A stretch of 64,000 bases of DNA, from the NCBI GenBank assembly GCA_011620555.1, contig WOYY01000042.1:1-64000 (forward strand). The letters run 5' to 3'. Positions within the stretch are counted from its first letter, which is position 1. Every line of letters begins with the position of its first letter. Position numbers and translations under genes: made by a program. The notes under the pieces were generated by a model. The model ran no database searches. It worked only from the letters and a program-made list of their open reading frames with translations, and was not told the DNA's origin. Source of the DNA: Anaerolineaceae bacterium (GTDB lineage Bacteria > Chloroflexota > Anaerolineae > Anaerolineales > Anaerolineaceae). Below, in pieces: positions 1-64,000 of the stretch.

Positions 1-262
1 TCGCCACGATTCAACCGCTTCATTATACCATCCGCTCCCCACGCGGCAGGCAAAGGCCAGGTCAGCTCCCAATACGATCGCAAAGTCAATTCATTCTGGA
101 AAAGGATAATTTCACCGCTTCGCAATTAACAAAACACCCCTTCCTCCCTCTGACATCAGGGGAAGGAACGAGGATGGGGTCAGGTTTAAGTCGCAAGCAT
201 GCGTTTCAAGACATCATTTTTGTCATTCATTAATCGGCTATTTTTAACGCCATTGCCCTGGC

Positions 263-1045
263 TCAGCTCCCGCCGCCTCCAGGCTTGTTTTGAATTTGCC
301 GCAGGAACTCTGGGCTGTTCAGCTTGCGCTCCAGGATATAGGAAATATAACGCTGGATCAGATCACCCAGAACAGGCTCGACATCCTCGGGGATGGCAAG
401 GTTTTCGACCTGCTCCCAGTTGGAGCGTTGCAGATGGCGGAAATAACGGAGGGTGTCCTTCCCAACCGGCCAGGCTTCCGGGCGGGCTTTCCCACACCGC
501 GGGCAAGCCACCCCGCCCGCCAAGGGCGAGAAATATTGGTCCTCAGCGCTGATCGGCTTGCCGCAGTCCACACACTCAAAGAGCTGCGGCCGGAAGCCCA
601 CCAGGTCCAGCAGGCGAAGCTCATAATAATGGACTACGGTCGCGGGCGTCGGGTGGCTCTCCAGCCTTTTGAGCGTGTTGGCCAGCAGGCGGAAGATCGC
701 AATGTTCTGACCTTCCTCATAGGTGAACCGGTCCAGCACTTCGACCACATAAGAGGCATAGCCCACCAGCTGCAGGTCCATCCGCACTCCAGCATAGGTA
801 TCAACCGCCTCCGCCTGGGTCACGATGTCCATATTGCGGCCCTTCGCCAACTGCAAGGTGACGCGCGTGAATGGCTCCAGGTGCCCCGCCTTCCGGGAGC
901 GGATTCGCCGGACGCCCTTGGCGATCGCCGTGATCTTCCCCTTCTCAAAGGTGAAGATCTTCAGGATCCGGTCGGCCTCGCCGTAATCTTTATGGCCCAG
1001 GACGATCGCCTGGGTGCGGTAGGAGCGGATTTCTCGGGGAGACAT
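263..1045 (-). CDS. recO: DNA repair protein RecO
   Basis: 260 aa, normal for RecO, which anneals complementary strands and helps load RecA with RecF and RecR in gap repair. The N-terminal OB-like part begins RSYRTQAIVLGHKDYGEAD and contains the basic stretch GVRRIRSRK. The C-terminal part carries a four-cysteine zinc site, CVDCGKP and CPRCGK (about residues 157-184). A Gly-rich tail (PGGGGS) ends the protein. The ATG lies just after AAAAAGG. It is separated from the upstream cdd gene by a strong terminator, so it is probably transcribed on its own. Product is confident; the exact start is slightly less so. Confidence 0.93.
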   Translation of the reverse strand: MSPREIRSYRTQAIVLGHKDYGEADRILKIFTFEKGKITAIAKGVRRIRSRKAGHLEPFTRVTLQLAKGRNMDIVTQAEAVDTYAGVRMDLQLVGYASYVVEVLDRFTYEEGQNIAIFRLLANTLKRLESHPTPATVVHYYELRLLDLVGFRPQLFECVDCGKPISAEDQYFSPLAGGVACPRCGKARPEAWPVGKDTLRYFRHLQRSNWEQVENLAIPEDVEPVLGDLIQRYISYILERKLNSPEFLRQIQNKPGGGGS

Positions 1046-1070
1046 CCTTTTTCAATTCTCCATTGAGGTC

Positions 1071-1106
1071 AAAAAAAGCGCATGGACGGACTGCCGTCAT
1101 GCGCTT
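1071..1106 (-). terminator. Rho-independent terminator after cdd
   Basis: Near-perfect inverted repeat AAAGCGCATG ... CATGCGCTTT with inner ACGG/CCGT pairs. On the minus strand it is followed by a run of seven T. It closes the glmU-CNNM-cdd transcription unit just before recO. Confidence 0.85.
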
Positions 1107-1127
1107 TAATCATAACAAAGAATTGGA

Positions 1128-1541
1128 CTATTCGCGGGCTTCTTCCAGATCGGCGTCGCCAAAAGCGGAGGGCAGCAGTTCCTTCACCAGATATTCACCG
1201 ACCAACTCCCCTTTCAAGTTGGCGATCAGGACGGTTGCTTCCGGGTTGAACTCTGCCATCACCTGCCGGCAGGAGCCGCAGGGCGTGCCCCCGTTCTTGG
1301 TGACCACCGCGATCGTTGAAAAGGACCGCTCGCCTTCGGAAACAGCCTTGAAGATCGCCACCCGCTCGGCGCAGACCGTCAGCGGGTAGACCGCGTTCTC
1401 GATATTGACGCCGTCATAAATTTTACCGGATTCAGCCATCAGGGCTGCCCCGACGGCGTAGTTGGAATAAGGCGCATAAGCCTGATGATAAGCCTGAACG
1501 GCCTTGGCAATCAATGTTTGCCGGTTCTCATTTGTCAGCAT
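1128..1541 (-). CDS. cdd: Cytidine deaminase
   Basis: 137 aa, the size of the homotetrameric Cdd that converts cytidine or deoxycytidine to uridine or deoxyuridine in pyrimidine salvage. The zinc site is visible: CAE (in VCAERVAIF, catalytic Glu plus first Cys ligand) and PCGSCRQ (two further Cys). The N-terminal YSNYAVGAAL is the substrate-binding motif. AAGGAAAAGAACC precedes the ATG. The start overlaps the 3' end of the CNNM gene by 14 bases, so the two are translationally coupled. In many genomes cdd sits beside era and ybeY; here its partner is a CBS-domain membrane protein. Confidence 0.95.
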   Translation of the reverse strand: MLTNENRQTLIAKAVQAYHQAYAPYSNYAVGAALMAESGKIYDGVNIENAVYPLTVCAERVAIFKAVSEGERSFSTIAVVTKNGGTPCGSCRQVMAEFNPEATVLIANLKGELVGEYLVKELLPSAFGDADLEEARE

Positions 1542-2805
1542 GGTTCTTTTCCTTTTCAGAAACTGTCATAGATTCTCTGACCGCCCGTACCTTGTTGATC
1601 CTGCGGCCAACGACTTCATCAACGATCAGGGTCACCCCATCAGCCTGCAGGCTCTCCCCACCCGTGGGGACATCGCCAATCTGGCCGTAGATATAACCGC
1701 CGAGGGTGTCTGCATTGTCGGTTGCGATTTCGGTGCCCATGATCTCGTTGAAGATATCCAGATCCACCTTGCCCTGAAAGACGTATTCATCCGCATTGAT
1801 CTGCTCAAAAGGCCGTTCTTCACTCTCGTCATATTCATCGCGGATCTCGCCAACGATCTCTTCGACGATGTCTTCCAGAGTGACCATGCCGGCCACGCCG
1901 CCATATTCATCCACCACAATAGACATGTGCATGCTGCGGGCCTGCATCTCTGCCAGCAGTTCATCCACCTTCTTGGCTTCCGGCACAAAATAAGCCAGCC
2001 GCAGCAGGTCCCGATGGTTGGCAATCAGGTCATCATCCGCACGAATGCTCAAGAGGTCCTTGGCATAGAGCAGACCGACCACATTGTCCACGGTGTCCTC
2101 ATAGACCGGCACCCGGGAATGCCCGGCGTGGATAAACAGCGACCGCGCCTCGCCGAGGGTGGTATTGATGTCCAGAGCCATCATGTCAATCCGCGGCACC
2201 ATAATGTCCTTGGCCAGGGTATCGCCGAACTGAAAAATGGAATAGATCATTTCGCGTTCGCCCTTTTCGAGCGACCCTTCCGGCTGGCCGACTTCCACCC
2301 AATTCCTGAGGTCCTCCTCCGTCATGGAGGTCAAAGTCGCCTTGTTGGCATTCTCACCCAGCAGCTGCATCAGCAGGCTCGCCAAGGGGGAGAAAAACAG
2401 ATGGATCAACCCACCCAAAAAACTCAGCCGGATAGCGTTCTCTTCGGTGTTCTTCAGGGTCAGGCCTTCAACCAGGAATTCCAACAAACTGACCAGGAGC
2501 ATCTCCAAAAGGAGGTACGCCAGGGTCAACCAGAGCTTTAACGGAATACCGTAAGCCACGATCAGAATAGGCAGCATCCCGGCCAGCAGAAAATGGAAAG
2601 TGGCCATCGCCAAGCGCAGGCTGCTCCTGAGCTTGGGTTTCTCGATAATGCTCACCGTCCGGTCGACCTTCGTTTCACGGTCTTCCCGGAGGCTCAGCAA
2701 ATAAGGCAGCCGGGCGTAACTCAGGCTGGCTTTGACCGCTGCGGTCAAAAGATCCAACCCGAGCAGTACTGCTGCCACAATCCAAACTATCATTAGATCA
2801 GTCAA
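1528..2805 (-). CDS. CNNM/CorC-type membrane protein (DUF21, CBS pair, CorC_HlyC)
   Basis: 425 aa. Order of domains: DUF21 transmembrane region (residues about 1-185, four hydrophobic segments), then a CBS pair starting at IMVPRIDMMALD, then a C-terminal CorC_HlyC domain (EYVFQGKVDLDIFNEI onward). The family was once called hemolysin C; CNNM/CorC relatives transport or regulate Mg2+ and bind ATP in the CBS pair. The start is a TTG four bases after GGAG, overlapping the end of glmU by eight bases; an ATG four codons downstream is a weaker alternative. The ion handled is not shown by the sequence. Confidence 0.87.
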   Translation of the reverse strand: MTDLMIVWIVAAVLLGLDLLTAAVKASLSYARLPYLLSLREDRETKVDRTVSIIEKPKLRSSLRLAMATFHFLLAGMLPILIVAYGIPLKLWLTLAYLLLEMLLVSLLEFLVEGLTLKNTEENAIRLSFLGGLIHLFFSPLASLLMQLLGENANKATLTSMTEEDLRNWVEVGQPEGSLEKGEREMIYSIFQFGDTLAKDIMVPRIDMMALDINTTLGEARSLFIHAGHSRVPVYEDTVDNVVGLLYAKDLLSIRADDDLIANHRDLLRLAYFVPEAKKVDELLAEMQARSMHMSIVVDEYGGVAGMVTLEDIVEEIVGEIRDEYDESEERPFEQINADEYVFQGKVDLDIFNEIMGTEIATDNADTLGGYIYGQIGDVPTGGESLQADGVTLIVDEVVGRRINKVRAVRESMTVSEKEKNHADK

Positions 2806-4150
2806 CTTTCTCCAACTTACGTTTTTCTTTGGCTGGCACCCCTATCACAAGGGTATCAGCAGGAACATCCCGGGTGACAACCGCCCCTGCCCCGGTCACG
2901 CTGCGGTCTCCGATTTTGACCGGCGCAACCAGCATGGTGTCACTACCGATAAAGACATCATCGCCTATCTCGGTGGGATTTTTCTTTTCGCCGTCATAAT
3001 TGCACGTGATCGTGCCGGCGCCGATATTGACGTTTGAACCAATCTGCGCATTGCCGATGTAGGAAAAATGGCCCATCTTTGTCTCAGGCCCGAGATAAGA
3101 ATCCTTCACCTCAGCAAAATTGCCCAGGTGAACGCCCTTTGCCAGGTGCGCGCCCTTGCGCAGGTGGCAGAACGGCCCCATTGTGACCTCATCTTCCACA
3201 ACCGCATATTCCAAAACGGATCGCTTTAGAACAACGGCATTGCCGACCTGTGACTCCACAATCGTCGTATCCGGTCCGATCTCGCAATCCGCGCCGATCT
3301 CCGTCTTCCCCCGCAGAAAAGTGTTGGGCTGGATGATGGTGTCCTGGCCGATGGTCACGTCCGGCTCGATGTAAGTGGCCTCGGGGTTCACAATCGTCAC
3401 CCCGGCCAGCATCCATTGCTCATTGATCCGCTGCCGCATGATCCGATCTGCGGCGGCCAGGTCCACTCGGTCATTCGGGCCAATGGCCTCGTCCGGGTCC
3501 GAAAGCACCAGGGACTTCACCGGATAACCATCCGCAATCGCCAGGCCGACCACATCCGTGAGGTAATATTCGCCCTTCGGCGAAAGCGGGATTCTTTCCA
3601 GCGCTTCCCAAAGCCAATCCGCCTTGAAGCAGTAAGCGGAGACATTGTATTCGCAGATTTTCAGCTGTTCCGGCGTGGCGTCGGCTTTTTCAACAATGGC
3701 TGTGACCTTGCCGTCTACATCCCGGACCACCCGCCCAAAAGCGCTGCCCGGCTCACCGATGAAGCTGGTCATCGTCACGGGGCTGCCCGCGCCCTGATGG
3801 ATGGCGATCAACTGCCGCAGGGATTCCCGGCGCAGCAGGGGCATATCGGCGAAAGTGACCAGAATGGTATCGGCCGATGGATCAACTTTCGGCCGTGCTG
3901 AGGCCACAGCGTGCCCGGTCCCCAATTGCTGCTCCTGCAGGGCAAATTCCGCCATCCCCGGCACAGCAGCCTGCACCTGCTCGGCCCCAAAGCCCACCAC
4001 CACCACGGGCGGCAGGTCGCCTAAGCCATCCACAATTTTCAAAGCATGCCACACCATGGACTTACCGGCAAGGGAATGCAGCACCTTGGGGAGTTTGGAG
4101 CGCATGCGGGTACCCTGGCCAGCAGCCAGGATGATGGAAGCTATCGTCAT
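2798..4150 (-). CDS. glmU: Bifunctional UDP-N-acetylglucosamine pyrophosphorylase / glucosamine-1-phosphate N-acetyltransferase
   Basis: 450 aa from the chosen ATG. GlmU makes UDP-GlcNAc, precursor of peptidoglycan and surface glycans. The uridyltransferase half starts IILAAGQGTRMRSKLPKVLH. The C-terminal half is a left-handed beta-helix of hexapeptide repeats (IGQDTIIQPNTFLRGKTEIG onward) with the acetyltransferase segment NIGAGTITCNYDG. A GTG seven codons upstream (4171) follows GGGTGG, but homologues begin only a few residues before IILAAG, so 4150 was preferred. It is the first gene of a three-gene overlapping set with the CNNM protein and cdd. Confidence 0.95.
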   Translation of the reverse strand: MTIASIILAAGQGTRMRSKLPKVLHSLAGKSMVWHALKIVDGLGDLPPVVVVGFGAEQVQAAVPGMAEFALQEQQLGTGHAVASARPKVDPSADTILVTFADMPLLRRESLRQLIAIHQGAGSPVTMTSFIGEPGSAFGRVVRDVDGKVTAIVEKADATPEQLKICEYNVSAYCFKADWLWEALERIPLSPKGEYYLTDVVGLAIADGYPVKSLVLSDPDEAIGPNDRVDLAAADRIMRQRINEQWMLAGVTIVNPEATYIEPDVTIGQDTIIQPNTFLRGKTEIGADCEIGPDTTIVESQVGNAVVLKRSVLEYAVVEDEVTMGPFCHLRKGAHLAKGVHLGNFAEVKDSYLGPETKMGHFSYIGNAQIGSNVNIGAGTITCNYDGEKKNPTEIGDDVFIGSDTMLVAPVKIGDRSVTGAGAVVTRDVPADTLVIGVPAKEKRKLEKVD

Positions 4151-4213
4151 TTCAGCATTTTTTCCTTCCACCCATCACAGTCCCGCCTGTGGGTTGATAA
4201 TCTGTTTCGTTAA

Positions 4214-4263
4214 ATAGAAAACCTCGAGCATCGCAAAGGAAAATTCCAATTGCCAGGCTCGAG
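4214..4263 (-). terminator. Candidate terminator between tRNA-Gln and glmU
   Basis: The 7-bp arms CTCGAGC (4223-4229) and GCTCGAG (4257-4263) are inverted repeats with a 27-base loop, followed on the minus strand by GGTTTTCTATTT. It could end the tRNA transcript. The long loop makes it only moderately convincing. Confidence 0.45.
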
Positions 4264-4313
4264 CTATATCTATCAGGGATACTATCTTCTTGCGTACTCA
4301 ATTTTTTTTAAGC

Positions 4314-4387
4314 TGGCCGGGGCACCAGGATTCGAACCTGGATCAACGGATTCAAAGTCCGCTGTGCTGCCGTTGCACCATGCCCCA
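4314..4387 (-). tRNA. tRNA-Gln (anticodon TTG)
   Basis: A full cloverleaf can be drawn on the minus strand. Acceptor TGGGGCA pairs with TGCCCCG, including a U1-G72 wobble. The anticodon loop ACTTTGAAT gives UUG. The T arm reads CCAGG-TTCGAAT-CCTGG. The discriminator is G, and CCA is encoded, unlike in the three tRNA-Ser genes of this window. Confidence 0.95.
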
Positions 4388-4569
4388 GAGAGACAGGCTC
4401 TATTCTAACACATTTTAATGGTTCGTCCAACGCCCTCACCACAGCCCTCTGAACCAACGCGCGCATTGATTTCCTGTTTCCATCCATTATCACACGCGCG
4501 GGAAGGCTTGGTTTAAGCGAAGGGGAAAAAGCGGGGCCGAATCGATCACTTCTCAGCCCCGCCAACAAG

Positions 4570-4860
4570 TTACCTTAACCAAATTTGGGTTGCAAACAGC
4601 GTAAAAAGAACCCAAACGGCGGAGAATACCAGCGCAATGGTCAACCCGGCCAGCATAGCGGACCGGGTGATCTGACGAAGTTCCTTTTTGGTCAAATCTA
4701 TCACCGAGGAACCCGTTTTAATCGGGCCGGTCTTCGCCAATTCGGACGCTGCCGGTTGTTGGATCGTCTCGTTGTGCCAGCGCATGCCGGGCACATCCAT
4801 GTTGACAATCACACGACCGTCATCATCATCGTATTGTTTAGACTTCTTCAACTTCGACAT
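4570..4860 (-). CDS. Small protein with one C-terminal membrane helix, unknown function
   Basis: 96 aa. Residues 1-60 are polar and charged (SKLKKSKQYDDDDGRVI). One hydrophobic helix follows (about residues 70-92, AMLAGLTIALVFSAVWVLFT), ending in TQIWLR. The ATG at 4860 lies inside the last codons of the upstream ABC ATPase gene (23-base overlap), so it is probably the last gene of the peptide importer operon and translated by coupling. A longer frame upstream exists but only reads antisense through the ATPase C-terminus. No recognised family; it might be an accessory of the importer. Confidence 0.6.
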   Translation of the reverse strand: MSKLKKSKQYDDDDGRVIVNMDVPGMRWHNETIQQPAASELAKTGPIKTGSSVIDLTKKELRQITRSAMLAGLTIALVFSAVWVLFTLFATQIWLR

Positions 4861-5887
4861 ACTCTTTCTCTTCGTTATACAAATGGCAGGCCACTGTATG
4901 GCCTCGCTCCAGTTCACGGGTTTCCGGAACAACTCTGCTGCAGATATCCATCCGTGCAGGGCAGCGGGTATGGAATTTACAACCGGAAGGCGGGTTCGCC
5001 GGTGAAGGCAGGCTGCCTTCCAGGATAATGCGATGTTTGTTGGCTGTCGGATCTGGAACCGGAGCTGCGCTCAGGAGGGCCTGGGTATAGGGATGCAGCG
5101 GATTCTGGAAGATCTGCTTTTTCTCGCCAAATTCGACCAGGTTGCCAAGGTACATCACACCGACGGAGTCGGAGATATGTTCCACCACGGAAAGGTCGTG
5201 AGAGATGAAGAGGTAAGTCAGATCAAAGTTATCCTGCAGATCGTTGAGCAGGTTGATAATCTGAGCCTGAATGGAAACGTCGAGGGCTGAAACCGGTTCA
5301 TCGCAAACGATGAATTCCGGCAGCAAAGCCAAAGCCCGGGCAATCCCAATCCGCTGACGCTGGCCGCCTGAAAACTCATGCGGATAGCGGTCCTTGTGAT
5401 AAGGCTGCAAGCCACAGATCTTCATAATATTTTCAATATAAGCATCAAACTGATCCTTCATAGTCAGGTGATGCTCCCGGACCGCTTCGCCGATGATCTC
5501 ACTCACAGGCAGACGGGGTGAAAGGCTGGAATAAGGGTCCTGGAATATGATCTGCATCTTGGGACGCAGTTCACGCAATTCCTTGTGATTGAGCGAGAAA
5601 ACATCAATACCATTGAACAAGACCTGTCCGTCGGTCGCCTCGTTGAGGCGCAGAATCGTCTTGCCAACCGTGGTCTTCCCACATCCGGATTCGCCTACCA
5701 GCCCCATGGTCGTACCGCGTTTGATCTTGAAGGAAACGCCATCAACCGCTTTGATATACCCAACCACGTGCTGGACCAGGCCGGCTTTGATCGGGAAATA
5801 TTGTTTCAGGTTTTTGACATCCAAAACATATTCGCTTTTGGGGGTGTCATCTACCCTGTTCGTTCTGATCAAATTGATTTCTTCCAT
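4838..5887 (-). CDS. Oligopeptide ABC transporter ATP-binding protein (OppF type)
   Basis: 349 aa. ATPase of a peptide/nickel-type importer. Walker A GESGCGKTTVGK, Q-loop FQDPYSSLSPR, signature FSGGQRQRIGIARA, Walker B FIVCDEPVSALD and H-loop FISHDLSVV are all intact. The C-terminal oligopeptide/dipeptide domain (HPYTQALLSAAPVPDP) ends with the cysteine cluster C-HTRCP---DIC, typical of OppD/OppF and often binding a 4Fe-4S cluster or zinc. The ATG follows AAGGACTAAC. The gene starts one base after oppD-like stops, in an operon running from the binding protein at 12461. Confidence 0.93.
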   Translation of the reverse strand: MEEINLIRTNRVDDTPKSEYVLDVKNLKQYFPIKAGLVQHVVGYIKAVDGVSFKIKRGTTMGLVGESGCGKTTVGKTILRLNEATDGQVLFNGIDVFSLNHKELRELRPKMQIIFQDPYSSLSPRLPVSEIIGEAVREHHLTMKDQFDAYIENIMKICGLQPYHKDRYPHEFSGGQRQRIGIARALALLPEFIVCDEPVSALDVSIQAQIINLLNDLQDNFDLTYLFISHDLSVVEHISDSVGVMYLGNLVEFGEKKQIFQNPLHPYTQALLSAAPVPDPTANKHRIILEGSLPSPANPPSGCKFHTRCPARMDICSRVVPETRELERGHTVACHLYNEEKEYVEVEEV

Positions 5888-5888
5888 G

Positions 5889-7079
<1,191 letters not shown>

Positions 7080-7088
7080 ACGACTATT

Positions 7089-8852
7089 CTACCTTTTCAT
7101 CTTCGGATCAAATGCGTCCCGAAGGCCATCACCAATAAAGTTGAAACCAAGGACCGCCAGGAGGATCAAAGACCCAGCGGGGATCCACATAAACCAGAAA
7201 TTGGTCATAACATACGCATCAGACGCAACATTGATAATACTACCCCATGAAGCAAGTGGGTATTTGACGCCTAACCCCAGGAAGCCCAGGGTGGCTTCTG
7301 CAATGATAATGCCGCCAAGACCCGCCGTCGCCTGAACGATCAGGAGGGGCATAACATTGGGGACGAGGTGAGTAAAGATCCGCCGTCTGGTGCTGATGCC
7401 GGTAGCTTCCGTCGCAACCATGAAGTCCTGTTCACGCAAGGAGAGGATCTGACCACGAACAACCCGGGCCACGCCTGTCCAACCCAACAAACCCAGAACC
7501 AACATCAAAAGGAAGATCCGGCTTCTGGGGTCCATCTGCAAGGTATCCATGACCGAGCCCAAAATAAGCACGATCGGATAGAAAGGAATGGCGTTGAAGA
7601 GGTCCACAAAGCGCATCAGGGCTGTATCCACCCAGCCGCCGAAATAACCCGAGATCCCGCCAACGATCACCCCGAGCACAACCTCGATGATGACCACAAC
7701 AAAGCCAACCAGCAAGGACACCTGGCCGCCGTACATCAACCGGGTCATGACATCCATCCCGTTGTTATCCAATCCCAATGGATGTTCTGCGGAAGGCCGT
7801 TCATATTGGCGGATCAACGTGGTGGGAGTTTCGCGCTTGATGTAGTAATTCGTGTTGACCTGATTGATTGCATACTCGATTTCCTCACCGCCTTCTTCAG
7901 CGAAGGTGAACGTGAGCAGATCATCGCCAATCGCCTCTCGCACCGCAGTTTTAAAACCAACGGATATAAACTGAGCTTGATCCAGAGGATTTACAATGAT
8001 GTTTGAAACCTCAGCGAAATTCTCACCACTCCCGTCGGTGATGGTGGTTTGGCCTTCGTCTGAGTGAATGGTATAGGTCTGCCCATTATAAGAAAAATTC
8101 CTGCGGCCTTCAGATATAGCCAGCTCGCTGGCATATTCAAACCCATAGGAGTTGACGATCGGCAAATTCAGCTCGTTATATGCATCGTACACTGACAGGG
8201 AAGCCAAAGCGACATCATGCTCGATCGAGATAAAGGTTGTCTTCCGTTCCACTGTGATCCGATAAGTTGTTCCATCGACAACAAACTTATCCTGATCGCG
8301 CTCTTTCGCTGCCTGAAACGCGTTAACAAATGCCTGGTCAGGTTCACTCCCATCAGAAAGATTGATTCGGTCCAGCAAGACCGTTGCAATCTGCTCCAGC
8401 TGAACGACCAGATAGGTATTTTCATTAAGCGGAGTGTAGAAAAAATTATCCTCACCGACTGAGAACACTGGGTCGCTTTTACTAAGCGCCAGCAGGAACT
8501 GTGCTCGGGCGGCGTCGTTGAAGGATTCGCCATCAGCGACCGTATAGCGGAGTTCCTGGTTATAAATGGCCCCGGCATAATCTTTTGACATCGTCCCCAG
8601 ACCAGTGAAGACTTCTGTTTGTCCATAGGGTGAAAATAAAGGGCCGATGAAGGCAAATATGAACATCGCAACAATGATCACCAACCCAATGACAGCCAGT
8701 CTGTTACGAATAAAGCGCCTGAAAACGAGCGCCCCGGGTGAAAGGACTTTTACACGCCTGGCATCATCCAGGCGCATTTCCTCGCCATCAATCAACTCGA
8801 TGCCTTCATCTTCTTGTTCGATTTCGTTCGCTAAATCTTGATTATCACTCAT
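7089..8852 (-). CDS. Peptide ABC transporter permease (OppC type) with a large extracytoplasmic insert
   Basis: 587 aa, roughly twice a normal OppC/DppC. Residues 1-70 hold the OppC N-terminal segment and the first membrane helix (RLAVIGLVIIVAMFIFAFIG). The standard permease core resumes at about residue 355 with HPLGLDNNGMDVMTRLMYGG and carries the EAA-type loop (REQDFMVATEATGIS). Between them lie about 280 soluble residues that should sit outside the membrane, with beta-rich repeats such as FSYNGQTYTIHSDEGQTT. It follows the OppB-type gene by 12 bases. The insert probably contacts the equally enlarged binding protein; that is inference. Confidence 0.88.
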   Translation of the reverse strand: MSDNQDLANEIEQEDEGIELIDGEEMRLDDARRVKVLSPGALVFRRFIRNRLAVIGLVIIVAMFIFAFIGPLFSPYGQTEVFTGLGTMSKDYAGAIYNQELRYTVADGESFNDAARAQFLLALSKSDPVFSVGEDNFFYTPLNENTYLVVQLEQIATVLLDRINLSDGSEPDQAFVNAFQAAKERDQDKFVVDGTTYRITVERKTTFISIEHDVALASLSVYDAYNELNLPIVNSYGFEYASELAISEGRRNFSYNGQTYTIHSDEGQTTITDGSGENFAEVSNIIVNPLDQAQFISVGFKTAVREAIGDDLLTFTFAEEGGEEIEYAINQVNTNYYIKRETPTTLIRQYERPSAEHPLGLDNNGMDVMTRLMYGGQVSLLVGFVVVIIEVVLGVIVGGISGYFGGWVDTALMRFVDLFNAIPFYPIVLILGSVMDTLQMDPRSRIFLLMLVLGLLGWTGVARVVRGQILSLREQDFMVATEATGISTRRRIFTHLVPNVMPLLIVQATAGLGGIIIAEATLGFLGLGVKYPLASWGSIINVASDAYVMTNFWFMWIPAGSLILLAVLGFNFIGDGLRDAFDPKMKR

Positions 8853-8864
8853 TTGTCACCGCCA

Positions 8865-9854
8865 TCAATTCGCCCTGACCCGAGGGTCAACGACTGCATA
8901 CATGACATCCGCAACCATGAGGCTGACCTGGGTCAACACTGTCAGCAAAGTTGTATAGAACATTGCGAACGGAATATCTCCCCGAACAATTGCCGTATAG
9001 GAGATATACCCAATGCCGGGTATCTGGTAAAGCGTCTCCGTGATCAGTGACCCCCCGAACATATTGGGGATCAGGTAGCTCATATAGGACACAAGGGGAA
9101 TTAGGGTGTTCCGGAAAGCATGTTTATTGATAACCACCTTTTCGGAAAGCCCCTTAGCGCGGGCCGTGCGAATGTAATCTGAATTCAACACTTCCAGCAT
9201 ATTAGTCCGGGTATAGCGCATCAACCCACCCACCGAGAGCATCGTCAGGGTGATCACTGGCAAGACGAGGTGATAGGCAATATCCAGCGTCTGTTGGAAG
9301 GACGTCATCGAAGTATGGAAACGCCCCGTCAAGCCGTAAAGGTCAAACCATCCCAGCTGAATCGAAAACACATACTTCAAAATAGTCGCCAGGAAAAATG
9401 TCGGCAACGAGATCCCGAGAAGGGCAAAGACGGTGATTGCATAATCGGTCTTGCTGTATTGCTTTCTCGCTGCCGTAATTCCCAAGGGAATCGATATAAT
9501 GATTTGGACAAGAAATGTAACGATATTGATAATCACGGAATACCAGATCACCTGCGAAAACTTCTCGGTGACAGGAATACCGTAATGCCAGGAATTTCCG
9601 AAATCGCCCTTTATAGCATTACCCAACCATCCCAAAAAGCCCGGGATAATCCCAATATCAAGATGGTAGACAGAATTTAACTGATCCAGCCATTCCTGAT
9701 AGGTCATAGCGCTTAAAGGATTACTGGCTCGTTGCCTCGCGATCGTTTCCACATAGGATGTGGGCAGAAACCTGATAACCGTATAAACCACCAGAGTCCC
9801 AAAGATCACGATAAAAATGCCGAGTATGAATCTCCTAATGATAAAATTCTTCAT
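8865..9854 (-). CDS. Peptide ABC transporter permease (OppB type)
   Basis: 329 aa with six predicted membrane helices and the usual OppB/DppB N-terminus (FIIRRFILGIFIVIFGTLVVY). The cytoplasmic coupling loop (LNSDYIRTARAKGLSEKVV) matches the EAA motif of the family. AAGGGAATGAT precedes the ATG. It is the first permease gene downstream of the binding-protein gene, from which it is separated by a strong hairpin. Confidence 0.93.
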   Translation of the reverse strand: MKNFIIRRFILGIFIVIFGTLVVYTVIRFLPTSYVETIARQRASNPLSAMTYQEWLDQLNSVYHLDIGIIPGFLGWLGNAIKGDFGNSWHYGIPVTEKFSQVIWYSVIINIVTFLVQIIISIPLGITAARKQYSKTDYAITVFALLGISLPTFFLATILKYVFSIQLGWFDLYGLTGRFHTSMTSFQQTLDIAYHLVLPVITLTMLSVGGLMRYTRTNMLEVLNSDYIRTARAKGLSEKVVINKHAFRNTLIPLVSYMSYLIPNMFGGSLITETLYQIPGIGYISYTAIVRGDIPFAMFYTTLLTVLTQVSLMVADVMYAVVDPRVRAN

Positions 9855-9900
9855 ATCATTCCCTTGTACATTTTTTCTGGAAAATTACCTGAGCATTAAA

Positions 9901-9926
9901 GTGAGCCCACCCTGGGGTGGGCTCAC
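9901..9926 (-). terminator. Intercistronic hairpin between binding protein and permease genes
   Basis: Perfect 11-bp inverted repeat GTGAGCCCACC / GGTGGGCTCAC with a 4-base loop, followed on the minus strand by only TTTAATG. The weak T tract suggests partial termination or 3' end protection, which would raise the binding protein over the permease, a common arrangement in ABC importers. Confidence 0.75.
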
Positions 9927-9950
9927 ATTTACTCTGATATCAGTGAACCG

Positions 9951-12461
9951 CTAGTTCATTTCAAGCAGTTCGATATCGTTCATCCAACCCCAGAAGGTGG
10001 TGATGTCAGGGGTGATGGTGCTTATGTTGATCCGCTCAGTGCTGAAGATGATCACATTCAAACGCTGATAGGTGGGGATTTCGACAGCCCATTCAATGAT
10101 CTTATCGAGAGCCTGTTTGTAAATGGCTTTCCGATAGGCCTGGTCATCGCTCAGGCGGGCATCGACGATCAGTTGATCCAGCTCGGCATCCTGGATGTGA
10201 TAGTGGTTCGAGTCTGAGCCACCAGCACCGGGGACACCAGAGCTATGATAAACCTGGTACATATCGGGGTCAATGGTTGTACCCCAAGCAGCAGTCCACA
10301 TTTCCTGTTCACCGGAATCCAGTTTATCCCAGAGGATGTTGGCATCGGCGGGGTCGTTGATCACGAGTTCCATACCGACGTTCTCCAGGGAAGCTTTAGC
10401 GCTGGTCAGGATTGCGAACGCAGGATGGTCGCCAGTACCTTCACCGGGGACGATGATCTCGTAACTCATCTTTGCGCCTTCAGGAGCAGCGACAACCTTA
10501 CCGTTTTCGACGGTGTAGCCGGCGGCTTCGAAGAAGCCCAGAGCAGCAGCTTCAGCGGCAGCGTATTTTTCTTCCTGGGTCATCTCGGCGGTGTAAATCG
10601 GATCGCCATTGACGTCCCTGGAGAACGCAATTTCGTAACCCTCATCGGTGGGTTGCGGGGCAGCCCAGGAGGTGTTGGAGATCGGGTAGTTGATCACGGA
10701 AGCGCCTTCACCATAGTAGCTGTCAATAGCGACATCACGATGGACAGCGAAAATGGTGGCGAAAGCACGGCGCAGGTTCTTGGAAGCATCGGAAGCAGGA
10801 TCGCCGCCAACGTTCACGGTGGCAGCATTGATACCGATGTAACCATAGCCCAAGTTGTTGACCATGCTGGAGGTGATCACATCACCTGTCATTTCGCCGT
10901 TAGAGTTGTAGGACATAACTTCAGCGTAACGTTCGCTGGAGTAAGTCATCTCGCCGGCGTCAGCAGCACCAGTCTGGATAGCGGAAGGAACCTCTGCGCT
11001 AGCAGTTTCCTTGAATTGGACTTCAGCAATCTTCGGGCAGCCACGATAAAAGTTCTCGTTGGCTTCGAAGTAAACAACACGGTTGTCATATTGCACAAAT
11101 TTGTAGGGGCCAGCACCCATGGGGGTGGACATCAGGCTTTCCTGTTTGGACAGGTCGCCAAAATCGAAACCAAACATATTATTCTCATAATCGTATTTGT
11201 CAACATCGCCGTAGTAGTGCAGCGGGGTGACGGGAATGCCGAGGATGGAATAAACAGCAGGAGCTTCAAAACCCATCAGCGTAACCTGCACGGTGTAATC
11301 ATCAATCTTCTTGATACCGGAGATGTTCGGAACGCCCTGGCCACCCATCGCCTCGTCCATAGGACCCCAGTAGCCAATCCATTGGGATTTGACAGTGGAG
11401 AGGACATCGACGCCATCGGCTGATTCATAGGGGAATGCAGCAGCCAAGTCGCCTTCGTAGGCCTGTTCAATAACCATTGCGTAGTCGGCAGTGGTGGGGA
11501 AGACTTCAACCAGATCGTAGCTGTTGCCAACGGCATCGGTGAAGGAACCATCATCTTCCAAACCGCCGAAGCCCCAGAGGGCCATACCCAACGCAACCTG
11601 GAGGCCTTCGCTCTCAGCAACTTCTTCCGGGGTGTGGCCGAGGTAATCTTCGGAGTAGGCATCACGGTAGTTGGCATTGACGTAGTTGACGATCTTTTCA
11701 GCTTCGTAGAGGACAGCTTCATCAATACGCGCCCAGAAGTCATCCTGTTGTTCCTGGGTCCAGCCATCGGCATCGGACCACTCGTGGTCACGGCCGGCAG
11801 CGTAAATCTCATCCACCAGGGCGGAGTACTTGTCAAAGACTTCGCTTGTGGTCTGGGTCCGGTAGTCATTCAAACCAACGATTTTATAGGAGCCAAGGGT
11901 GGTTGAACCGACATAGGAAGGATCCAGAAAAGTGTAATAGGTGAAGATGATGTCATCGGCGGTGACAGGTTCACCATCAGAGAATTTCATACCAACCCGC
12001 AGTTTTGCGGTGTAGACGGTGGTGTCGGTTGCCTCATCGTAAACAACACTGGTATCAGCAGGACCTTTGTAGAGGTACTCGGTACCATTGTATGTACGAG
12101 TTTCACCTTCAATAGCATTGGGGATGATCCCACCAACACGGTCAGTCGTCAGCAGAGCAATCTGGGTCAGGTCGGCAACGTCTTGGTCATAGCCGGTGTC
12201 GGCGAAGAACGGGCTGAATTTCTGTGAGAAATCCTGATAGGCAACGACCAGGGGGGTATCGATTGTCGGTGCGGTGGGCAGGTTCTCACCGAAAGGCTGA
12301 GCTTCGTAAACCATTTCGGTGGGTGCAGCTTCAGTCGCCTCTTCGGTAGCCACAACTTCAGTTTCCTCAACTGTCGGGGCTTCGGTAGCCGTCTGGCAAC
12401 CAGCCAAGACAAAGCTAACCGCAACGAGAAGGCTCAGAAACACGTAAATAGAACGTTTCAT
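9951..12461 (-). CDS. Peptide-type ABC transporter substrate-binding lipoprotein (SBP family 5), enlarged
   Basis: 836 aa, against about 500-600 for most family-5 binding proteins. Signal peptide and lipobox MKRSIYVFLSLLVAVSFVLAGC, then a Thr/Glu/Pro linker (residues about 25-50), then the SBP_bac_5 fold (LRVGMKFSDGEPVTADDIIF is a typical segment). Extra blocks rich in acidic and aromatic residues lie around residues 160-270. The ATG at 12461 was chosen because GGAGGAGAAAACA directly precedes it; the in-frame ATG five codons upstream lies within the Shine-Dalgarno. First gene of the importer operon. Substrate is unknown; peptides are the family default. Confidence 0.92.
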   Translation of the reverse strand: MKRSIYVFLSLLVAVSFVLAGCQTATEAPTVEETEVVATEEATEAAPTEMVYEAQPFGENLPTAPTIDTPLVVAYQDFSQKFSPFFADTGYDQDVADLTQIALLTTDRVGGIIPNAIEGETRTYNGTEYLYKGPADTSVVYDEATDTTVYTAKLRVGMKFSDGEPVTADDIIFTYYTFLDPSYVGSTTLGSYKIVGLNDYRTQTTSEVFDKYSALVDEIYAAGRDHEWSDADGWTQEQQDDFWARIDEAVLYEAEKIVNYVNANYRDAYSEDYLGHTPEEVAESEGLQVALGMALWGFGGLEDDGSFTDAVGNSYDLVEVFPTTADYAMVIEQAYEGDLAAAFPYESADGVDVLSTVKSQWIGYWGPMDEAMGGQGVPNISGIKKIDDYTVQVTLMGFEAPAVYSILGIPVTPLHYYGDVDKYDYENNMFGFDFGDLSKQESLMSTPMGAGPYKFVQYDNRVVYFEANENFYRGCPKIAEVQFKETASAEVPSAIQTGAADAGEMTYSSERYAEVMSYNSNGEMTGDVITSSMVNNLGYGYIGINAATVNVGGDPASDASKNLRRAFATIFAVHRDVAIDSYYGEGASVINYPISNTSWAAPQPTDEGYEIAFSRDVNGDPIYTAEMTQEEKYAAAEAAALGFFEAAGYTVENGKVVAAPEGAKMSYEIIVPGEGTGDHPAFAILTSAKASLENVGMELVINDPADANILWDKLDSGEQEMWTAAWGTTIDPDMYQVYHSSGVPGAGGSDSNHYHIQDAELDQLIVDARLSDDQAYRKAIYKQALDKIIEWAVEIPTYQRLNVIIFSTERINISTITPDITTFWGWMNDIELLEMN

Positions 12462-12476
12462 TGTTTTCTCCTCCAT

Positions 12477-12823
12477 AACACTTTTATGTTATGAAACTAG
12501 TGAATTGAAAAGATTTTTCTACTCGAGTGTTTTCCTTTAGGGGTTTGAAACCACCTCCTTCTATGCAAATTTTATTAATCGCCTAAAGAATAATGGTGTC
12601 CCAAATTCTAACCTAAAAATGAGACGGGTAATGACACTATTATACCCAGAGATTTATTTTTTTGCAGAGAGTTCACCCGATATTCATCCTAAAGATGATA
12701 ACCGAAATCTGAATAGAGTCAATGGGACAAATCCCATGAATCACGGGATTTTCGGCACAGTTGACTTATTATTATCATTCCATTATAAAAATTTTGGCTG
12801 CCCAAAAATCGGTTGGGGTGGGC
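12477..12823. other. AT-rich intergenic region with candidate promoter for the importer operon
   Basis: 347 bases without a credible gene. On the minus strand a TATAAT sits at 12639-12644; its -35 position (CTGCAA) is poor. A start there would give the binding-protein mRNA a leader of about 170 bases. The frames in the region lack ribosome sites and codon bias. Nothing else was recognised. Confidence 0.45.
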
Positions 12824-13432
12824 TTAGCGCTCCTCTAAAGTATCCTTCTCTCCAGGCACAGGACTATCCTCTTCTATTTTATCTATTTTAACATCTTCCA
12901 CCGCAATCTTGGTCACTTCGATAGGTTTCTGCATTCGGAGGATCAGGAAGACAGCGCCCATCATTAGAGCCTCCACCCCAATGAACAGGAATTCCCGCCA
13001 GAGCGCAGTGTTGGCAAACCAGATCAAATAGACAATATCAGCCAGGATCGTGACGCCCAGCAGAGGGAACAAGAACCTGCTGGCAACTTTCATTCTTTTA
13101 AAAATAAGCTCGGTTTCATCGCGGCGGAAATCATGTTTTTCTTTCGGCAGACGGGCGCCGCCATCCACCAGGAAGTATAAAGGAAGAAAGGTGAAAATAT
13201 AGGGCAAGGAAACAAAGAAAGCGTACATACCCTGGTTGGCAATGAATCCAGCGCTAACCTGACCCACGATGACCAAAGTGAGCAAAATCAGACTATTGCG
13301 CCTGAATATGCGCAATGCCTTGTCATCAATATTGATCTCGTAATACTCCCCAACATAGACGGCCGTCCGCTTTTCGCGGCCTTTTTCATCTTCCTGAACG
13401 ACGATTTCGTAATCGTCCGTGAATCTTCTCAT
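12824..13432 (-). CDS. Membrane protein with about four helices, unknown function
   Basis: 202 aa. The N-terminus is soluble (residues 1-45, EIVVQEDEKGREKRTAVY). Two hydrophobic segments follow near residues 48-66 and 70-90, then a charged loop (ARLPKEKHDFRRDETELIF), two more helices (about 118-140 and 145-165) and an acidic tail. AAGGAACGG lies immediately before the ATG. It follows the orphan binding lipoprotein by about 100 bases and may be co-transcribed with it. No family was recognised. Confidence 0.7.
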   Translation of the reverse strand: MRRFTDDYEIVVQEDEKGREKRTAVYVGEYYEINIDDKALRIFRRNSLILLTLVIVGQVSAGFIANQGMYAFFVSLPYIFTFLPLYFLVDGGARLPKEKHDFRRDETELIFKRMKVASRFLFPLLGVTILADIVYLIWFANTALWREFLFIGVEALMMGAVFLILRMQKPIEVTKIAVEDVKIDKIEEDSPVPGEKDTLEER

Positions 13433-13529
13433 CCATCCGTTCCTTGAGTGGGATAGAACCCATTAATACCACATCTTGTCTGGATCACGCAAGTCGGCGA
13501 GGGAAACCCTGCCTTTTCCGGCTGGCGCT

Positions 13530-15428
13530 TCATGGACAAGCCTGATCATCAGGCCAGCCCCAGAGCGCGCTCACCGCAGCGCAGGCTTCCTGTCTGACCG
13601 CCGCCACTTTGGGCGCTGAAAATAACGGCGCCGCCGGCAGGCTGCTGAGGTACTGGACCTCCGCCCGGTTGAGGGCGTCCGCAGCCTCGGATGGCAGGGC
13701 TAGGTTGGCATCCACACAAGCCGCATCATAAGCTGCCTCCGCCAAGCCTGCAATGTTCGTACCGATCCAGCCGTTCTCCTCAGTTGGCATCTGCCCGCTT
13801 TCATATAAAGAGCAATCCAAGTCGGGCGAAGGGGACCAGCTAATCAATGCCAGGTCAAATTGCCGGCCAAAAAGCCTCCCCTCGGGGCCGGGGGCATAGA
13901 GCTGGTCCACAGGCAGGGTGACGGGGGTGACCTCGATCCCGCATTCACCCAGCGAACGCTGAATAATTGCAGCAACCTGCTGGCCGAGCGCGGAAGGGTC
14001 CACAACGAGGTCCAGGCTGAGAGCCGTGCCGGCCGGGATATTGCCGATATACCAGGCCTGCAGCGGCGTTGCCGGGTCCAGGTCATGGTCCCGCCAGCCT
14101 GCCGCCTCCAGAAGCTGCGCGCCCAAAGCCGGATCGTATACCAGGCTTTGCTCTGCGGTCAGGCTTGAATTCGGAGATGAAACAAAGCTGGGCCAAAGCT
14201 CCGCCAGCCCGCCATAAACAGCCGCCTGGATGGCTTCCCGGTCCAGGCAGGCCCCAAGCGCCTGCCGGGTGCGGGCATCGCCGAAGAAATCCGGCCGGTC
14301 GCCATAAAGCGGGGTATAAAATTCATCGTAAGCTGCCGGCTGAATGCCAAAAACCAGCTGCATCCAGCTGGATGTCTGCTCCGCCAGGACCTGGAGGTCG
14401 GCGTTGGCCTTAAGATCATTGAGTGTTTCGGTGTTCCGCTCAAGATGGTAGGAGGCGTCCAGCACATCGCAGGTTCCAACCGCCAGCGCGGCCGCCGCAT
14501 CTGCAAGTTCGGGGATCACCTGCAGCTCCACTTCACCATAAGGGAGTCCGCCCGCCTCCAGCGGCGAGGCGTAGCCATTTTCCACCAGTCGAATCCCCTC
14601 CTCGCGCCAATCCGTCACCTGGTAGCGGCCCAGGGCCGGCATGGGCGCAGACCAGATAGGGTCATTAGCGATAGCATACCAATCCGCCTCCGCGGCGAAA
14701 AGATGGGCAGGCAGCGGCTGCCAAAAGAGCTTCCCAACGTCCGCCGTCGTGAAGCCCGGGCGGCCCACCCAAAGGACTTCATCCCCGGCTGGAGCGCTGT
14801 AACTGCTGGTCCGCGATTCGGCCCATTGCAGCCCTGGCGCGCTGGGGTCGCTGGCCAGGCCAAAACTGAATACTGAATCCGCAGCCGTTAAAGGCACACC
14901 ATCCGACCAGCTCAGTCCCGCCTGAAGTTGAAAGGTCACGCGCATCTGGTCCATCGAGAGCGCCTGCGTCCCATCCCAGGTCAGGGCGCATTCCGAACTG
15001 CGGCAGCCGCTGGGCCGGACGGTCACACCTTGCTTGAGGATGGCCAAATCGCCGTTCGCATCCACAACCCACTCCCCGGCTTGCACAGTGACGGCCTGCA
15101 AGGCAATCCCGCCGGTTTCTTCCGTGGGCCAGGCCGCCAGAAGCGCCGGGCTTTCCGGGCTCTCCCCTGCGATGTTAAGCTGAATCAACTCCAGCAGGTT
15201 CTGCTTGGCGGCCGGGTTCCGGCCATCATAAGGGAAAAGCCCAGCGGGCAGGGCCGCCGTGCAGATGGTCAGCACATTCACCGGCGTCTCGGTCGGCGTT
15301 GAGCTTGGCGCCACGTCTTCCGGCGCGGCGGCCGTCTCCTCCGGCGCGGTGGGCGTCAGTGAACTGCCAGGCGCACAGGCTGCGAGAAACACCAGCAGAA
15401 GAAGGAAGATGCCCAAAGAACGCTTCAT
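13530..15428 (-). CDS. Family-5 extracellular solute-binding lipoprotein without adjacent transporter
   Basis: 632 aa. Lipoprotein signal MKRSLGIFLLLLVFLAAC, Thr/Pro/Ala linker, then an SBP_bac_5 fold: LQAGLSWSDGVPLTAADSVF is the characteristic segment, and DARTRQALGACLDREAIQAA another. It ends DDQACP. The ATG at 15428 was chosen because the signal peptide begins there and AAGG lies six bases upstream; the frame is open to 15458 inside rsgA. There is no permease or ATPase nearby. It could feed the importer at 4.8-9.9 kb or act as a sensor; neither is shown. Confidence 0.85.
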   Translation of the reverse strand: MKRSLGIFLLLLVFLAACAPGSSLTPTAPEETAAAPEDVAPSSTPTETPVNVLTICTAALPAGLFPYDGRNPAAKQNLLELIQLNIAGESPESPALLAAWPTEETGGIALQAVTVQAGEWVVDANGDLAILKQGVTVRPSGCRSSECALTWDGTQALSMDQMRVTFQLQAGLSWSDGVPLTAADSVFSFGLASDPSAPGLQWAESRTSSYSAPAGDEVLWVGRPGFTTADVGKLFWQPLPAHLFAAEADWYAIANDPIWSAPMPALGRYQVTDWREEGIRLVENGYASPLEAGGLPYGEVELQVIPELADAAAALAVGTCDVLDASYHLERNTETLNDLKANADLQVLAEQTSSWMQLVFGIQPAAYDEFYTPLYGDRPDFFGDARTRQALGACLDREAIQAAVYGGLAELWPSFVSSPNSSLTAEQSLVYDPALGAQLLEAAGWRDHDLDPATPLQAWYIGNIPAGTALSLDLVVDPSALGQQVAAIIQRSLGECGIEVTPVTLPVDQLYAPGPEGRLFGRQFDLALISWSPSPDLDCSLYESGQMPTEENGWIGTNIAGLAEAAYDAACVDANLALPSEAADALNRAEVQYLSSLPAAPLFSAPKVAAVRQEACAAVSALWGWPDDQACP

Positions 15429-15447
15429 AGGAAACCTTATCGGAAAT

Positions 15448-16389
15448 TCAATCATCAATCATTTTCTCCATAAAAGGGTCCGCCTCATCGCCAAACCGCA
15501 TCCGCAGGTAAGAAGCGTAACGCGCCTCTGAGACCCGCCCCTCGGCAACAGCCTTCTGCACCGCACAGCCAGGTTCATGCGTATGGGTGCAGTCGCTGAA
15601 CTGGCAGTCGCTGACCAGGTCGCGCAGCTCAACGAAATAGGCATCCAGCTCTTCCGGCTCGGTATCCCAGAGCGCCAGGGAGCGGATCCCCGGCGTGTCG
15701 GCGACATAGCCGCCAAAATCGAGTGGGAACAATTCCCGGACCTGGGTCGTGTGCCGGCCCTTGGCGGTGGCCGCACTCACTTCGCGCACGTGCAATCCCA
15801 GTTCCGGCTGGATCACATTCAAAAGGCTGGACTTGCCAACACCGGATGGTCCAGTGAGCGCTGAGATCTTTCCTTTAAGATGACCTCTCAAATCCTGAAC
15901 CCCCTCGCCGGTTTTGGCCGAGGTGTAAAGCACGGTATACCCCAGAGACGCATACAATCCAAAGATGTTCACAGCCTGGTCTCGCGAGACCAGGTCCGCC
16001 TTGTTGGCAACGATCAGGGTGTGAAGGTTCTGCTTTTCGGCGATCACCAGGAAACGGTCCAGCATCCTGAGATGGGGGTCGGGTTCGGTGCAGGCAAAGA
16101 CGATCACGATCTGGTCGGGGTTCGCCAGCAGGATCTGGCGGAAATCGCGTTTGATTCCCGTCCGGACCCGTGAGATCATCCCGCTCCGCTCAGCGATGGA
16201 CTCGATCGTCCCGGTCCCATCGCCCTGGTCGGTGATGACCACCCGGTCTCCCACCGCGCAGATGTCGCCCTCAGTCAGCCCTTTCTTCAGGCGTCCCGGC
16301 AGCCGGCAGGTGACCAGCCCGGAATCTGTTTCCACCGTAAAGAAACCGGATTGGGAACGGATAACCAAACCTTCTTTCGCGATCGTCAA
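15448..16389 (-). CDS. rsgA: Ribosome small subunit-dependent GTPase A
   Basis: 313 aa. RsgA (YjeQ) helps late maturation of the 30S subunit. The OB fold is N-terminal (about 1-70). The GTPase motifs are in the circularly permuted order typical of the family: G4 NKAD, then G1 GPSGVGKSSLLN, then G3 DTPGIR. The zinc-binding C-terminus shows CQFSDCTHTHEPGC. It lies 27 bases after the second PBP gene and may share its transcript. Confidence 0.95.
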   Translation of the reverse strand: MTIAKEGLVIRSQSGFFTVETDSGLVTCRLPGRLKKGLTEGDICAVGDRVVITDQGDGTGTIESIAERSGMISRVRTGIKRDFRQILLANPDQIVIVFACTEPDPHLRMLDRFLVIAEKQNLHTLIVANKADLVSRDQAVNIFGLYASLGYTVLYTSAKTGEGVQDLRGHLKGKISALTGPSGVGKSSLLNVIQPELGLHVREVSAATAKGRHTTQVRELFPLDFGGYVADTPGIRSLALWDTEPEELDAYFVELRDLVSDCQFSDCTHTHEPGCAVQKAVAEGRVSEARYASYLRMRFGDEADPFMEKMIDD

Positions 16390-16416
16390 TCTGGCATCTA
16401 TCCTCTTCTAGGCTTT

Positions 16417-18648
16417 CTAGTTGTCGGTCGGCTCTTCGTAACCATAGGGCGTTTCCGTCGGGATGGGCGTGGGGGATTTCACAACGTAGGGCACCGCTTC
16501 CCAGGGCAGAGTGTAACCGTAATCGGTGTAGTGGGAGAAGTAGAGTGAAACGGCCCGGCGGAAGACCGGCGCGGCCATCTCAGAACCCTCGCCCGCGTTT
16601 TCCAGAAGCACGGCCACTGCAATGTCGGGCCGGTCCGGGTTGCCCACGGAGGTGTAACCTGCAAACCAGGCATGGGACTCACCAGTGGTGTTGGTCGCCG
16701 TGCCGGTCTTGCCGTAGGCCCGGTAGGGCATGGTCGCCAATTGGGTATGGGCGGTGCCGCGGGCATTGGTGATCACGCTGCGCATGGCTTCCGTGATAAT
16801 GTTCAAGTCAGCATCAGAAACAGGCAGAGTGCCCTGCGCTTCAGGCTCAAAGGTGTAGGTCGGCTCACCGCCGTCCACACCAACCGAGTCCACCAGGGAA
16901 GGACGGTAGAGCGTCCCCCCATTGCCGACCGCCGCGATGAAGCGGGCGACCTGCAGCGGCGTGACTGTCATTTCGCCCTGGCCGATCGCCAGCTGGGTAT
17001 TGACGCCGCAGGAGTTAGTATCGGCTGGGATATTGCCGGACTGTTCGGAAATATCCACCCCCGTCAGGCTGCCCAGCCCAAAGGCGCGGGCCATATCGGC
17101 GATGGCAGAAGCATAGCCCTGCTGATAAAGCGTCTCACCGATGGTGTAGAACCAGGGGTTGCAGGAGCGCATCAGACCTTCCGGCAGCGTCAGGTCGCCG
17201 CTTGGCGGACGATCCTTTTCATAGGTCCAGTCGTAAAGCTCGGTCCCGCAAACGACAACAGAATGGTCGCAGTACATTTCCGAGGTTTCCGTGAAGACCC
17301 CCGTATCCAGCGCGGCGGCCATCGTGATAATCTTGAAAACCGATCCCAGCGGATATTGGCCGTTAGTTGCCCGGTTGAAAACAGGATCATCCGTAGCAGC
17401 ATAAAGGTTCCCAGAATGGAAACTATTCTCATTGGCGGAATCAAAGAGGTTGGGGTCAAACTGGGGATTCGATACCATCGCCAGGATCCGTCCGGTATCC
17501 ATTTCCATCACCACAATCGCGCCCCGGTAATTGCCCAGGGATTGCTGAAGCAGATATTGCAGAGTTGAATCAATGGAAAGGGTAACCGACTGGGCCGGCG
17601 AAGCGCTGCGCTCGGCCAGCTTGGTGACGATCTGGCCATTGACATCCTTGACATAGAGCGATCCGCCGAGGGTGCCGGCCAGCGCATCCTCATAAGCCAG
17701 TTCAATCCCGGCGCCGCCGAAGCGGGCATTGAGCGAATAGCCCTGCCGCAGGTAGCGGTTCACATCCTCAGAAGGGATATAGCTGAGGTGGCCGACGGTC
17801 TGCGGCGCAATCCCGCCGTCATAGTAGTACCGCGAGGTGTAATAATTGAGGTAAACGCCGCTCATCGCGGTCAGCGCGCCCATCTGGCGGTTCACATCTT
17901 CCTCGAGGGCCTCGCCCAGAGGGATGTAATCATAGTCATTCGCATTGTCCACAATCTCGATCACTTCGCTGATCTGGTAGATTGTCAGGTCCGCCATCGT
18001 ACTGTAGAAAAGGCTGATCAGGTCAGTATCCAGATCGCCTTTGACAAAACCGATCGCCACCACATCTTCCTGCTTTGCAATCGGAGAGCCGTCATTGGCG
18101 TAGATATTCCCGCGGGAGGGGATATCCTTGACGATTTCCAGCGTGTTGCCGTTTTCCAACTCGGGCAGGATCACGGTGGTGTCCCAGTTCAGGTGCCAGC
18201 CATCGCCCTCCCGCAGCAGGTCAAATTCCAGATCGCGGGTCAGCGTGCTAAAGAGGTTGGTGTTGAAATTCACCTCGACGGTGGCCGTTGCCGTCTGCGG
18301 GTTGGTGACCACGTTTTTGATCGTGTATTCAATCCCGGTGTCATATTGCAAGGTGAGCGCGTTGGCCGTGTCCGTGTATTTCTGAACAAAGTCCTCCTGC
18401 GTGACCAAAGCCTGGCTGGCCTGCGAAAGGAAAACGTACATGGCCGCGTAATCATCGGCCTGCCAGGCGGCGAAATAGGACGCCAGCATGGTATCCACAT
18501 CCGGCGCGGGGGTGACATAAACCTGCGGGTCCGGCAGCGAGGAGGTGCTTGTGGCCTCCGGCGTGCCCGGCATGGTGGAAGGGTTGGCGCAGGCTGCCAG
18601 CGTCAGAATGATCGTCAGGATCAAAATCGGTCGGTGTAGTTTTTTCAT
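16417..18648 (-). CDS. Class B penicillin-binding lipoprotein, MecA/PBP3-like (copy 2)
   Basis: 743 aa. A transpeptidase that cross-links peptidoglycan outside the membrane. Signal with lipobox LTLAAC, then an NTF2-like MecA_N domain (about residues 50-165, MLASYFAAWQADDYAAMY), a dimerisation domain, and a transpeptidase domain with S-V-F-K near residue 434, SCN near 494 and KTGTA near 650. A Pro/Thr tail ends it. The ATG at 18648 follows GGAGAATATAAGA. A TATAAT at 18716-18721 gives it its own promoter inside the end of the preceding paralogue. The MecA_N architecture is known from low-affinity PBPs; beta-lactam resistance is not shown. Confidence 0.9.
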   Translation of the reverse strand: MKKLHRPILILTIILTLAACANPSTMPGTPEATSTSSLPDPQVYVTPAPDVDTMLASYFAAWQADDYAAMYVFLSQASQALVTQEDFVQKYTDTANALTLQYDTGIEYTIKNVVTNPQTATATVEVNFNTNLFSTLTRDLEFDLLREGDGWHLNWDTTVILPELENGNTLEIVKDIPSRGNIYANDGSPIAKQEDVVAIGFVKGDLDTDLISLFYSTMADLTIYQISEVIEIVDNANDYDYIPLGEALEEDVNRQMGALTAMSGVYLNYYTSRYYYDGGIAPQTVGHLSYIPSEDVNRYLRQGYSLNARFGGAGIELAYEDALAGTLGGSLYVKDVNGQIVTKLAERSASPAQSVTLSIDSTLQYLLQQSLGNYRGAIVVMEMDTGRILAMVSNPQFDPNLFDSANENSFHSGNLYAATDDPVFNRATNGQYPLGSVFKIITMAAALDTGVFTETSEMYCDHSVVVCGTELYDWTYEKDRPPSGDLTLPEGLMRSCNPWFYTIGETLYQQGYASAIADMARAFGLGSLTGVDISEQSGNIPADTNSCGVNTQLAIGQGEMTVTPLQVARFIAAVGNGGTLYRPSLVDSVGVDGGEPTYTFEPEAQGTLPVSDADLNIITEAMRSVITNARGTAHTQLATMPYRAYGKTGTATNTTGESHAWFAGYTSVGNPDRPDIAVAVLLENAGEGSEMAAPVFRRAVSLYFSHYTDYGYTLPWEAVPYVVKSPTPIPTETPYGYEEPTDN

Positions 18649-18715
18649 TCTTATATTCTCCAAATGCGGCAATGCCTCTCTTGGGTTTGGCTTTCAACGC
18701 ATTTTTCAGGCTTTG

Positions 18716-18721
18716 ATTATA
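18716..18721 (-). promoter_or_regulatory. -10 element for the second PBP gene
   Basis: Perfect TATAAT on the minus strand, about 68 bases before the PBP start and just past the stop codon of the upstream PBP gene. It implies separate transcription of the paralogues. No good -35 was seen. Confidence 0.5.
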
Positions 18722-18726
18722 CTTTG

Positions 18727-20934
18727 TCATTCTCCAGATGGGGAATCGGGCTGGATCGTCGGCGTTGGCTCCGGCTCTGAGGGTACAAAGGGTTCATCTT
18801 CCCAGGGCATCAAGCCCCCGACATCCTCGCCATCGGAGAAATAGAGTGAAACCGCCCGGGCAAAGACCGGTGCAGCCATCTCCGAACCCTCACCCCCGTT
18901 CTCCACCAGCACCACCACGGCAATATTGGGGTGGTCCGGGTCATCCTCCCGGGTGAAACCGGCAAACCAGGCGTGCGAATCCCCGCTGGGGGTTTGGGCC
19001 GTCCCGGTCTTGCCGGAAACAGCATAATTCAAATTGCGCAGCGCCCAGTTGGCGGTTCCCCGGCTGTCCTCCACCACCAGACGCATCGCCTCCAATACCG
19101 TCTCGCGGGTGCTTTCAGAGATGGGCAGTTCCCCGGTGGGCTCGGGCTCAAACACCTGGACCGGGTCGCCGTTCAGGGGGTCAATTTCTTCCACCAGCGC
19201 AGGCCGGTAGAGCGTGCCGCCATTGGCCAGAGCAGCGATAAAAGTTGCGACCTGCAGGGGCGTCACGAGGATCTCCCCCTGCCCGATCGCCATTTGACTG
19301 CTGGTGACGCAGTTGGCGGCCGTCTCGGGGATATTGCCGCTGCCCTCCGGGAGTTCAATTCCGGTTTCGCGGCCCAGGCCAAAGCCCACCGCCATCTCAG
19401 AAAGCGCGCTTTCATAGCCCTCGGTGTAAAGCGTTTCGCCGATCCGGTAGAACCAGGGGTTGCAGGAGCGCATCAGCCCCTCCGGCAGTGAAAGCAGACC
19501 GCTGGAAGCCGTCCCGTGGGAATAGGTCCAGTCATAGAGGTACACGCTGTCGCAGGTCCAGTAGGCATGCTGGCAATTAAAGGTCGAATTGGCGGTAAAA
19601 ATGTCCTTTTCCAGCGCGGCCGCCATTGAGACGACCTTAAAGGTCGACCCGGGGGGATATTGGCCCTGAGCCGCCCGGTTGAAGAGCGGCTGGTCCTCAT
19701 CCGTGAAATACGAGGTGAGCAGGTCTGAGTCCAGTGAATCCTCATCAAAGGCGTTCGGATCAAACCCCGGGTTGGAGACCATCGCCAGGACTCGCCCGGT
19801 GTCCACTTCCATCACGATCACCGCGGCCCGCAGGTCGCCCAGGGATTGCTGCAATTTCAGTTGGAGGGTGCGGTTGAGCGTGGTGTAGATCGAATCCCCC
19901 GGGACCGCACTGCCCGAAGCCAGCAGCTTGCTGATCTCGCCCTCCGGCCCCACCAGGTAAAGCGATCCACCGCGGGTGCCGGCCAGTTCCTTTTCATAGA
20001 TCGCTTCCAGCCCGGCCGCGCCGATCTGCTCGTCCTGGCGGTAACCCAGCCGGACATAGGCGTCCACTTCAGCTTCGGGGATATAGAGCAGGTATCCCAG
20101 CGCGTGCGGAGCGATCCCGCCTTCCAGATAGGTCCGGGTGCGGAACTCATCCATCCGCACACCGCTCAGATTCCGCAGGACCTCCAGCTGGGCGGCGACC
20201 TCTTCCCGCATCAGCGTGACCACCGGCAGATACCAGTCATCCGGGGTCCGCTCCACCATTTCAGCCAGGTCGCTGGCGGAATAAGAGCTGATCTCCGCCA
20301 AAGTCTCATAGATCAGGTCAGCCTGGTCCGGCTGGATCTCGCCGGGCACCAGCCCCAGCGCAATCGCGTTCTCATAGCCCGCCAGCGGAGCGCCTTGCCG
20401 GTCAAAGATCCGTCCCCGGTCGGAGATCTCATAGACCATCTCCAGCCGGCTGCCATCGGCCAATTCCGGCAGGATCAGCCCCGCTTCCCACTGGATGCGC
20501 CAGGCCCGGTTTTCCCAAACCAGGTTCATCAGCGGTTCGCGGGTCAGGTCGCCCACCAGCAGGGTCTCAAAAGTCACCCGGTATGCCACTTGGGCATAAT
20601 CGCCATCGGCGATCGCCGAAAGCGCCTGCGCCTCCAGGGATTGCAGGGTGATCGTAGTCGCAAATTCGCTGTATTGCGCGGTGAAATCCGGCAATGGAAT
20701 CGCATCCTGGCTGAGGGTGGAGAGCAGCCCGTACATCTCCGCATAAGCCTCCCTTTGCCAGGCCGCGAGGAATTGCTCCGCCACCTCCTGCGCCGCGGCA
20801 ACCCGGCCAATATCCGCGGCCGCGCGGGTCGGGTTGCTCCCAGCCCCGGCCTCAGATCGGCAGGCGGCCAAAATTGGCAAGAGGATCAGCAGGATGGCAA
20901 ATAATGAGAGGATTCTTCGTTTGGAACTGGGCAA
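18727..20934 (-). CDS. Class B penicillin-binding lipoprotein, MecA/PBP3-like (copy 1)
   Basis: 735 aa, colinear with the next gene over the whole length and clearly a tandem paralogue. Lipobox LAAC at residues 22-25; MecA_N domain (EQFLAAWQREAYAEMYGLLS); catalytic S-T-F-K near residue 426, SCN near 489, KTGTA near 640. The C-terminus is Pro/Ser-rich. The start is TTG, with GGAG six bases before it; no ATG is nearby and the signal peptide begins immediately after. It lies 12 bases after maf, suggesting a maf-PBP transcript. Confidence 0.9.
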   Translation of the reverse strand: MPSSKRRILSLFAILLILLPILAACRSEAGAGSNPTRAAADIGRVAAAQEVAEQFLAAWQREAYAEMYGLLSTLSQDAIPLPDFTAQYSEFATTITLQSLEAQALSAIADGDYAQVAYRVTFETLLVGDLTREPLMNLVWENRAWRIQWEAGLILPELADGSRLEMVYEISDRGRIFDRQGAPLAGYENAIALGLVPGEIQPDQADLIYETLAEISSYSASDLAEMVERTPDDWYLPVVTLMREEVAAQLEVLRNLSGVRMDEFRTRTYLEGGIAPHALGYLLYIPEAEVDAYVRLGYRQDEQIGAAGLEAIYEKELAGTRGGSLYLVGPEGEISKLLASGSAVPGDSIYTTLNRTLQLKLQQSLGDLRAAVIVMEVDTGRVLAMVSNPGFDPNAFDEDSLDSDLLTSYFTDEDQPLFNRAAQGQYPPGSTFKVVSMAAALEKDIFTANSTFNCQHAYWTCDSVYLYDWTYSHGTASSGLLSLPEGLMRSCNPWFYRIGETLYTEGYESALSEMAVGFGLGRETGIELPEGSGNIPETAANCVTSSQMAIGQGEILVTPLQVATFIAALANGGTLYRPALVEEIDPLNGDPVQVFEPEPTGELPISESTRETVLEAMRLVVEDSRGTANWALRNLNYAVSGKTGTAQTPSGDSHAWFAGFTREDDPDHPNIAVVVLVENGGEGSEMAAPVFARAVSLYFSDGEDVGGLMPWEDEPFVPSEPEPTPTIQPDSPSGE

Positions 20935-20946
20935 GGCAGTCTCCTT

Positions 20947-21594
20947 TTAGACCGATCCCAGGATTTCCTCAAAGACAGGGCATGAGTAATGAAGGGACTG
21001 CTGGCAGCGTGCGGGCAGGTCATCCGGCGCAGCCCAGCCAAACCGCCGCAGGCTGACCTCCAGATGGCAAAGCGGCAGCCCCATCACAGAGGCATAACAG
21101 CCCGTCAAGCCATCCACCGGATGGAACCCGCTGTGCTGGATGGCATAAGCGCCGGCCTTATCGAGCGGGTCGCCCGTCCGGATATAGGCTTCCACCTCCG
21201 CCGCGCCATAGTCCCGCATCGGCACGTCCGTCCGGCAAACTCGGCTATCCCGCTTCCCACCTTCTGTTTCGATCAAGGCCAGGCCGGTGTAGACCTGGTG
21301 GGTCCGTCCCCGCAATTGGGTCAGCATCCGCCGGGCGTCCGCCTCATCCCCAGGCTTCCCCAGCAGTTCTTCCCCATCGGCCACGATCGTATCCGCCGCC
21401 AGGATCAGCCCCTCCCGCTGGGCAGCCACCGCCTGGGCCTTCTCGCAGGCCAAACGGCGCACGTAGTCCTCAGGGTGTTCGCCGGCTTGGCGGCTTTCGT
21501 CAATATCGGCCGGAAGGACCTCGAAAGGCCATCCGAACAGGGCCAGCAGTTCTTTACGGCGGGGGGAGTTGGAGGCGAGGATGAAGTTCGTCAT
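20947..21594 (-). CDS. maf: Maf-family nucleotide pyrophosphatase
   Basis: 215 aa. Maf proteins hydrolyse dTTP, UTP or modified nucleoside triphosphates to monophosphates. N-terminal signature LASNSPRRKELL, catalytic region ILAADTIVADGEELLGKP, and DKAGAYAIQ are present. A C-terminal extension of about 20 residues (SLHYSCPVFEEILGSV) exceeds the usual length. The ATG at 21594 directly precedes the conserved N-terminus; there is no Shine-Dalgarno, but TAGAAT seven bases upstream (21602-21607) would give a leaderless mRNA. Maf next to cell-wall genes is a common bacterial arrangement. Confidence 0.92.
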   Translation of the reverse strand: MTNFILASNSPRRKELLALFGWPFEVLPADIDESRQAGEHPEDYVRRLACEKAQAVAAQREGLILAADTIVADGEELLGKPGDEADARRMLTQLRGRTHQVYTGLALIETEGGKRDSRVCRTDVPMRDYGAAEVEAYIRTGDPLDKAGAYAIQHSGFHPVDGLTGCYASVMGLPLCHLEVSLRRFGWAAPDDLPARCQQSLHYSCPVFEEILGSV

Positions 21595-21607
21595 TGGAGG
21601 GATTCTA

Positions 21608-21920
21608 ACACATCCTCCCTTTTCCGCCACTTGGGGCCCAATAAGTCTGTTCCCCAGCCGTGGGTCAGGCAGGGTGAGATCGCAGGGTCGAACCTGCCTG
21701 ACTAAAGACATCACGCCGGAAGCGCGCCTAACCGTTTATAAAGCAGGGTCGCTTCTGCCTACCGCCCAGTAGGAACCTCTTTAGGCGGGCACAGAGACCC
21801 GCCTCTTCAGGAGGCAAGCGGTCACGGGGGCCCGCCTCTAAGGGATGGCGGGCTGTAAGGCCTATTTGTTCAGTATCAAAGCGTCACGCCGGAAGTGCGA
21901 CCTCCGAAACAGCCAGAAAA
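21608..21920. repeat. Intergenic region with short degenerate GC-rich repeats
   Basis: About 310 bases with no credible gene. The element TCACGCCGGAAGYGCG occurs twice (near 21712 and 21885), and variants of GGCGGG/CCCGCC occur many times (21784-21852). Related strings recur in other gaps (near 24100 and 45330). They look like eroded small repeats. No open structure of a known family was recognised. Confidence 0.4.
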
Positions 21921-21950
21921 CAAAAATAAACCACCCGGGAATTCGGGTGG
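21921..21950 (-). terminator. Terminator after the homocysteine methyltransferase gene
   Basis: Inverted repeat CCACCCG...CGGGTGG (21931-21950), followed on the minus strand by TTTATTTTTG and on the plus strand by CAATTTTTC. It works on paper in both directions. Confidence 0.8.
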
Positions 21951-21986
21951 CAATTTTTCATTAATCCCTTGCGTTAGCAGGAAACA

Positions 21987-22865
21987 CTATCCTTTGACCG
22001 CTTTGGCGATCTCGGCCAGATGTTCCGGGCTGGTCCCGCAGCAGCCGCCGACCAGCTGGGCGCCGGCAGCCAGCCAGCCGGGCGCCAGCGCGCCCATCTC
22101 GGCCGGGCTGACGGAATAGTTCGGCTTGCCATCCTCATCCATCTCGGGCATTCCGGCGTTCGGCTTGAACCAAATCGGTTTGTCCGTGGCCTGGCGCAGC
22201 TGACCGAGCGCCTGCAGGTTTTCCTCCAGACTGCGGCCGCAGTTGATGCCCAGCGCATCCACCGCCAACGCGCCCATGGTCTCCGTCATAACCTCAGGTC
22301 TGACGCCCATCATCGTGCGGGTTCCCCGGTCATAGCTGAAAGAGCAGACCAAGGGGATCTCGCCATCCACGGCCCGCACAGCGCGAACTGCGGCCGAGGC
22401 CTCAGTCAGATCAAACTGAGTCTCGATCACCAAAAGGTCCACCCCGGCATCCACCAGCAGCTGGGCCTGTTCCCGGTAGTCCGCCTCAGCATCTTCTTCA
22501 CTCAAAGTTCCCAAGGGGGCCAGCATGTGCCCGGTGGGGCCGAGCGACCCCGCCACCAGCACATCGGCGCCCGCTGTGACGCCCTGGGCAATCTCAACCG
22601 CCTTGCGATTGACCTCTTCAAAGCGGTCCGCCAGGCCGGAGGCTTCCAGCCGCAGCCGGGTTCCGCCAAAGGTGCAGGTCAGGAGGATATCCGAACCGGC
22701 TTCCACAAAAGAGCGCTCGAGGCTGGCGATGGCCTCTGGGTTCTCCAACACCCAGATCTCCGCCGCCGCCCCCACCGGCAGGCCTCTGCGCTGCAGGTTC
22801 GTTCCGGTCGCGCCGTCAATCACAAAAACTTCCCCGGCTGATAATCGCTGCTTAAAGGTGCTCAT
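21987..22865 (-). CDS. Homocysteine S-methyltransferase family protein
   Basis: 292 aa from the ATG at 22865. Family enzymes move a methyl group to homocysteine, from S-methylmethionine, betaine or methylfolate. The zinc ligands are visible: GINCG in the middle and GGCCG near the C-terminus. The N-terminal VIDGATGTNLQRRG matches the barrel start seen in MetH and BHMT-like proteins. It lacks cobalamin and folate domains, so it resembles MmuM or the first module of MetH. The start could lie at ATG 22886 or TTG 22901, overlapping the RNase Z stop; GGAG 12 bases before 22865 gives modest support. Confidence 0.85.
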   Translation of the reverse strand: MSTFKQRLSAGEVFVIDGATGTNLQRRGLPVGAAAEIWVLENPEAIASLERSFVEAGSDILLTCTFGGTRLRLEASGLADRFEEVNRKAVEIAQGVTAGADVLVAGSLGPTGHMLAPLGTLSEEDAEADYREQAQLLVDAGVDLLVIETQFDLTEASAAVRAVRAVDGEIPLVCSFSYDRGTRTMMGVRPEVMTETMGALAVDALGINCGRSLEENLQALGQLRQATDKPIWFKPNAGMPEMDEDGKPNYSVSPAEMGALAPGWLAAGAQLVGGCCGTSPEHLAEIAKAVKG

Positions 22866-22897
22866 CCTGCTTCTGCTCCATTGCATGTGTTCGGTGG

Positions 22898-23824
22898 TCA
22901 ATCTTCCTGGTCCCGTTTGATCTGAAAACGGTCAAAATCGCGGACAACGACGGCGGAGGGCAGCACGGTCTGGGCCTCTTCCAGCACGTCCCGCTCCCGG
23001 TAACGCCGGGAAAGATGGGTCAGGTATAAATTCCTGACGTTGGCTTCCTTGGCCAAACCCGCCGCCTGGGCGGCCGTGATATGGCCGAAATTCTCGGCCA
23101 GCTCCTCTTCCGCTTTGATATAGGTCGCCTCGATCACCAGGCCATCCGCATCCTGCACGTAAGGTCTGAGGTTAGCCACCTGACCCGTATCCCCAACGAC
23201 GACCAGAGAAGTGCCCTTGCGCGCCTCTCCCAAAACCTGGTCCGGTTCGATCACACGGCCATCGGGCAAAGTGATCGGCCGCCCCGCGACCAGATCGCGC
23301 CGCCAGGGTCCGGGCGGGATCCTGAGTGCTTCCGCTTTTTCCGGCAAAAAAGGCCGCCGGCTATATTCCTCAAAGCGATAGCCCAGGGAATCCGAGCCGC
23401 GATGGTCCACGGAAAAGGCTGAAACGGAAAAGCGGTCGGTCTCAAAAAACAGCCCCGGCTCGATCGCATGGAGGATCACGGGCGGCTTGCCGCGATACCC
23501 GCGCAAGACCACGCCAAAGATCAGGTCATGGACCCGGTCCAGCGTGTGCTGGGTGCCATAGATCTCGACCTGGTCCATGACCTCCCAGCGCATGAAGGTC
23601 GATACCATCCCGGCCAGGCCAAGGATATGGTCCAGATGGCCGTGCGTCAGGAAGATCTGGTTCAGGCGCTTGAAGCCGGTCCCCGCCTGCAGGATCTGCC
23701 GCTGCGTGCCCTCTCCGCAATCGATCAGAAAGCGATAGTCCTCATGCTGGACGATTAAGGCTGACAAACCCCGGTGCACAGATGGTGCGGAAGCCGAGGT
23801 GCCTAAAAATACAATTTCAAACAA
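22898..23824 (-). CDS. rnz: Ribonuclease Z
   Basis: 308 aa, normal length. RNase Z cuts tRNA precursors after the discriminator base, which fits the three CCA-less tRNA-Ser genes here. The metallo-beta-lactamase motif HGHLDHILGLAG and the N-terminal LGTSASAPSVHRGLSA are typical. The later GDTGQV and the C-terminal LTHLSRRY supply further ligands. The start codon is TTG (FEIVFLGTS follows at once), with GTAGG upstream. It follows the small membrane gene by 27 bases and runs into the methyltransferase gene. Confidence 0.93.
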   Translation of the reverse strand: MFEIVFLGTSASAPSVHRGLSALIVQHEDYRFLIDCGEGTQRQILQAGTGFKRLNQIFLTHGHLDHILGLAGMVSTFMRWEVMDQVEIYGTQHTLDRVHDLIFGVVLRGYRGKPPVILHAIEPGLFFETDRFSVSAFSVDHRGSDSLGYRFEEYSRRPFLPEKAEALRIPPGPWRRDLVAGRPITLPDGRVIEPDQVLGEARKGTSLVVVGDTGQVANLRPYVQDADGLVIEATYIKAEEELAENFGHITAAQAAGLAKEANVRNLYLTHLSRRYRERDVLEEAQTVLPSAVVVRDFDRFQIKRDQED

Positions 23825-23851
23825 TGGGTTTACCTACACGAAGGCAATCGG

Positions 23852-24055
23852 TCAGTCCGACCCGATGCCGGAAATCAGCCGCAGCAGGCCGAGAACGCTC
23901 AAGCCCACCTGGACCCCCTCGCCCGCGGTGAGTTTTGGTTTCGATTTGTCCGCTTCGGCCCGCTGGATGAGGATATAGGCCGAAAGCGCACCGACGGCTG
24001 CGCCGATCACGGTGCCAATAGCTAAAGTTGAAGCCTTCCAATTTTTTTCTTTCAT
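23852..24055 (-). CDS. Small membrane protein, unknown function
   Basis: 67 aa. One Gly/Ala-rich helix (residues 9-30, TLAIGTVIGAAVGALSAYIL), a charged middle (RAEADKSKPKLTAGEG) and a second amphipathic or hydrophobic stretch ending LISGIGSD. AAGGATCTCAAA precedes the ATG, which supports translation. It stands just ahead of rnz. The pattern resembles small YtxH-like envelope proteins, but no family can be assigned with confidence. Confidence 0.7.
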   Translation of the reverse strand: MKEKNWKASTLAIGTVIGAAVGALSAYILIQRAEADKSKPKLTAGEGVQVGLSVLGLLRLISGIGSD

Positions 24056-24138
24056 TTTGAGATCCTTGTTGATTAGAGTACAGACAGCCCGGGCAGGATA
24101 CGCCCTAGGGCGTTCAGGCCCGCCTATCTATCGGAAAA

Positions 24139-24591
24139 TTAACGGTGCAAGAAACCAAATAACGACTTGAAGAATTGCCCTGCGCCGGCCTGATAGCTCT
24201 TTGCGGTCAAAACGGGGTGGAGCGCCCGCGCAGCGATTCCCTTGACCCAGCCCTCGCCAATGGCGAAATTTTGCTGCACCAGGGCGGTATAGGTCGGCAG
24301 GGTCTTGAGCAGCCGGGCCAGCAGATAGATCAAGCCACCCAACAGCAGGATGCCGATTAGACCCAGCCCCAACACCGGCAGCAGCAGCCAGATCAGCGAG
24401 GTATCCGCCCAACCGGAAAGTTGCCCGGCCGGGTCGCCCTGGGCGGCCGTCAGGATCAAGAGGACCAGACTCGCCAGCACCAGCAATGCGCTCAACAGGA
24501 CAGGCAGCAAGACCTGCCAGAAGATCTGGCGCTGATGCTGCCGGTAGCTGGGTCGGTCCTTTTTATTCGTTTGATTACTTTGGTCGTTCAT
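24139..24591 (-). CDS. Membrane protein with two helices, unknown function
   Basis: 150 aa. A polar N-terminus rich in Asn, Gln and Lys (residues 1-23) leads into a hydrophobic hairpin: one helix near 25-48 (WQVLLPVLLSALLVLASLVL) and one near 68-92 (LLLPVLGLGLIGILLLGGLI). A soluble C-terminal part of about 55 residues follows. It is the most upstream gene of the minus-strand run ending at 12.8 kb. Function not recognised. Confidence 0.65.
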   Translation of the reverse strand: MNDQSNQTNKKDRPSYRQHQRQIFWQVLLPVLLSALLVLASLVLLILTAAQGDPAGQLSGWADTSLIWLLLPVLGLGLIGILLLGGLIYLLARLLKTLPTYTALVQQNFAIGEGWVKGIAARALHPVLTAKSYQAGAGQFFKSLFGFLHR

Positions 24592-24677
24592 AACATTTAT
24601 TTTAACATGAGAATGGCGTTGAATAAAAACGGTTTCTATTCAGTTTACCCTGCCCCTGCCTCGAATTCAATTAAGTC

Positions 24678-24878
24678 ATGCGTTCCAGGACAAAGGAGGA
24701 AAATGCCTGGCATCTGGTCAGCATTGCCTCGGAGCTTGACTGGGAAGCCTCCTGGAATTATGGATTTCCCTTCACCGCAGGCTTGGGCGGAACCTGCCCC
24801 GGCACTTTACAAAGCGTTGGTCGCTTGTTAACCGGCAGGCTCCTGACCATTGCGAAAAATAAACAGTTTTCCAGATAG
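24678..24878 (+). CDS. Doubtful small ORF or gene fragment
   Basis: 66 aa (begins MRSRTKEENAWHLVSI, contains ASWNYGFPFTAGLGGTCPG). The composition looks protein-like but no family is recognised. AAAGGAGG lies inside it, three bases before an ATG (24703) in another frame that encodes a 42-residue Pro-rich peptide. Either frame, or neither, may be real. It could be the remnant of a longer gene. Confidence 0.25.
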   Translation: MRSRTKEENAWHLVSIASELDWEASWNYGFPFTAGLGGTCPGTLQSVGRLLTGRLLTIAKNKQFSR

Positions 24879-25377
24879 AAGGCGTAAATTTACCCATTCC
24901 TCCCCCGTTTTTCGCTCTCCCTGTTTTCCCTCCCTTTATTAATAAGATTTTTATTGTATAATTACAAGAGAAGTAAGGCTTTGACTTAATAAAGCTTTTA
25001 CAGAACGTTAATCTGCCGCCCGAGGTATTGGGGCTGCGGCTATGTAATCAAATAGAATCGTAAGAAATTTTTCAGCCGGCGATTTTGCCTGGCATTGCAA
25101 ATGAGATGACATCGGTTTTGAAAAGTATCTGCGGCGCCTGAAACAGGGCTGCCGACAGGGTCAAGATTAGAGTCAGAAAATTGAGTACAGGATAGATCAG
25201 GGTCCAATAACTTAGTCAGGTAGGCACCACCGACCCATTAGTTTCCCCCAGTGGCACAGGGAAACCAGACCCGCTCATCCTTTACGATACCAACATCATT
25301 AGGGATTCTTATTGATACGACAGCCGTAGCCTTTCGGAGAGGCTCACGGCTGTATGCTGTTAAAAAAGAAAGTTGGG
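24879..25377 (+). other. Promoter-bearing non-coding region upstream of recX
   Basis: About 500 bases with no credible gene. TATAAT lies at 24957-24962. Downstream hairpins include AGGCTTT/AAAGCTT (near 24977-24998) and GCCGCCC/GGGCTGCGGC (near 25014-25040). A long recX leader of about 410 bases or a separate small RNA are both possible. Motifs of tmRNA, RNase P, SRP RNA and common riboswitches were not found. Confidence 0.4.
25320..25353 (+). promoter_or_regulatory. Strong hairpin just before recX
   Basis: ACAGCCGT-AGCCT-loop-AGGCT-C-ACGGCTGT forms a 13-bp stem with one bulge, ending 24 bases before the recX start. No T tract follows, so it is not an ordinary terminator. It may affect recX translation or mRNA stability. 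Confidence 0.6.
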
Positions 25378-26058
25378 ATGGAACGGGAGATCACTGCCAT
25401 CAAAGCCCAGAAACGCAACCGCCAGCGGGTAAGCATTTACCTGGATGGTGAATTCGCTTTTGGACTTTCCCGCTTCGTCGCCGGCTGGTTGGAACCGGGT
25501 CGGAAATTGACCGAGGCTGAAATTGAGAAACTGCAGGAGGAAGACACCTATGAAATCGCCCTCCAAAAAGCCCTGCAATTCATCAATTACCGCCCTCGCT
25601 CAATCGCAGAGACCCGCAGACGCCTGCAAGAAAAAGGGTTCGCTGAAGAAGTGATCGAAGCCACCGTCAACCGGCTGGTGGAAAAGAAGCTCCTCAACGA
25701 CCTGGAATTTGCCCGGCTCTGGATCGACAACCGGAACACTTTCCGTCCCCGCAGCAACAGCCTCTTGGCCTACGAACTCCGCCTCAAGGGCGTTCCAGAT
25801 GACGTGATCGCACAGGCGCTCGAAAGCTTTGGAGGCGACCAGGCGGAACTGGCATACCAGGCCGGCATCAAAAAGGCCCAACAATGCCAGTACGAAGCCC
25901 GGCCGGACTTTCTAAAGAAGGTGGGCGGCTATCTAAGCCGCAGGGGATTCCATTATGGGATCGTCAAACCCACCCTTGAAAGACTTTGGGAAGAATTCGC
26001 TCTCCCGCAGCAGACGCGCCTAAATAATACTGGAAAAATGGAGCGAAATGATGAATAA
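25378..26058 (+). CDS. recX: Regulatory protein RecX
   Basis: 226 aa. RecX binds RecA filaments and limits recombinase activity. Helical repeats typical of the family are visible: FINYRPRSIAETRRRLQEKGF, then DLEFARLWIDNR, then LAYELRLKGVPDDVIAQALE. The ATG at 25378 (MEREITAIKAQ) was preferred over the ATG at 25354, which lies at the base of a hairpin; GTTGGG precedes the chosen start only weakly. The end overlaps the start of rny by 11 bases, so the genes are translationally coupled. Confidence 0.88.
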   Translation: MEREITAIKAQKRNRQRVSIYLDGEFAFGLSRFVAGWLEPGRKLTEAEIEKLQEEDTYEIALQKALQFINYRPRSIAETRRRLQEKGFAEEVIEATVNRLVEKKLLNDLEFARLWIDNRNTFRPRSNSLLAYELRLKGVPDDVIAQALESFGGDQAELAYQAGIKKAQQCQYEARPDFLKKVGGYLSRRGFHYGIVKPTLERLWEEFALPQQTRLNNTGKMERNDE

Positions 26059-27583
26059 CCCTACCCTATTAGTTGCAATTGGCCTTGGTGCCTTGCTGCT
26101 CGGCGGTTTGATCGGATATCTGATCAAACAAAACATTGTGGAAAGCCAACGCAAAGCCCAAAACCTCAAAGCCGACCACATCATCACAGAAGCCAAAGAA
26201 CGGGCCCGTGAGATTGAACTGGAAGCCAAGGACGCAGCCCTGCAGATCACCCAAAAGGCGGAGGACGAACTCACCCGCCGCCGGATCGAACTCACCAAAG
26301 AGGACGACCGCCTGCAAAAGCGCCGTGATGAACTCGACCAGCGTCTGGAAAAATATGAAGAGCGCGAAGCCCGCCTCAATAAACGTCAGTCCAGCATTGA
26401 TAAACGCGCCAACGAGATCAATACCCTCTATGAGCAGCAAATGGCTGAACTCCAGCGGGTCTCCGAGATGACCAAAGACGAAGCCCGCGAGATCCTGCTG
26501 GCCGAAACCGAAAAGGAAGCCCGAGCAGATATGGCCCGCATCATCCGACAGATTGAAAGCGAAGCCCGTGAAGAGGGCAACAGCCGGGCGCGCGAACTGA
26601 TCGCTGATGCGATCCAGCGGGTGGCCTCCGAGAAGGTCGCCGAGGTCACCACCTCCCTGGTGGAGCTGCCCAATGAAGAGATGAAAGGCCGGATCGTCGG
26701 CCGCAACGGCCGCAACATCCGGGCCTTTGAACAGGCCTCCGGTGTGGATGTGATCGTGGATGACACCCCCGATGCGGTGACCGTCTCCTGCTTCGACTCG
26801 GTCCGCCGGGAAATTGCCCGCCGCTCGCTCTCCCGCCTGGTGATTGACGGCCGGATCCATCCTGCCAACATTGAAAAAATCCTCAAAGAGGAAAACGAAC
26901 AGATGGACGAGGATATCTTCCAGGCCGGCGAACAGGCTGCCTATGATGCAGGCGTGGCCGGGCTGCACAATGAGATCCTCAAGAAGATCGGACGACTCAA
27001 ATTCCGGACTTCCTACGGTCAAAACCAATTGGCCCACGCCGTCGAAACCGCCAAGATCGCCAGCGTGATCGCGGCCGAGCTGGGCGCAGATGTGGAAATC
27101 GCCAAGGCTGGCGCTTTCCTGCATGACCTCGGCAAGGCCATGGACCACAACACCGAGGGCACCCATGCCCAGATCGGGGCCGAATTCGCCCAGCGTTACG
27201 GCGTGAACGCCAAGATTGTCAATATCATCGCCTCCCACCACCACGAAGTGGACCAGGAATCGGTCGAAGCGGTGATCGCCGAGGCCGCCGATGCGATCTC
27301 CGGCGCCCGTCCGGGGGCCCGCCGGGAGGACCTGGAACAATACATCAAGCGCCTGCGCTCATTGGAGAATATCGCCAACGCCCACCCGGGCGTGGAACGC
27401 AGCTACGCGATCCAGGCTGGCCGGGAAGTGCGGATCATCGTCAAACCCGAAGAGGTGGACGACGTGGAAGCCAACCGCCTGGCCAAGAACATCGCCCAGC
27501 AGATCGAGGAAACGATGCAATATCCCGGTCAGATCCGGATCACCGTCATCCGGGAAACCCGGGCCACGGAATATGCAAAATAA
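26048..27583 (+). CDS. rny: Ribonuclease Y
   Basis: 511 aa, typical length. RNase Y is the membrane-anchored endoribonuclease that starts mRNA decay in many Gram-positive-type bacteria. Domains: N-terminal membrane helix (about 5-22, LLVAIGLGALLLGGLIGYLI), long coiled coil (30-195, Lys/Glu/Arg-rich), KH domain with GRIVGRNGRNIRAFEQASG (about 216-234), and HD domain with FLHDLGKAMDH (near 356) and ASHHHE. GGAGCGAA precedes the ATG pair at 26048/26051. A strong terminator follows, so recX-rny forms a complete unit. Confidence 0.96.
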   Translation: MMNNPTLLVAIGLGALLLGGLIGYLIKQNIVESQRKAQNLKADHIITEAKERAREIELEAKDAALQITQKAEDELTRRRIELTKEDDRLQKRRDELDQRLEKYEEREARLNKRQSSIDKRANEINTLYEQQMAELQRVSEMTKDEAREILLAETEKEARADMARIIRQIESEAREEGNSRARELIADAIQRVASEKVAEVTTSLVELPNEEMKGRIVGRNGRNIRAFEQASGVDVIVDDTPDAVTVSCFDSVRREIARRSLSRLVIDGRIHPANIEKILKEENEQMDEDIFQAGEQAAYDAGVAGLHNEILKKIGRLKFRTSYGQNQLAHAVETAKIASVIAAELGADVEIAKAGAFLHDLGKAMDHNTEGTHAQIGAEFAQRYGVNAKIVNIIASHHHEVDQESVEAVIAEAADAISGARPGARREDLEQYIKRLRSLENIANAHPGVERSYAIQAGREVRIIVKPEEVDDVEANRLAKNIAQQIEETMQYPGQIRITVIRETRATEYAK

Positions 27584-27604
27584 GCGTTCGCTTTAGGAAA
27601 TACC

Positions 27605-27635
27605 AAACGGCTGCCCCAGTGGGGCAGCCGTTTTT
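27605..27635 (+). terminator. Terminator after rny
   Basis: AAACGGCTGCCCC-AGT-GGGGCAGCCGTTTTT: a perfect GC-rich stem with a three-base loop and a T5 tract. Confidence 0.95.
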
Positions 27636-27754
27636 CTTGTCATTGCGTTGGAACCAAAGGTGGAAGACCTCATCACCGAAGTGAAACGGAGCGGGTAGCA
27701 ATCTCAACCAAGGGCAGTTAGCCAAATAGCTTTTGTTCCTGCGATTGGCATCTA

Positions 27755-28399
27755 CTACAAGAACGGGTTATACGCCTTCTCGTGTTCCACCGTGCTCTCC
27801 GGGCCGTGACCGGGCAGCAACCGGGTCTCATCCGGCAGGGTGAACACCTGCCCGCGAATCGACTTCAGCAGCAAATCCAGGTCGCCGCCGTTCAGGTCTG
27901 TCCGGCCGATCCCTTCCCTAAAGATCACATCCCCACAGATCAGCGCACCCAGCGCCGAAACATAAAACAGCACATGCCCAGGGCTGTGGCCGGGGGCATA
28001 GCGGACCACCGCCACAGGTTCACCCGCTGCGGGGGTCAGGCGCAGGGCCAGGCCCTCTTCAAACAGGATGGAAGGTTCCGGCGGCTGGGGAATCGACCTC
28101 CCAAACATCCCCGCCCCGCCCTCGTTCCGATACCAGCCCAGGTCCTTGGGGTGCAGGCCGATCGGCAGCGGCGGGTCAAAGGCGCCGGCAACCTCCGCCG
28201 CGCCCGCGATATGGTCGAAATGCGCATGGGTCAGCCAGACCTGCCGGGCGGTCCAGCCCAGCGCTTCCAAGCGAGCCAGAACCAGATGGCTGTCATAACT
28301 GGGGTCGATCACCACCGCGTCCCCGGTGTCCCGGTCGCCTAAAAGATAAACATTATTCGGCAGCGGCCCCAAGGTCAGCCGGATCAATTCGAGATTCAT
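27755..28399 (-). CDS. MBL-fold metallohydrolase (glyoxalase II-like)
   Basis: 214 aa. Metal-binding motif THAHFDHIAGA, then the distal ligands in HSPGHVLF, GDVIFREGIGRTD and LLPGHGPESTVEHE. These are characteristic of the glyoxalase II-like subgroup of small MBL hydrolases. No rhodanese or other fused domain. The start lies 47 bases inside the MFS gene; GGAG stands 12 bases before the chosen ATG. True substrate unknown: thioester hydrolase and persulfide dioxygenase-type activities both occur in this fold. Confidence 0.85.
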   Translation of the reverse strand: MNLELIRLTLGPLPNNVYLLGDRDTGDAVVIDPSYDSHLVLARLEALGWTARQVWLTHAHFDHIAGAAEVAGAFDPPLPIGLHPKDLGWYRNEGGAGMFGRSIPQPPEPSILFEEGLALRLTPAAGEPVAVVRYAPGHSPGHVLFYVSALGALICGDVIFREGIGRTDLNGGDLDLLLKSIRGQVFTLPDETRLLPGHGPESTVEHEKAYNPFL

Positions 28400-29567
28400 G
28401 GCTCATTTCTCCTTCTAAAAAAGGTTTCATTTCCACAACCATAGGACGATGATACCCCTTGCGAAGGGTGTAACGCAAACTGAGCGTAAAACTGAGAACC
28501 AGGACGATCAGGCTGGCGGGAAAGATCGAGACCGGCTGCCAGTCATACAACAGACCCGCCAAAACAGGTGCAATCACGGCCGCCAGGGAGTTGAGCGATT
28601 CCACCAGGCCAAAGGCCAGCCCGACCTCCCGTTCCCGGACCACCGGCCGCACCAGCGCCACCGTCATGGCGCGGGTCAGGCGGTATCCGCCCAGGAATAT
28701 ATATCCCAGGCTATACCAGAGAATGCTCCCACCCCGCCAGAGCAGCAGGGTATACGCCATCAAGGCCACCTGGCCAATCAGCATCGCTGACCCAGCCTGC
28801 ATGTGGCCCAGCACCAGCATCAAAATGACGCTGCCCAGAGCGCCCAGAGCCCCCAATTGGCCAATGCTGCTGAGCGATAGCCCGCGCTGGTTCTGCAGGA
28901 AATTGGCGGCCAGCGACTGCGGCGTGGTCACAGCCGTCATCACCAGCAGGATCATCGCCAGCATCCCGAGGAATTGCCGGTTTTGCAGCAGGTGGTTTTC
29001 ACCTTTGCGCCTGGATTGAGCCATAACTTCCTGCTTGCCCGCCAGCAGGATAATGGTGGAAGAAATTGTGAAGATTACCCCAGCCAGATAGTAAACGGAG
29101 CGCAGGCTGAAATTTTCACCAATCAGCCCGCCAAGGATCGGGCCGAGGATCCCGCCAATATTATAAGAAGCGGAAACAAAGCTGACCGCCCGCCCCACGG
29201 TCCATTTTCCGCGCGCGCCCTGCACATAAGTATTGAGCGGCGCCATCACGGAAGAAGTTACGCTGTAGAGCAGCATCCCGACCACATACAACGTCAGCGA
29301 AGGGGCCAGCGCCATGATCCAGGCCGCCACCAAGCCGCTGAACCACGAAAACCACATCAGAGGCCGGCGGCCGATCTTATCGGCCAGCAGCCCGGCCGGC
29401 ACCTGGCCAATCGCCATCACCAGACCGCTGATGCCCAGAATGGTGCCGATCAGGATCGGGTCTGCGCCAAATTGCTGGAGATAGAGGGGTTGGAAAATGT
29501 AAAACATGCCTTCGCCAAGCCCCCAGGTGAGCATGGCGGCGGACACAACCTTTAAATCCCGAGACAT
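28353..29567 (-). CDS. Major facilitator superfamily transporter
   Basis: 404 aa with about 12 hydrophobic segments. The loop between helices 2 and 3 carries the MFS signature in the form GLLADKIGRRPLMWFSW. The C-terminal tail is polar and overlaps the MBL hydrolase gene. AAGGAAGTTTA precedes the ATG. Substrate cannot be told from the sequence; family members of this size are usually drug or metabolite exporters. Confidence 0.86.
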   Translation of the reverse strand: MSRDLKVVSAAMLTWGLGEGMFYIFQPLYLQQFGADPILIGTILGISGLVMAIGQVPAGLLADKIGRRPLMWFSWFSGLVAAWIMALAPSLTLYVVGMLLYSVTSSVMAPLNTYVQGARGKWTVGRAVSFVSASYNIGGILGPILGGLIGENFSLRSVYYLAGVIFTISSTIILLAGKQEVMAQSRRKGENHLLQNRQFLGMLAMILLVMTAVTTPQSLAANFLQNQRGLSLSSIGQLGALGALGSVILMLVLGHMQAGSAMLIGQVALMAYTLLLWRGGSILWYSLGYIFLGGYRLTRAMTVALVRPVVREREVGLAFGLVESLNSLAAVIAPVLAGLLYDWQPVSIFPASLIVLVLSFTLSLRYTLRKGYHRPMVVEMKPFLEGEMSHESRIDPADLGAAAE

Positions 29568-29579
29568 TAAACTTCCTTT

Positions 29580-30695
29580 TTAACGAATAAAGCTTTCAAC
29601 TGCTAAGACTTCACGGGGCAGGTCCGTCAGGCTTTGCAGGCCGTCCCCGGTCACGACCACATCATCCTCAATCCGCACGCCCCCCTTGCCGGGCAGGTAG
29701 ATCCCCGGCTCAACCGTGAAGGTCATTCCTGGGGTGAGCGTCAGGTCGTTTTCAGCATAGATATAAGGCGCTTCATGAGGTTCCATTCCCAGGCCATGCC
29801 CGGTGCGGTGGAAGAAAGCGGGACCATATCCCGCCGCTTCGATCACCTCCCGCGCGGCGCGGTCCACAACGCCCGCAGCCAAACCCGGCGCGCCGGCTTC
29901 CCGGCCAGCCTGGTTGGCCTGGCGGACGATCTCGCCAATGCGCAGCAATTCCCCATCCACCTCGCCAAAAGTGAAAGTCCGGGTGATGTCGGAGAGATAG
30001 CCCTCAAAAGACGCGCCCCAGTCGACCAAAATCAGGTCGCCCGGCTTGAGGGCGCGATGGGTCGGGACCGCGTGAGGATTGGCGCTGTTCTCGCCAAAAG
30101 CCACGATCGGCTCGAAAGGCAGGTCAGGGTCCGACCCCGCCCGCAGCAGCTGGACGATCAGTTCGTTGGCCGCCGCTTTCTCGGTGATCCCCGTATGCAG
30201 GGTCCAGAGCGTCGCCAGCAGGGCTTCCTGGGCGATGATGACCGCCTGGCGCATCCTGGCAATTTCGTCAGCATCTTTGTTCAGGCGCAGCGCGCCCAAG
30301 ACCTCGGAGCCATTGATGAAATCCACACCTCTAAAAGCGCTGTTCAAATAGTGCAGTTCAAGGAAACGCAGATGTTCCGGTTCCACGCCAACCCGGCCGG
30401 TCTCAAGTTTCAAAGCCGCGCTGGCCTGTTCAAAAGCCGTATGCCAGGAGGCTGGGTCATCCCCATAAGTGAAAGCCTGGAATTCAGCGGCATCGCCGGT
30501 CAGCTTGCCCTTCTCGAGTTCAGGCAGAATCACGGCCGTCTCGCCCTCGCGGGTGATGATCAGCACGATCGGCCGTTCCATCAGATGGAAATGCAGCCCG
30601 GAAAGGTAGATCAGGCTCTGGCCGGGGTTGAGCGCCACACCCGCCAGATCATGGGCTTTGATCAGTTCAACGCATTTTTCGATTCTTGTATTCAC
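29580..30695 (-). CDS. Xaa-Pro peptidase (M24 family)
   Basis: 371 aa. M24 enzymes release the N-terminal residue before proline or cleave X-Pro dipeptides using two metals. The ligands are visible: LVDWGASFEGYLSDITRTFTF (two Asp), HRTGHGLGMEPHEAPYI (His), TVEPGIYLPGKGGVRIEDD (two Glu). The N-terminal creatinase-like domain spans about 1-130. The start is GTG, with AAGGAG seven bases before it. A TATAAT at 30728-30733 lies divergent to the cysK promoter. With the three M42 enzymes and the peptide importer it fits a peptide-fermenting lifestyle. Confidence 0.92.
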   Translation of the reverse strand: MNTRIEKCVELIKAHDLAGVALNPGQSLIYLSGLHFHLMERPIVLIITREGETAVILPELEKGKLTGDAAEFQAFTYGDDPASWHTAFEQASAALKLETGRVGVEPEHLRFLELHYLNSAFRGVDFINGSEVLGALRLNKDADEIARMRQAVIIAQEALLATLWTLHTGITEKAAANELIVQLLRAGSDPDLPFEPIVAFGENSANPHAVPTHRALKPGDLILVDWGASFEGYLSDITRTFTFGEVDGELLRIGEIVRQANQAGREAGAPGLAAGVVDRAAREVIEAAGYGPAFFHRTGHGLGMEPHEAPYIYAENDLTLTPGMTFTVEPGIYLPGKGGVRIEDDVVVTGDGLQSLTDLPREVLAVESFIR

Positions 30696-30841
30696 CAGAC
30701 ATCTCCTTGGATTTCAAATCGGCGTTCATTATAACGTAGTCAGCAATCGAAAGACATAGCCGGATGACTAGTTTATCCCTGAAGTGATTAGTCCCACTAG
30801 TTTTTGATCAATATCAAACCTTTTACATCCATTTCAACAAC

Positions 30842-30869
30842 TTGACTCTTCGCCAGTTCTCGTTATAAT
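30842..30869 (+). promoter_or_regulatory. Promoter of the cysK-cysE leader
   Basis: TTGACT (30842-30847), 16-base spacer, TATAAT (30864-30869). This is the closest match to the sigma-70 consensus seen in the window. Transcription should start near 30876-30880, giving a leader of about 240 bases before cysK. Confidence 0.85.
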
Positions 30870-30902
30870 TGTGATAATAATAGTCTAATTATGGAGCTTT
30901 TC

Positions 30903-30938
30903 ATGTTCAATTGCTTGTGTCTGAGGCGGGGTCGCTAG
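30903..30938 (+). CDS. Cysteine-containing leader peptide of the cysK-cysE attenuator
   Basis: 11 codons, MFNCLCLRRGR, then TAG. Two of eleven codons are Cys (TGC at 30912-30914, TGT at 30918-30920). GGAG at 30893-30896 stands six bases before the ATG, an excellent ribosome site. An in-frame ATG at 30891 would add MELF. The peptide lies directly ahead of cysteine-biosynthesis genes, and its second half is complementary to the next leader segment. Cys-rich leader peptides that control sulfur genes are known in actinobacteria; one of this form in Chloroflexota is not known to me. Assigned from sequence logic only. Confidence 0.8.
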   Translation: MFNCLCLRRGR

Positions 30939-31014
30939 TCACCGCCCAGACGTTCTAACTGAAAGACATTTCAGCCAGTCGACCTGGGCGGCGGACAGCC
31001 CCGCATATTTTTTT
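30919..31014 (+). promoter_or_regulatory. Four-segment transcription attenuator of cysK-cysE
   Basis: Segment 1 (30919-30929, GTCTGAGGCGG) pairs with segment 2 (30942-30951, CCGCCCAGAC) over 10 bp with one bulged A; the leader stop codon is in the loop. Segment 2 (30942-30949) can instead pair with segment 3 (30984-30991, CTGGGCGG), 8 bp perfect. Segment 3 (30988-30994) pairs with segment 4 (30999-31004) as an all-GC stem with an ACAG loop and one bulged C, followed by ATA and seven T (31008-31014): an intrinsic terminator. Segment 1 begins in the second Cys codon. Ribosome stalling at Cys would favour 2:3 and read-through; finishing the peptide would favour the terminator. Confidence 0.78.
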
Positions 31015-31049
31015 CTGCGGTGCAATGGTTTCGCTGCCTTTTGATTTAA

Positions 31050-31059
31050 TCGACTGGCT
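31050..31059 (+). promoter_or_regulatory. Distal partner of a long-range leader helix
   Basis: TCGACTGGCT is perfectly complementary to AGCCAGTCGA at 30973-30982, giving a 10-bp helix that spans the terminator. Because its 5' arm lies in the loop of the 2:3 helix and its 3' arm lies outside, the two would form a pseudoknot or exclude each other. Its role is unclear. Confidence 0.5.
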
Positions 31060-31119
31060 TTGCGTTTTAAAAGGTAATCATCTCAAGATGGAAAGACCAA
31101 TAAATTGGAGAAAGACTAA

Positions 31120-32052
31120 ATGAAGATTTATAACGACATCACTGAACTGACCGGCAACACCCCCCTGGTGCGCCTGAACCGCCTGACCCAGGATTCGTTG
31201 GCCGAGGTGGTCCTCAAATTGGAATATTTCAACCCCGCTCACAGCGTCAAAGACCGGGTCGGCGTGGCAATGATTGACGCAGCCGAGGAAGCCGGACTGC
31301 TCAAGCCCGACAGCATCATCGTCGAACCCACCAGCGGCAACACCGGGATCGCCCTGGCGATGACGGCCGCGGCCCGCGGCTATCAGTGCGTGATTATCAT
31401 GCCAGAGAAGGTCAGCTATGAGCGCAAGATGATGATGAAGGTCCTTGGGGCGGAGTTGATCCTGACCCCGGCGGAAAAAGGGATGCAGGGCGCCATTGAT
31501 GAGGCCCAGGAGCTGGTCGATTCCGACCCGCGCTATTTCATGCCCAACCAATTCAGCAACCCTGCCAACCCAGCGATCCACCGCAAGACCACGGCTGAAG
31601 AGATCTGGCGCGATACGGATGGCAAGGTCGATATCCTCGTCGCTGGGGTCGGCACGGGCGGCACGATCACCGGCGTGGGCGAAGGCCTCAAAGCCCACAA
31701 CCCCGGCATCAAAGTCATTGCCGTGGAGCCGGCTGCCTCTCCCGTTTTGGCCGGCGGCGAAAAAGGCCCCCACCCCATCATGGGCATCGGCGCAGGCTTC
31801 ATCCCCGAGATCCTCAACACCTCGATCTATGATGAGATCATCGAAGTGACCGGTGAGGACGCCTTCGCCACTGCCCGCGCCCTGGCCACTCAGGAAGGCC
31901 TGCCCGTTGGGATTTCCTCCGGTGCAGCCGCCTGGGCCGGGTTGCAGGTCTCGCAAAGGCCGGAGAATAAGGGTAAACTGATCGTGGTGATCATCCCCTC
32001 TTTCGCCGAACGCTACCTGAGCACCCCGCTCTTTGATGACATCCGGGATTAA
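31120..32052 (+). CDS. cysK: Cysteine synthase A (O-acetylserine sulfhydrylase)
   Basis: 310 aa, normal length. Makes cysteine from O-acetylserine and sulfide with PLP. The PLP lysine lies in [11 protein letters not shown] (about residue 43); the phosphate loop [13 protein letters not shown] and substrate loop [11 protein letters not shown] are intact. GGAGAAAGACTAA precedes the ATG. It is followed after 22 bases by cysE, so substrate-making and cysteine-making enzymes are co-transcribed. The 240-base leader carries a Cys-codon attenuator. Confidence 0.96.
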
Positions 32053-32074
32053 GGCAAATCGGAGGAGGAACACC

Positions 32075-32836
32075 ATGGCAAGCACATCTACCATTGACTA
32101 CCCCCGATCGGTGCGGGTCAAGGCAGAAAAGGAAATCGGTTTGTTCAAATTGATTGTCGAGGATATCCGCTGCGCGCTGCTCCGGGACCCTGCCGCCCGC
32201 AACTGGGTGGAGGTCCTGTTCAACTATGCGGGACTGCACGCCATCTGGGCCTACCGGATCAATCACTGGCTCTGGACCCACAAAGTCTACTTCCCCGCCC
32301 GCTGGCTCTCCCAGATCGCCCGCCGGCGCACCGGCGTGGAAATCCACCCCGGAGCCGTCATCGGCCGCCGGGTCTTCATCGATCATGGCATGGGCGTGGT
32401 GATCGGCGAGACCGCCGAGATCGGCGATGAGGTCACGCTCTATCACGGCGTGACCCTGGGCGGCGTCAGCCTGGAAAAAGGCAAGCGCCACCCCACCCTG
32501 GGGCCTAACGTCGTAGTCGGCGCGGGGGCCAAGATCCTCGGCAATATCGAGATCGGGGCCGGCAGCCGGATCGGCGCGAACGCGGTGGTGGTGAGGCCTG
32601 TCCCGCCCGATTCGGTCGTGGTCGGCGTCCCGGGGCAGATCGTCAAACGCAGCCATAGGGAAGCTGAGGAAGCGATCGATCTGCATCACGACCAGCTGCC
32701 GGACACCCTCGGCGACGCTCTGCGCCAGGTGCTTGCCCGCCTGGACCGGCTGGAGGATACTCTCCAGGTGGCAGAAGACCACCGGATCGAGACCGACGAG
32801 AACGGCAACTGGATCGGCTCCGATTTCAGTATTTAG
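32075..32836 (+). CDS. cysE: Serine O-acetyltransferase
   Basis: 253 aa. Acetylates serine with acetyl-CoA, the committed step of cysteine synthesis. The N-terminal helical domain includes [19 protein letters not shown] and [17 protein letters not shown]. The left-handed beta-helix carries [30 protein letters not shown] and [19 protein letters not shown] charged C-terminal extension of about 50 residues ([15 protein letters not shown]) replaces the usual CysK-binding ending; the last residues GSDFSI still end in Ile, the residue that docks in CysK in known synthase complexes. GGAGGAGGAACACC precedes the chosen ATG. Confidence 0.95.
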
Positions 32837-32903
32837 TAGATTTAGGTCGCGCGCCGTGCCTGTGACACAATCGACAATACCCCTCCAGCAGCCCCCACAC
32901 AAA

Positions 32904-32929
32904 CAAACGCCCCTTCCGGGGCGTTTGTC
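32904..32929 (+). terminator. Convergent terminator between cysE and the AhpD-like gene
   Basis: ACAAACGCCCC-TTCC-GGGGCGTTTGT, a perfect 11-bp stem with a four-base loop and T-rich flanks on both strands. Confidence 0.88.
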
Positions 32930-32944
32930 TTATCTCGCAATTGA

Positions 32945-33295
32945 TCACTTCTGCTGATCGCGGACCAGATCCAGCGATTCGACCGCATGGCGTAAATGGG
33001 GGATCACGATGCTCCCGCCCACGATCAGGGCCACATTGAAAGCGTCATACAGCTCCTCATCGCGCCAGCCCGCCGCCACGCATTGCAAAATGTGATAATC
33101 TATGCAGTCGTTGCAGCGCAGCACCATCGACGCCACCAAACCCAGCAGTTCTTTGGTTTTGGCGTCCAGCGCGCCGTCGTCATAGGCCCGGGTGTCGAGG
33201 TTGAAAAATCGCTTGATCCCCAGATGATTCACCTCGGCGATCCGGTCGTTCATCCGCTGGCGATAAGCCTCAAATTGCGCCATTCGATCACTCAT
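32945..33295 (-). CDS. Carboxymuconolactone decarboxylase (AhpD-like) family protein
   Basis: 116 aa, mostly helical. The CxxC motif with downstream His (MVLRCNDCIDYHILQC) is that of AhpD-like alkylhydroperoxidases, which reduce peroxides or act as thiol relays. The segment KTKELLGLVASMV is conserved in the family. AAGGAGGACAGC precedes the ATG at 33295; the longer frame upstream overlaps the membrane gene and is less likely. It closes a three-gene minus-strand group. Whether it acts on peroxides is inferred. Confidence 0.88.
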   Translation of the reverse strand: MSDRMAQFEAYRQRMNDRIAEVNHLGIKRFFNLDTRAYDDGALDAKTKELLGLVASMVLRCNDCIDYHILQCVAAGWRDEELYDAFNVALIVGGSIVIPHLRHAVESLDLVRDQQK

Positions 33296-33650
33296 GCTGT
33301 CCTCCTTGCTGGTTTCGGTAGTGCAGGGTCTCCCGCAAGGTCCCAACCAGCAGGATCAGCACCAGAACGGAACTGCAGAGGATAATCCCATCGGTATAAC
33401 CAACTTCTTCAGCCGATGGGGCTTCGGCCGGCGTCACCGTCTGGGTCAGGTCCGCTCCCTCCTGAGTGATCCCAGCCGCGGGATAGGCAAGCGCCTCCTG
33501 CGTTGAGGTGGGGGTTGCGTCCTCCAGGGAAAGCGGCTGGAGAAAGGCGATGCTGGTGATGAGCATCACGCCGATCACAAGCACCAGCAGAATCCAGGGT
33601 GAGCCGGTCACCGGTTTTTGGGGTTGGGGGTCAAGTTCTTGAAGCGACAT
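33288..33650 (-). CDS. Membrane protein with two helices, unknown function
   Basis: About 120 aa. A short polar N-terminus leads to a helix (about 22-42, WILLVLVIGVMLITSIAFLQ). A Thr/Ala/Glu-rich outer stretch (TPTSTQEALAYPAAG) follows, then a second helix (about 87-107, GIILCSSVLVLILLVGTL) and a charged tail. GGAGGA stands seven bases before the ATG at 33650; an ATG two codons upstream overlaps the binding-protein stop. Position suggests it works with the family-1 binding lipoprotein, but no transporter subunit motif is visible. Confidence 0.65.
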   Translation of the reverse strand: MSLQELDPQPQKPVTGSPWILLVLVIGVMLITSIAFLQPLSLEDATPTSTQEALAYPAAGITQEGADLTQTVTPAEAPSAEEVGYTDGIILCSSVLVLILLVGTLRETLHYRNQQGGQHE

Positions 33651-33652
33651 GG

Positions 33653-34963
33653 TCATTCCTCCAGGCTTTCAACCGAGGTTTGGGCAGCCTGTTCCGGGGA
33701 CATCAATCCTTGTAAAACCTGCCGGGTGCCTTCTCTAAGAATCGGCCCCAGGCTGGCGGTCAAATCATTTGAAGGGCGCAAGCGGCTCATCAGCGCCACC
33801 TGGTTGAGGACGCCGCGCAATGCCTGATCCTCCAGCGCTTCCAATGCGGAAGGCCGGGTGGGCAGGTAGCCCGCGGCCGCCGACCAATCCCCCAGGAATT
33901 GCGGGTCCACCAGGAATTCAGCCAACGCCACAGCCAGGCTCTGCCGGTTCTCATCCGGCGCGGCCACAGCCCAGCTCAGGCCGGTCCCCAGGGTCACACT
34001 TCCCGCCGCCATCGGCAGCAAGGGGGCCATGGTCGTATCCGCGGGAAATTCTTTCAGGTAATTGGAAACCCAGGTGACCGCCATGTTGGATTGCCCTTCC
34101 CGAAAGGCCGACCAGGCCTGGCCGGGCGTTTGGATCTGGTTCAGCCAGGCGGGCAGCACGCCGGATTGCGCGCCGGTCTGATAAAGCGCGTAGACTGTCG
34201 TCAGCGGTTCCACTTCCAAAACCGGCCGCCGCTGGTTGTCCTGGATCAGGCCGCCCTGCGCCTGGTAGAGCGCGAGGGTCAGGAGGGCATCACTGCTATC
34301 CGCCGGAAAGGCCAGCGAGATCTCGCCTTCCAGCAGCTCGTGCCAGGTGGCGGGGAGGCTTCCCAGGCTGGCGGAGCGATAGGTCAGGACCAGAGCATCC
34401 GCCGCAAAGGGCAGGCCAAAGGTGCTGCCCTGGAGCAGGGCCATCTCCCGCGTGAAGGAAAACCAATCGGCATCATCCGGGATCTCGGTCATCCTATCCA
34501 GGGGATAGATCAATTCCTTCAACGCGGCGGTTTCCAGGTCGGAACGGGTCAGCGCGATCAGGTCCGGCAAGGCAGCCGGAGCAGCCGCGCTGGTGGCCGT
34601 CAGCGCGTCCAGCAAACCACCCGTCCCGCTCGCAGCCTTCACCCGCACGACAATCGCCAAGCCGCCGTGCTGGTCGGAGAATGCCTGCAAGCGTTCATTG
34701 AAAATCCGGCTGGCGTCCGTTTCCAACGCCGGGTCCATCTCAGGCGGCACCCAGAGGGTCAGTTCGGTCACGGGTTCAGGCGTCGCCTGCGCGGTCACTT
34801 CCATCCCGGGGGTCGGCGTCACTTCCGTCTCGCCGCCGGACTGGGGTGTGAGGGTCGCAGTCGCTTGCTGGAACCAGGGGATATCCACCGTGATATTCTG
34901 GCAGGCCGCAAGCAGCACCGCCAGGATCAGCCCCAGCCCCAAGAGCCTTCGCATCTTTTTCAA
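33653..34963 (-). CDS. Family-1 extracellular solute-binding lipoprotein
   Basis: 436 aa. Lipoprotein signal MRRLLGLGLILAVLLAAC (second Met at residue 4), a Thr/Glu/Pro linker to about residue 70, then an SBP_bac_1-like fold with DLIALTRSDLETAAL and NMAVTWVSNYLKEF segments. The family usually binds sugars, sugar phosphates or polyamines. No permease or ATPase gene adjoins it. Upstream is the M42 group; downstream are a small membrane protein and an AhpD-like protein. Confidence 0.85.
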   Translation of the reverse strand: MKKMRRLLGLGLILAVLLAACQNITVDIPWFQQATATLTPQSGGETEVTPTPGMEVTAQATPEPVTELTLWVPPEMDPALETDASRIFNERLQAFSDQHGGLAIVVRVKAASGTGGLLDALTATSAAAPAALPDLIALTRSDLETAALKELIYPLDRMTEIPDDADWFSFTREMALLQGSTFGLPFAADALVLTYRSASLGSLPATWHELLEGEISLAFPADSSDALLTLALYQAQGGLIQDNQRRPVLEVEPLTTVYALYQTGAQSGVLPAWLNQIQTPGQAWSAFREGQSNMAVTWVSNYLKEFPADTTMAPLLPMAAGSVTLGTGLSWAVAAPDENRQSLAVALAEFLVDPQFLGDWSAAAGYLPTRPSALEALEDQALRGVLNQVALMSRLRPSNDLTASLGPILREGTRQVLQGLMSPEQAAQTSVESLEE

Positions 34964-34984
34964 AAGCCTGTCTCCGTCCTGAGA

Positions 34985-35983
34985 TTAATCCAACTCAATC
35001 GGTTCGCTCAACAGTTTGACCAAAAGCCTGACCGAATTCTCAACATCGTCCGCATCCACCATCTCGGAAGGAGAATGGATATAGCGACAGACGATCGAGA
35101 CGCAGCCCGCCGGCACGCCTGCCCGGGTCAGCTGGATGGCGCGGCCATCTGTGCCGCCGGCGGTCAGGACTTCCATCTGGTAGGGGATGCCGGCCGCTTC
35201 AGCCTGCCTCACCATCCAATCCACCAGGCGCGGGTCGGCGATAAAGGAAGCGTCGCGGACCTTAATCGCCGGGCCATTGCCCAGGGCTGTTTCCATCCGG
35301 GGCATCGCATCCGGCGTATCTCCGCTCAAAGTCACGTCCACCGCAAACCCCACCTCAGGGTCCACGCCGTAGGCCGCCGTGGTCGCGCCGCGAATCCCCA
35401 CTTCTTCCTGCGTGCTGAAAACGAAGTGGACCTCATTCGGTGTGCTCTCCAGCCGTTTCAGCGCTTCAATTGCCACCGCAGCCGCGATCCGGTCGTCCAT
35501 TGACTTGGCAACCAGCCGCTTCCCCAGATCGAGGAAGGGGCGCTCAAAACCGCAGACATCGCCCACCTTCACCGGGCAGTCTTCCCTGCTGACCGCGCCG
35601 ACATCCACGAATAAATCGGTGATCTTTGGCAGGCTGCCAGCTTTGACGCCGCTGACGCCGATCACGCCCCGGGTCCCATTCATGAAGAGCACCCGGCCGC
35701 CGATGCAGGTCAGCGGGTTAACGCCGCCGACATTGGTCACCCGCAGGAAACCATCCTTTTCCACATGGGTCACCATCAGGCCAATCTCATCAATATGGGC
35801 CGAAACCATCACGCGCTTGCCGCCTGCGGCTTTCTTGCCTTTAATGGCAATCAGGTTGCCAAGGGCATCCACCCGGATCTCGTCGGCTGAGTCGCCAATG
35901 GCTTCACGAACGGTATCCCGGATTTTGTATTCGAACCCGGAGGGGCCGGGGGTTTCAACGAGTTTCTGGATCAAAGATTTCAT
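34985..35983 (-). CDS. M42 family aminopeptidase (copy 3)
   Basis: 332 aa. M42 enzymes form tetrahedral 12-mers that trim short peptides with two metals in each subunit. Metal and catalytic motifs: SAHIDEIGLMV, KSMDDRIAAAV, STQEEVGIRGA, AVDVTLSGDTP and YIHSPSEMV. The ATG at 35983 follows AGGAGAATTCTTG; the longer frame upstream runs into the preceding gene. It is the last of three tandem M42 genes with about equal lengths but clearly diverged sequences. Confidence 0.93.
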   Translation of the reverse strand: MKSLIQKLVETPGPSGFEYKIRDTVREAIGDSADEIRVDALGNLIAIKGKKAAGGKRVMVSAHIDEIGLMVTHVEKDGFLRVTNVGGVNPLTCIGGRVLFMNGTRGVIGVSGVKAGSLPKITDLFVDVGAVSREDCPVKVGDVCGFERPFLDLGKRLVAKSMDDRIAAAVAIEALKRLESTPNEVHFVFSTQEEVGIRGATTAAYGVDPEVGFAVDVTLSGDTPDAMPRMETALGNGPAIKVRDASFIADPRLVDWMVRQAEAAGIPYQMEVLTAGGTDGRAIQLTRAGVPAGCVSIVCRYIHSPSEMVDADDVENSVRLLVKLLSEPIELD

Positions 35984-36030
35984 CAAGAATTCTCCTAAGG
36001 ATTTTTCGGATAAGTGATTCAATCCGCCGT

Positions 36031-37131
36031 TCAAGCGCGGCGTTCAACAGCCAAAAGCTCAGGCGTCACCTGGCTCAGAGCTGTATGCAAAAGCTTCAAA
36101 GTATTGGCCCAATCATCAATCCGGGCGATCCCGGCTGCGAAATGGATATAGCGGGAGGGCACCGAGACGGACACGCTGGGCACGCCGGCGCGCACCTGAT
36201 GGATCATACCGGCATCCGTCCCACCGGAGCCGGGCTGCCGGATCTGGTAGGGGATCGCATTCGCATCGCCCACGCCGGTGAGAAGGTTCACCAGCCGCTG
36301 GTCGCCAATCGTCGCCCCATCCATCACATAGATCGCCGGACCGCCATCCAGTTTGGTGTTATAGCGGGCATTCTCAACTTCGCTGTCCCAGTTCGGGAGG
36401 TCGTTGGCCGGGGTGGAATCGACAGCGATCGCCATATCCGGGTCAAACCGATAAGCGGCCACCCTGGCGCCCCGCAGCCCCACTTCTTCCTGCACGGTGA
36501 AGGCCAGCAGCAGGTCAATATTCTCTGGCGCATGTTTGAGCAGTTCGATCAGGGTTGCCACGCCCAGCCGGTCATCCAGCGCCTTGGCGCGGATGCTGGG
36601 GCCGAGGATGCCGAAGCGGGTGGCGAAGGTCGCCCAATCACCGGGTTTGACCTGATCGCCAATTTCCGGGCCGAGGTCAATCCGCAGGGAACTCACCTCA
36701 ATCTTTTGCTCCCGTTCGCTGGTGGTGGTCATGTGGATCGGCTTGGCTCCGATCACGCCGGGGAGGTGCTCCCGCCCCACCAGGACCGCCTTGCCGGGCA
36801 GCTGGCGTTCATCAATCCCGCCCACCCGTTCAAACTCAAACTGGCCGTCATCGTTCTTCTGGACGATCATCAAACCGATCTCATCCATATGCGAGGCCAG
36901 CATCACCCGGACCCGGCCTTCCCCGCGTCCAAATTTGGTGACCAGTACATTGCCCAGCGCGTCCACCTGCACATCGTCGGCGAGCAATTTGACCTCTTCG
37001 AGGACGATCTGCCGCACTTCGTGCTCATCACCGGAAACAGCTATGGCGTTGGTCAGTTTTTCTAGTAAGGCGAACTGGTCGGGGCCGATCTCCGGCACCT
37101 GCCCAGCTGAAATTTCAAGTTTCTTGGTCAT
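36031..37131 (-). CDS. M42 family aminopeptidase (copy 2)
   Basis: 366 aa, with about 20 extra N-terminal residues. Motifs SHMDEIGLMIV, KALDDRLGVAT, TVQEEVGLRGA, AVDSTPANDLP are canonical. The last one is altered: RYIHFAAGIARIDD has the histidine ligand but lacks the usual S/T-P-x-E after it, so substrate specificity may differ. GGAAGAG lies six bases before the ATG. It starts three bases after copy 1 ends. Confidence 0.93.
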   Translation of the reverse strand: MTKKLEISAGQVPEIGPDQFALLEKLTNAIAVSGDEHEVRQIVLEEVKLLADDVQVDALGNVLVTKFGRGEGRVRVMLASHMDEIGLMIVQKNDDGQFEFERVGGIDERQLPGKAVLVGREHLPGVIGAKPIHMTTTSEREQKIEVSSLRIDLGPEIGDQVKPGDWATFATRFGILGPSIRAKALDDRLGVATLIELLKHAPENIDLLLAFTVQEEVGLRGARVAAYRFDPDMAIAVDSTPANDLPNWDSEVENARYNTKLDGGPAIYVMDGATIGDQRLVNLLTGVGDANAIPYQIRQPGSGGTDAGMIHQVRAGVPSVSVSVPSRYIHFAAGIARIDDWANTLKLLHTALSQVTPELLAVERRA

Positions 37132-37134
37132 GGA

Positions 37135-38193
37135 TCACTCTTCCCAATTGATCTTATCCATCGCGTCCGGCTTGAGGTCCGCAATGAATTCAGCCATCAA
37201 ACGGCCCACCCGGCGGACGTCCTTCATTGAGACCATCTCCACCGGCGTGTGCATGTAGCGCAGCGGGATGCCCAAAACGGCCGTCGGGATACCTTCGGCG
37301 ACGACCTGAACGGCCATTGCATCAGTCCCGGACATCTTCGGCATCAGGTCGCGGTTGTAGGGGATCTCGAGCGCTTTGGCCTTTTCCTCAAAAGCCTTAT
37401 AAAGCGCCGGATGGATGTTCGGTCCCCAGCCCAGCCCCACCCCGCCGCCGAAGGGCAGGTTGCGCCAGTCGCTGGCGCCGGGGCCTTTGGCAAAGCAGAC
37501 ATCCACCACAATCGCGATATCCGGCCGGATCTCAAAAGGCGAGGTCTGCGCGCCGCCCAGAGTCTCTTCTTCTTGCACGGAGGCCACCGCCCAAACATCC
37601 CAATCATGCAGCCGGTTCTGAAGTTCTCCCAGGCAGATCGTCGCCGCAGCAACCGACGCCCGGTTATCGAGCGTATGCCCTGCCAGGGCTTCGCCGGTCA
37701 GTTCGAGCGGCTCCTGGGCGTAGGAAACCAGGTCCCCCACCCGCACTTTCTCAACAACTTCCGCCGGGCGCAGGCCCACATCCACCAGGAGATAGTCCAT
37801 CTTCACCGGGCCGCTGCCCGCGGATTCCGGCAGCAAATGCGCCGGGGGCTGGACCACCTGCCCGGGCAGTTCTTCCCGGCCATGCACGATCACAGATTGG
37901 CCGGGCAGGATGCGATGGTCGATCCCGCCGATCTGGGTGATTCGCATCAGGCCCTCTTCGATCCCGGTCACCATCATGCCGATTGCATCCATGTGGGTGG
38001 AGATCAAAACCCGTTTGCGGGGTTCCGGCCCCTGGCCCTTCTTCAGGCCGTGCAGGCTGCCGATCTTGCTGACCGAAAGCTCATCGGTCAGCGGCTCCCA
38101 GGCTTCCTGGATGATCTTCCGGACCGGCCCTTCAAAGCCAGAAAGACCCGGCGCCGAGATCATCTTCTTCAGAAATGGCAAAAAATCATTCAT
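37135..38193 (-). CDS. M42 family aminopeptidase (copy 1)
   Basis: 352 aa. First gene of the tandem set. Motifs: STHMDAIGMMV, HTLDNRASVAAA (Asn in the second position, common in the family), SVQEEETLGGA, VVDVCFAKGPG and YMHTPVEMV. AAAGGAAAACGAATACA precedes the ATG. The three genes are so tightly spaced that they should share one mRNA. Together with the Xaa-Pro peptidase and peptide importer they point to growth on peptides. Confidence 0.92.
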   Translation of the reverse strand: MNDFLPFLKKMISAPGLSGFEGPVRKIIQEAWEPLTDELSVSKIGSLHGLKKGQGPEPRKRVLISTHMDAIGMMVTGIEEGLMRITQIGGIDHRILPGQSVIVHGREELPGQVVQPPAHLLPESAGSGPVKMDYLLVDVGLRPAEVVEKVRVGDLVSYAQEPLELTGEALAGHTLDNRASVAAATICLGELQNRLHDWDVWAVASVQEEETLGGAQTSPFEIRPDIAIVVDVCFAKGPGASDWRNLPFGGGVGLGWGPNIHPALYKAFEEKAKALEIPYNRDLMPKMSGTDAMAVQVVAEGIPTAVLGIPLRYMHTPVEMVSMKDVRRVGRLMAEFIADLKPDAMDKINWEE

Positions 38194-38218
38194 TGTATTC
38201 GTTTTCCTTTGTAAAACG

Positions 38219-38608
38219 TTATGGCGTTTCAGTCACCGTCGGCGTGGCCGAGGGGGTGTTGGTGGCTGTGGGCGGCGCGGTCGTGGGTGTCACCGTGGCG
38301 GTCGCCGTGGCCGTTGGCGTCACGGTTGGCGTGACCGTCTCCGTGGGCGTGAGGGTCGGCGTGGCGGTGGGCGGCTGGGTTCCGGTCTGCGTGATTGTCG
38401 CCGTCAGGGTGGGCGTATAGGTGACGTAAGAAGTTTGGGTGATCGTGGCGGACTGCGAAGGGGTCGCGCTCACAGTCGCGGTGGGGGCATCCGAATTATT
38501 TTGGTTAACTCTCAACACCACCAGCCCCACAACGTAGCAGGGCAGGGTGATCAAAATAGCTAAAATGAGCAGGTAACGAATCCGCTTGGTGCTGCTGAGA
38601 TTCTTCAA
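38219..38608 (-). CDS. Membrane-anchored Thr/Pro-rich protein
   Basis: 129 aa. Short cytoplasmic start (MKNLSSTKRIRY), one membrane helix (about 13-33, LLILAILITLPCYVVGLVVL), then about 90 residues built almost only from Thr, Pro, Ala, Ser and Val in irregular T-P/T-x-T repeats. Such stretches are typical stalks or glycosylation-prone linkers in Chloroflexota surface proteins, but here no domain follows. The repeat region could be unstable. It lies 25 bases upstream of the first M42 gene, so they may share a transcript. Function unknown. Confidence 0.6.
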   Translation of the reverse strand: MKNLSSTKRIRYLLILAILITLPCYVVGLVVLRVNQNNSDAPTATVSATPSQSATITQTSYVTYTPTLTATITQTGTQPPTATPTLTPTETVTPTVTPTATATATVTPTTAPPTATNTPSATPTVTETP

Positions 38609-38680
38609 AAGGCCTCCAATTCACCAAATCATAACACCAGGAGAATGACCCGGCAAGTTAAAGTGTACTTCAAAAGCAGC

Positions 38681-39967
38681 CTACGATGATTCCGCCGGCT
38701 CCTCGTCCTCCAGCAGGTGCGGCCAGACACCCTTGATAAAGCCAATGATGATCAACATCGCCAAACCGCCGGCAAAGCCATTGTTATAGAGGTTCATAAA
38801 GCCATGCATGCTGCCGACATGCATCACCATCGGCAGGTGCAGCGCGCCGGCCAAAATGCCGGGCAAAATGCCAAATTTGCCCGCCAGCGGCGCCAGGGTG
38901 GTGCAAAAAAGCGCCGCCAGGAGCGGCCCGGGGTCGGCATGGGACCAAACGTTCGTGAAGCACGAGAGGCAGACGCCCAGCATAATCGGCAGGATGTTGC
39001 GAGGGTGTTTGCCCAAAGCGCCAAACCCGGTAACGGTGGAGATCCCGGCAAGGGTCGCGCCATTGACATCTCCGCCGACCAAATGGATATAGCCCAGTGC
39101 GATCAAGCCCACCAATCCCATATTGACCAGCGTGGTCCCGAGGTCGCTGATGACCACAAAATCCGAAGCCAGGCGGCCGGATTCAGACCAGATCCGCTTA
39201 TATTGAGAAAAGCTTGCCCCCCAGATGAAGCCCAAGACAATCAGTCCGAGCAAAACCACCAGGGTGAAAATCGAGAGAAAGCCTGTATATTCGGTGGACC
39301 AGTAAAAAGCGGGTTGGATCTCCAGCCCAAAACCGCGCATGGTGATATACACCACCGTGGCGACAAAGCCGCCCGTGGTCCCCGTGTTATAAAGGTTGTA
39401 ACCCAGATGGAAACTGTAAATGTGGTTCATCAATGCGGCCAAAAGGATCCCGGCCAGGACGCCCAGGAGGATTCCCCCAACCAGCCCCCGCCAGCCAAAA
39501 TCAAACCCGAAGGCCAACTGGCTCACCACCGGCCCCAGCGTGGTGCCAAAAAGGAGCGGCGCGATCAGGTCCCGCATCCTTTGATGGGAAAATACCTTAT
39601 CAAAAAGATAAACGCCGACAAAAATGGGCAGGATATTAAATACATTCTTGCCAAAGAATCCAAACCCAGCCAGCGTGAAGATTGCTGAGATCAGATAGCC
39701 ATTGAAACGCGCCCGGATCAGCCAGGCCAGCCCAAGGCCAATCAAGGTAACCAGTCCTGAATTCAGAAAGGCTGAACCCAGGTTGGCATAGGCAATATAA
39801 TCCGTCATAAGAATGCTTGGCGAGGTGATGATCGCCCATTCGCCTCGGAAGACATCAACAGCAGGCGTGACCAAAAAGGCCAGGAGGATCATCCCGGCTC
39901 CCAGCGTTCCCACAAGCCACGTAATTCTGGTTCTATTCTGGATCGGATAGGTTGTCTCTTGTAACAC
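38681..39967 (-). CDS. DUF1576 family membrane protein
   Basis: 428 aa from a GTG start that follows GGAGG at ideal spacing; an open frame extends 44 codons upstream but its residues are polar and unlike a membrane protein start. About 12 hydrophobic segments. The protein is an internal duplication: GFGFFGKNVFNILPIFVGVY and YNTGTTGGFVATVV in the first half match GFGALGKHPRNILPIMLGVC and YNNGFAGGLAMLII in the second. No substrate is established for DUF1576 to my knowledge; the fold suggests a transporter. Confidence 0.85.
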   Translation of the reverse strand: MLQETTYPIQNRTRITWLVGTLGAGMILLAFLVTPAVDVFRGEWAIITSPSILMTDYIAYANLGSAFLNSGLVTLIGLGLAWLIRARFNGYLISAIFTLAGFGFFGKNVFNILPIFVGVYLFDKVFSHQRMRDLIAPLLFGTTLGPVVSQLAFGFDFGWRGLVGGILLGVLAGILLAALMNHIYSFHLGYNLYNTGTTGGFVATVVYITMRGFGLEIQPAFYWSTEYTGFLSIFTLVVLLGLIVLGFIWGASFSQYKRIWSESGRLASDFVVISDLGTTLVNMGLVGLIALGYIHLVGGDVNGATLAGISTVTGFGALGKHPRNILPIMLGVCLSCFTNVWSHADPGPLLAALFCTTLAPLAGKFGILPGILAGALHLPMVMHVGSMHGFMNLYNNGFAGGLAMLIIIGFIKGVWPHLLEDEEPAESS

Positions 39968-40260
39968 GTTATGCCTCCAGGTTGTGATAAAGCGGGGGAT
40001 TGAGCCCTCGGAATAAGCAAGATATCCAAAATAAAGTGTATTCGGTTGTAAAAATTTATCCGGCAAGCTTACATTATCAGGCCAGACATTCGCCATCAAG
40101 TCTGGTCTGGATGTCGGGTTGTACGAACGCTCAACTGAAATAAGCGTCAGCTGATTTTAACGAAAAGGACGGGGGAAATGCAATACCAGCCGGGCAAACT
40201 CATCGAAAACACGCCGACCAGCCGGCCTGGTTTTGAGCTGATTCGGCGTTCAATTCTGGA

Positions 40261-41019
40261 TTAATCCGGCTTGCGGACGGCAAACCAGACTCTTGAGGAC
40301 GTCGTCTGCACGCTCGAGCGTTTGCTCAGACTGCCATACATCCCCACGGTCTCAAAGCCCAGGTTGGCAAGCAGGAATTGAATGTCCGCGATCGGGTAGC
40401 CGCGTTCCCGGTGGACCTCCTCGAACCGCTCCCACAAATCCCCCTTCTTCTGAAAAACTGTAACATACATGCTGGCGATCAGGTTTTCGTGATCGAATTC
40501 CTGCCGGTGAATCTCGATGAAATCCTCGGTCTCATTCTGGATATAGGTTTGCTGCCGCATCCAGTCCACAGCCAGGCCATAGACCGTATTCATATCGAAG
40601 AGATAGAAGCCCCCCGGCCGCAGGGCGCGGAAGGCCCCCACAAAAGCGTCCTGCAGGTCTGCCACCGAGAGCAGATAGTTCAGGCTGTCAAAGAAACAGG
40701 TCACCAGGTCAAATTCCTTCTCAAAAGCCAGCGACCGCATGTCCTCCACCCTGAAATCCACCTTAACTTTTGCGGCTTTCGCCCGGTCCCGCGCCAGGTC
40801 AATCATCTGGGCCGATTGGTCGATCCCGGTGACCTTAATCCCGGTTTCAGCCATCGCCACCGCCAGAGTTCCTTCCCCGCAGGCGACATCCAGAAGGGTG
40901 CGGGGCTGGCAGCCCAGTTCCTCCAGATATTCCGGCAGGATCGTTTCAGCAAGCCCCTGTGAAAAGCGGATATAGGGGCCGCGCTGATAAATGGCGGCAA
41001 ATTGATCGTAAAGGGGCAC
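40261..41019 (-). CDS. Class I SAM-dependent methyltransferase
   Basis: 252 aa. SAM-binding motif I LLDVACGEGTLAVAMA, acidic loop GIDQSAQMIDLA, and motif around FDLVTCFFDSLNYLL. The C-terminal half contains a beta-rich capping region (FIEIHRQEFDHENLIASMYV). The start is GTG with GGAGG seven bases before it. A TATAAT at 41052-41057 drives it, divergent to the LysM gene. Substrate unknown; small-molecule or polyketide-type methyltransferases of this length are common. Confidence 0.87.
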   Translation of the reverse strand: MPLYDQFAAIYQRGPYIRFSQGLAETILPEYLEELGCQPRTLLDVACGEGTLAVAMAETGIKVTGIDQSAQMIDLARDRAKAAKVKVDFRVEDMRSLAFEKEFDLVTCFFDSLNYLLSVADLQDAFVGAFRALRPGGFYLFDMNTVYGLAVDWMRQQTYIQNETEDFIEIHRQEFDHENLIASMYVTVFQKKGDLWERFEEVHRERGYPIADIQFLLANLGFETVGMYGSLSKRSSVQTTSSRVWFAVRKPD

Positions 41020-41098
41020 GGGGACCTCCTCAGTTCGAATGGATTTCTTCCATTATAACGCCCTCCGCCGACCATTCTCATCTGAGACTTTTTCCAGC

Positions 41099-41104
41099 TA
41101 TAAT
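41099..41104 (+). promoter_or_regulatory. -10 element of a probable leaderless gene (C39/LysM protein)
   Basis: TATAAT ends exactly six bases before the ATG at 41111, so transcription should begin at the start codon. No Shine-Dalgarno exists. The same spacing recurs before udk and rnd. Confidence 0.65.
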
Positions 41105-41110
41105 AACCGC

Positions 41111-41983
41111 ATGAAATCAATCCAACGCCGACTCCTGCTCATTCTGGCAGGCGTGCTCTTATGGGGCGCCGCCTTCCCCCTCAGCGCGCAGGCAGAGGGT
41201 ATCCCGCCGGAAGCTTCCGTTTGCTGCATCTATGGTTTCCCACAGACCTATAACCTCTCCTGTGAAGCGCGGGCGGCGGCTGATTGGGCTTCCTTTTTTG
41301 GCTATACGGTCACGGAATATGAACTCATGACCGCCTTCCCCACCTCGGACGACCCCGAGGAGGGCTTTGTCGGCAGCTGGAATGGCTACTGGGGCAATAT
41401 TCCGCCCTATTCCTATGGTATCCATCCTCCACCGGTCGCAGCGACTCTGCGGGACTTTGGCATCCCGGCCAAAGCCTACAGTCACCTGAGCTGGGATGAC
41501 CTGCGGCGGGAGATCGCGGCCGGCCGCCCGGTGATCATCTGGGTGATCGCTCAAATGTGGCCCGGCACGCCGATCGAATATACCGCCGAATCCGGCAAGA
41601 CCAGGACCGTGGCGTACTATGAACATGCCATGATCCTCACGGGATACACCGAAACCAGCGTCCAGGTGCTGGATGCCGGAACCGGCACAACCAAATTTTT
41701 CTATCTGGATGCCTTTTTGCAATCCTGGGCTGTTCTGGGGAACCGGGCCATCCTGGCTGGCGACCCCGAGCCAACGCCCACGCCAACCCGCACCCCCACG
41801 CCGACTGCGACGCCCACCCCAACCCCATCCCCCACGCCGCTCGGCCAGGTGCTTGTCCAGGCTGGGGATACGCTGCTGGGAATCGCGGCGAAATACAATG
41901 TCCCCTGGCAGACCCTGATCGCCCTCAATAACCTGGACTATCCCTATTTCATCCGCCCCGGAGATGTCCTGCGCTTGCATTAA
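41111..41983 (+). CDS. Secreted C39-like cysteine peptidase with C-terminal LysM domain
   Basis: 290 aa. Signal peptide of about 28 residues (RRLLLILAGVLLWGAAFPLSAQA). A papain-like C39_2 domain follows: likely catalytic Cys in YNLSCEARAAADWASF, His in YYEHAMILTGY. A linker of Thr-Pro repeats (about residues 218-240) leads to one LysM domain, VQAGDTLLGIAAKYNVPWQTL, which binds glycan strands. It is probably a cell-wall hydrolase or toxin-like peptidase held on peptidoglycan. The start was chosen at the signal peptide; the upstream frame is not supported. Confidence 0.85.
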   Translation: MKSIQRRLLLILAGVLLWGAAFPLSAQAEGIPPEASVCCIYGFPQTYNLSCEARAAADWASFFGYTVTEYELMTAFPTSDDPEEGFVGSWNGYWGNIPPYSYGIHPPPVAATLRDFGIPAKAYSHLSWDDLRREIAAGRPVIIWVIAQMWPGTPIEYTAESGKTRTVAYYEHAMILTGYTETSVQVLDAGTGTTKFFYLDAFLQSWAVLGNRAILAGDPEPTPTPTRTPTPTATPTPTPSPTPLGQVLVQAGDTLLGIAAKYNVPWQTLIALNNLDYPYFIRPGDVLRLH

Positions 41984-42015
41984 TTCTTAAGTGTGCAACG
42001 CCGGATGAGGGGAAT

Positions 42016-42052
42016 AAAAAAGCCCCTGCATACTGATGAACTGCAAGGGCTT
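42016..42052 (-). terminator. Terminator after the DUF368 gene
   Basis: AGCCC-C-TGCA ... TGCA-A-GGGCT stem with an 11-base loop, followed on the minus strand by TTTTTTATTCC. It lies between two convergent genes and could also act on the plus strand. Confidence 0.75.
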
Positions 42053-42079
42053 CATTATGCAATCATGGACCCAATCCAG

Positions 42080-42940
42080 CTACGAGAATAAATCCTCACG
42101 GGAATACTTCTCGTCCAGCTTGGCCAAACCATACGACGCCGCGGCGCCGGCCAAAAACAACAGCCCGCTCACAGCCAAAGCCCAGCCGGTAAGCCCTGAG
42201 GGGATGATCGCAATGGTGGAACCGACCACGATCCCGAGGATCAGGTGATACATCACGGCGTAGAACCTCTTGAACAGCCAGGAAATCAAGCGAGCCAGCA
42301 GCAGCACACAAGCCAAACCGCCAATCAACAGCGGAATGATCACGCCAAAATCGAGGTGCCGGATCCCGGCAGCCATCGGCTGGTAAAGGCTGAGATAAAT
42401 CAGGAAGTTGGAGGGACTCATCCCGGGCACAACTACGCCCAGGCCAATCAGCGCACCGCTGAGCAGCCAGTTCACGAAAGAGGGCGCTAACTGAACGCTG
42501 CGGATGGTTTCCATCCAGCGCATGAAGAAAAAGATGCCGCCAGCCATCAAAACCAGCAGGACCCAATGCCACCATTTGCGGCCCTGTTTGCCTGAGGTCT
42601 TAAAGAGTGAGGGAAAAGTCCCGGCGATGAAGCCCACGAAGAGCCAGGTAAATTGGCCGGCATAATTGGTGAAGGCATAATCCACAACCGCCGAAAAGGC
42701 CACCACGCCAATCACGCCGCCGATCCCAACCGGCAGGAAAAAGAGCACATTCTGAAGAAATTTCTCCCGCAGGTTGCCCAGGAAACGCATCAGGCGTTCA
42801 TAGATGCCGAAGACCACAGCCAGCACGCCGCCCGACAAGCCCGGCGTGATGAAGCCAATGCCCACCATCACCCCTTTCAGCAGCCGGACGATCCAATCCA
42901 CAACACCACTCGTTTTCTTATTATTTTCAGCCGTTGTCAT
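42080..42940 (-). CDS. DUF368 membrane protein (PopT-type polyprenyl-phosphate transporter family)
   Basis: 286 aa, about eight hydrophobic segments. The two re-entrant style repeats of the family are clear: GFITPGLSGGVLAVVFGIYE near residue 25 and GVVVPGMSPSNFLIYLSLY near 185. DUF368 proteins (PopT) were shown to recycle undecaprenyl phosphate across the membrane in some bacteria. The ATG at 42940 was chosen because the TTG-started extension is very basic and lacks a ribosome site. It lies about 100 bases after a VTT/DedA-like gene, the other family with this activity. Confidence 0.87.
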   Translation of the reverse strand: MTTAENNKKTSGVVDWIVRLLKGVMVGIGFITPGLSGGVLAVVFGIYERLMRFLGNLREKFLQNVLFFLPVGIGGVIGVVAFSAVVDYAFTNYAGQFTWLFVGFIAGTFPSLFKTSGKQGRKWWHWVLLVLMAGGIFFFMRWMETIRSVQLAPSFVNWLLSGALIGLGVVVPGMSPSNFLIYLSLYQPMAAGIRHLDFGVIIPLLIGGLACVLLLARLISWLFKRFYAVMYHLILGIVVGSTIAIIPSGLTGWALAVSGLLFLAGAAASYGLAKLDEKYSREDLFS

Positions 42941-43036
42941 CGTTTTTTCCAACCTCAGTTCATTCGGGAACCGTTTATTTTTCCGTCTCAAATAAAGCCT
43001 GTCTATTCTAACCGATATTTCCCCCGGGAATAAGGT

Positions 43037-43666
43037 CTAAAACAGCTGGTTCACCAGCCCCATCATCCACTCCCCGGCATAGGCAAACATCATCATCTTG
43101 AGGATCTTGCCAATTACACAATAGATCAGGAATTTCCAGACGGGCATTTTGAGAATCCCGGCTGTCATCCCCGCCAGGTCAAAGAGCGGGTTGGGAATAA
43201 AGGCCAGCACCAAAATGGTGATGTCGCCGTATTTTTCCATCCAATGCACCACCTGGTCGTACCGCTTGGTATTCTCGACCACTGCTTGCCCGCTAAAACC
43301 AGCCAAGTAACCCGAGAGTTCACCCAGGGCTGCCCCTGCTCCTGCGGCATTCGCAACCCAGAACGGATTGAAAACCGCCCCCATCGCCGAGGTAAAGATC
43401 ACCCCGGGGATCGGCACCAGGACAGTCGCATTGGCCAAGATGGAAAAGAGGAAAATTCCCGGATAACCGTAGGCCTGCAAAACCTGGATCTGGTCGCGGT
43501 AGATCAACAGGACGATGGTCAAAGCGATCACTGCCAGCATGACCACCACCCGGATGACGTTCAACGTCTTTTTAGATAAGCCTTTTTTGGAAGGAAGTTC
43601 TTCAACGGGTTCCGGATCGTCAGGTGGGAAGTTCATGTCCTCAATTGTCAAGGGGGACTTCTCCAT
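43037..43666 (-). CDS. VTT (DedA/SNARE-associated) domain membrane protein
   Basis: 209 aa. An acidic cytoplasmic N-terminus (residues 1-35), then a first helix and the VTT core with ANATVLVPIPGVIFTSAMGAVF, GAALGELSGYLAGFSGQ and the conserved FIPNPLFDLAGMTAGIL segment. DedA-type VTT proteins include UptA, an undecaprenyl-phosphate translocase, and other lipid scramblases. The start overlaps udk by 26 bases; an ATG ten codons in, after TTGAGGAC, is possible. Lipid substrate not proven. Confidence 0.85.
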   Translation of the reverse strand: MEKSPLTIEDMNFPPDDPEPVEELPSKKGLSKKTLNVIRVVVMLAVIALTIVLLIYRDQIQVLQAYGYPGIFLFSILANATVLVPIPGVIFTSAMGAVFNPFWVANAAGAGAALGELSGYLAGFSGQAVVENTKRYDQVVHWMEKYGDITILVLAFIPNPLFDLAGMTAGILKMPVWKFLIYCVIGKILKMMMFAYAGEWMMGLVNQLF

Positions 43667-44297
43667 TTAATAGGAACTGCAGCCGGGCAATCACCATATC
43701 CAGAGCGACCGTATTCAGTCCGCCCTCCGGCACAATGATATCCGCGTAGCGCTTGGAGGCCTCCACAAATTCCAGGTGCATCGGCCGGACCGTCTGCAAA
43801 TATTGACCGATCACGGATTGCACCGTCCGCCCGCGCTCCTCAATATCGCGTGTGAGCCGCCGGATAAAACGCAGGTCCGGGTCGGTGTCCACATAAATCT
43901 TCATATCAAAGAGGTCCCGCAGGGATTTCTCGGCGAAGATCAGGATCCCTTCCACCAGGATCAAGCGTTTGGGAGTAATATGGACCGTGGCCTCCTTGCG
44001 GCTGTGGGTGGTGAAATCGTAAACCGGCATCTCCACCGCCTGGCCGGCTTGAAGCTGTTGGATGTGCCGCACCATCAACTCGGTCTCGAGCGAATCGGGA
44101 TGGTCGTAATTCAACCTGGCGCGTTTTTCCGGAGGGAGGTCTTTCCGGTCGCGGTAGTAGGCGTCATGGGGCAGGTAGGCGATCTGATCCCGCCCGATAT
44201 TTTCGAGGACCAGGTCTGATAAGGTGGTCTTCCCGGAGCCGGTTCCCCCAGCGATTCCGATGACAGTTGTTTTAGTGTGGGATAAGTCCTTGGTCAT
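43641..44297 (-). CDS. udk: Uridine kinase
   Basis: 218 aa. Phosphorylates uridine and cytidine. P-loop GIAGGTGSGKTTLSD at the N-terminus; YLPHDAYYRDRKDLPPE and NYDHPDSLETELM are the family signatures; RFIRRLTRDIEERGRT is the lid and nucleotide region. There is no Shine-Dalgarno; a minus-strand TATAAT six bases before the ATG implies leaderless translation. It heads a run with the VTT and DUF368 genes and is divergent from folD. Confidence 0.94.
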   Translation of the reverse strand: MTKDLSHTKTTVIGIAGGTGSGKTTLSDLVLENIGRDQIAYLPHDAYYRDRKDLPPEKRARLNYDHPDSLETELMVRHIQQLQAGQAVEMPVYDFTTHSRKEATVHITPKRLILVEGILIFAEKSLRDLFDMKIYVDTDPDLRFIRRLTRDIEERGRTVQSVIGQYLQTVRPMHLEFVEASKRYADIIVPEGGLNTVALDMVIARLQFLLNGEVPLDN

Positions 44298-44303
44298 GCT
44301 GAA

Positions 44304-44309
44304 ATTATA
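44304..44309 (-). promoter_or_regulatory. -10 element of a probable leaderless gene (udk)
   Basis: TATAAT on the minus strand with TTCAGC between it and the ATG. Transcription should start at or next to the A of the start codon. Confidence 0.6.
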
Positions 44310-44323
44310 ACTGGTGATTCAGG

Positions 44324-44329
44324 TATAAT
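44324..44329 (+). promoter_or_regulatory. -10 element for folD
   Basis: TATAAT 25 bases before the folD ATG, giving a short leader that contains GGAGGAG. It lies only 15 bases from the udk -10 element on the other strand, so the two divergent promoters probably compete. Confidence 0.6.
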
Positions 44330-44354
44330 CCTTAAAATAAGAACCGGAGGAGCT

Positions 44355-45245
44355 ATGACCGCAAAAATCATTGATGGAAAAGCCATCGCAGAATCAATCC
44401 GCGAAGAAGTGAAACAAAACGTGACCGAAAGGCTCGAACAGGGCCTGCCAGTCCCAGGTTTGGCAACCGTGATCATTGGCGATAATCCCGCCTCAAGAGT
44501 CTATGTCCGCATGAAACACAAGGCCTGCCAGGAAGCGGGCATCCGCTCTGTGGGGCATGAACTGCCCGCCACAGCCACCCAGGATGAAGTCGAATCGCTG
44601 GTGAAGCAGCTCAACGACGACCCAGGCATCCACGGCATCCTGGTGCAGCTGCCGCTGCCCGCCGGCCTGGATGAGGAACGCGTGCTCAATACGATCAGCA
44701 TCCAGAAAGATGTGGACGGTTTCCACCCGATCAATATCGGCCGTCTGGCCCAAAAGGGGCGTGAACCGCTCTTTGTCCCCGCCACCCCGGCCGGGGTGAT
44801 GGTGCTGCTGGAAAAGAACGGCACCTCGCTGGATGGCGCCAAAGCCGTCGTACTGGGCCGCTCGAACATTGTCGGGATGCCCGTCAGCCTGTTGCTGCTC
44901 CGTGAGAACGCCACCGTGACCATCTGCCACTCGCACACTCAGGACATCCCCGCCACCCTGCGCGAAGCCGACGTGGTCGTGGCCGCCATTGGCAAGCCCG
45001 GCTATGTCCGCGGCGACTGGATCAAACCCGGCGCAACCGTGATTGACGTGGGCACCAACCGGGTGGAAGACCCGGCCGCCAAGCGCGGCTATCGGCTGGT
45101 AGGCGATGTCAATTTTGATGAAGTCGTGAAAGTCGCTGGCGCGATCACCCCCTCGCCCGGCGGAGTCGGCCCCATGACCATCGCCATGCTCCTGCGCAAC
45201 ACCCTGCGCGCCGCCCGGCTGGCGGACGCGCGCGATATCGGGTAA
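44355..45245 (+). CDS. folD: Bifunctional methylenetetrahydrofolate dehydrogenase / cyclohydrolase
   Basis: 296 aa. Interconverts 5,10-methylene-, methenyl- and 10-formyl-tetrahydrofolate. Catalytic motif YVRMKHKACQEAGI with the key Lys, then GILVQLPLPAGLDEE, the NADP region GRSNIVGMPVSLLLL, and the C-terminal signature TPSPGGVGPMTIAMLLRNT. CCGGAGGAGCT precedes the ATG. The gene is monocistronic between its own promoter and a terminator at 45272. Confidence 0.97.
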   Translation: MTAKIIDGKAIAESIREEVKQNVTERLEQGLPVPGLATVIIGDNPASRVYVRMKHKACQEAGIRSVGHELPATATQDEVESLVKQLNDDPGIHGILVQLPLPAGLDEERVLNTISIQKDVDGFHPINIGRLAQKGREPLFVPATPAGVMVLLEKNGTSLDGAKAVVLGRSNIVGMPVSLLLLRENATVTICHSHTQDIPATLREADVVVAAIGKPGYVRGDWIKPGATVIDVGTNRVEDPAAKRGYRLVGDVNFDEVVKVAGAITPSPGGVGPMTIAMLLRNTLRAARLADARDIG

Positions 45246-45271
45246 ACTCCCCCCTAATATTTCATTTGGAG

Positions 45272-45297
45272 GGTCGCCCCACAGTGGGCGACCTTTC
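45272..45297 (+). terminator. Terminator after folD
   Basis: GGTCGCCC ... GGGCGACC perfect 8-bp stem with a six-base loop, followed by TTTCTGT. Confidence 0.8.
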
Positions 45298-45406
45298 TGT
45301 ATTATCCGGGACGCACTATCTCATGGGCGGGTACGGGAGGGCCGCCTCTACGGTTCAGTGATTATAGGGGCGCTCGACCCCCTCAAAGGCGGGTTGAGCT
45401 TATTCC

Positions 45407-45847
45407 TCAATACTCCATTACGATTGTGACCGGCCCATCATTCACCAAGGCAACGTCCATCATCGCGCCAAAAATCCCCGTCTGGGTCGGCACGCCCTGG
45501 TCCGTCAGCAAATGCGCAAAGGACTCCACCAGGGGTTCGGCCAGGTCTGGTTTGGCCGCAGCGATAAATGATGGGCGGCGGCCGCGGCTGGTGTCGGCAT
45601 AGAGCGTGAACTGCGAAACCACAATCGCCTCCGCCCCCACATCCAGCGCTGAGAGGTTCATCTTCTCATCCTCATCCTCAAAGATCCGCAAATGGGCGAT
45701 CTTTTCCACCATCTGCTGCGCCAGTTGCAGAGTGTCGCCGGGCGCAATCCCCAAAAGGATCACCAACCCCTGCCCGATCTCGGCCACCACTTTATTATCC
45801 ACGGTCACGGAACCTTCACTCACCCGCTGGATCACTGCCTTCATACT
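45407..45847 (-). CDS. dtd: D-aminoacyl-tRNA deacylase
   Basis: 146 aa, the usual size. Removes D-amino acids (and glycine from tRNA-Ala) mischarged on tRNA. The two family motifs are present: [18 protein letters not shown] (SQFTL) and NDGPVTI near the C-terminus. The ATG at 45847 precedes the conserved [25 protein letters not shown] provides a weak ribosome site. A TATAAT about 50 bases upstream on this strand is its likely promoter. Confidence 0.94.
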
Positions 45848-45953
45848 TCCATCCCATCCACTTTTCTTGAAATTAATCAATTAATTTGCATTTGATTATA
45901 GCATTGGCCCGTCTTTCTTTCCCAAAACTCGCTCAGAACACTTCAGGATACGC

Positions 45954-45959
45954 TATAAT
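45954..45959 (+). promoter_or_regulatory. -10 element of a probable leaderless gene (rnd)
   Basis: TATAAT ends exactly six bases before the ATG at 45966 (spacer CAAGGC). The AAGG in the spacer is too near the ATG to serve as Shine-Dalgarno. Same geometry as at 41099 and 44304. Confidence 0.65.
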
Positions 45960-45965
45960 CAAGGC

Positions 45966-47117
45966 ATGTTAACATCACTTCAAAACATCGAACTGGTCCG
46001 TGTGGACCAGCCGAACACACTGCACGACATCGCCAAAGAAATCACCCGATCCGATATCCTCGCTGTAGATACCGAGTCCAACAGTCTCTACGCCTACCAG
46101 GAACAGGTCTGCCTGATCCAGTTTTCCACCCGTGAAAAAGACTATTTGGTTGACACCCTCGCCCTGGAGGATCTCTCCGCCCTGGGGCCGATCTTCCAAT
46201 CGGATAAGATCCTCAAAGTTTTCCATGCGGCTGAATATGACCTGATCTGCCTCTTCCGGGATTACGGCTTCCGCTTCGATTATCTCTTCGATACGATGAT
46301 CGCCGCCCGGATCCTCGGCCTCCCGCAGGTCGGTTACGGCTCGCTGGTGGAAAAATACTTTGGCATCAACATGAACAAAAAATACCAGCGCGCGAACTGG
46401 GGCAAACGCCCCCTCAACCCGGAGATGCTGGAATATGCCCGGCAGGACAGCCACTATCTGATCGCCCTGCAGGAGATCCTGCGCAAGGAGCTGCAAGAGG
46501 CAGGCCTCTGGGAATTGGCGCTGGAAGATTTCAGACGCCAGACCCAGGGCATTGAAGACACCACCGAATCCTCTGAGGAGGATTTTTGGAAGCTGCGCGG
46601 CGCGAGGGACCTCAGCCCTGAAAAAGCCGCCGTGCTCAAAGCGCTCTACCAGTTCCGCGAGGAACAGGCCGCCCTCCAGGACCGCCCGCCCTTCAAGATC
46701 ATCAGCAACCAGGCCCTGGTGGAGATCGCCCAGGTCTGCCCGAAACATAAAGAAGAACTCTACATCCTTTCCAGCCTGAGCGACCGGCTGGCGGATCGCT
46801 ATGGCAAGAAGATCATGCAGGCCATCAAAGCCGGCAGACAGGCCCCGCCGGAATTCCCGCCGCAGCACAAACGCCCCAGAAATTCGATCCTCAAACGGAT
46901 GGATGCCCTGCGCGAATGGCGCAAGGTCACCGGTGTGGCATTGGGCGTGCCCTCAGACGTGATCCTGCCGCGGGATGTCCTCAACCGGATCGCCTGGGCA
47001 GGGCCGGACTGCTCCGAAGACCTTCAAACCGAGATGTATGACGTGCCCTACCGCTTCGACCGGTTTGGGCAGGCAATCCTCTCCACAATCCAACCCAACG
47101 GGAGTCACTCATTATGA
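45966..47117 (+). CDS. rnd: Ribonuclease D-like 3'-5' exonuclease
   Basis: 383 aa. DEDDy exonuclease that trims tRNA and other RNA 3' ends. Exo I LAVDTESNSLYAY (D, E), Exo II KVFHAAEYDLICLFRDYG, Exo III YARQDSHYLIAL (Y, D). An HRDC domain follows (about 215-290, VLKALYQFREEQAALQDRPPF). The stop overlaps the start of the next RNase gene by four bases (ATGA). Trimming activity would suit the tRNA-Ser gene just downstream. Confidence 0.92.
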   Translation: MLTSLQNIELVRVDQPNTLHDIAKEITRSDILAVDTESNSLYAYQEQVCLIQFSTREKDYLVDTLALEDLSALGPIFQSDKILKVFHAAEYDLICLFRDYGFRFDYLFDTMIAARILGLPQVGYGSLVEKYFGINMNKKYQRANWGKRPLNPEMLEYARQDSHYLIALQEILRKELQEAGLWELALEDFRRQTQGIEDTTESSEEDFWKLRGARDLSPEKAAVLKALYQFREEQAALQDRPPFKIISNQALVEIAQVCPKHKEELYILSSLSDRLADRYGKKIMQAIKAGRQAPPEFPPQHKRPRNSILKRMDALREWRKVTGVALGVPSDVILPRDVLNRIAWAGPDCSEDLQTEMYDVPYRFDRFGQAILSTIQPNGSHSL

Positions 47118-48517
47118 AACTGACCATTTACGGCGCGGCCCAGACCGTCACCGGTTCAAAATACCTGCTCGAAATCAACAGCCAACGCCTGCTCTTGGAA
47201 TGCGGTCTGTTCCAGGGTAAGCGCTCCGAAACCTACGAAAATAACCTCAATTTCGACTTCGACCCCGCCTCAATTGATGCGGCGATCCTCTCCCATGCTC
47301 ATATTGACCACAGCGGCAACCTGCCCAACCTGGTCAAGAGCGGCTACAGCGGCCCGATATATGCCACCGACGCCACCCGCGACCTGGCCGATATCATGCT
47401 CAAGGATGCAGGTCACATCCAGGAATACGATGTGCAATACGTCAATAAAAAGCGCAAGCGAAAAGGCCTGCCGCCGGTGGAGCCGCTCTACACCCAGGCG
47501 GATGCGGCCCGGGTCATCCCGCTCTTCAGGCAGATTCCTTATGAAACCGAGTTCGAACCCATCCCCGGTGTGAAAGCGCACTTCGTGGATGCCGGGCACA
47601 TTCTGGGGTCGGCTGCCGTCGTGCTGGACCTGACTGAGAACGGCCGCACGCACCGCCTATGGTTCTCCGGTGATATCGGCCGGCCGGACAAGCCCCTGCT
47701 GCGGGACCCGGTCTTCCCCACCGGGCAGGGCGTGGATACGCTGCTGATGGAATCCACCTATGGCGACCGCCCGCACGACGACATCACCAAGGCTGTCGCC
47801 GAGTTGCGGGAAGTGGTCAACCGCACGGTGCACCGCGGCGGCAAGGTGATCATCCCGGCCTTTTCCGTCGGCCGCACGCAGTCCCTGGTCTATTACCTCA
47901 ACGAAATGATGTCCAACGGCGAGCTCCCCAAGGTGCCAGTCTTTGTGGATAGTCCTCTGGCCGTCTCCGCCTCGGAGGTCTACCGCCGCCATCCGGAATG
48001 CTATGACAGAGAGACCTGGGCCTTCATCTCTGAACACCGCCACCCCGCGCTGGACTTCGACCAGCTGACCTATACCCACTCGGTGGACGAATCCAAAGCG
48101 CTGAACTTCCGGGATGACCCAATGATCATCATCAGCGCCTCGGGCATGGCCGAGGCCGGGCGCATCCTGCACCACATCAAGAACAACATCGACGACGAGC
48201 GCAACACGATCCTGATCGTCTCCTGGCAGGCGCCCTACACCCTGGGCCGCCGCCTGGCCGACCGGGATAAGGAAGTGCGCATCTTCGGCGAAACCTACCA
48301 GCGCAAAGCCCAGATGGAAACCATCAATGGCTTCTCAGCCCACGCCGGGCAGGGCGGCCTGATCGAATACGCGTCCAGCGTGGCCGGGCAGGCCCAGCGC
48401 ATCATCCTGATCCACGGTGAAGCGGATGGCGCCGAAGCGCTGCAGGAGAAGCTGAAGGGCGTGCCAAATCTGCCGCCGGTCTTCTTCCCGGAGCGCAAGA
48501 CGAGCTTTGAACTGTAA
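47114..48517 (+). CDS. MBL-fold beta-CASP RNase (CPSF73/YSH1-like)
   Basis: 467 aa. Metallo-beta-lactamase motif SHAHIDHSGNLPNLV, then DAGHILGSAAVVL, GDIGRPDKPLL and the beta-CASP motifs A-C: MESTYGDR, IPAFSVGRTQSLVYYLNEM, IIISASGMAEAGR and NGFSAHAGQGGL. The set is that of bacterial YSH1-type RNA-processing enzymes; it lacks the long C-terminal domain of RNase J. Coupled to rnd through a 4-base overlap, so an exonuclease and a metallo-RNase are made together. Confidence 0.92.
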   Translation: MKLTIYGAAQTVTGSKYLLEINSQRLLLECGLFQGKRSETYENNLNFDFDPASIDAAILSHAHIDHSGNLPNLVKSGYSGPIYATDATRDLADIMLKDAGHIQEYDVQYVNKKRKRKGLPPVEPLYTQADAARVIPLFRQIPYETEFEPIPGVKAHFVDAGHILGSAAVVLDLTENGRTHRLWFSGDIGRPDKPLLRDPVFPTGQGVDTLLMESTYGDRPHDDITKAVAELREVVNRTVHRGGKVIIPAFSVGRTQSLVYYLNEMMSNGELPKVPVFVDSPLAVSASEVYRRHPECYDRETWAFISEHRHPALDFDQLTYTHSVDESKALNFRDDPMIIISASGMAEAGRILHHIKNNIDDERNTILIVSWQAPYTLGRRLADRDKEVRIFGETYQRKAQMETINGFSAHAGQGGLIEYASSVAGQAQRIILIHGEADGAEALQEKLKGVPNLPPVFFPERKTSFEL

Positions 48518-48557
48518 CTGCCCAGGATAATTTCGAGTATAATGGATGCCTGCTTGT

Positions 48558-48645
48558 GGAGAGGTGCCGGAGTGGACGATCGGGGCGGTCTCGAAAACCG
48601 TTGTAGCCCTTGGGGCTACCGAGGGTTCGAATCCCTCCCTCTCCG
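48558..48645 (+). tRNA. tRNA-Ser (anticodon CGA)
   Basis: Acceptor GGAGAGG/CCTCTCC, anticodon loop CTCGAAA, long variable arm TAGCCC-TTGGGGCTA, T arm GAGGG-TTCGAAT-CCCTC. Discriminator G; CCA is not encoded. A TATAAT at 48538-48543 stands 14 bases upstream. Confidence 0.95.
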
Positions 48646-48683
48646 CTGTCGAGTGACGGTAATATTGATACAATTTCATGGTC

Positions 48684-48716
48684 GCTCCCGCTGAAACTGC
48701 GCGGGGGCCTTTTTTT
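48684..48716 (+). terminator. Terminator after tRNA-Ser(CGA)
   Basis: CCCGC/GCGGG stem followed by GGCC and a run of seven T. The flanking bases allow alternative pairings, but the T tract is clear. Confidence 0.75.
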
Positions 48717-48854
48717 ATTTTATGGGTGCAATTTCAAAAGGGGGTGCGCCCTTTTTCACGATAGTCGCTTGTGCGCCAGACGAAATCTTCTGTCCGAGGA
48801 TAGGATGAGCGAGGAAGAGAAAAGATCGTCGTCAATCCCTCGTTGTCTTTCTCC

Positions 48855-49202
48855 TTATGCCGGAAAAACTACCACGAGCAGCATCTTGAACCGCACCGCT
48901 GCTTCGATCGCGTGGGGTATGTGCGCGGGCATCACAATGCTCTGCCCGGCTTCAAGCTCATACACTTTACCACCAATAGTAATGCTCGCGCTGCCATCCA
49001 AAATATAGACCAGCGCATCACCATGGGACTCATGCGTGCTGATCTCCTCGTCCTTGTCAAACGCAAACAGCGTGATGCTCACGGCCTTGTTCTGTGCCAA
49101 TGTACGGCTGACAACTTGCCCCTCCTGATACGCGACAAGAGAAGCCAAGTCCAACACTTTTTCAATATCGATATTTTTTAAGAATCTATCTTCCATATTC
49201 AT
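48855..49202 (-). CDS. Cupin domain protein
   Basis: 115 aa, a single small cupin barrel. Motif 1 is degenerate: STHESHGDALVYILDG retains two His and the Gly. Motif 2 is AGQSIVMPAHIPHAI. AAGGAGCA precedes the ATG. Cupins of this size often regulate or bind small molecules and metals; the ligand is unknown. Gene density drops around it and an IS30-type remnant lies 110 bases upstream, so it may belong to a transferred patch. Confidence 0.87.
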   Translation of the reverse strand: MNMEDRFLKNIDIEKVLDLASLVAYQEGQVVSRTLAQNKAVSITLFAFDKDEEISTHESHGDALVYILDGSASITIGGKVYELEAGQSIVMPAHIPHAIEAAVRFKMLLVVVFPA

Positions 49203-49313
49203 TGCTCCTTTTATCCTTTGGATTCAACTCACAAGTGCCACAAAGTTGGTTTTAGAAAGGTAAGCTGAAGTAGAAATAAGGCTCTTTCCACTTTCCAGAG
49301 TGAAGGAGCGCTT

Positions 49314-49463
49314 ATGAGTTACTCGCAGCTTACCTATAAACAAAGATACCTTATTTATGAGCTTTTGAAAATAGAATCTGACCAAACAGAGATAGCCAAA
49401 GTCATCGGTGTCAATAAATCAACGATCAGCCGAGAACTGAAACCCCGAACCATTGGCTCATGA
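49314..49463 (+). pseudogene. IS30-family transposase N-terminal fragment
   Basis: 49 codons (MSYSQLTYKQRYLIYELLKI onward) containing the HTH_38 motif QTEIAKVIGVNKSTISREL found at the start of IS30 transposases. The reading frame then diverges (KPRTIGS) and stops. The DDE catalytic region is absent, and no matching terminal inverted repeats could be recognised in the next 250 bases. The AT-rich codon use (AAA, ATA, TTA) differs from neighbours, which supports a foreign origin. It is a decayed remnant. Confidence 0.8.
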
Positions 49464-49703
49464 GTCACGAGACAAAATTTTGAGGCTTGACTAACTCCGG
49501 CATTCCTAAATGATCTTCTCATCACCCATTATATTGGTGATAAAGGATTGTTGGATGATCTTAGACCCGCTCTTAGGCTCGGATAGAAGAACTATTAATG
49601 AATTGGCGCAGACCCCGCCGAAGGGGAAAACCAGAATGAAACCCGTGCGAGAACGGAAACCCGCACGCATTCGTGCGAGTTCTTTTTAAATCCCCAATCC
49701 CCC
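49464..49703 (+). other. Non-coding remnant with alternative hairpins
   Basis: No gene is visible. CGTGCG occurs at 49644-49649 and 49672-49677, with CGCACG between them (49662-49667), so the middle copy can pair with either flank. The second hairpin is bracketed by AGAAC/GTTCT and followed by T5 (49683-49687), like a terminator with an anti-terminator. Nothing on the plus strand downstream would be controlled by it. Confidence 0.45.
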
Positions 49704-49745
49704 AAAAAAAAGGACGCATTGCGCTCCCCCAAACGCAACACGTCC
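49704..49745 (-). terminator. Terminator of the marR-ABC exporter operon
   Basis: GGACG-x-GTTGCG ... CGC-AA-x-CGTCC inverted repeat, followed on the minus strand by eight T. Confidence 0.85.
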
Positions 49746-49768
49746 CGATGAATCCTCACAAAGAGGGT

Positions 49769-51637
49769 CTAAACCATTTCAAACTGGCTGTTATACAGCT
49801 CGGCATAGAAGCCATTTTCCGCCAGCAATTCCGCATGCGTGCCGCTCTCCACGATATCGCCATCCCGCATCACCAGGATCTTATCGGCGTTCTTAATCGT
49901 GGACAAGCGGTGGGCGATCACAAAGGAGGTCCGGCCGGCGGTCAGCTGGTCCATGGCCGCCTGGACGATTCGCTCCGTGCGGGTATCCACAGAACTGGTC
50001 GCCTCATCCAAAATCAGGAGCGGGGCATTCTGGATCATCGCCCGCGCAATCGTGAGCAGCTGCTTCTGTCCTTCGGAGAGGCTCGCCCGGTCGCTCAGGA
50101 CGGTGTCGTACCCATCCGGCAGGGTCATAATGAAGTGGTGCAGCCCCACAGTCTTGCAGGCCGAAATCACCTGCTCGTCAGTGACGCCCGGCTTGCTGTA
50201 GGCGATGTTTTCTTTGATCGTCCCTTCAAAAAGCCAGGTGTCCTGCAGGACCATGCCAAACTGTTCGTGGACGTTTTCCCGCGGGACTTCGTTGATCGGA
50301 GTGCCATCCAGAAGGATCTCGCCGCCATCCAGGTCATAGAAACGCATCACCAGGTTCACCATCGTGGTCTTGCCTGCCCCGGTCGGGCCGACAATGGCGA
50401 CTTTCTGTCCCGGCATCACCTGGGCAGAGAAATCATGGATGATGGTTTTCTCCGGTGAATAGCCAAACTTGACATGCCTGAATTCAACCTCGCCTTTGAT
50501 CTCGCCCAGGCGTTTGGTCTTGTAGCTTTCATCTTCCAGCTCGACTTCGCCCAGGAAATCAAACACCCGCTCGCTGGCTGCCGCCGTCCGCTGCAGGTTG
50601 TTGAAGGCCTGCGCGACCTGGGCCAGAGGCTGGGTGAACAAGCGCACATACAGCATGAACGCAACGATCACACCGAACGTAATCGTCCCATTTTTGGTCA
50701 GCACCGCGCCGATCACGGAGACCGCCACATAGCCAAAATTGCCGACGAAGGTCATCAACGGCATCATCAAACCCGACAGGAATTGGGATTTCCAGGCGCT
50801 TTGGTACAGGTTGTCATTGATGGATTCGAACTTTTCCTTCGCTTCGCGGCTGCCATTATAAGCTTTGACCACATTGTGCCCGGAATAAATCTCTTCAACA
50901 TGGCCGTTGATGGCGCCCAGTTCGTTTTGCTGGATCTTGAAATATTTCTGCGAACTCCTCATGATCAGCACCATCAGGACCAGACCGATAATGCTCGCGC
51001 CAACGGCTGTCACGGCCATGATCCAGTTGTTGTAAAACATCATGATCAACGAGCCGAAGAACATGGTCACGGAAGTGATCAGCGTCGCCAGGCTTTGGTT
51101 CAGGGTTTGGCCGATGGCGTCCACGTCGTTCGTCACCCGGCTGAGGACATTGCCAATGCTGGTATTGTCAAAATACTTCAATGGGAGCCGATTGATCTTT
51201 TGGGAAATATCAGTCCGCATTTTCTTGGCTAGGGCCTGAGTCACCGTGGCCATGATGAAGCTTTGGATATAGCCCAGGACCATCGAGCCGGCATAGAAAA
51301 ACACCAGCGTCCAGGCAATCCTTGTAACGGCATCCATATCGATGCTGCCCATAACCGGCAGGTTATCCACCAGCGCCGGCAGCCCTTTGACGATCTCGTT
51401 GGCCAAGTCTTTCAGTTTATTCGGGCCAACAATCTGCAGCATCGTTCCACCAACCGCCGCAACCAGCGCGACCACGATTGCCGGAAGGTACTTCTTCCCA
51501 TACTGCAGCAATTTTTGCATGGTGGCTTTAAAGTCTTTAGGTTTTTCAACAGCTCCGCGCATCCCACCCCCACCCATGCGACCGCGCCCGCCTACTGAGC
51601 CTCTGGAAGAAGTTGTATTTTCCGAATTTCCGTTCAT
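49769..51637 (-). CDS. ABC exporter subunit, canonical ATPase half (heterodimeric multidrug type)
   Basis: 622 aa: Gly/Arg-rich N-terminus (residues 5-25), six-helix membrane domain (about 55-350), ATPase domain (about 385-622). Walker A GPTGAGKTTMVNL, signature LSEGQKQLLTIARA, Walker B LLILDEATSSVD with catalytic Glu, H-loop FVIAHRLSTI. It overlaps the partner gene by four bases. The pair matches LmrCD/BmrCD-type heterodimers, in which one site is catalytic and the other degenerate. Substrate unknown; drugs or lipids are typical. Confidence 0.92.
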   Translation of the reverse strand: MNGNSENTTSSRGSVGGRGRMGGGGMRGAVEKPKDFKATMQKLLQYGKKYLPAIVVALVAAVGGTMLQIVGPNKLKDLANEIVKGLPALVDNLPVMGSIDMDAVTRIAWTLVFFYAGSMVLGYIQSFIMATVTQALAKKMRTDISQKINRLPLKYFDNTSIGNVLSRVTNDVDAIGQTLNQSLATLITSVTMFFGSLIMMFYNNWIMAVTAVGASIIGLVLMVLIMRSSQKYFKIQQNELGAINGHVEEIYSGHNVVKAYNGSREAKEKFESINDNLYQSAWKSQFLSGLMMPLMTFVGNFGYVAVSVIGAVLTKNGTITFGVIVAFMLYVRLFTQPLAQVAQAFNNLQRTAAASERVFDFLGEVELEDESYKTKRLGEIKGEVEFRHVKFGYSPEKTIIHDFSAQVMPGQKVAIVGPTGAGKTTMVNLVMRFYDLDGGEILLDGTPINEVPRENVHEQFGMVLQDTWLFEGTIKENIAYSKPGVTDEQVISACKTVGLHHFIMTLPDGYDTVLSDRASLSEGQKQLLTIARAMIQNAPLLILDEATSSVDTRTERIVQAAMDQLTAGRTSFVIAHRLSTIKNADKILVMRDGDIVESGTHAELLAENGFYAELYNSQFEMV

Positions 51638-53394
51638 GATTGGAGTTCCTCTTCACTTAACTGTGATGTGGCAATCTCTTTATAAACTGCACAGGACTGC
51701 AACAATTCCTTGTGCTTGCCAATCCCAACAACCTGTCCTTTATCCAAAACAATAATCCGATCGGCATCCATGATCGTCCCGATCCGCTGGGCAACGATCA
51801 GGTTGGTGACATCACCAGTCTCTTTCTTTAACACCGTGCGCAGTTCGCGATCGGTCTTATAATCCAGGGCCGAAAAACTGTCGTCAAAAATATAGATTTC
51901 CGGTTTCCGGCAGACCGCCCGGGCAATGGCCAGCCGTTGTTTCTGTCCGCCGGACACGTTCATGCCGCCCTGAGAGATCTGGGCCTCATATTGGCCATCC
52001 ATCTGCTCAACAAAATCCGCACTTTGGGCAATCCGAACGGCGTCCCGGATATCCGCTTCCAAAGGCTTTTCACGGCCGTTATCGCCATAGCTGACATTTT
52101 CGCTGACCGTGCCGCGGAACAACACGGCTTTCTGGGGAACATAGCCGATTTTATTGCGCAGCGATTCAAGCGTATAGTCCTTGATATTGACACCATCAAT
52201 GAAAATATCGCCTTCCGTCGCGTCGTAGAAACGGGGCACCAGGTTGATCAGCGTGCTCTTCCCGCTGCCCGTTGAACCGATGAAAGCCACCGTCTCACCT
52301 TTATGGGCGGTAAAACTGACATCCTCCAACACGTATTCAGCCGCATCAGGATACTTAAAGCAAACCTGGTCAAAGACAATCTCACCCGATTGCCCTGCCT
52401 CACCCGCCGTGAGCCAGCCGTCTTTGATTTTCGGTTCCGTATCCAAAACTTCGTTGATCCGGTTGGCGGAAACAGCTGCTCGAGGCAGCAGGACAAAGAT
52501 CAGCGCCAGCATCATGAAAGACATAATGATCTGCATGGCATAGGAGGAGAAAACCACCATATTGGAGAAAATAATGATCCGGTCCATCATACCGGCCGCG
52601 TTGATCATATAAGCGCCAATCCAGTAGATGGCCAGGGTCAGGCCGCTGAGCAGGACGGTGATTACCGGCATCAGAAACGCCATTCCCCGGCTGGTAAAGA
52701 GCTGTGTAGCCGTCAGTTCCTCATTGGCCTCCTCAAATTTTTGTTCCTGAAAATCCTCAGCGTTGTAGGCCCGAACGACCCGCAGGCCGGTCAAATTTTC
52801 CCGCGTCACCTGGTTCAGGTTATCGGTCAACACCTGCATCTTTTTGAACTTCGGCAGGACAAAGATCAACAGGATCGAAATCAACGCGATCAGGATCAGC
52901 ACTGTGATCCCTGTTGCCAAAGTCCACTCATACCCTTTTCCGGCAATCTTGGTAATGGCCCAAACCGCCATGATCGGCGCACGGATGATCAGCATCAGAC
53001 CCAGTGTGATCAGCATTTGAACCTGGGTGACATCGTTCGTGGAGCGGGTGATCAGGCTGGCAGTTGAGAACTGATGGATCTCTTCCATTGAAAAGGAATC
53101 GACCTTTTCAAATAACAAACTGCGCAGCCTTTTGGAGAGCGACGCGGCGATCCGTGAGGCAAAGTAGCCAACCACAATGGCTGATGCGAGGCTGCCGAGC
53201 GCGCAGAGCAACATCTTGCCGCCTGCCAGCCAAATATCCGCTATCTCACTGCCCGGCGTTTGGGTCAGCTGGGTGATCTCGGCCATGAAGTCCGGCAGCT
53301 TCAGGTCCAACCAGACCTGGGCAACAATAAAGACCAAACTGATGCCGACCTGAAGCCAATCTTTAGTTTTTAAATGTTTCAATATTTTAAGCAT
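51634..53394 (-). CDS. ABC exporter subunit, degenerate ATPase half (heterodimeric multidrug type)
   Basis: 586 aa: membrane domain about 15-310, ATPase domain about 340-586. Walker A GSTGSGKSTLINL and signature NVSGGQKQRLAIARA are good. Walker B is IYIFDDSFSALD, with Asp in place of the catalytic Glu, and the H-loop His is Gln (LIVAQRIGTI). These two changes define the non-catalytic partner in heterodimeric exporters. AAAGGAAACACCCT precedes the ATG. First ABC gene after marR. Confidence 0.92.
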   Translation of the reverse strand: MLKILKHLKTKDWLQVGISLVFIVAQVWLDLKLPDFMAEITQLTQTPGSEIADIWLAGGKMLLCALGSLASAIVVGYFASRIAASLSKRLRSLLFEKVDSFSMEEIHQFSTASLITRSTNDVTQVQMLITLGLMLIIRAPIMAVWAITKIAGKGYEWTLATGITVLILIALISILLIFVLPKFKKMQVLTDNLNQVTRENLTGLRVVRAYNAEDFQEQKFEEANEELTATQLFTSRGMAFLMPVITVLLSGLTLAIYWIGAYMINAAGMMDRIIIFSNMVVFSSYAMQIIMSFMMLALIFVLLPRAAVSANRINEVLDTEPKIKDGWLTAGEAGQSGEIVFDQVCFKYPDAAEYVLEDVSFTAHKGETVAFIGSTGSGKSTLINLVPRFYDATEGDIFIDGVNIKDYTLESLRNKIGYVPQKAVLFRGTVSENVSYGDNGREKPLEADIRDAVRIAQSADFVEQMDGQYEAQISQGGMNVSGGQKQRLAIARAVCRKPEIYIFDDSFSALDYKTDRELRTVLKKETGDVTNLIVAQRIGTIMDADRIIVLDKGQVVGIGKHKELLQSCAVYKEIATSQLSEEELQS

Positions 53395-53416
53395 AGGGTG
53401 TTTCCTTTATGAATGC

Positions 53417-53446
53417 TATTAATGCGATTTGGGATTGGTATTAATA
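53417..53446. promoter_or_regulatory. Repeated TATTAAT boxes between marR and the ABC genes
   Basis: TATTAAT at 53417-53423 and TATTAATA at 53439-53446 (22 bases apart). A longer palindrome, TTATTAATAA, lies upstream of marR at 53968-53977. They are candidate MarR operators because regulators of this family bind short AT-rich palindromes. Assigned from repetition alone. Confidence 0.4.
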
Positions 53447-53453
53447 GATGGGG

Positions 53454-53882
53454 TCACTCTTTAGGTTGAGAGATAAGCTCAGCCAGCCGGTCGGTTATGC
53501 GCACAAATTCCTGGGCATCGTGCTCTCCCAAACTTTGGAGCATATCCGTGATATTGCCAAAGACCATTTCCCTGTGTTCAGCAGCCTGCCGTTCTCCGGC
53601 AGAGGTCAGCCGGACCAAAATCCGGCGCCGATCGTCCAAATCAATCTGGCGGGTGATGAGACCTTTATCTTCCAGACTGTTGAGAGCCGCGGCCACCCGC
53701 GCGGTGCTGACCTGCATGACATCGCTGATCTCACTAGGAATCACATCGTCCCCCTTGTGAGCCAGGTATTGCAATACAGAAATTTCACCGTGCAGCGAAG
53801 TATCAATCTGCTTTTGCACTTGAGAATCGCGGATTTTTTTCATTGCCATAAGCAGAGTCCTGCTTAATTGATCATAATCCAT
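53454..53882 (-). CDS. MarR family transcriptional regulator
   Basis: 142 aa. Winged helix: recognition region DVMQVSTARVAAALNSLEDKGLITRQIDLDDRRRILVRLT is spread over about residues 50-90, with the D-D-R-R wing typical of MarR. GAGGTAATTTAA precedes the ATG. It stands at the head of the operon with the two ABC exporter genes, the usual layout for self-regulated efflux. Likely a repressor released by a ligand of the exporter. Confidence 0.92.
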   Translation of the reverse strand: MDYDQLSRTLLMAMKKIRDSQVQKQIDTSLHGEISVLQYLAHKGDDVIPSEISDVMQVSTARVAAALNSLEDKGLITRQIDLDDRRRILVRLTSAGERQAAEHREMVFGNITDMLQSLGEHDAQEFVRITDRLAELISQPKE

Positions 53883-54127
53883 TTAAATTACCTCACACTG
53901 TTAGTAATTAATCCTGTTTATCATATAACCAGAGAAGCCAAAAATCAAGGGCGCTGGTGTAAAATGGTTATTAATAATTGGGAAGAAGGGAAAAAACCAA
54001 AAAGGGATTCCAGGAAAAATCTGATCCATTGGGGGTTGGTGAAATAATTAATTCGGTGGCAAGATTTCGATCTCCAACCTGACCAAAAAAACCGCGCTCA
54101 CTCGCGCGGATTTTCTTTCTTCAAAGG

Positions 54128-54216
54128 CGGGGAGGGAGGGATTCGAACCCTCGGTTGAGTTTTAACCCAACAACCACTTAGCAGGCGGTCCCAATCGTCC
54201 ACTCTGGCACCTCCCC
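54128..54216 (-). tRNA. tRNA-Ser (anticodon GCT)
   Basis: Acceptor GGGGAGG/CCTCCCC, anticodon loop CTGCTAA, long variable arm GTTGGGTTAAAACTCAAC, T arm GAGGG-TTCGAAT-CCCTC. Discriminator G; CCA not encoded. Confidence 0.95.
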
Positions 54217-54254
54217 ATGCTGTTGATTCTCTTGTCCCTCCACTAAAGATCAGG

Positions 54255-54341
54255 CGGAGGGAGAGGGATTCGAACCCACGGTGGGCGCAAACCCACACCT
54301 GTTTTCAAGACAGGCGCCATAGTCCACTCGGCCATCCCTCC
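54255..54341 (-). tRNA. tRNA-Ser (anticodon TGA)
   Basis: Acceptor GGAGGGA/TCCCTCC, anticodon loop CTTGAAA within CCTGT/ACAGG, variable arm GTGGG-TTTGCG-CCCAC. The T stem reads GTGGG against CCCTC, leaving a T-T mismatch at the second pair. Discriminator G; CCA not encoded. It lies 38 bases from tRNA-Ser(GCT), so the two are co-transcribed. Confidence 0.93.
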
Positions 54342-54390
54342 AGAGAGTTGAATTCTAACATTAATCCCAAGGCGGGGCAAGGCAATTGCA

Positions 54391-54425
54391 TGTGAAAAGG
54401 GTGCGCTCTCCTAAAGAACGCACCC
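54391..54425 (-). terminator. Terminator after the GGDEF gene
   Basis: GGGTGCG ... CGCACCC stem (54399-54425) with a 13-base loop, then TTTTC on the minus strand. Confidence 0.75.
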
Positions 54426-54462
54426 CGAGACAACCTCATTTCAGGCCCATCCGCGCCCAGTT

Positions 54463-55458
54463 TCAGTCTTCATAGACGTTCAGCCGCACGATCGACTTCC
54501 CAATCTCCTTGGACTGATAGAGCGCTTCAAAACCCTGCACCAATAATTCCGAGACCTGCAGGTTGGGATGCTTCGCCGCCGATACGCCCACAGCCCCAAT
54601 CGAGGCCTTGACCGAAAGGGTCTCCGTATCAGAGATCTGAATGGTGATCTCGCTGATCTTCTCATGGACCCTTTCCAGGATCGGCCGGAACTGCATCTTG
54701 TTGGACAATGCAAAGTAGACCAGGAACTCATCACCGCCAATCCTGCCCGCCCCATCATAGCTCCGGGTGGAGATGTTGAGCTTCCGCGCCAGGTCAATCA
54801 ACACCTGATCGCCGACTTCGGTGCCATACTTTTCATTGATCATCTTCATGCCATCAACGTCAACCACGGCCAAGCCAAAGTAAAGCTTGGTCCGTTTCGC
54901 CCGGTCCAGCTCATTTTCCGCTCGGCTCAGGATCGCCCGCCGGTTGAATAAACCCGTCAGCGAATCAATGGTCGCCAGCACTTCCAGGCGTTCACTCAAT
55001 TCCTCCAGATGGATGTTCTTCCTTTGCAGTGAACGCTGCAGGCTGGCCAATTCATTATTCACCCTGGCCAAGCCGCTGGCTTCTCCGCCGCTCTGTTCTT
55101 CCGGGAGGGGAAAGAACAGGGCAACCGGCTTTTTCTCATTGACCTCCAGATCAAAGAAGAAGGATTCCAGGGGCTGATCGGAGATCCTGATAACGACCAG
55201 CTTGAGCCAGGCCAGCACCGAACAGTAGACCGTATTATAAGGAATCGGCATCATCGGCCAGAGTTCCCAATTCATCACAGCCTGATCGGTCTCACAGGTA
55301 TCGAATAGGAGCTGCAATTTACTGAGGGACTTATCGTTAAAGATGTCCCTCAGGTTCTTGATCTCTGTCCACGAAAACAGCCTCAGCCCATCGGACAGCA
55401 CATATTCAAGATCTTTACGACGGTCGCAGATAAAAGTTGAAACGTTAACTGAATTCAT
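54463..55458 (-). CDS. Diguanylate cyclase (GGDEF domain) with unassigned N-terminal domain
   Basis: 331 aa, cytoplasmic. Residues 1-120 form a sensory-like domain of unknown type (SVNVSTFICDRRKDLEYVL). A coiled coil lies near 130-160 (ASLQRSLQRKNIHLEELSE). The GGDEF domain starts IDSLTGLFNRRAI and holds the active site RIGGDEFLVYF. An RxxD inhibitory site before it is not obvious: the five-residue-upstream position reads STRSYDG, with Arg and Asp spaced differently. No EAL domain. ATG at 55458 was chosen after GAGGG; a GTG two codons earlier is possible. A 190-base leader precedes it. Confidence 0.88.
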   Translation of the reverse strand: MNSVNVSTFICDRRKDLEYVLSDGLRLFSWTEIKNLRDIFNDKSLSKLQLLFDTCETDQAVMNWELWPMMPIPYNTVYCSVLAWLKLVVIRISDQPLESFFFDLEVNEKKPVALFFPLPEEQSGGEASGLARVNNELASLQRSLQRKNIHLEELSERLEVLATIDSLTGLFNRRAILSRAENELDRAKRTKLYFGLAVVDVDGMKMINEKYGTEVGDQVLIDLARKLNISTRSYDGAGRIGGDEFLVYFALSNKMQFRPILERVHEKISEITIQISDTETLSVKASIGAVGVSAAKHPNLQVSELLVQGFEALYQSKEIGKSIVRLNVYED

Positions 55459-55658
55459 AATCACCCTCGGAATCCCGGATTAAGCTGTCGATTTAAGAAC
55501 ATCTATCTATGGCTGAGTGGCGGAACCCAGCCGCTTCTTTTTAAAAACGCTGCTCTGGATGGAAACCTCGATAAAAGCATCCCCAAGATGGGAACCGGCA
55601 ACTGTTAAGCTTCGAGAGGAAGGCATTAGCGTCTGATTGCCATCTATCCCTTATTATA
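55459..55658 (-). promoter_or_regulatory. Promoter and long structured leader of the GGDEF gene
   Basis: TATAAT at 55653-55658 (minus) implies a 5' leader of about 188 bases. Hairpins can be drawn at GGCA/TGCC, GGATG/CATCC, and GGCTG-GGTTCCGCCACT-CAGCC near 55511-55533. Conserved motifs of the c-di-GMP riboswitch classes were looked for and not found. Function unknown. Confidence 0.45.
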
Positions 55659-55729
55659 CTATTACAAACAATCTGTTTAGCTCTGTTTATTTATGACTAT
55701 TCTAGCGTAAATGGACTGGCTTTTTCAAG

Positions 55730-56836
55730 CTAGGGGAACCGGGTATCCGTCGGCCAGGGGGTGATCGAGGGTTGAGGCGCGCCCGGCTCCCCGGTCGTCC
55801 CGGATTCTGGCGCAATGGGCGTCACCGTCGGCAGTCTGCCAGGCTCGCAGGGCAGCTCCGTCACGGCCTGCTCCGTGGGTTGCACTGCAACGGTGGGGGT
55901 ATCCTGCGCCTCCAGCCTGCCGGACCACCAGCGCAGCCCCAGCAGCGCGGCCGCAATCAGCAAAATGAGGGCTGCCAGCCCAACCAGGCAGCCCAGCGCC
56001 CCACGGCGCTTGGGCGAATCCTTCGCCCCGCCATCTTTGCGCGGCACCTCCAGCAGGACCACGGTGATATTATCATGCCCGCCCCGTTCGTTCGCCATCC
56101 CGATCAGCACATCCGGGGCCTTCTCCAGTCTCTCGCGTTCGAGAACGGCGCGTACCTCTTCATCACTGACCAGGTCCGTCAGCCCATCGCTGCAAAGCAG
56201 GATCAGATCCTCCGGCAGCAGCCGCAGCCCCTGGTTCATCCGGGCGGCCTCGTCATCCTCCCCTTCAAAAAACCACAAGCGAAAATCCGGCTCCGCGGGG
56301 GCTTTCGACCCCAAATAGCGCCGGATCACATGGGCATTGGGATGGTCGGCGCCCGCTTCGCCGTTGATGATCCCGGCATCCATCGCCTCCTGAACCCAGG
56401 TGTGATCGGTGGTAAGCTGGACAAAATTCCCCTTGCGCAGCAGGTAAATCCGTGAGTCGCCGAGATTGGCTGTGTAGAGCCGGTCTCCAATCACCCAGGC
56501 GCAGGCGCAGGTCGCCCCCATCCCGGCCCGGCCGTGGTCCGCGCGCGAAGCCTCAAAAATCGCCTGGCTGGCCTGCACGATCGCCGCAGACAGAGTCTCC
56601 AAGGGTTGGCTGCCGTCGCTCGCCCCGACCACCTCCGTGACCAGCGAAACTCCCATCTCAGCGGCCACCTCGCCTGCCCTGTGCCCGCCAATCCCATCAC
56701 AAAGCACAGCCAACACCTGCGGCCCGGCATCGCTTTTAAAAACGGAGACACCGTAGCGGTCTTCATTTTGTTTCCCGGTCATCCCGGGGTGACTGTTGGC
56801 GGCAACGTGGAGGTGAGGGCGTTCAGTTTTGATCAT
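55730..56836 (-). CDS. PP2C-type serine/threonine phosphatase with membrane anchor
   Basis: 368 aa. Catalytic domain about 8-250 with the metal-binding motifs: NEDRYGV, VLCDGIGGHRAGEVAAEM, NLGDSRIYLLR, LLCSDGLTDLV and GGHDNITVVLLE. A membrane helix follows (about 283-305, LVGLAALILLIAAALLGLRW), then a Thr/Pro-rich extracytoplasmic tail of about 60 residues. The start overlaps the VWA/FHA gene stop by four bases (ATGA). PP2C with FHA proteins usually reverses Ser/Thr kinase signalling; no kinase gene lies in the window. Confidence 0.92.
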   Translation of the reverse strand: MIKTERPHLHVAANSHPGMTGKQNEDRYGVSVFKSDAGPQVLAVLCDGIGGHRAGEVAAEMGVSLVTEVVGASDGSQPLETLSAAIVQASQAIFEASRADHGRAGMGATCACAWVIGDRLYTANLGDSRIYLLRKGNFVQLTTDHTWVQEAMDAGIINGEAGADHPNAHVIRRYLGSKAPAEPDFRLWFFEGEDDEAARMNQGLRLLPEDLILLCSDGLTDLVSDEEVRAVLERERLEKAPDVLIGMANERGGHDNITVVLLEVPRKDGGAKDSPKRRGALGCLVGLAALILLIAAALLGLRWWSGRLEAQDTPTVAVQPTEQAVTELPCEPGRLPTVTPIAPESGTTGEPGAPQPSITPWPTDTRFP

Positions 56837-58728
56837 AAGAGCGGTTCGTATTTTGCCACAGAGGCTTGTCCGGAAGAAGTTTCCTTATTTATTGTAAACC
56901 GAAAGCCGGTTTTCCCAAAATGAAGCAGGTCCCCCAACCGCACTTCCAGCGGCTCAGTCCCCACCGCCTGACCGTTCAACCAAACGCGGGTCTCCAAACC
57001 CTCACTATGGAGCCAGAAGCGCCCCTCCTGAAAATTGAACCAGACTCGCCCCCCCTCCCAGTTGCCCTCCGCAAGCAAAGATGATTCCGACGGCAGGTCA
57101 TCCGGCAGGACGGTCCGAATCCTTCTGATCGGGATGCAATCCGGGTCCGCCAGCCCCAGCAGGGACCGGCTCGGCACCAGATTGGCCAGCACGGCTTGGT
57201 CAGCGGCGGTCAGCGGCCGGGGGGGTGGGGCCTCTTCGCTTCCCGCCGGTATGCGCCCAAGCTTTTCGGTTTTTCGGGCGTAAAAGACGCGCGTCGCCAG
57301 CCAAACCACCAGCATGACCAGCGAAATGCCGGTCAGGAAGGCGGCGGCCAGCAAACCCGCCCGGACCCAGTCGAAGCCCGGCTCAGGTTCCGGGGTCACG
57401 ATCACCACCTGCACCGGGAAAGCGATCGTCTCCGCCGAAAGGCCCAATTGGTCCTCCACTTTCACCCGAATAAAGTGGGTGCCGTCCACCTTATAGGGCG
57501 AGAGGTCCCAGGTGAAGCTGTCAAAGGGCGCTTCCTGGTTGATATCCACAACCTCGCCATCCACAAGCAGCCGGCTGGCGGTCAGGGCACGGGGATGCCC
57601 ATCCGGGAATTGGACCAGGATCGAGAGCGCTTCAGCCTGCGGCTCGAGAATTTGCTCCTCCTCGGGGCCCTGCCAGGTGCGCTCGATCAGGATCGGCGGT
57701 GAAAGGAGCATCGGGTTGGGGGGCAGCACTTCCACAACAAGGGGCTGGGCTTCGCCTTCCGCAACCACGCCGTCCAGGTCCACAGACACCCCCAGCGGAT
57801 AGGACCCGCTCGCATTCAAAGCCGAGGTGTAGGTCAGGCTGCTCACCCGGCCCAGCCCCGCGTGCAGGGCATCCAAATCGGGAAGCCCTTCCAGGCCGGT
57901 GTAGTGCAAAAACTGCCCGCCGGTATCAGCGGCCAAAGCCACCAGCGCCGCGCCCTGGTCATTGCTCAGAAAGTAACTCTCCCCCACCATCCAGACGTCC
58001 ACGCGGATCCCCTGGCCGCGGGCCAGCTGGGTCAACGCGTTGAGGGCCTCAATCTGGTCCGGCAGCGGCGGCGGGGTGAGATAGAGAACCGTCTGGTCCA
58101 CGCCGAAATCAGCCGGTTCAGCCACCATGCTTTGGATCGCGTTCTGCAGGCTGGTCAGCTCCGGCTCCATCAACCGGAAATTGGGCTGATAAGCCTCCAG
58201 ACCGTTCAGCCAGGTCCGCGGCGTGTTGGTCCAATCCACCAGGGTGCCCTCATTGGTCTCCAACGACCAGGCGTCCTCGCCGTGCAGGGCGCTGCCGCGG
58301 GCCCAATCCGCCAGCGCAGCGGTCAGCTTCTCATAGCGGGATACCCCGTCCTCGTCCCGAAGGTCCATTTGGCGATCGCCGTTGACCGCCAGGGTGAAAT
58401 GAACGCCCCGATATTCCTCGAACAGATCATCAACCGGCAGCGCCTCACCGTTTTCAACCACCCGCACCTGGTCCGCGCCGTAGCCGGCCAGCGGCTGGTT
58501 GTTGGCATCCAAGACCTTGAACTCCAATTCGAGGGTCGGGAAAGTGGAAATATCCGGCGGCTGCACCACCACCGTCGCGGCCGCCTGCCCGCTGACTGGC
58601 TTGAGCGGACTAAGGGCAAACAGCAGGACAACACTCCAGACAACAGACGCCCGGAATAGGGAAACGCCAGGGGCGATTAAGTACCCCTGGCGATCGTTCT
58701 TCAACCTTGCTTTCAACAGTGCTGCCAT
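56833..58728 (-). CDS. VWA-like extracytoplasmic protein with membrane helix and cytoplasmic FHA domain
   Basis: 631 aa. Signal-like N-terminus (ASVVWSVVLLFALSPLKPVSG). A VWA-like domain spans about 80-290; its metal site is degenerate (TLAVNGDRQMDL instead of DxSxS). Ig-like strands follow (about 320-430), then a membrane helix (about 440-465, GLLAAAFLTGISLVMLVVWL). The C-terminus is FHA-like (about 560-625: WLHSEGLETRVWLNGQ, VRLGDLLHFG). FHA domains bind phosphothreonine, so the protein may link an outside event to Thr phosphorylation inside. AAGGGATA precedes the ATG. Confidence 0.82.
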   Translation of the reverse strand: MAALLKARLKNDRQGYLIAPGVSLFRASVVWSVVLLFALSPLKPVSGQAAATVVVQPPDISTFPTLELEFKVLDANNQPLAGYGADQVRVVENGEALPVDDLFEEYRGVHFTLAVNGDRQMDLRDEDGVSRYEKLTAALADWARGSALHGEDAWSLETNEGTLVDWTNTPRTWLNGLEAYQPNFRLMEPELTSLQNAIQSMVAEPADFGVDQTVLYLTPPPLPDQIEALNALTQLARGQGIRVDVWMVGESYFLSNDQGAALVALAADTGGQFLHYTGLEGLPDLDALHAGLGRVSSLTYTSALNASGSYPLGVSVDLDGVVAEGEAQPLVVEVLPPNPMLLSPPILIERTWQGPEEEQILEPQAEALSILVQFPDGHPRALTASRLLVDGEVVDINQEAPFDSFTWDLSPYKVDGTHFIRVKVEDQLGLSAETIAFPVQVVIVTPEPEPGFDWVRAGLLAAAFLTGISLVMLVVWLATRVFYARKTEKLGRIPAGSEEAPPPRPLTAADQAVLANLVPSRSLLGLADPDCIPIRRIRTVLPDDLPSESSLLAEGNWEGGRVWFNFQEGRFWLHSEGLETRVWLNGQAVGTEPLEVRLGDLLHFGKTGFRFTINKETSSGQASVAKYEPLL

Positions 58729-58755
58729 TATCCCTTGCTATGCATCTGAGCGGTT

Positions 58756-59733
58756 CTACTCCGCTTCATCCTCGGGCAGGGAAATGACCTCTGGCGCCAG
58801 ATCGCTGCCTTCAGCCAAGCGGCGGTAGGTCAGCGTCCAGGCTGTGAGCACATAGGCCTGCAGAACGCCATTCAGGAAGATCGTCAAAGGCAGAGCGACC
58901 AAAAATAACACCCCCGAAATGATCAGACCCGTGCGGATGACTCCTTCGCCGGCTGAGATGATATTGATGACCACTGGCAGGAAGGATGCAAAAATCGGCA
59001 CAGCGATCAGCAGACCGATCACAAACTGACCAAGCCCAAGGATCAGGAGCATCACAGCCACCTGTCCCAGGTTTTGGGTGATCAGGTCCCAGGCCCGGCC
59101 GATCGCTTCAAAGAGTCCCAAATCCTCTTCAATAATGGCAATCGTGCTGAATTTCACCAGGGTTTGAATGAACCATCCCAGCGGGATCAGCAGGAACAGA
59201 CCCAGGAAACAGGTGAAGACGGTAAAGAGAACGACGGGCAAAGCGAGGATCAGGCCCCCAACCAGCCCCGCCACCCGCACGCCGAAGGTCAGCAGCACCA
59301 CTTTCCAGTAATGGGGCTTGATCCCCTTGAAGATTGCGCCGAAGGAAATCGGCTTTTCATCTTCGCCGGCGCGGTCCGCCATCCCGGCGCCTTTGATCAC
59401 GCCGGTGGTCCCCAGTGTGCCAACCAGCAGGGACAGGAACGAGAACACAAAGATCACAATAAGCGCGCCAACCCCGATCAGCACCCAGACCCCCGGTCGA
59501 ATATCGGATAGTGAGCGGAAAAACTGCTGAAAATTATGCTGCATCTGGGGGCCAAGGAAGGACGGGCCGTTCTGGAAGCCGCTGCCGCCGCTGGAACTCA
59601 AAGTGCTGGAACTAGCGCGCCCGCCGCCGCCACTGCTGGCAGCGCCGAAACCGGCCAGAACGCCGAACAGCCAGAGGATTTTATGCTTCCAAATCGTCTT
59701 CCAGGCTTTTGAAAGAATTTTTCCGTAATCCAT
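58756..59733 (-). CDS. Polytopic membrane protein (glycerophosphodiester phosphodiesterase membrane-domain-like)
   Basis: 325 aa, about six helices. The N-terminal DYGKILSKAWKTIWKHKILWLFG and the IEEDLGLFEAIGRAWDLITQNLGQV segment resemble the GPDPase membrane-domain/DUF7544-like family. A Gly/Ser-rich loop (residues 36-60) sits between helices 1 and 2. AAGGAG lies six bases before the ATG at 59733; an ATG two codons upstream is too close to it. No catalytic domain is attached. It is first in a run with the VWA/FHA and PP2C genes, but 27 bases separate them. Confidence 0.7.
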   Translation of the reverse strand: MDYGKILSKAWKTIWKHKILWLFGVLAGFGAASSGGGGRASSSTLSSSGGSGFQNGPSFLGPQMQHNFQQFFRSLSDIRPGVWVLIGVGALIVIFVFSFLSLLVGTLGTTGVIKGAGMADRAGEDEKPISFGAIFKGIKPHYWKVVLLTFGVRVAGLVGGLILALPVVLFTVFTCFLGLFLLIPLGWFIQTLVKFSTIAIIEEDLGLFEAIGRAWDLITQNLGQVAVMLLILGLGQFVIGLLIAVPIFASFLPVVINIISAGEGVIRTGLIISGVLFLVALPLTIFLNGVLQAYVLTAWTLTYRRLAEGSDLAPEVISLPEDEAE

Positions 59734-59955
59734 ATTCATCTCCTTTATAACCTTCCTGCTTTAAATAAATGTAAATGAAACTCTGAATCCATTATATCTG
59801 GATTTAAAACCGAAGCCCAAGAAAACCTAGGGATTTTGCAAATACGCCGCTATCAAATGGCTATCAACGCACTTCCGGGCATTCAGATTTGACCTAAATG
59901 CGTGAATTTGATAAGCTTAATTGCTGCCTGGTGGGGTGTTGACCCAAGCTGCAAT

Positions 59956-59969
59956 GGACAAATTTGTCC
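59956..59969. promoter_or_regulatory. Candidate operator upstream of the second ABC exporter
   Basis: GGACAAATTTGTCC is a perfect 14-base palindrome, 12 bases after a TTGACC hexamer and 35 bases before the exporter start. Dyads of this form are typical repressor sites, but no regulator gene is adjacent. Confidence 0.4.
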
Positions 59970-60004
59970 GTTAAAAGCAAATTCCTGCATTCGGAATTCG
60001 CAAG

Positions 60005-61867
60005 TTGAATAAATCAGGTTCAAGAAAACCGTTGAGGAAACGCAAATTGAAGACCGAACCTAAACACGAACCTGCATTGATATTTTTATTCAAACAAATC
60101 TGGAAATGGGACAAGGGCATGTTCCTTTCCATGGCCCTCTATACCGTTTTCTTCAGCTTGACGCCGATGATCGCGATCTATGTCCCCAAGCTGGTGATTG
60201 ACTCCGTGCAAAGGGCAAACTGGCAATCCATCCTCATCATCTTGGTCGGGGGTTTTGTCCTCTCTGCATTCTGCGCTTATATGACGGAATATTTACGGGG
60301 CAATTACCGGATGCGTTTTAACGCCGTGCGCTATAAGCTCATCGAGGAGCTCAACTTCACGACCATGACCATGCCCTATCCCTTCACCGAAGATGCCAAG
60401 ATCCTCGATCAGCTTAGTATCATTACCAGAACATTGCTCAACCCCCATGTCGGGGCTGGCGGGATCATGGAACGGCTGCTCTCGATCTTCGGCAGCATTG
60501 TGGGTGTGGTGGGCATGATCGCTGTGATTTCCTCGCTCAACATCTGGGTGCTGCTAACCCTCCTTGCAACCATTCTCCTCACCTATTATCTCAGCCTCCG
60601 GGCCGGGCGGTTTGAAGAACGGAACAGAGAGGCCTATAGTGGCGCCTTCCGGCGGCATGATTACACCACCCGAACCGCCGCGGACTTTCGCTTTGGCAAA
60701 GACATCCGTCTGTATCAATTGGGTGGACTGCTGAAAGCCAAACAAAAAGAAGTCGCCCAAAACGCGCTTGCAATCAGCCGATCAATTGCCGACAAAAGAT
60801 ACAGCAATGAAATGGGCATCGCGCTGATCAGCCTGCTGCGGGATTTGCTGATCTATGGCTATATCACCTACCGCTTCCTGCAGGGCAACCTCTCCGCCGG
60901 TGATTTTTTCCTTTATGCCGGCGCGGCAACCACTGTCGTGATCTGGCTCAGCAACACCATGCGGGACCTCAGTTTTATCCAGGTGCAAAGCAGCTATGTC
61001 CGCAAATATCAGGCGTTCCTCAGCGAAGTCAGGATTCCGGAGAATTCCGGCCTGCCAGCCACGCCTCATCAGAGCGGCTTTGATATCGAATTCAGGGATG
61101 TTTCATTCCGTTACCCGGAGTCGGATAAAGTGATTCTGGAACATCTTAATTTAAAAATACCTTCCGGTGAAAGGCTGGCGCTGGTCGGTGAAAACGGCGC
61201 CGGCAAGACCACCCTTGTCAAACTGCTGACCCGGTTGTACGATCCGACCGAAGGTCAGATCCTTTTGAATGGCCGCGATATCCGGGACTATGATTACAAC
61301 AGTTACCAGGACCTGATCTCCACCATCCTGCAGGATGCGAAACTTTTTCCATTCACGCTGGCTGAAAACATCGCTCTCGAAAAAGATCCGCCTCCCCAAC
61401 GCCTGGCCGAGGCAATCGAGAAATCCGGTCTGAAGCCCTTTATTGATTCGCTGGATGCCGGGGCTGACACTTGGCTGTTGAAAATCCTCAATGAAAACGG
61501 GATTGACCTTTCAGGCGGACAACGCCAAAAACTTTTCCTCGCCCGGGCGCTCTATGAGGACCGGCCCTTCATCATCCTCGACGAACCCACTGCCGCGCTG
61601 GACCCGCTGGCGGAATACGAAATGTACCAATCCTTTGACCGGACAATAGAGAACAAATCCGCAATTTATATCTCCCACCGCCTCTCCAGCACCCAGTTCT
61701 GCGACCAGGTGGCCTTCTTGGAAAATGGCCGGATCACCGAATATGGCACGCACGAGAGCCTTTTGGCACGGGGCGGGTCCTATGCCAGCCTCTTTGAGAT
61801 CCAGGCTCTATACTATCGGGATAACAAACCCAGCACAGAAGGAGGGCCTGATGGAGAAAAGCGCTAA
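60005..61867 (+). CDS. ABC exporter subunit (ATPase plus membrane domain), first of pair
   Basis: 620 aa from a TTG; ribosome site weak, so the first 30 or so basic residues are uncertain. Membrane domain about 35-330, ATPase about 355-600. Walker A GENGAGKTTLVKL, signature DLSGGQRQKLFLARA, Walker B FIILDEPTAALDP, H-loop IYISHRLSST: all canonical. It overlaps the next subunit by 17 bases. Unlike the MarR-linked exporter, both halves of this pair keep the catalytic residues. Substrate unknown; similar pairs export peptides or lipids. Confidence 0.88.
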   Translation: MNKSGSRKPLRKRKLKTEPKHEPALIFLFKQIWKWDKGMFLSMALYTVFFSLTPMIAIYVPKLVIDSVQRANWQSILIILVGGFVLSAFCAYMTEYLRGNYRMRFNAVRYKLIEELNFTTMTMPYPFTEDAKILDQLSIITRTLLNPHVGAGGIMERLLSIFGSIVGVVGMIAVISSLNIWVLLTLLATILLTYYLSLRAGRFEERNREAYSGAFRRHDYTTRTAADFRFGKDIRLYQLGGLLKAKQKEVAQNALAISRSIADKRYSNEMGIALISLLRDLLIYGYITYRFLQGNLSAGDFFLYAGAATTVVIWLSNTMRDLSFIQVQSSYVRKYQAFLSEVRIPENSGLPATPHQSGFDIEFRDVSFRYPESDKVILEHLNLKIPSGERLALVGENGAGKTTLVKLLTRLYDPTEGQILLNGRDIRDYDYNSYQDLISTILQDAKLFPFTLAENIALEKDPPPQRLAEAIEKSGLKPFIDSLDAGADTWLLKILNENGIDLSGGQRQKLFLARALYEDRPFIILDEPTAALDPLAEYEMYQSFDRTIENKSAIYISHRLSSTQFCDQVAFLENGRITEYGTHESLLARGGSYASLFEIQALYYRDNKPSTEGGPDGEKR

Positions 61868-63617
61868 ACTGCTGCTCTACTTCCTCAAGATTATCAACCG
61901 CTATTCAAAGGTCTTTCTGCCCGTCTCAATCGTCATCGCACTGGTGCAGGGCCTCTCGCCGCTGGTCAACATCATCGTGCCCAAGCTCATCATTGATGAG
62001 TTGATGGGAGCGAGAGACCTTCAAAAATTGATGCTGCTGGTCCTGATTCTTGGTGGAGCGAACCTGATCCTGAAAGTGATTGAGACCATCCTTACCCGGA
62101 CCAAGACCTACGAGCTTGATAAGGTCCAGCTGTGTTCCTCCGAAGGGCTTGCCGATAAATGCATCCGCCTGCCTTATGAGGATATCGAAAAGAAATCAGT
62201 CCTGGACCTCAAAGAACGCGCCCTCCAGGGAAGCTACAATTTCTATGAGGTTATAGAGCTGATCGGCGTCGCCGCGCGATCTGCGATCACGCTGGTCAGC
62301 CTGATCGTGCTGCTGTTCACCTTCAACGGTTGGCTGATCCCGATCCTGACGGGGCTGACCCTGCTGAACAGCATCGTCTATAAACGCATCAGCGACCTCC
62401 GCTATCAGGATTCGGTCATTTCAATCCCTATGAACCGGGGCTTTTCCTACTATGGTACCCTGGCCAGCGATTTCTCCTTTGGTAAGGACATCCGGCTCTC
62501 CCATTGTGCGGACTTCCTCCAGCATAAGGCTTCCAAATATCTGAATGAAGTCGTGCGCATCTCTAGTAAGGAATACACTGAGATCGGCAAGATGCAGGGG
62601 CTCGCCAATATCAACATGCAATTCCAATCTTTCCTGGTCTATGGCTGGCTGGCCTGGCAGGCCTTCAACGGGCTGATCACCATCGGCGATTTCACAATGT
62701 ACGGCAGCGCGGCCCGCCAGTTTGCCCAAGCTCTCACCGCCCTGATTGACAGCCTGATCGGCATCAACGGGTTGACAATGCAGATCGAACCCTATCGCGA
62801 TTTCATCGCACTGCCGGAGGCAGCCAAGAACAGCGCCAATGAAATCCAATGGTCATTAAAGGAAAACGTTCCTCTGACCTTCCGCTTCGATCACGTCTGG
62901 TTCCGCTACCCGGACACAGACCAGGACGTCCTTCAGGACATCAATATCGAGATCCATGACCAGGAGAAGCTCTCAATTGTCGGCCTGAACGGGGCGGGCA
63001 AGACCACCTTCATCAAGCTGCTCTGCCGGCTCTACCAGCCCACCCAGGGCGCCATCACCCTCAACGGCGTGGATATCAACCGCATCCCGCTGGACGACTA
63101 CCTGAAGGTCCTCTCCGTGGTCTTTCAGGATTTCCAATTGCTGGGCTATTCCGTGGGAATGAACATCGCCGCCTCAGCAACCCCCGACCCTGACCGGCTG
63201 GACCACGTGGTGAATTTCTTGGGAATCAAGCAGATCCTTGAGGAGCTGCCTAACGGTCTGGACACCTCGGTCGACCGCGCCTTGGATAAGCAGGGCGTGA
63301 CCTTCTCCGGCGGTCAGATGCAAAAATTCGCCATCGCCCGGGCGCTCTATAAAGATGCCCCGGTGACGATTTTGGATGAACCCACCTCAGCGCTGGACCC
63401 CCGCGGTGAATACGAAGTCTATCGGAATTTCAATAGACTGGCGCAGGGTAAGACGGCAATCTACATCTCCCACCGCCTCTCCAGCACCCGCTTCACCGAC
63501 CGGATCGCGGTCTTTCAGGATGGACGGATCGTGGAGCTGGGGAAGCATGACGAGCTGATCGCCGACGGCAAGCTCTATGCTGAGATGTACGCCAAGCAGG
63601 CGCAGTACTACTTATAA
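61851..63617 (+). CDS. ABC exporter subunit (ATPase plus membrane domain), second of pair
   Basis: 588 aa. The ATG at 61851 follows GGAGGGCCTG; the frame is open further upstream only as an overlap with the first subunit. Six helices within about 1-320, ATPase 345-580. Walker A GLNGAGKTTFIKL, signature TFSGGQMQKFAIARA, Walker B VTILDEPTSALDP, H-loop IYISHRLSST. It shares the same unusual helix region as its partner (FGKDIRL in both), showing descent from a duplication. No terminator is obvious before the right-hand gene. Confidence 0.9.
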   Translation: MEKSAKLLLYFLKIINRYSKVFLPVSIVIALVQGLSPLVNIIVPKLIIDELMGARDLQKLMLLVLILGGANLILKVIETILTRTKTYELDKVQLCSSEGLADKCIRLPYEDIEKKSVLDLKERALQGSYNFYEVIELIGVAARSAITLVSLIVLLFTFNGWLIPILTGLTLLNSIVYKRISDLRYQDSVISIPMNRGFSYYGTLASDFSFGKDIRLSHCADFLQHKASKYLNEVVRISSKEYTEIGKMQGLANINMQFQSFLVYGWLAWQAFNGLITIGDFTMYGSAARQFAQALTALIDSLIGINGLTMQIEPYRDFIALPEAAKNSANEIQWSLKENVPLTFRFDHVWFRYPDTDQDVLQDINIEIHDQEKLSIVGLNGAGKTTFIKLLCRLYQPTQGAITLNGVDINRIPLDDYLKVLSVVFQDFQLLGYSVGMNIAASATPDPDRLDHVVNFLGIKQILEELPNGLDTSVDRALDKQGVTFSGGQMQKFAIARALYKDAPVTILDEPTSALDPRGEYEVYRNFNRLAQGKTAIYISHRLSSTRFTDRIAVFQDGRIVELGKHDELIADGKLYAEMYAKQAQYYL

Positions 63618-63747
63618 GCCACCTAAAAAAAGCAGAGCGACATCGGGCCATTGACTGAAAAGTCATGCTTCCAGCGTGACCTATCAAGGAACAACTATGG
63701 ACTTTCTATGTCTTCAATAACTTTCCCACGCGGGGGAAATGAGCGGC

Positions 63748-64000
63748 CTATTCCCACTCGATCGTGCCCGGCGGCTTGCTGGTGATGTCATAGGTCACCC
63801 GGTTCACGCCCTTCACCTCATTGACAATCCGGTTCGCAACCTTCGCCAGCACGTCATAGGGCAGCCTCGCCCAATCCGCCGTCATAAAATCCTCGGTGGT
63901 GACGGCCCGCAGGGCGATCACCTCTTCATAGGTCCGCTGGTCGCCCATCACGCCCACCGCCTTCACCGGCAGCAGCACGGCGAAAGCCTGTGACGTGCCG
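63748..64000 (-). CDS. guaA: GMP synthase (glutamine-hydrolysing), C-terminal part
   Basis: 84 codons are visible; the rest lies beyond the right edge. The segment [20 protein letters not shown] and the ending [14 protein letters not shown] are the well-conserved C-terminus of GuaA, which aminates XMP to GMP. It converges with the ABC exporter pair. Confidence 0.93.

Follow-up and report, generated by a model that had tools for sequence, protein, structure and literature searches.

The window analysed here, a stretch of 64,000 nucleotides from an Anaerolineaceae bacterium, contains a cysK gene followed by cysE, both of which score above the cut-offs of their families, in agreement with the sequence-only reading from which this analysis started. 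Upstream of cysK lies a leader with a sigma-70 type promoter, a Shine-Dalgarno-like sequence and a short ORF with two Cys codons (Table 1); the near-consensus promoter, the ribosome site and the 11-codon ORF claimed in that reading were all located. The ORF reads ATG TTC AAT TGC TTG TGT CTG AGG CGG GGT CGC TAG. Among 13 leaders of the same genus, both the promoter pattern (TTGAC[AT] and TATAAT spaced 15-19 nt) and a GGAG preceding the leader ORF are visible in 12, L015 being cut by a contig end. In many genomes of family f2 (e.g., leaders L044, L046, L053, and L060) the ORF starts about 20-25 nt past the -10 box, which makes the 5' leader very short, and no clear Shine-Dalgarno sequence precedes it. 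The region from 30875 to 31119 of the window folds with a z-score of -4.0, none of 200 shuffles being equally stable, and the window leader and its homologues are a real, conserved element.

Table 1. Features of the cysK-cysE leader and the genes that follow it (positions in the window)
Feature	Position	Strand	Evidence or remark
Sigma-70 type promoter TTGACT-16-TATAAT	30842-30869	+	11/12 consensus bases matched
Shine-Dalgarno-like GGAG for leader ORF	30893-30896	+	sequence
Leader ORF MFNCLCLRRGR, 11 codons	30903-30938	+	sequence; stop TAG 30936-30938
Regulatory codons TGC-TTG-TGT (Cys-x-Cys)	30912-30920	+	Cys1 30912-30914, Cys2 30918-30920
Segment 1	30919-30929	+	partner segment 2 (30942-30951), 10 bp: 30919-30923:30947-30951 and 30925-30929:30942-30946, A30924 bulged
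Antiterminator outer 5' arm GCGGGGU, within leader ORF	30926-30932	+	partner 30998-31004
Segment 2	30942-30951	+	pairing and swap test; partner segment 1, or segment 3 via 30942-30949 (helix 2:3, 8 bp)
Likely terminator hairpin, -38.0 kcal/mol	30974-31058	+	30974-30982:31050-31058 plus 30986-30995:31030-31039
Segment 3 and antiterminator inner 3' arm	30984-30996	+	30984-30991:30942-30949; 30994-30996:30938-30940
C-box GCCCCGC, antiterminator outer 3' arm	30998-31004	+	partner 30926-30932
U-rich stretch TTTTGATTT after inner terminator stem	31039-31047	+	sequence
U-rich stretch TTTGCGTTTT after outer terminator stem	31059-31068	+	sequence
cysK, cysteine synthase A	31120-32052	+	TIGR01139 456 bits, cut-off 350.95
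cysE, serine O-acetyltransferase	32075-32836	+	TIGR01172 244.8 bits, cut-off 210.65

Two side observations concern the region around the promoter. In several same-genus leaders (L036, L006, and L013) the -10 box is followed, ahead of the leader ORF, by a near-palindrome such as AAGATAATTATTATCTT, about half of which is retained in the window at 30870-30889. It resembles a Fur/PerR-type operator, and a second, protein-based control upstream of the leader ORF is possible. On the reverse strand at 29580-30695 an M24-type (Xaa-Pro) peptidase-like gene, for which every candidate name scores below the curated cut-off, is divergent from the cysK leader and has the intergenic region in common with it.

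Homologues of the leader were collected by DNA search and with a model. The DNA search gave leader matches in 27 of the 147 genomes of the family (own genome counted), and the short matches beyond the genus centre mostly on the leader ORF. The model R1, built on 24 leaders with the C-x-C arrangement and including 6 bp of the outer antiterminator helix (1:C), gave 59 matches in 54 of 396 genomes of the class. These 59 matches, all read, together with 20 leaders of the family from the DNA search make up the set of 79 leaders used below, from which L026 (a 28-nt match with no leader) and seven repeats of other loci (L005, L008, L010, L017, L027, L029, and L032) were dropped. As R1 contains the six 1:C pairs and C-x-C seeds, the leaders that it finds are somewhat selected for both, and the TGY-N3-TGY pattern that defines the position of Cys1 is present in every R1 match. 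By sequence, the C-x-C codons lie within a short, ATG-started ORF in all 79 leaders, including all 59 R1 matches, i.e., every leader has a short ORF in which the end product of the pathway is encoded. Cys1 is TGC in 73 leaders and TGT in 6, which is a synonymous change only, and Cys2 is TGT in all 79, with 13 kinds of codon between the two. The stop codon is located 24 nt after Cys1 in 64 of the 79 leaders, and a crude Shine-Dalgarno pattern precedes the chosen start in only 41. The sequence-only reading had made its proposal depend on conservation of the Cys codons and on paired changes in related genomes; both were found, and the proposal survived.

A C-x-C motif could bind metal, and it is conceivable that the peptide itself is what matters, with a nascent CxC(L)xRG peptide stalling the ribosome on a ligand, a redox state or a metal and acting through the same hairpins. 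The conserved Cys-x-Cys and an Arg codon 15 nt after Cys1 (CGG in 73 leaders, CGA in 6), mostly with Gly next, are what such peptide arrest would predict. However, as judged from the sequence alone, only the Cys residues and this one Arg are kept among variable neighbours: the codon 12 nt after Cys1 encodes R, G, W, S, K, E, or L, the middle codon takes its 13 forms, and neither the number nor the kind of residues before Cys1 is constant. The Gly changes to Ser or Glu when its pairing partner changes (L062 and L207), so its conservation is explained by the RNA helix. Peptide arrest is improbable, and the reading that we prefer is that the Cys codons are decoded as a measure of charged tRNA-Cys.

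The sequence-only reading had claimed two alternative helices in the window, 1:2 and 2:3, and both are present with the lengths given there. The antiterminator is longer than first proposed, as 30926-30932 pairs with 30998-31004 and closes over helix 2:3, and what had been called segment 4 (30999-31004) is the distal antiterminator arm, paired with 30926-30931. The helices were evaluated by a swap test in which cognate arms were compared with arms exchanged between genera (33 representatives) or families (13 representatives). Cognate arms paired better than exchanged ones: across the 33 genera the z-scores were -4.1 for 1:C, -6.3 for 1:2, -4.8 for the extension, -5.2 for 2:3, and -9.1 for both the terminator and the outer terminator, against -0.1, 0.1, and 0.8 for control pairings. 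Across the 13 families every helix had a P of 0.012 or less (z -4.6 for 1:2) and the controls gave P 0.53, 0.96, and 0.79, i.e., covariation supports all six helices tested. When 2:3 was first tested, in wide windows (p+28..62 against p+62..115), no signal was seen (P 0.13 for genera and 0.27 for families), and the values of -5.2 and, for families, -2.5 were obtained with narrower windows anchored on the C-box. This anchor comes from R1, with its 6 bp of 1:C, and served for the 2:3, extension, terminator, and control windows; those for 1:C and 1:2 were fixed relative to the Cys codon. Helix 1:2 rests on the swap test, because in 83% of cases segment 1 still forms at least 5 bp with a shuffled segment 2, which makes the shuffled control uninformative.

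In all 79 leaders the stretch from GCGGGG to the C-box forms one closed stem, some with side branches, and in 78 it is closed by at least six consecutive pairs; none of the windows shifted by -60, +40, or +200 (n = 78, 79, and 79) is closed in this way. Since R1 contains those six pairs, the independent evidence for the closing helix is its covariation. A-U or G-U takes the place of G-C among the closing pairs of A3, and in distant leaders larger parts of both arms are replaced, e.g., GCGAGGG:CCCUCGC and GCGGGAAUAG:CUAUUCUCGC. Small ORFs and GC-rich pairings are common, and the ease with which shuffled segment 2 pairs could be taken to mean that a small ORF and GC-rich inverted repeats have come together by chance. 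That reading is hardly credible, as it is contradicted by the conservation across the class, the flat control pairings and the consistent gene context described below.

The RNA core is near-invariant in the leaders of the family (the Cys codons and GGCGGGG, then CCCCGC), as might be expected of a ligand-binding riboswitch or a protein-binding RNA, with the short ORF being incidental. Against this, Cys1 lies outside all proposed helices and yet shows only synonymous change, the stop is fixed at +24 in the 64 leaders mentioned, and in distant families the core is less strictly kept, its changes being compensatory. Nor is any Rfam family found at the element at the gathering threshold: the search returned only four tRNAs in the window, and nothing at the element in ten relatives. 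A search allowing E up to 10 gave two sub-threshold matches in the leader, which were taken as chance. The T-box model has no match in the window at the gathering threshold or in 30800-31200 with E up to 10. The SAM riboswitch (RF00162) has none in the window and only one in the ten relatives, at L188 458-641, which lies near the cysteine attenuator but on the opposite (reverse) strand and off the element. A riboswitch or protein-binding RNA is very unlikely, and we return to a translated ORF as the sensor.

The terminator differs from the one that the sequence-only reading had proposed, a 3:4 stem before T7. The T7 run exists (31008-31014) but the stem is weak, the 30984-31004 fragment folding with only -7.7 kcal/mol, and it is not conserved. 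Its 21-nt equivalent attains -5 kcal/mol in 29 of the 79 leaders, the window included, and is followed by a T-run of at least five in two, one of which is the window; the T7 run of the window has a counterpart in one of the 78 other leaders. The 3:4 stem was therefore rejected as a conserved terminator. What stands of the alternative-helix logic is helices 1:2 and 2:3, both of which covary, whereas the antiterminator is longer and the terminator is another hairpin, likely the large one at 30974-31058 with its later U-rich stretches, both of which are imperfect. As modelled, the window would thus have an intrinsic terminator with a U-tract that overlaps the antiterminator. A strict scan required a hairpin with a U-tract that has at least 10 pairs in common with the antiterminator 3' arm; 59 of the 79 leaders passed it and 20 failed, and a T-run of at least four is located 25-80 nt past the C-box in 69. 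The scan found no overlapping terminator in nine leaders (L198, L202, L205, L206, L045, L201, L204, L011, and L016), of which the first four are all the leaders of family f36 and the last two belong to the genus of the window. In these nine, control may differ or the scan may have missed the hairpin. In the f36 leaders the stop codon is part of an antiterminator-like helix that is nearly perfect, and control may be Rho-dependent or translational.

The same nine leaders raise the question of whether the element acts in general on translation initiation or through Rho, and not through an intrinsic terminator, for which the mycobacterial cys leaders offer a precedent (PMC1262725) and PMC13236596 a statement on translation attenuation. 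We find this quite unlikely. Against it, the structure in the window ends about 50-60 nt before cysK, the terminator stems covary strongly, and the T-run is at the expected place in the 69 leaders counted above.

The gene context was determined by tblastn with seven reference proteins (from the window and six of these loci) on the same strand within about 1.3 kb. Downstream of the 79 leaders lie cysK in 32 cases, a cysM-type synthase in 31, 3-mercaptopyruvate sulfurtransferase in 9, and O-acetylhomoserine sulfhydrylase in 1; two leaders (L038 and L047) are followed by DUF4395 genes and then cysK, two by a sulfite/nitrite reductase-like gene, and two (L188 and L196) by DUF4395 and a thioredoxin-like gene, where a search of about 2.6 kb gave no cysK. 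Of the 79 leaders, 75 are thus followed by a gene for a cysteine or sulfur enzyme, so that there, as in the window with cysK-cysE, the downstream genes make or charge the amino acid that is presumably sensed. For the 59 R1 matches, where genes were not part of the query, the numbers are 55 with a cysteine or sulfur enzyme gene, 2 with the reductase-like gene and 2 with DUF4395-thioredoxin. Seventeen further loci (L223 was left out as the same element as L224) have cysK in 5, a cysM-type gene in 5, cystathionine beta-synthase in 6, and DUF4395-thioredoxin-cysK in 1 (L217). Family names are from NCBIfam and Pfam, and those of the cysM, sulfurtransferase, and reductase genes are approximate, as their references score below the curated cut-offs; the reductase-like product could have nitrite as its substrate.

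The genes further downstream add to this picture. In the cysM operons checked (L044 and L208) the next gene resembles a JAB protease, an arrangement similar to the actinobacterial CysM-Mec route, and in the sulfurtransferase loci checked (L040 and L133) a SufE-like gene comes next. DUF4395 genes follow the element in L038, L047, L131, L217, L188, and L196, with cysK after them in the first four and a thioredoxin-like gene next in L188, L196, and L217, which suggests a thiol or cysteine role for the DUF4395 family.

A second model, R2, was built on the 79 leaders and used with E <= 0.001 in all scans. It matched 103 of 147 genomes and 36 of 40 genera in the family, 117 of 396 genomes (86 of them below 1e-5) and 69 of 222 genera in the class, and 40 of 400 genomes in the phylum. 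These are tallies of model matches, most of those beyond the 79 leaders counted without inspection of the sequence, and some genera have weak matches only. Upon inspection, the phylum matches outside the class in G712 and G837 contained no element, and neither L222 (a second match in the own genome, E 7.4e-4) nor L215, L216, and L221 were elements; L173 was judged a chance match. A pattern scan of all species genomes gave at least 117 stretches, with titles for 80. Among the 80 titled stretches listed, 22 are preceded by a Cys codon at a distance of two codons; 21 of the 22 are titled Chloroflexota or one of its subgroups, as opposed to only one (L092) of the other 58. When R2 was run as a control on 50 of the 58 genomes from pattern matches not titled Chloroflexota, 4 matched, the genome of L094 with 5.9e-6 and three others with 1.5e-4 to 8.7e-4; some of the R2 matches above about 1e-4 are therefore due to chance. 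L094, whose record is titled Nitrospinota bacterium, carries a genuine-looking element at 738-950 on the reverse strand, with the helix GCGGGGGUUACU:AGUGACCCCCGC, and a cysM-type gene of up to 52% identity to Anaerolineae ones; transfer, a wider range of the element or a mis-binned contig may each account for it.

The leader very likely controls cysK-cysE by ribosome-mediated transcription attenuation, with the supply of charged tRNA-Cys as the signal. From the ORF, the Cys codons, the covarying helices, the gene context, and the distribution we infer ribosome stalling, termination and a response to cysteine in the following way. With Cys1 in the A site the ribosome would cover the RNA to about position 30924, leaving GCGGGG (30926-30931) just free. 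When Cys-tRNA is scarce, the long antiterminator, 30926-30932:30998-31004 over 30942-30949:30984-30991, would form and occupy the 5' arm of the terminator, and RNA polymerase would read into cysK. When Cys-tRNA is plentiful, the ribosome would reach the stop codon and cover the 5' side of the antiterminator as well as segment 2, and the 30974-31058 terminator would form. Helix 1:2 can form before the other helices, and may cause RNA polymerase to pause or make termination more likely if the leader is untranslated. Assuming a ribosome footprint of -15 to +12 around the A-site codon, the expected number of antiterminator pairs before the terminator is transcribed is 22.5 bp if the ribosome is at Cys1, 16.2 if it is at Cys2, and 2.4 if it has reached the stop codon, which, together with GCGGGG being just free, fits attenuation by Cys-tRNA. 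A stringent two-state behaviour (more than 8 bp at Cys1 and less than 5 bp at the stop) is lacking in 15 of the 79 leaders. The naked RNA at equilibrium has 20.7 bp of antiterminator and 1.1 bp of helix 1:2, and prefers the antiterminator, so any termination without translation would be kinetic or absent. As attenuation is co-transcriptional, equilibrium folding of the full leader was not used to predict the outcome.

Homologous copies precede several routes to cysteine in the class, and the element would for this reason act as a regulon-wide switch. The routes covered are cysK-cysE, cysM with the JAB protease, cystathionine beta-synthase, O-acetylhomoserine sulfhydrylase, and mercaptopyruvate sulfurtransferase-SufE, and the regulon probably also includes the sulfite/nitrite reductase-like enzyme and the DUF4395-thioredoxin genes. 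We consider it probable that one homologous, sequence-conserved attenuator family has spread through Anaerolineae to many cysteine routes and forms a T-box-like regulon in which the translating ribosome is the sensor and the antiterminator begins within the leader ORF, at the point where the ribosome would end if it stalled at Cys1.

In trp- and his-type attenuators a leader peptide has codons for the end product, an antiterminator and a terminator exclude each other, a U-tract follows, and the genes downstream are biosynthetic. The element resembles them in all of these respects and differs from them in that the second antiterminator helix is formed from the last codons of the ORF and the C-box, and in that it is conserved in sequence and common to several kinds of operon. 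In T-box and S-box (SAM) leaders, one homologous RNA element controls many operons of a pathway. The element shares this property, whereas neither a T-box nor a SAM match is found at it and sensing would be by a translated ORF.

Cys-rich leader ORFs of mycobacterial cys operons have reportedly been described by Canestrari et al. in 2020. For these operons, Cys-directed attenuation is known or proposed (PMC1262725; PMC4633059), and the general logic of ribosome-mediated attenuation is also stated in PMC13236596 and PMC1262725. The mycobacterial leaders likewise have a short Cys-coding ORF upstream of cysteine or sulfur genes, but as described there their Cys runs are near the stop codon, there is no conserved terminator hairpin, and control is discussed as Rho-dependent or translational (PMC1262725; PMC4633059); the element has C-x-C and a covarying terminator instead. 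The uORFC-8-2 motif of Rhodobacterales, for which Cys-tRNA attenuation was proposed, likewise has a terminator and a short ORF that contains two Cys codons (PMC8632094). It is described as occurring only before cysS in Rhodobacterales and as having its Cys codons adjacent (positions 14-15) and inside the first stem (PMC8632094), whereas all 79 leaders of the element have C-x-C, Cys1 lies outside the stems, and the element is found in Anaerolineae before cysteine biosynthesis and sulfur genes, cysK in the window. The element thus differs from known or proposed Cys-directed attenuation in how its Cys codons are arranged and its antiterminator is built, in the genes that it targets, and in the taxon in which it occurs. 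In the open-licence literature no description of a cysteine attenuator in Chloroflexota was found, and term searches of the main text of two motif papers (PMC2864571; PMC11109978) and a terminator survey (PMC2965389) returned no such element.

The element provides a testable mechanism of cysteine control for a large class that is mostly uncultured and in which little regulation is known, and the compensatory changes make mutational tests straightforward. It would represent a ribosome-based attenuator that acts as a regulon-wide RNA family and not as an operon-specific device. The proposed regulon also points to genes whose role is unclear, such as those for DUF4395 and JAB-domain proteins, as likely to belong to cysteine metabolism, and operons of this kind can be annotated in uncultured genomes with the model.
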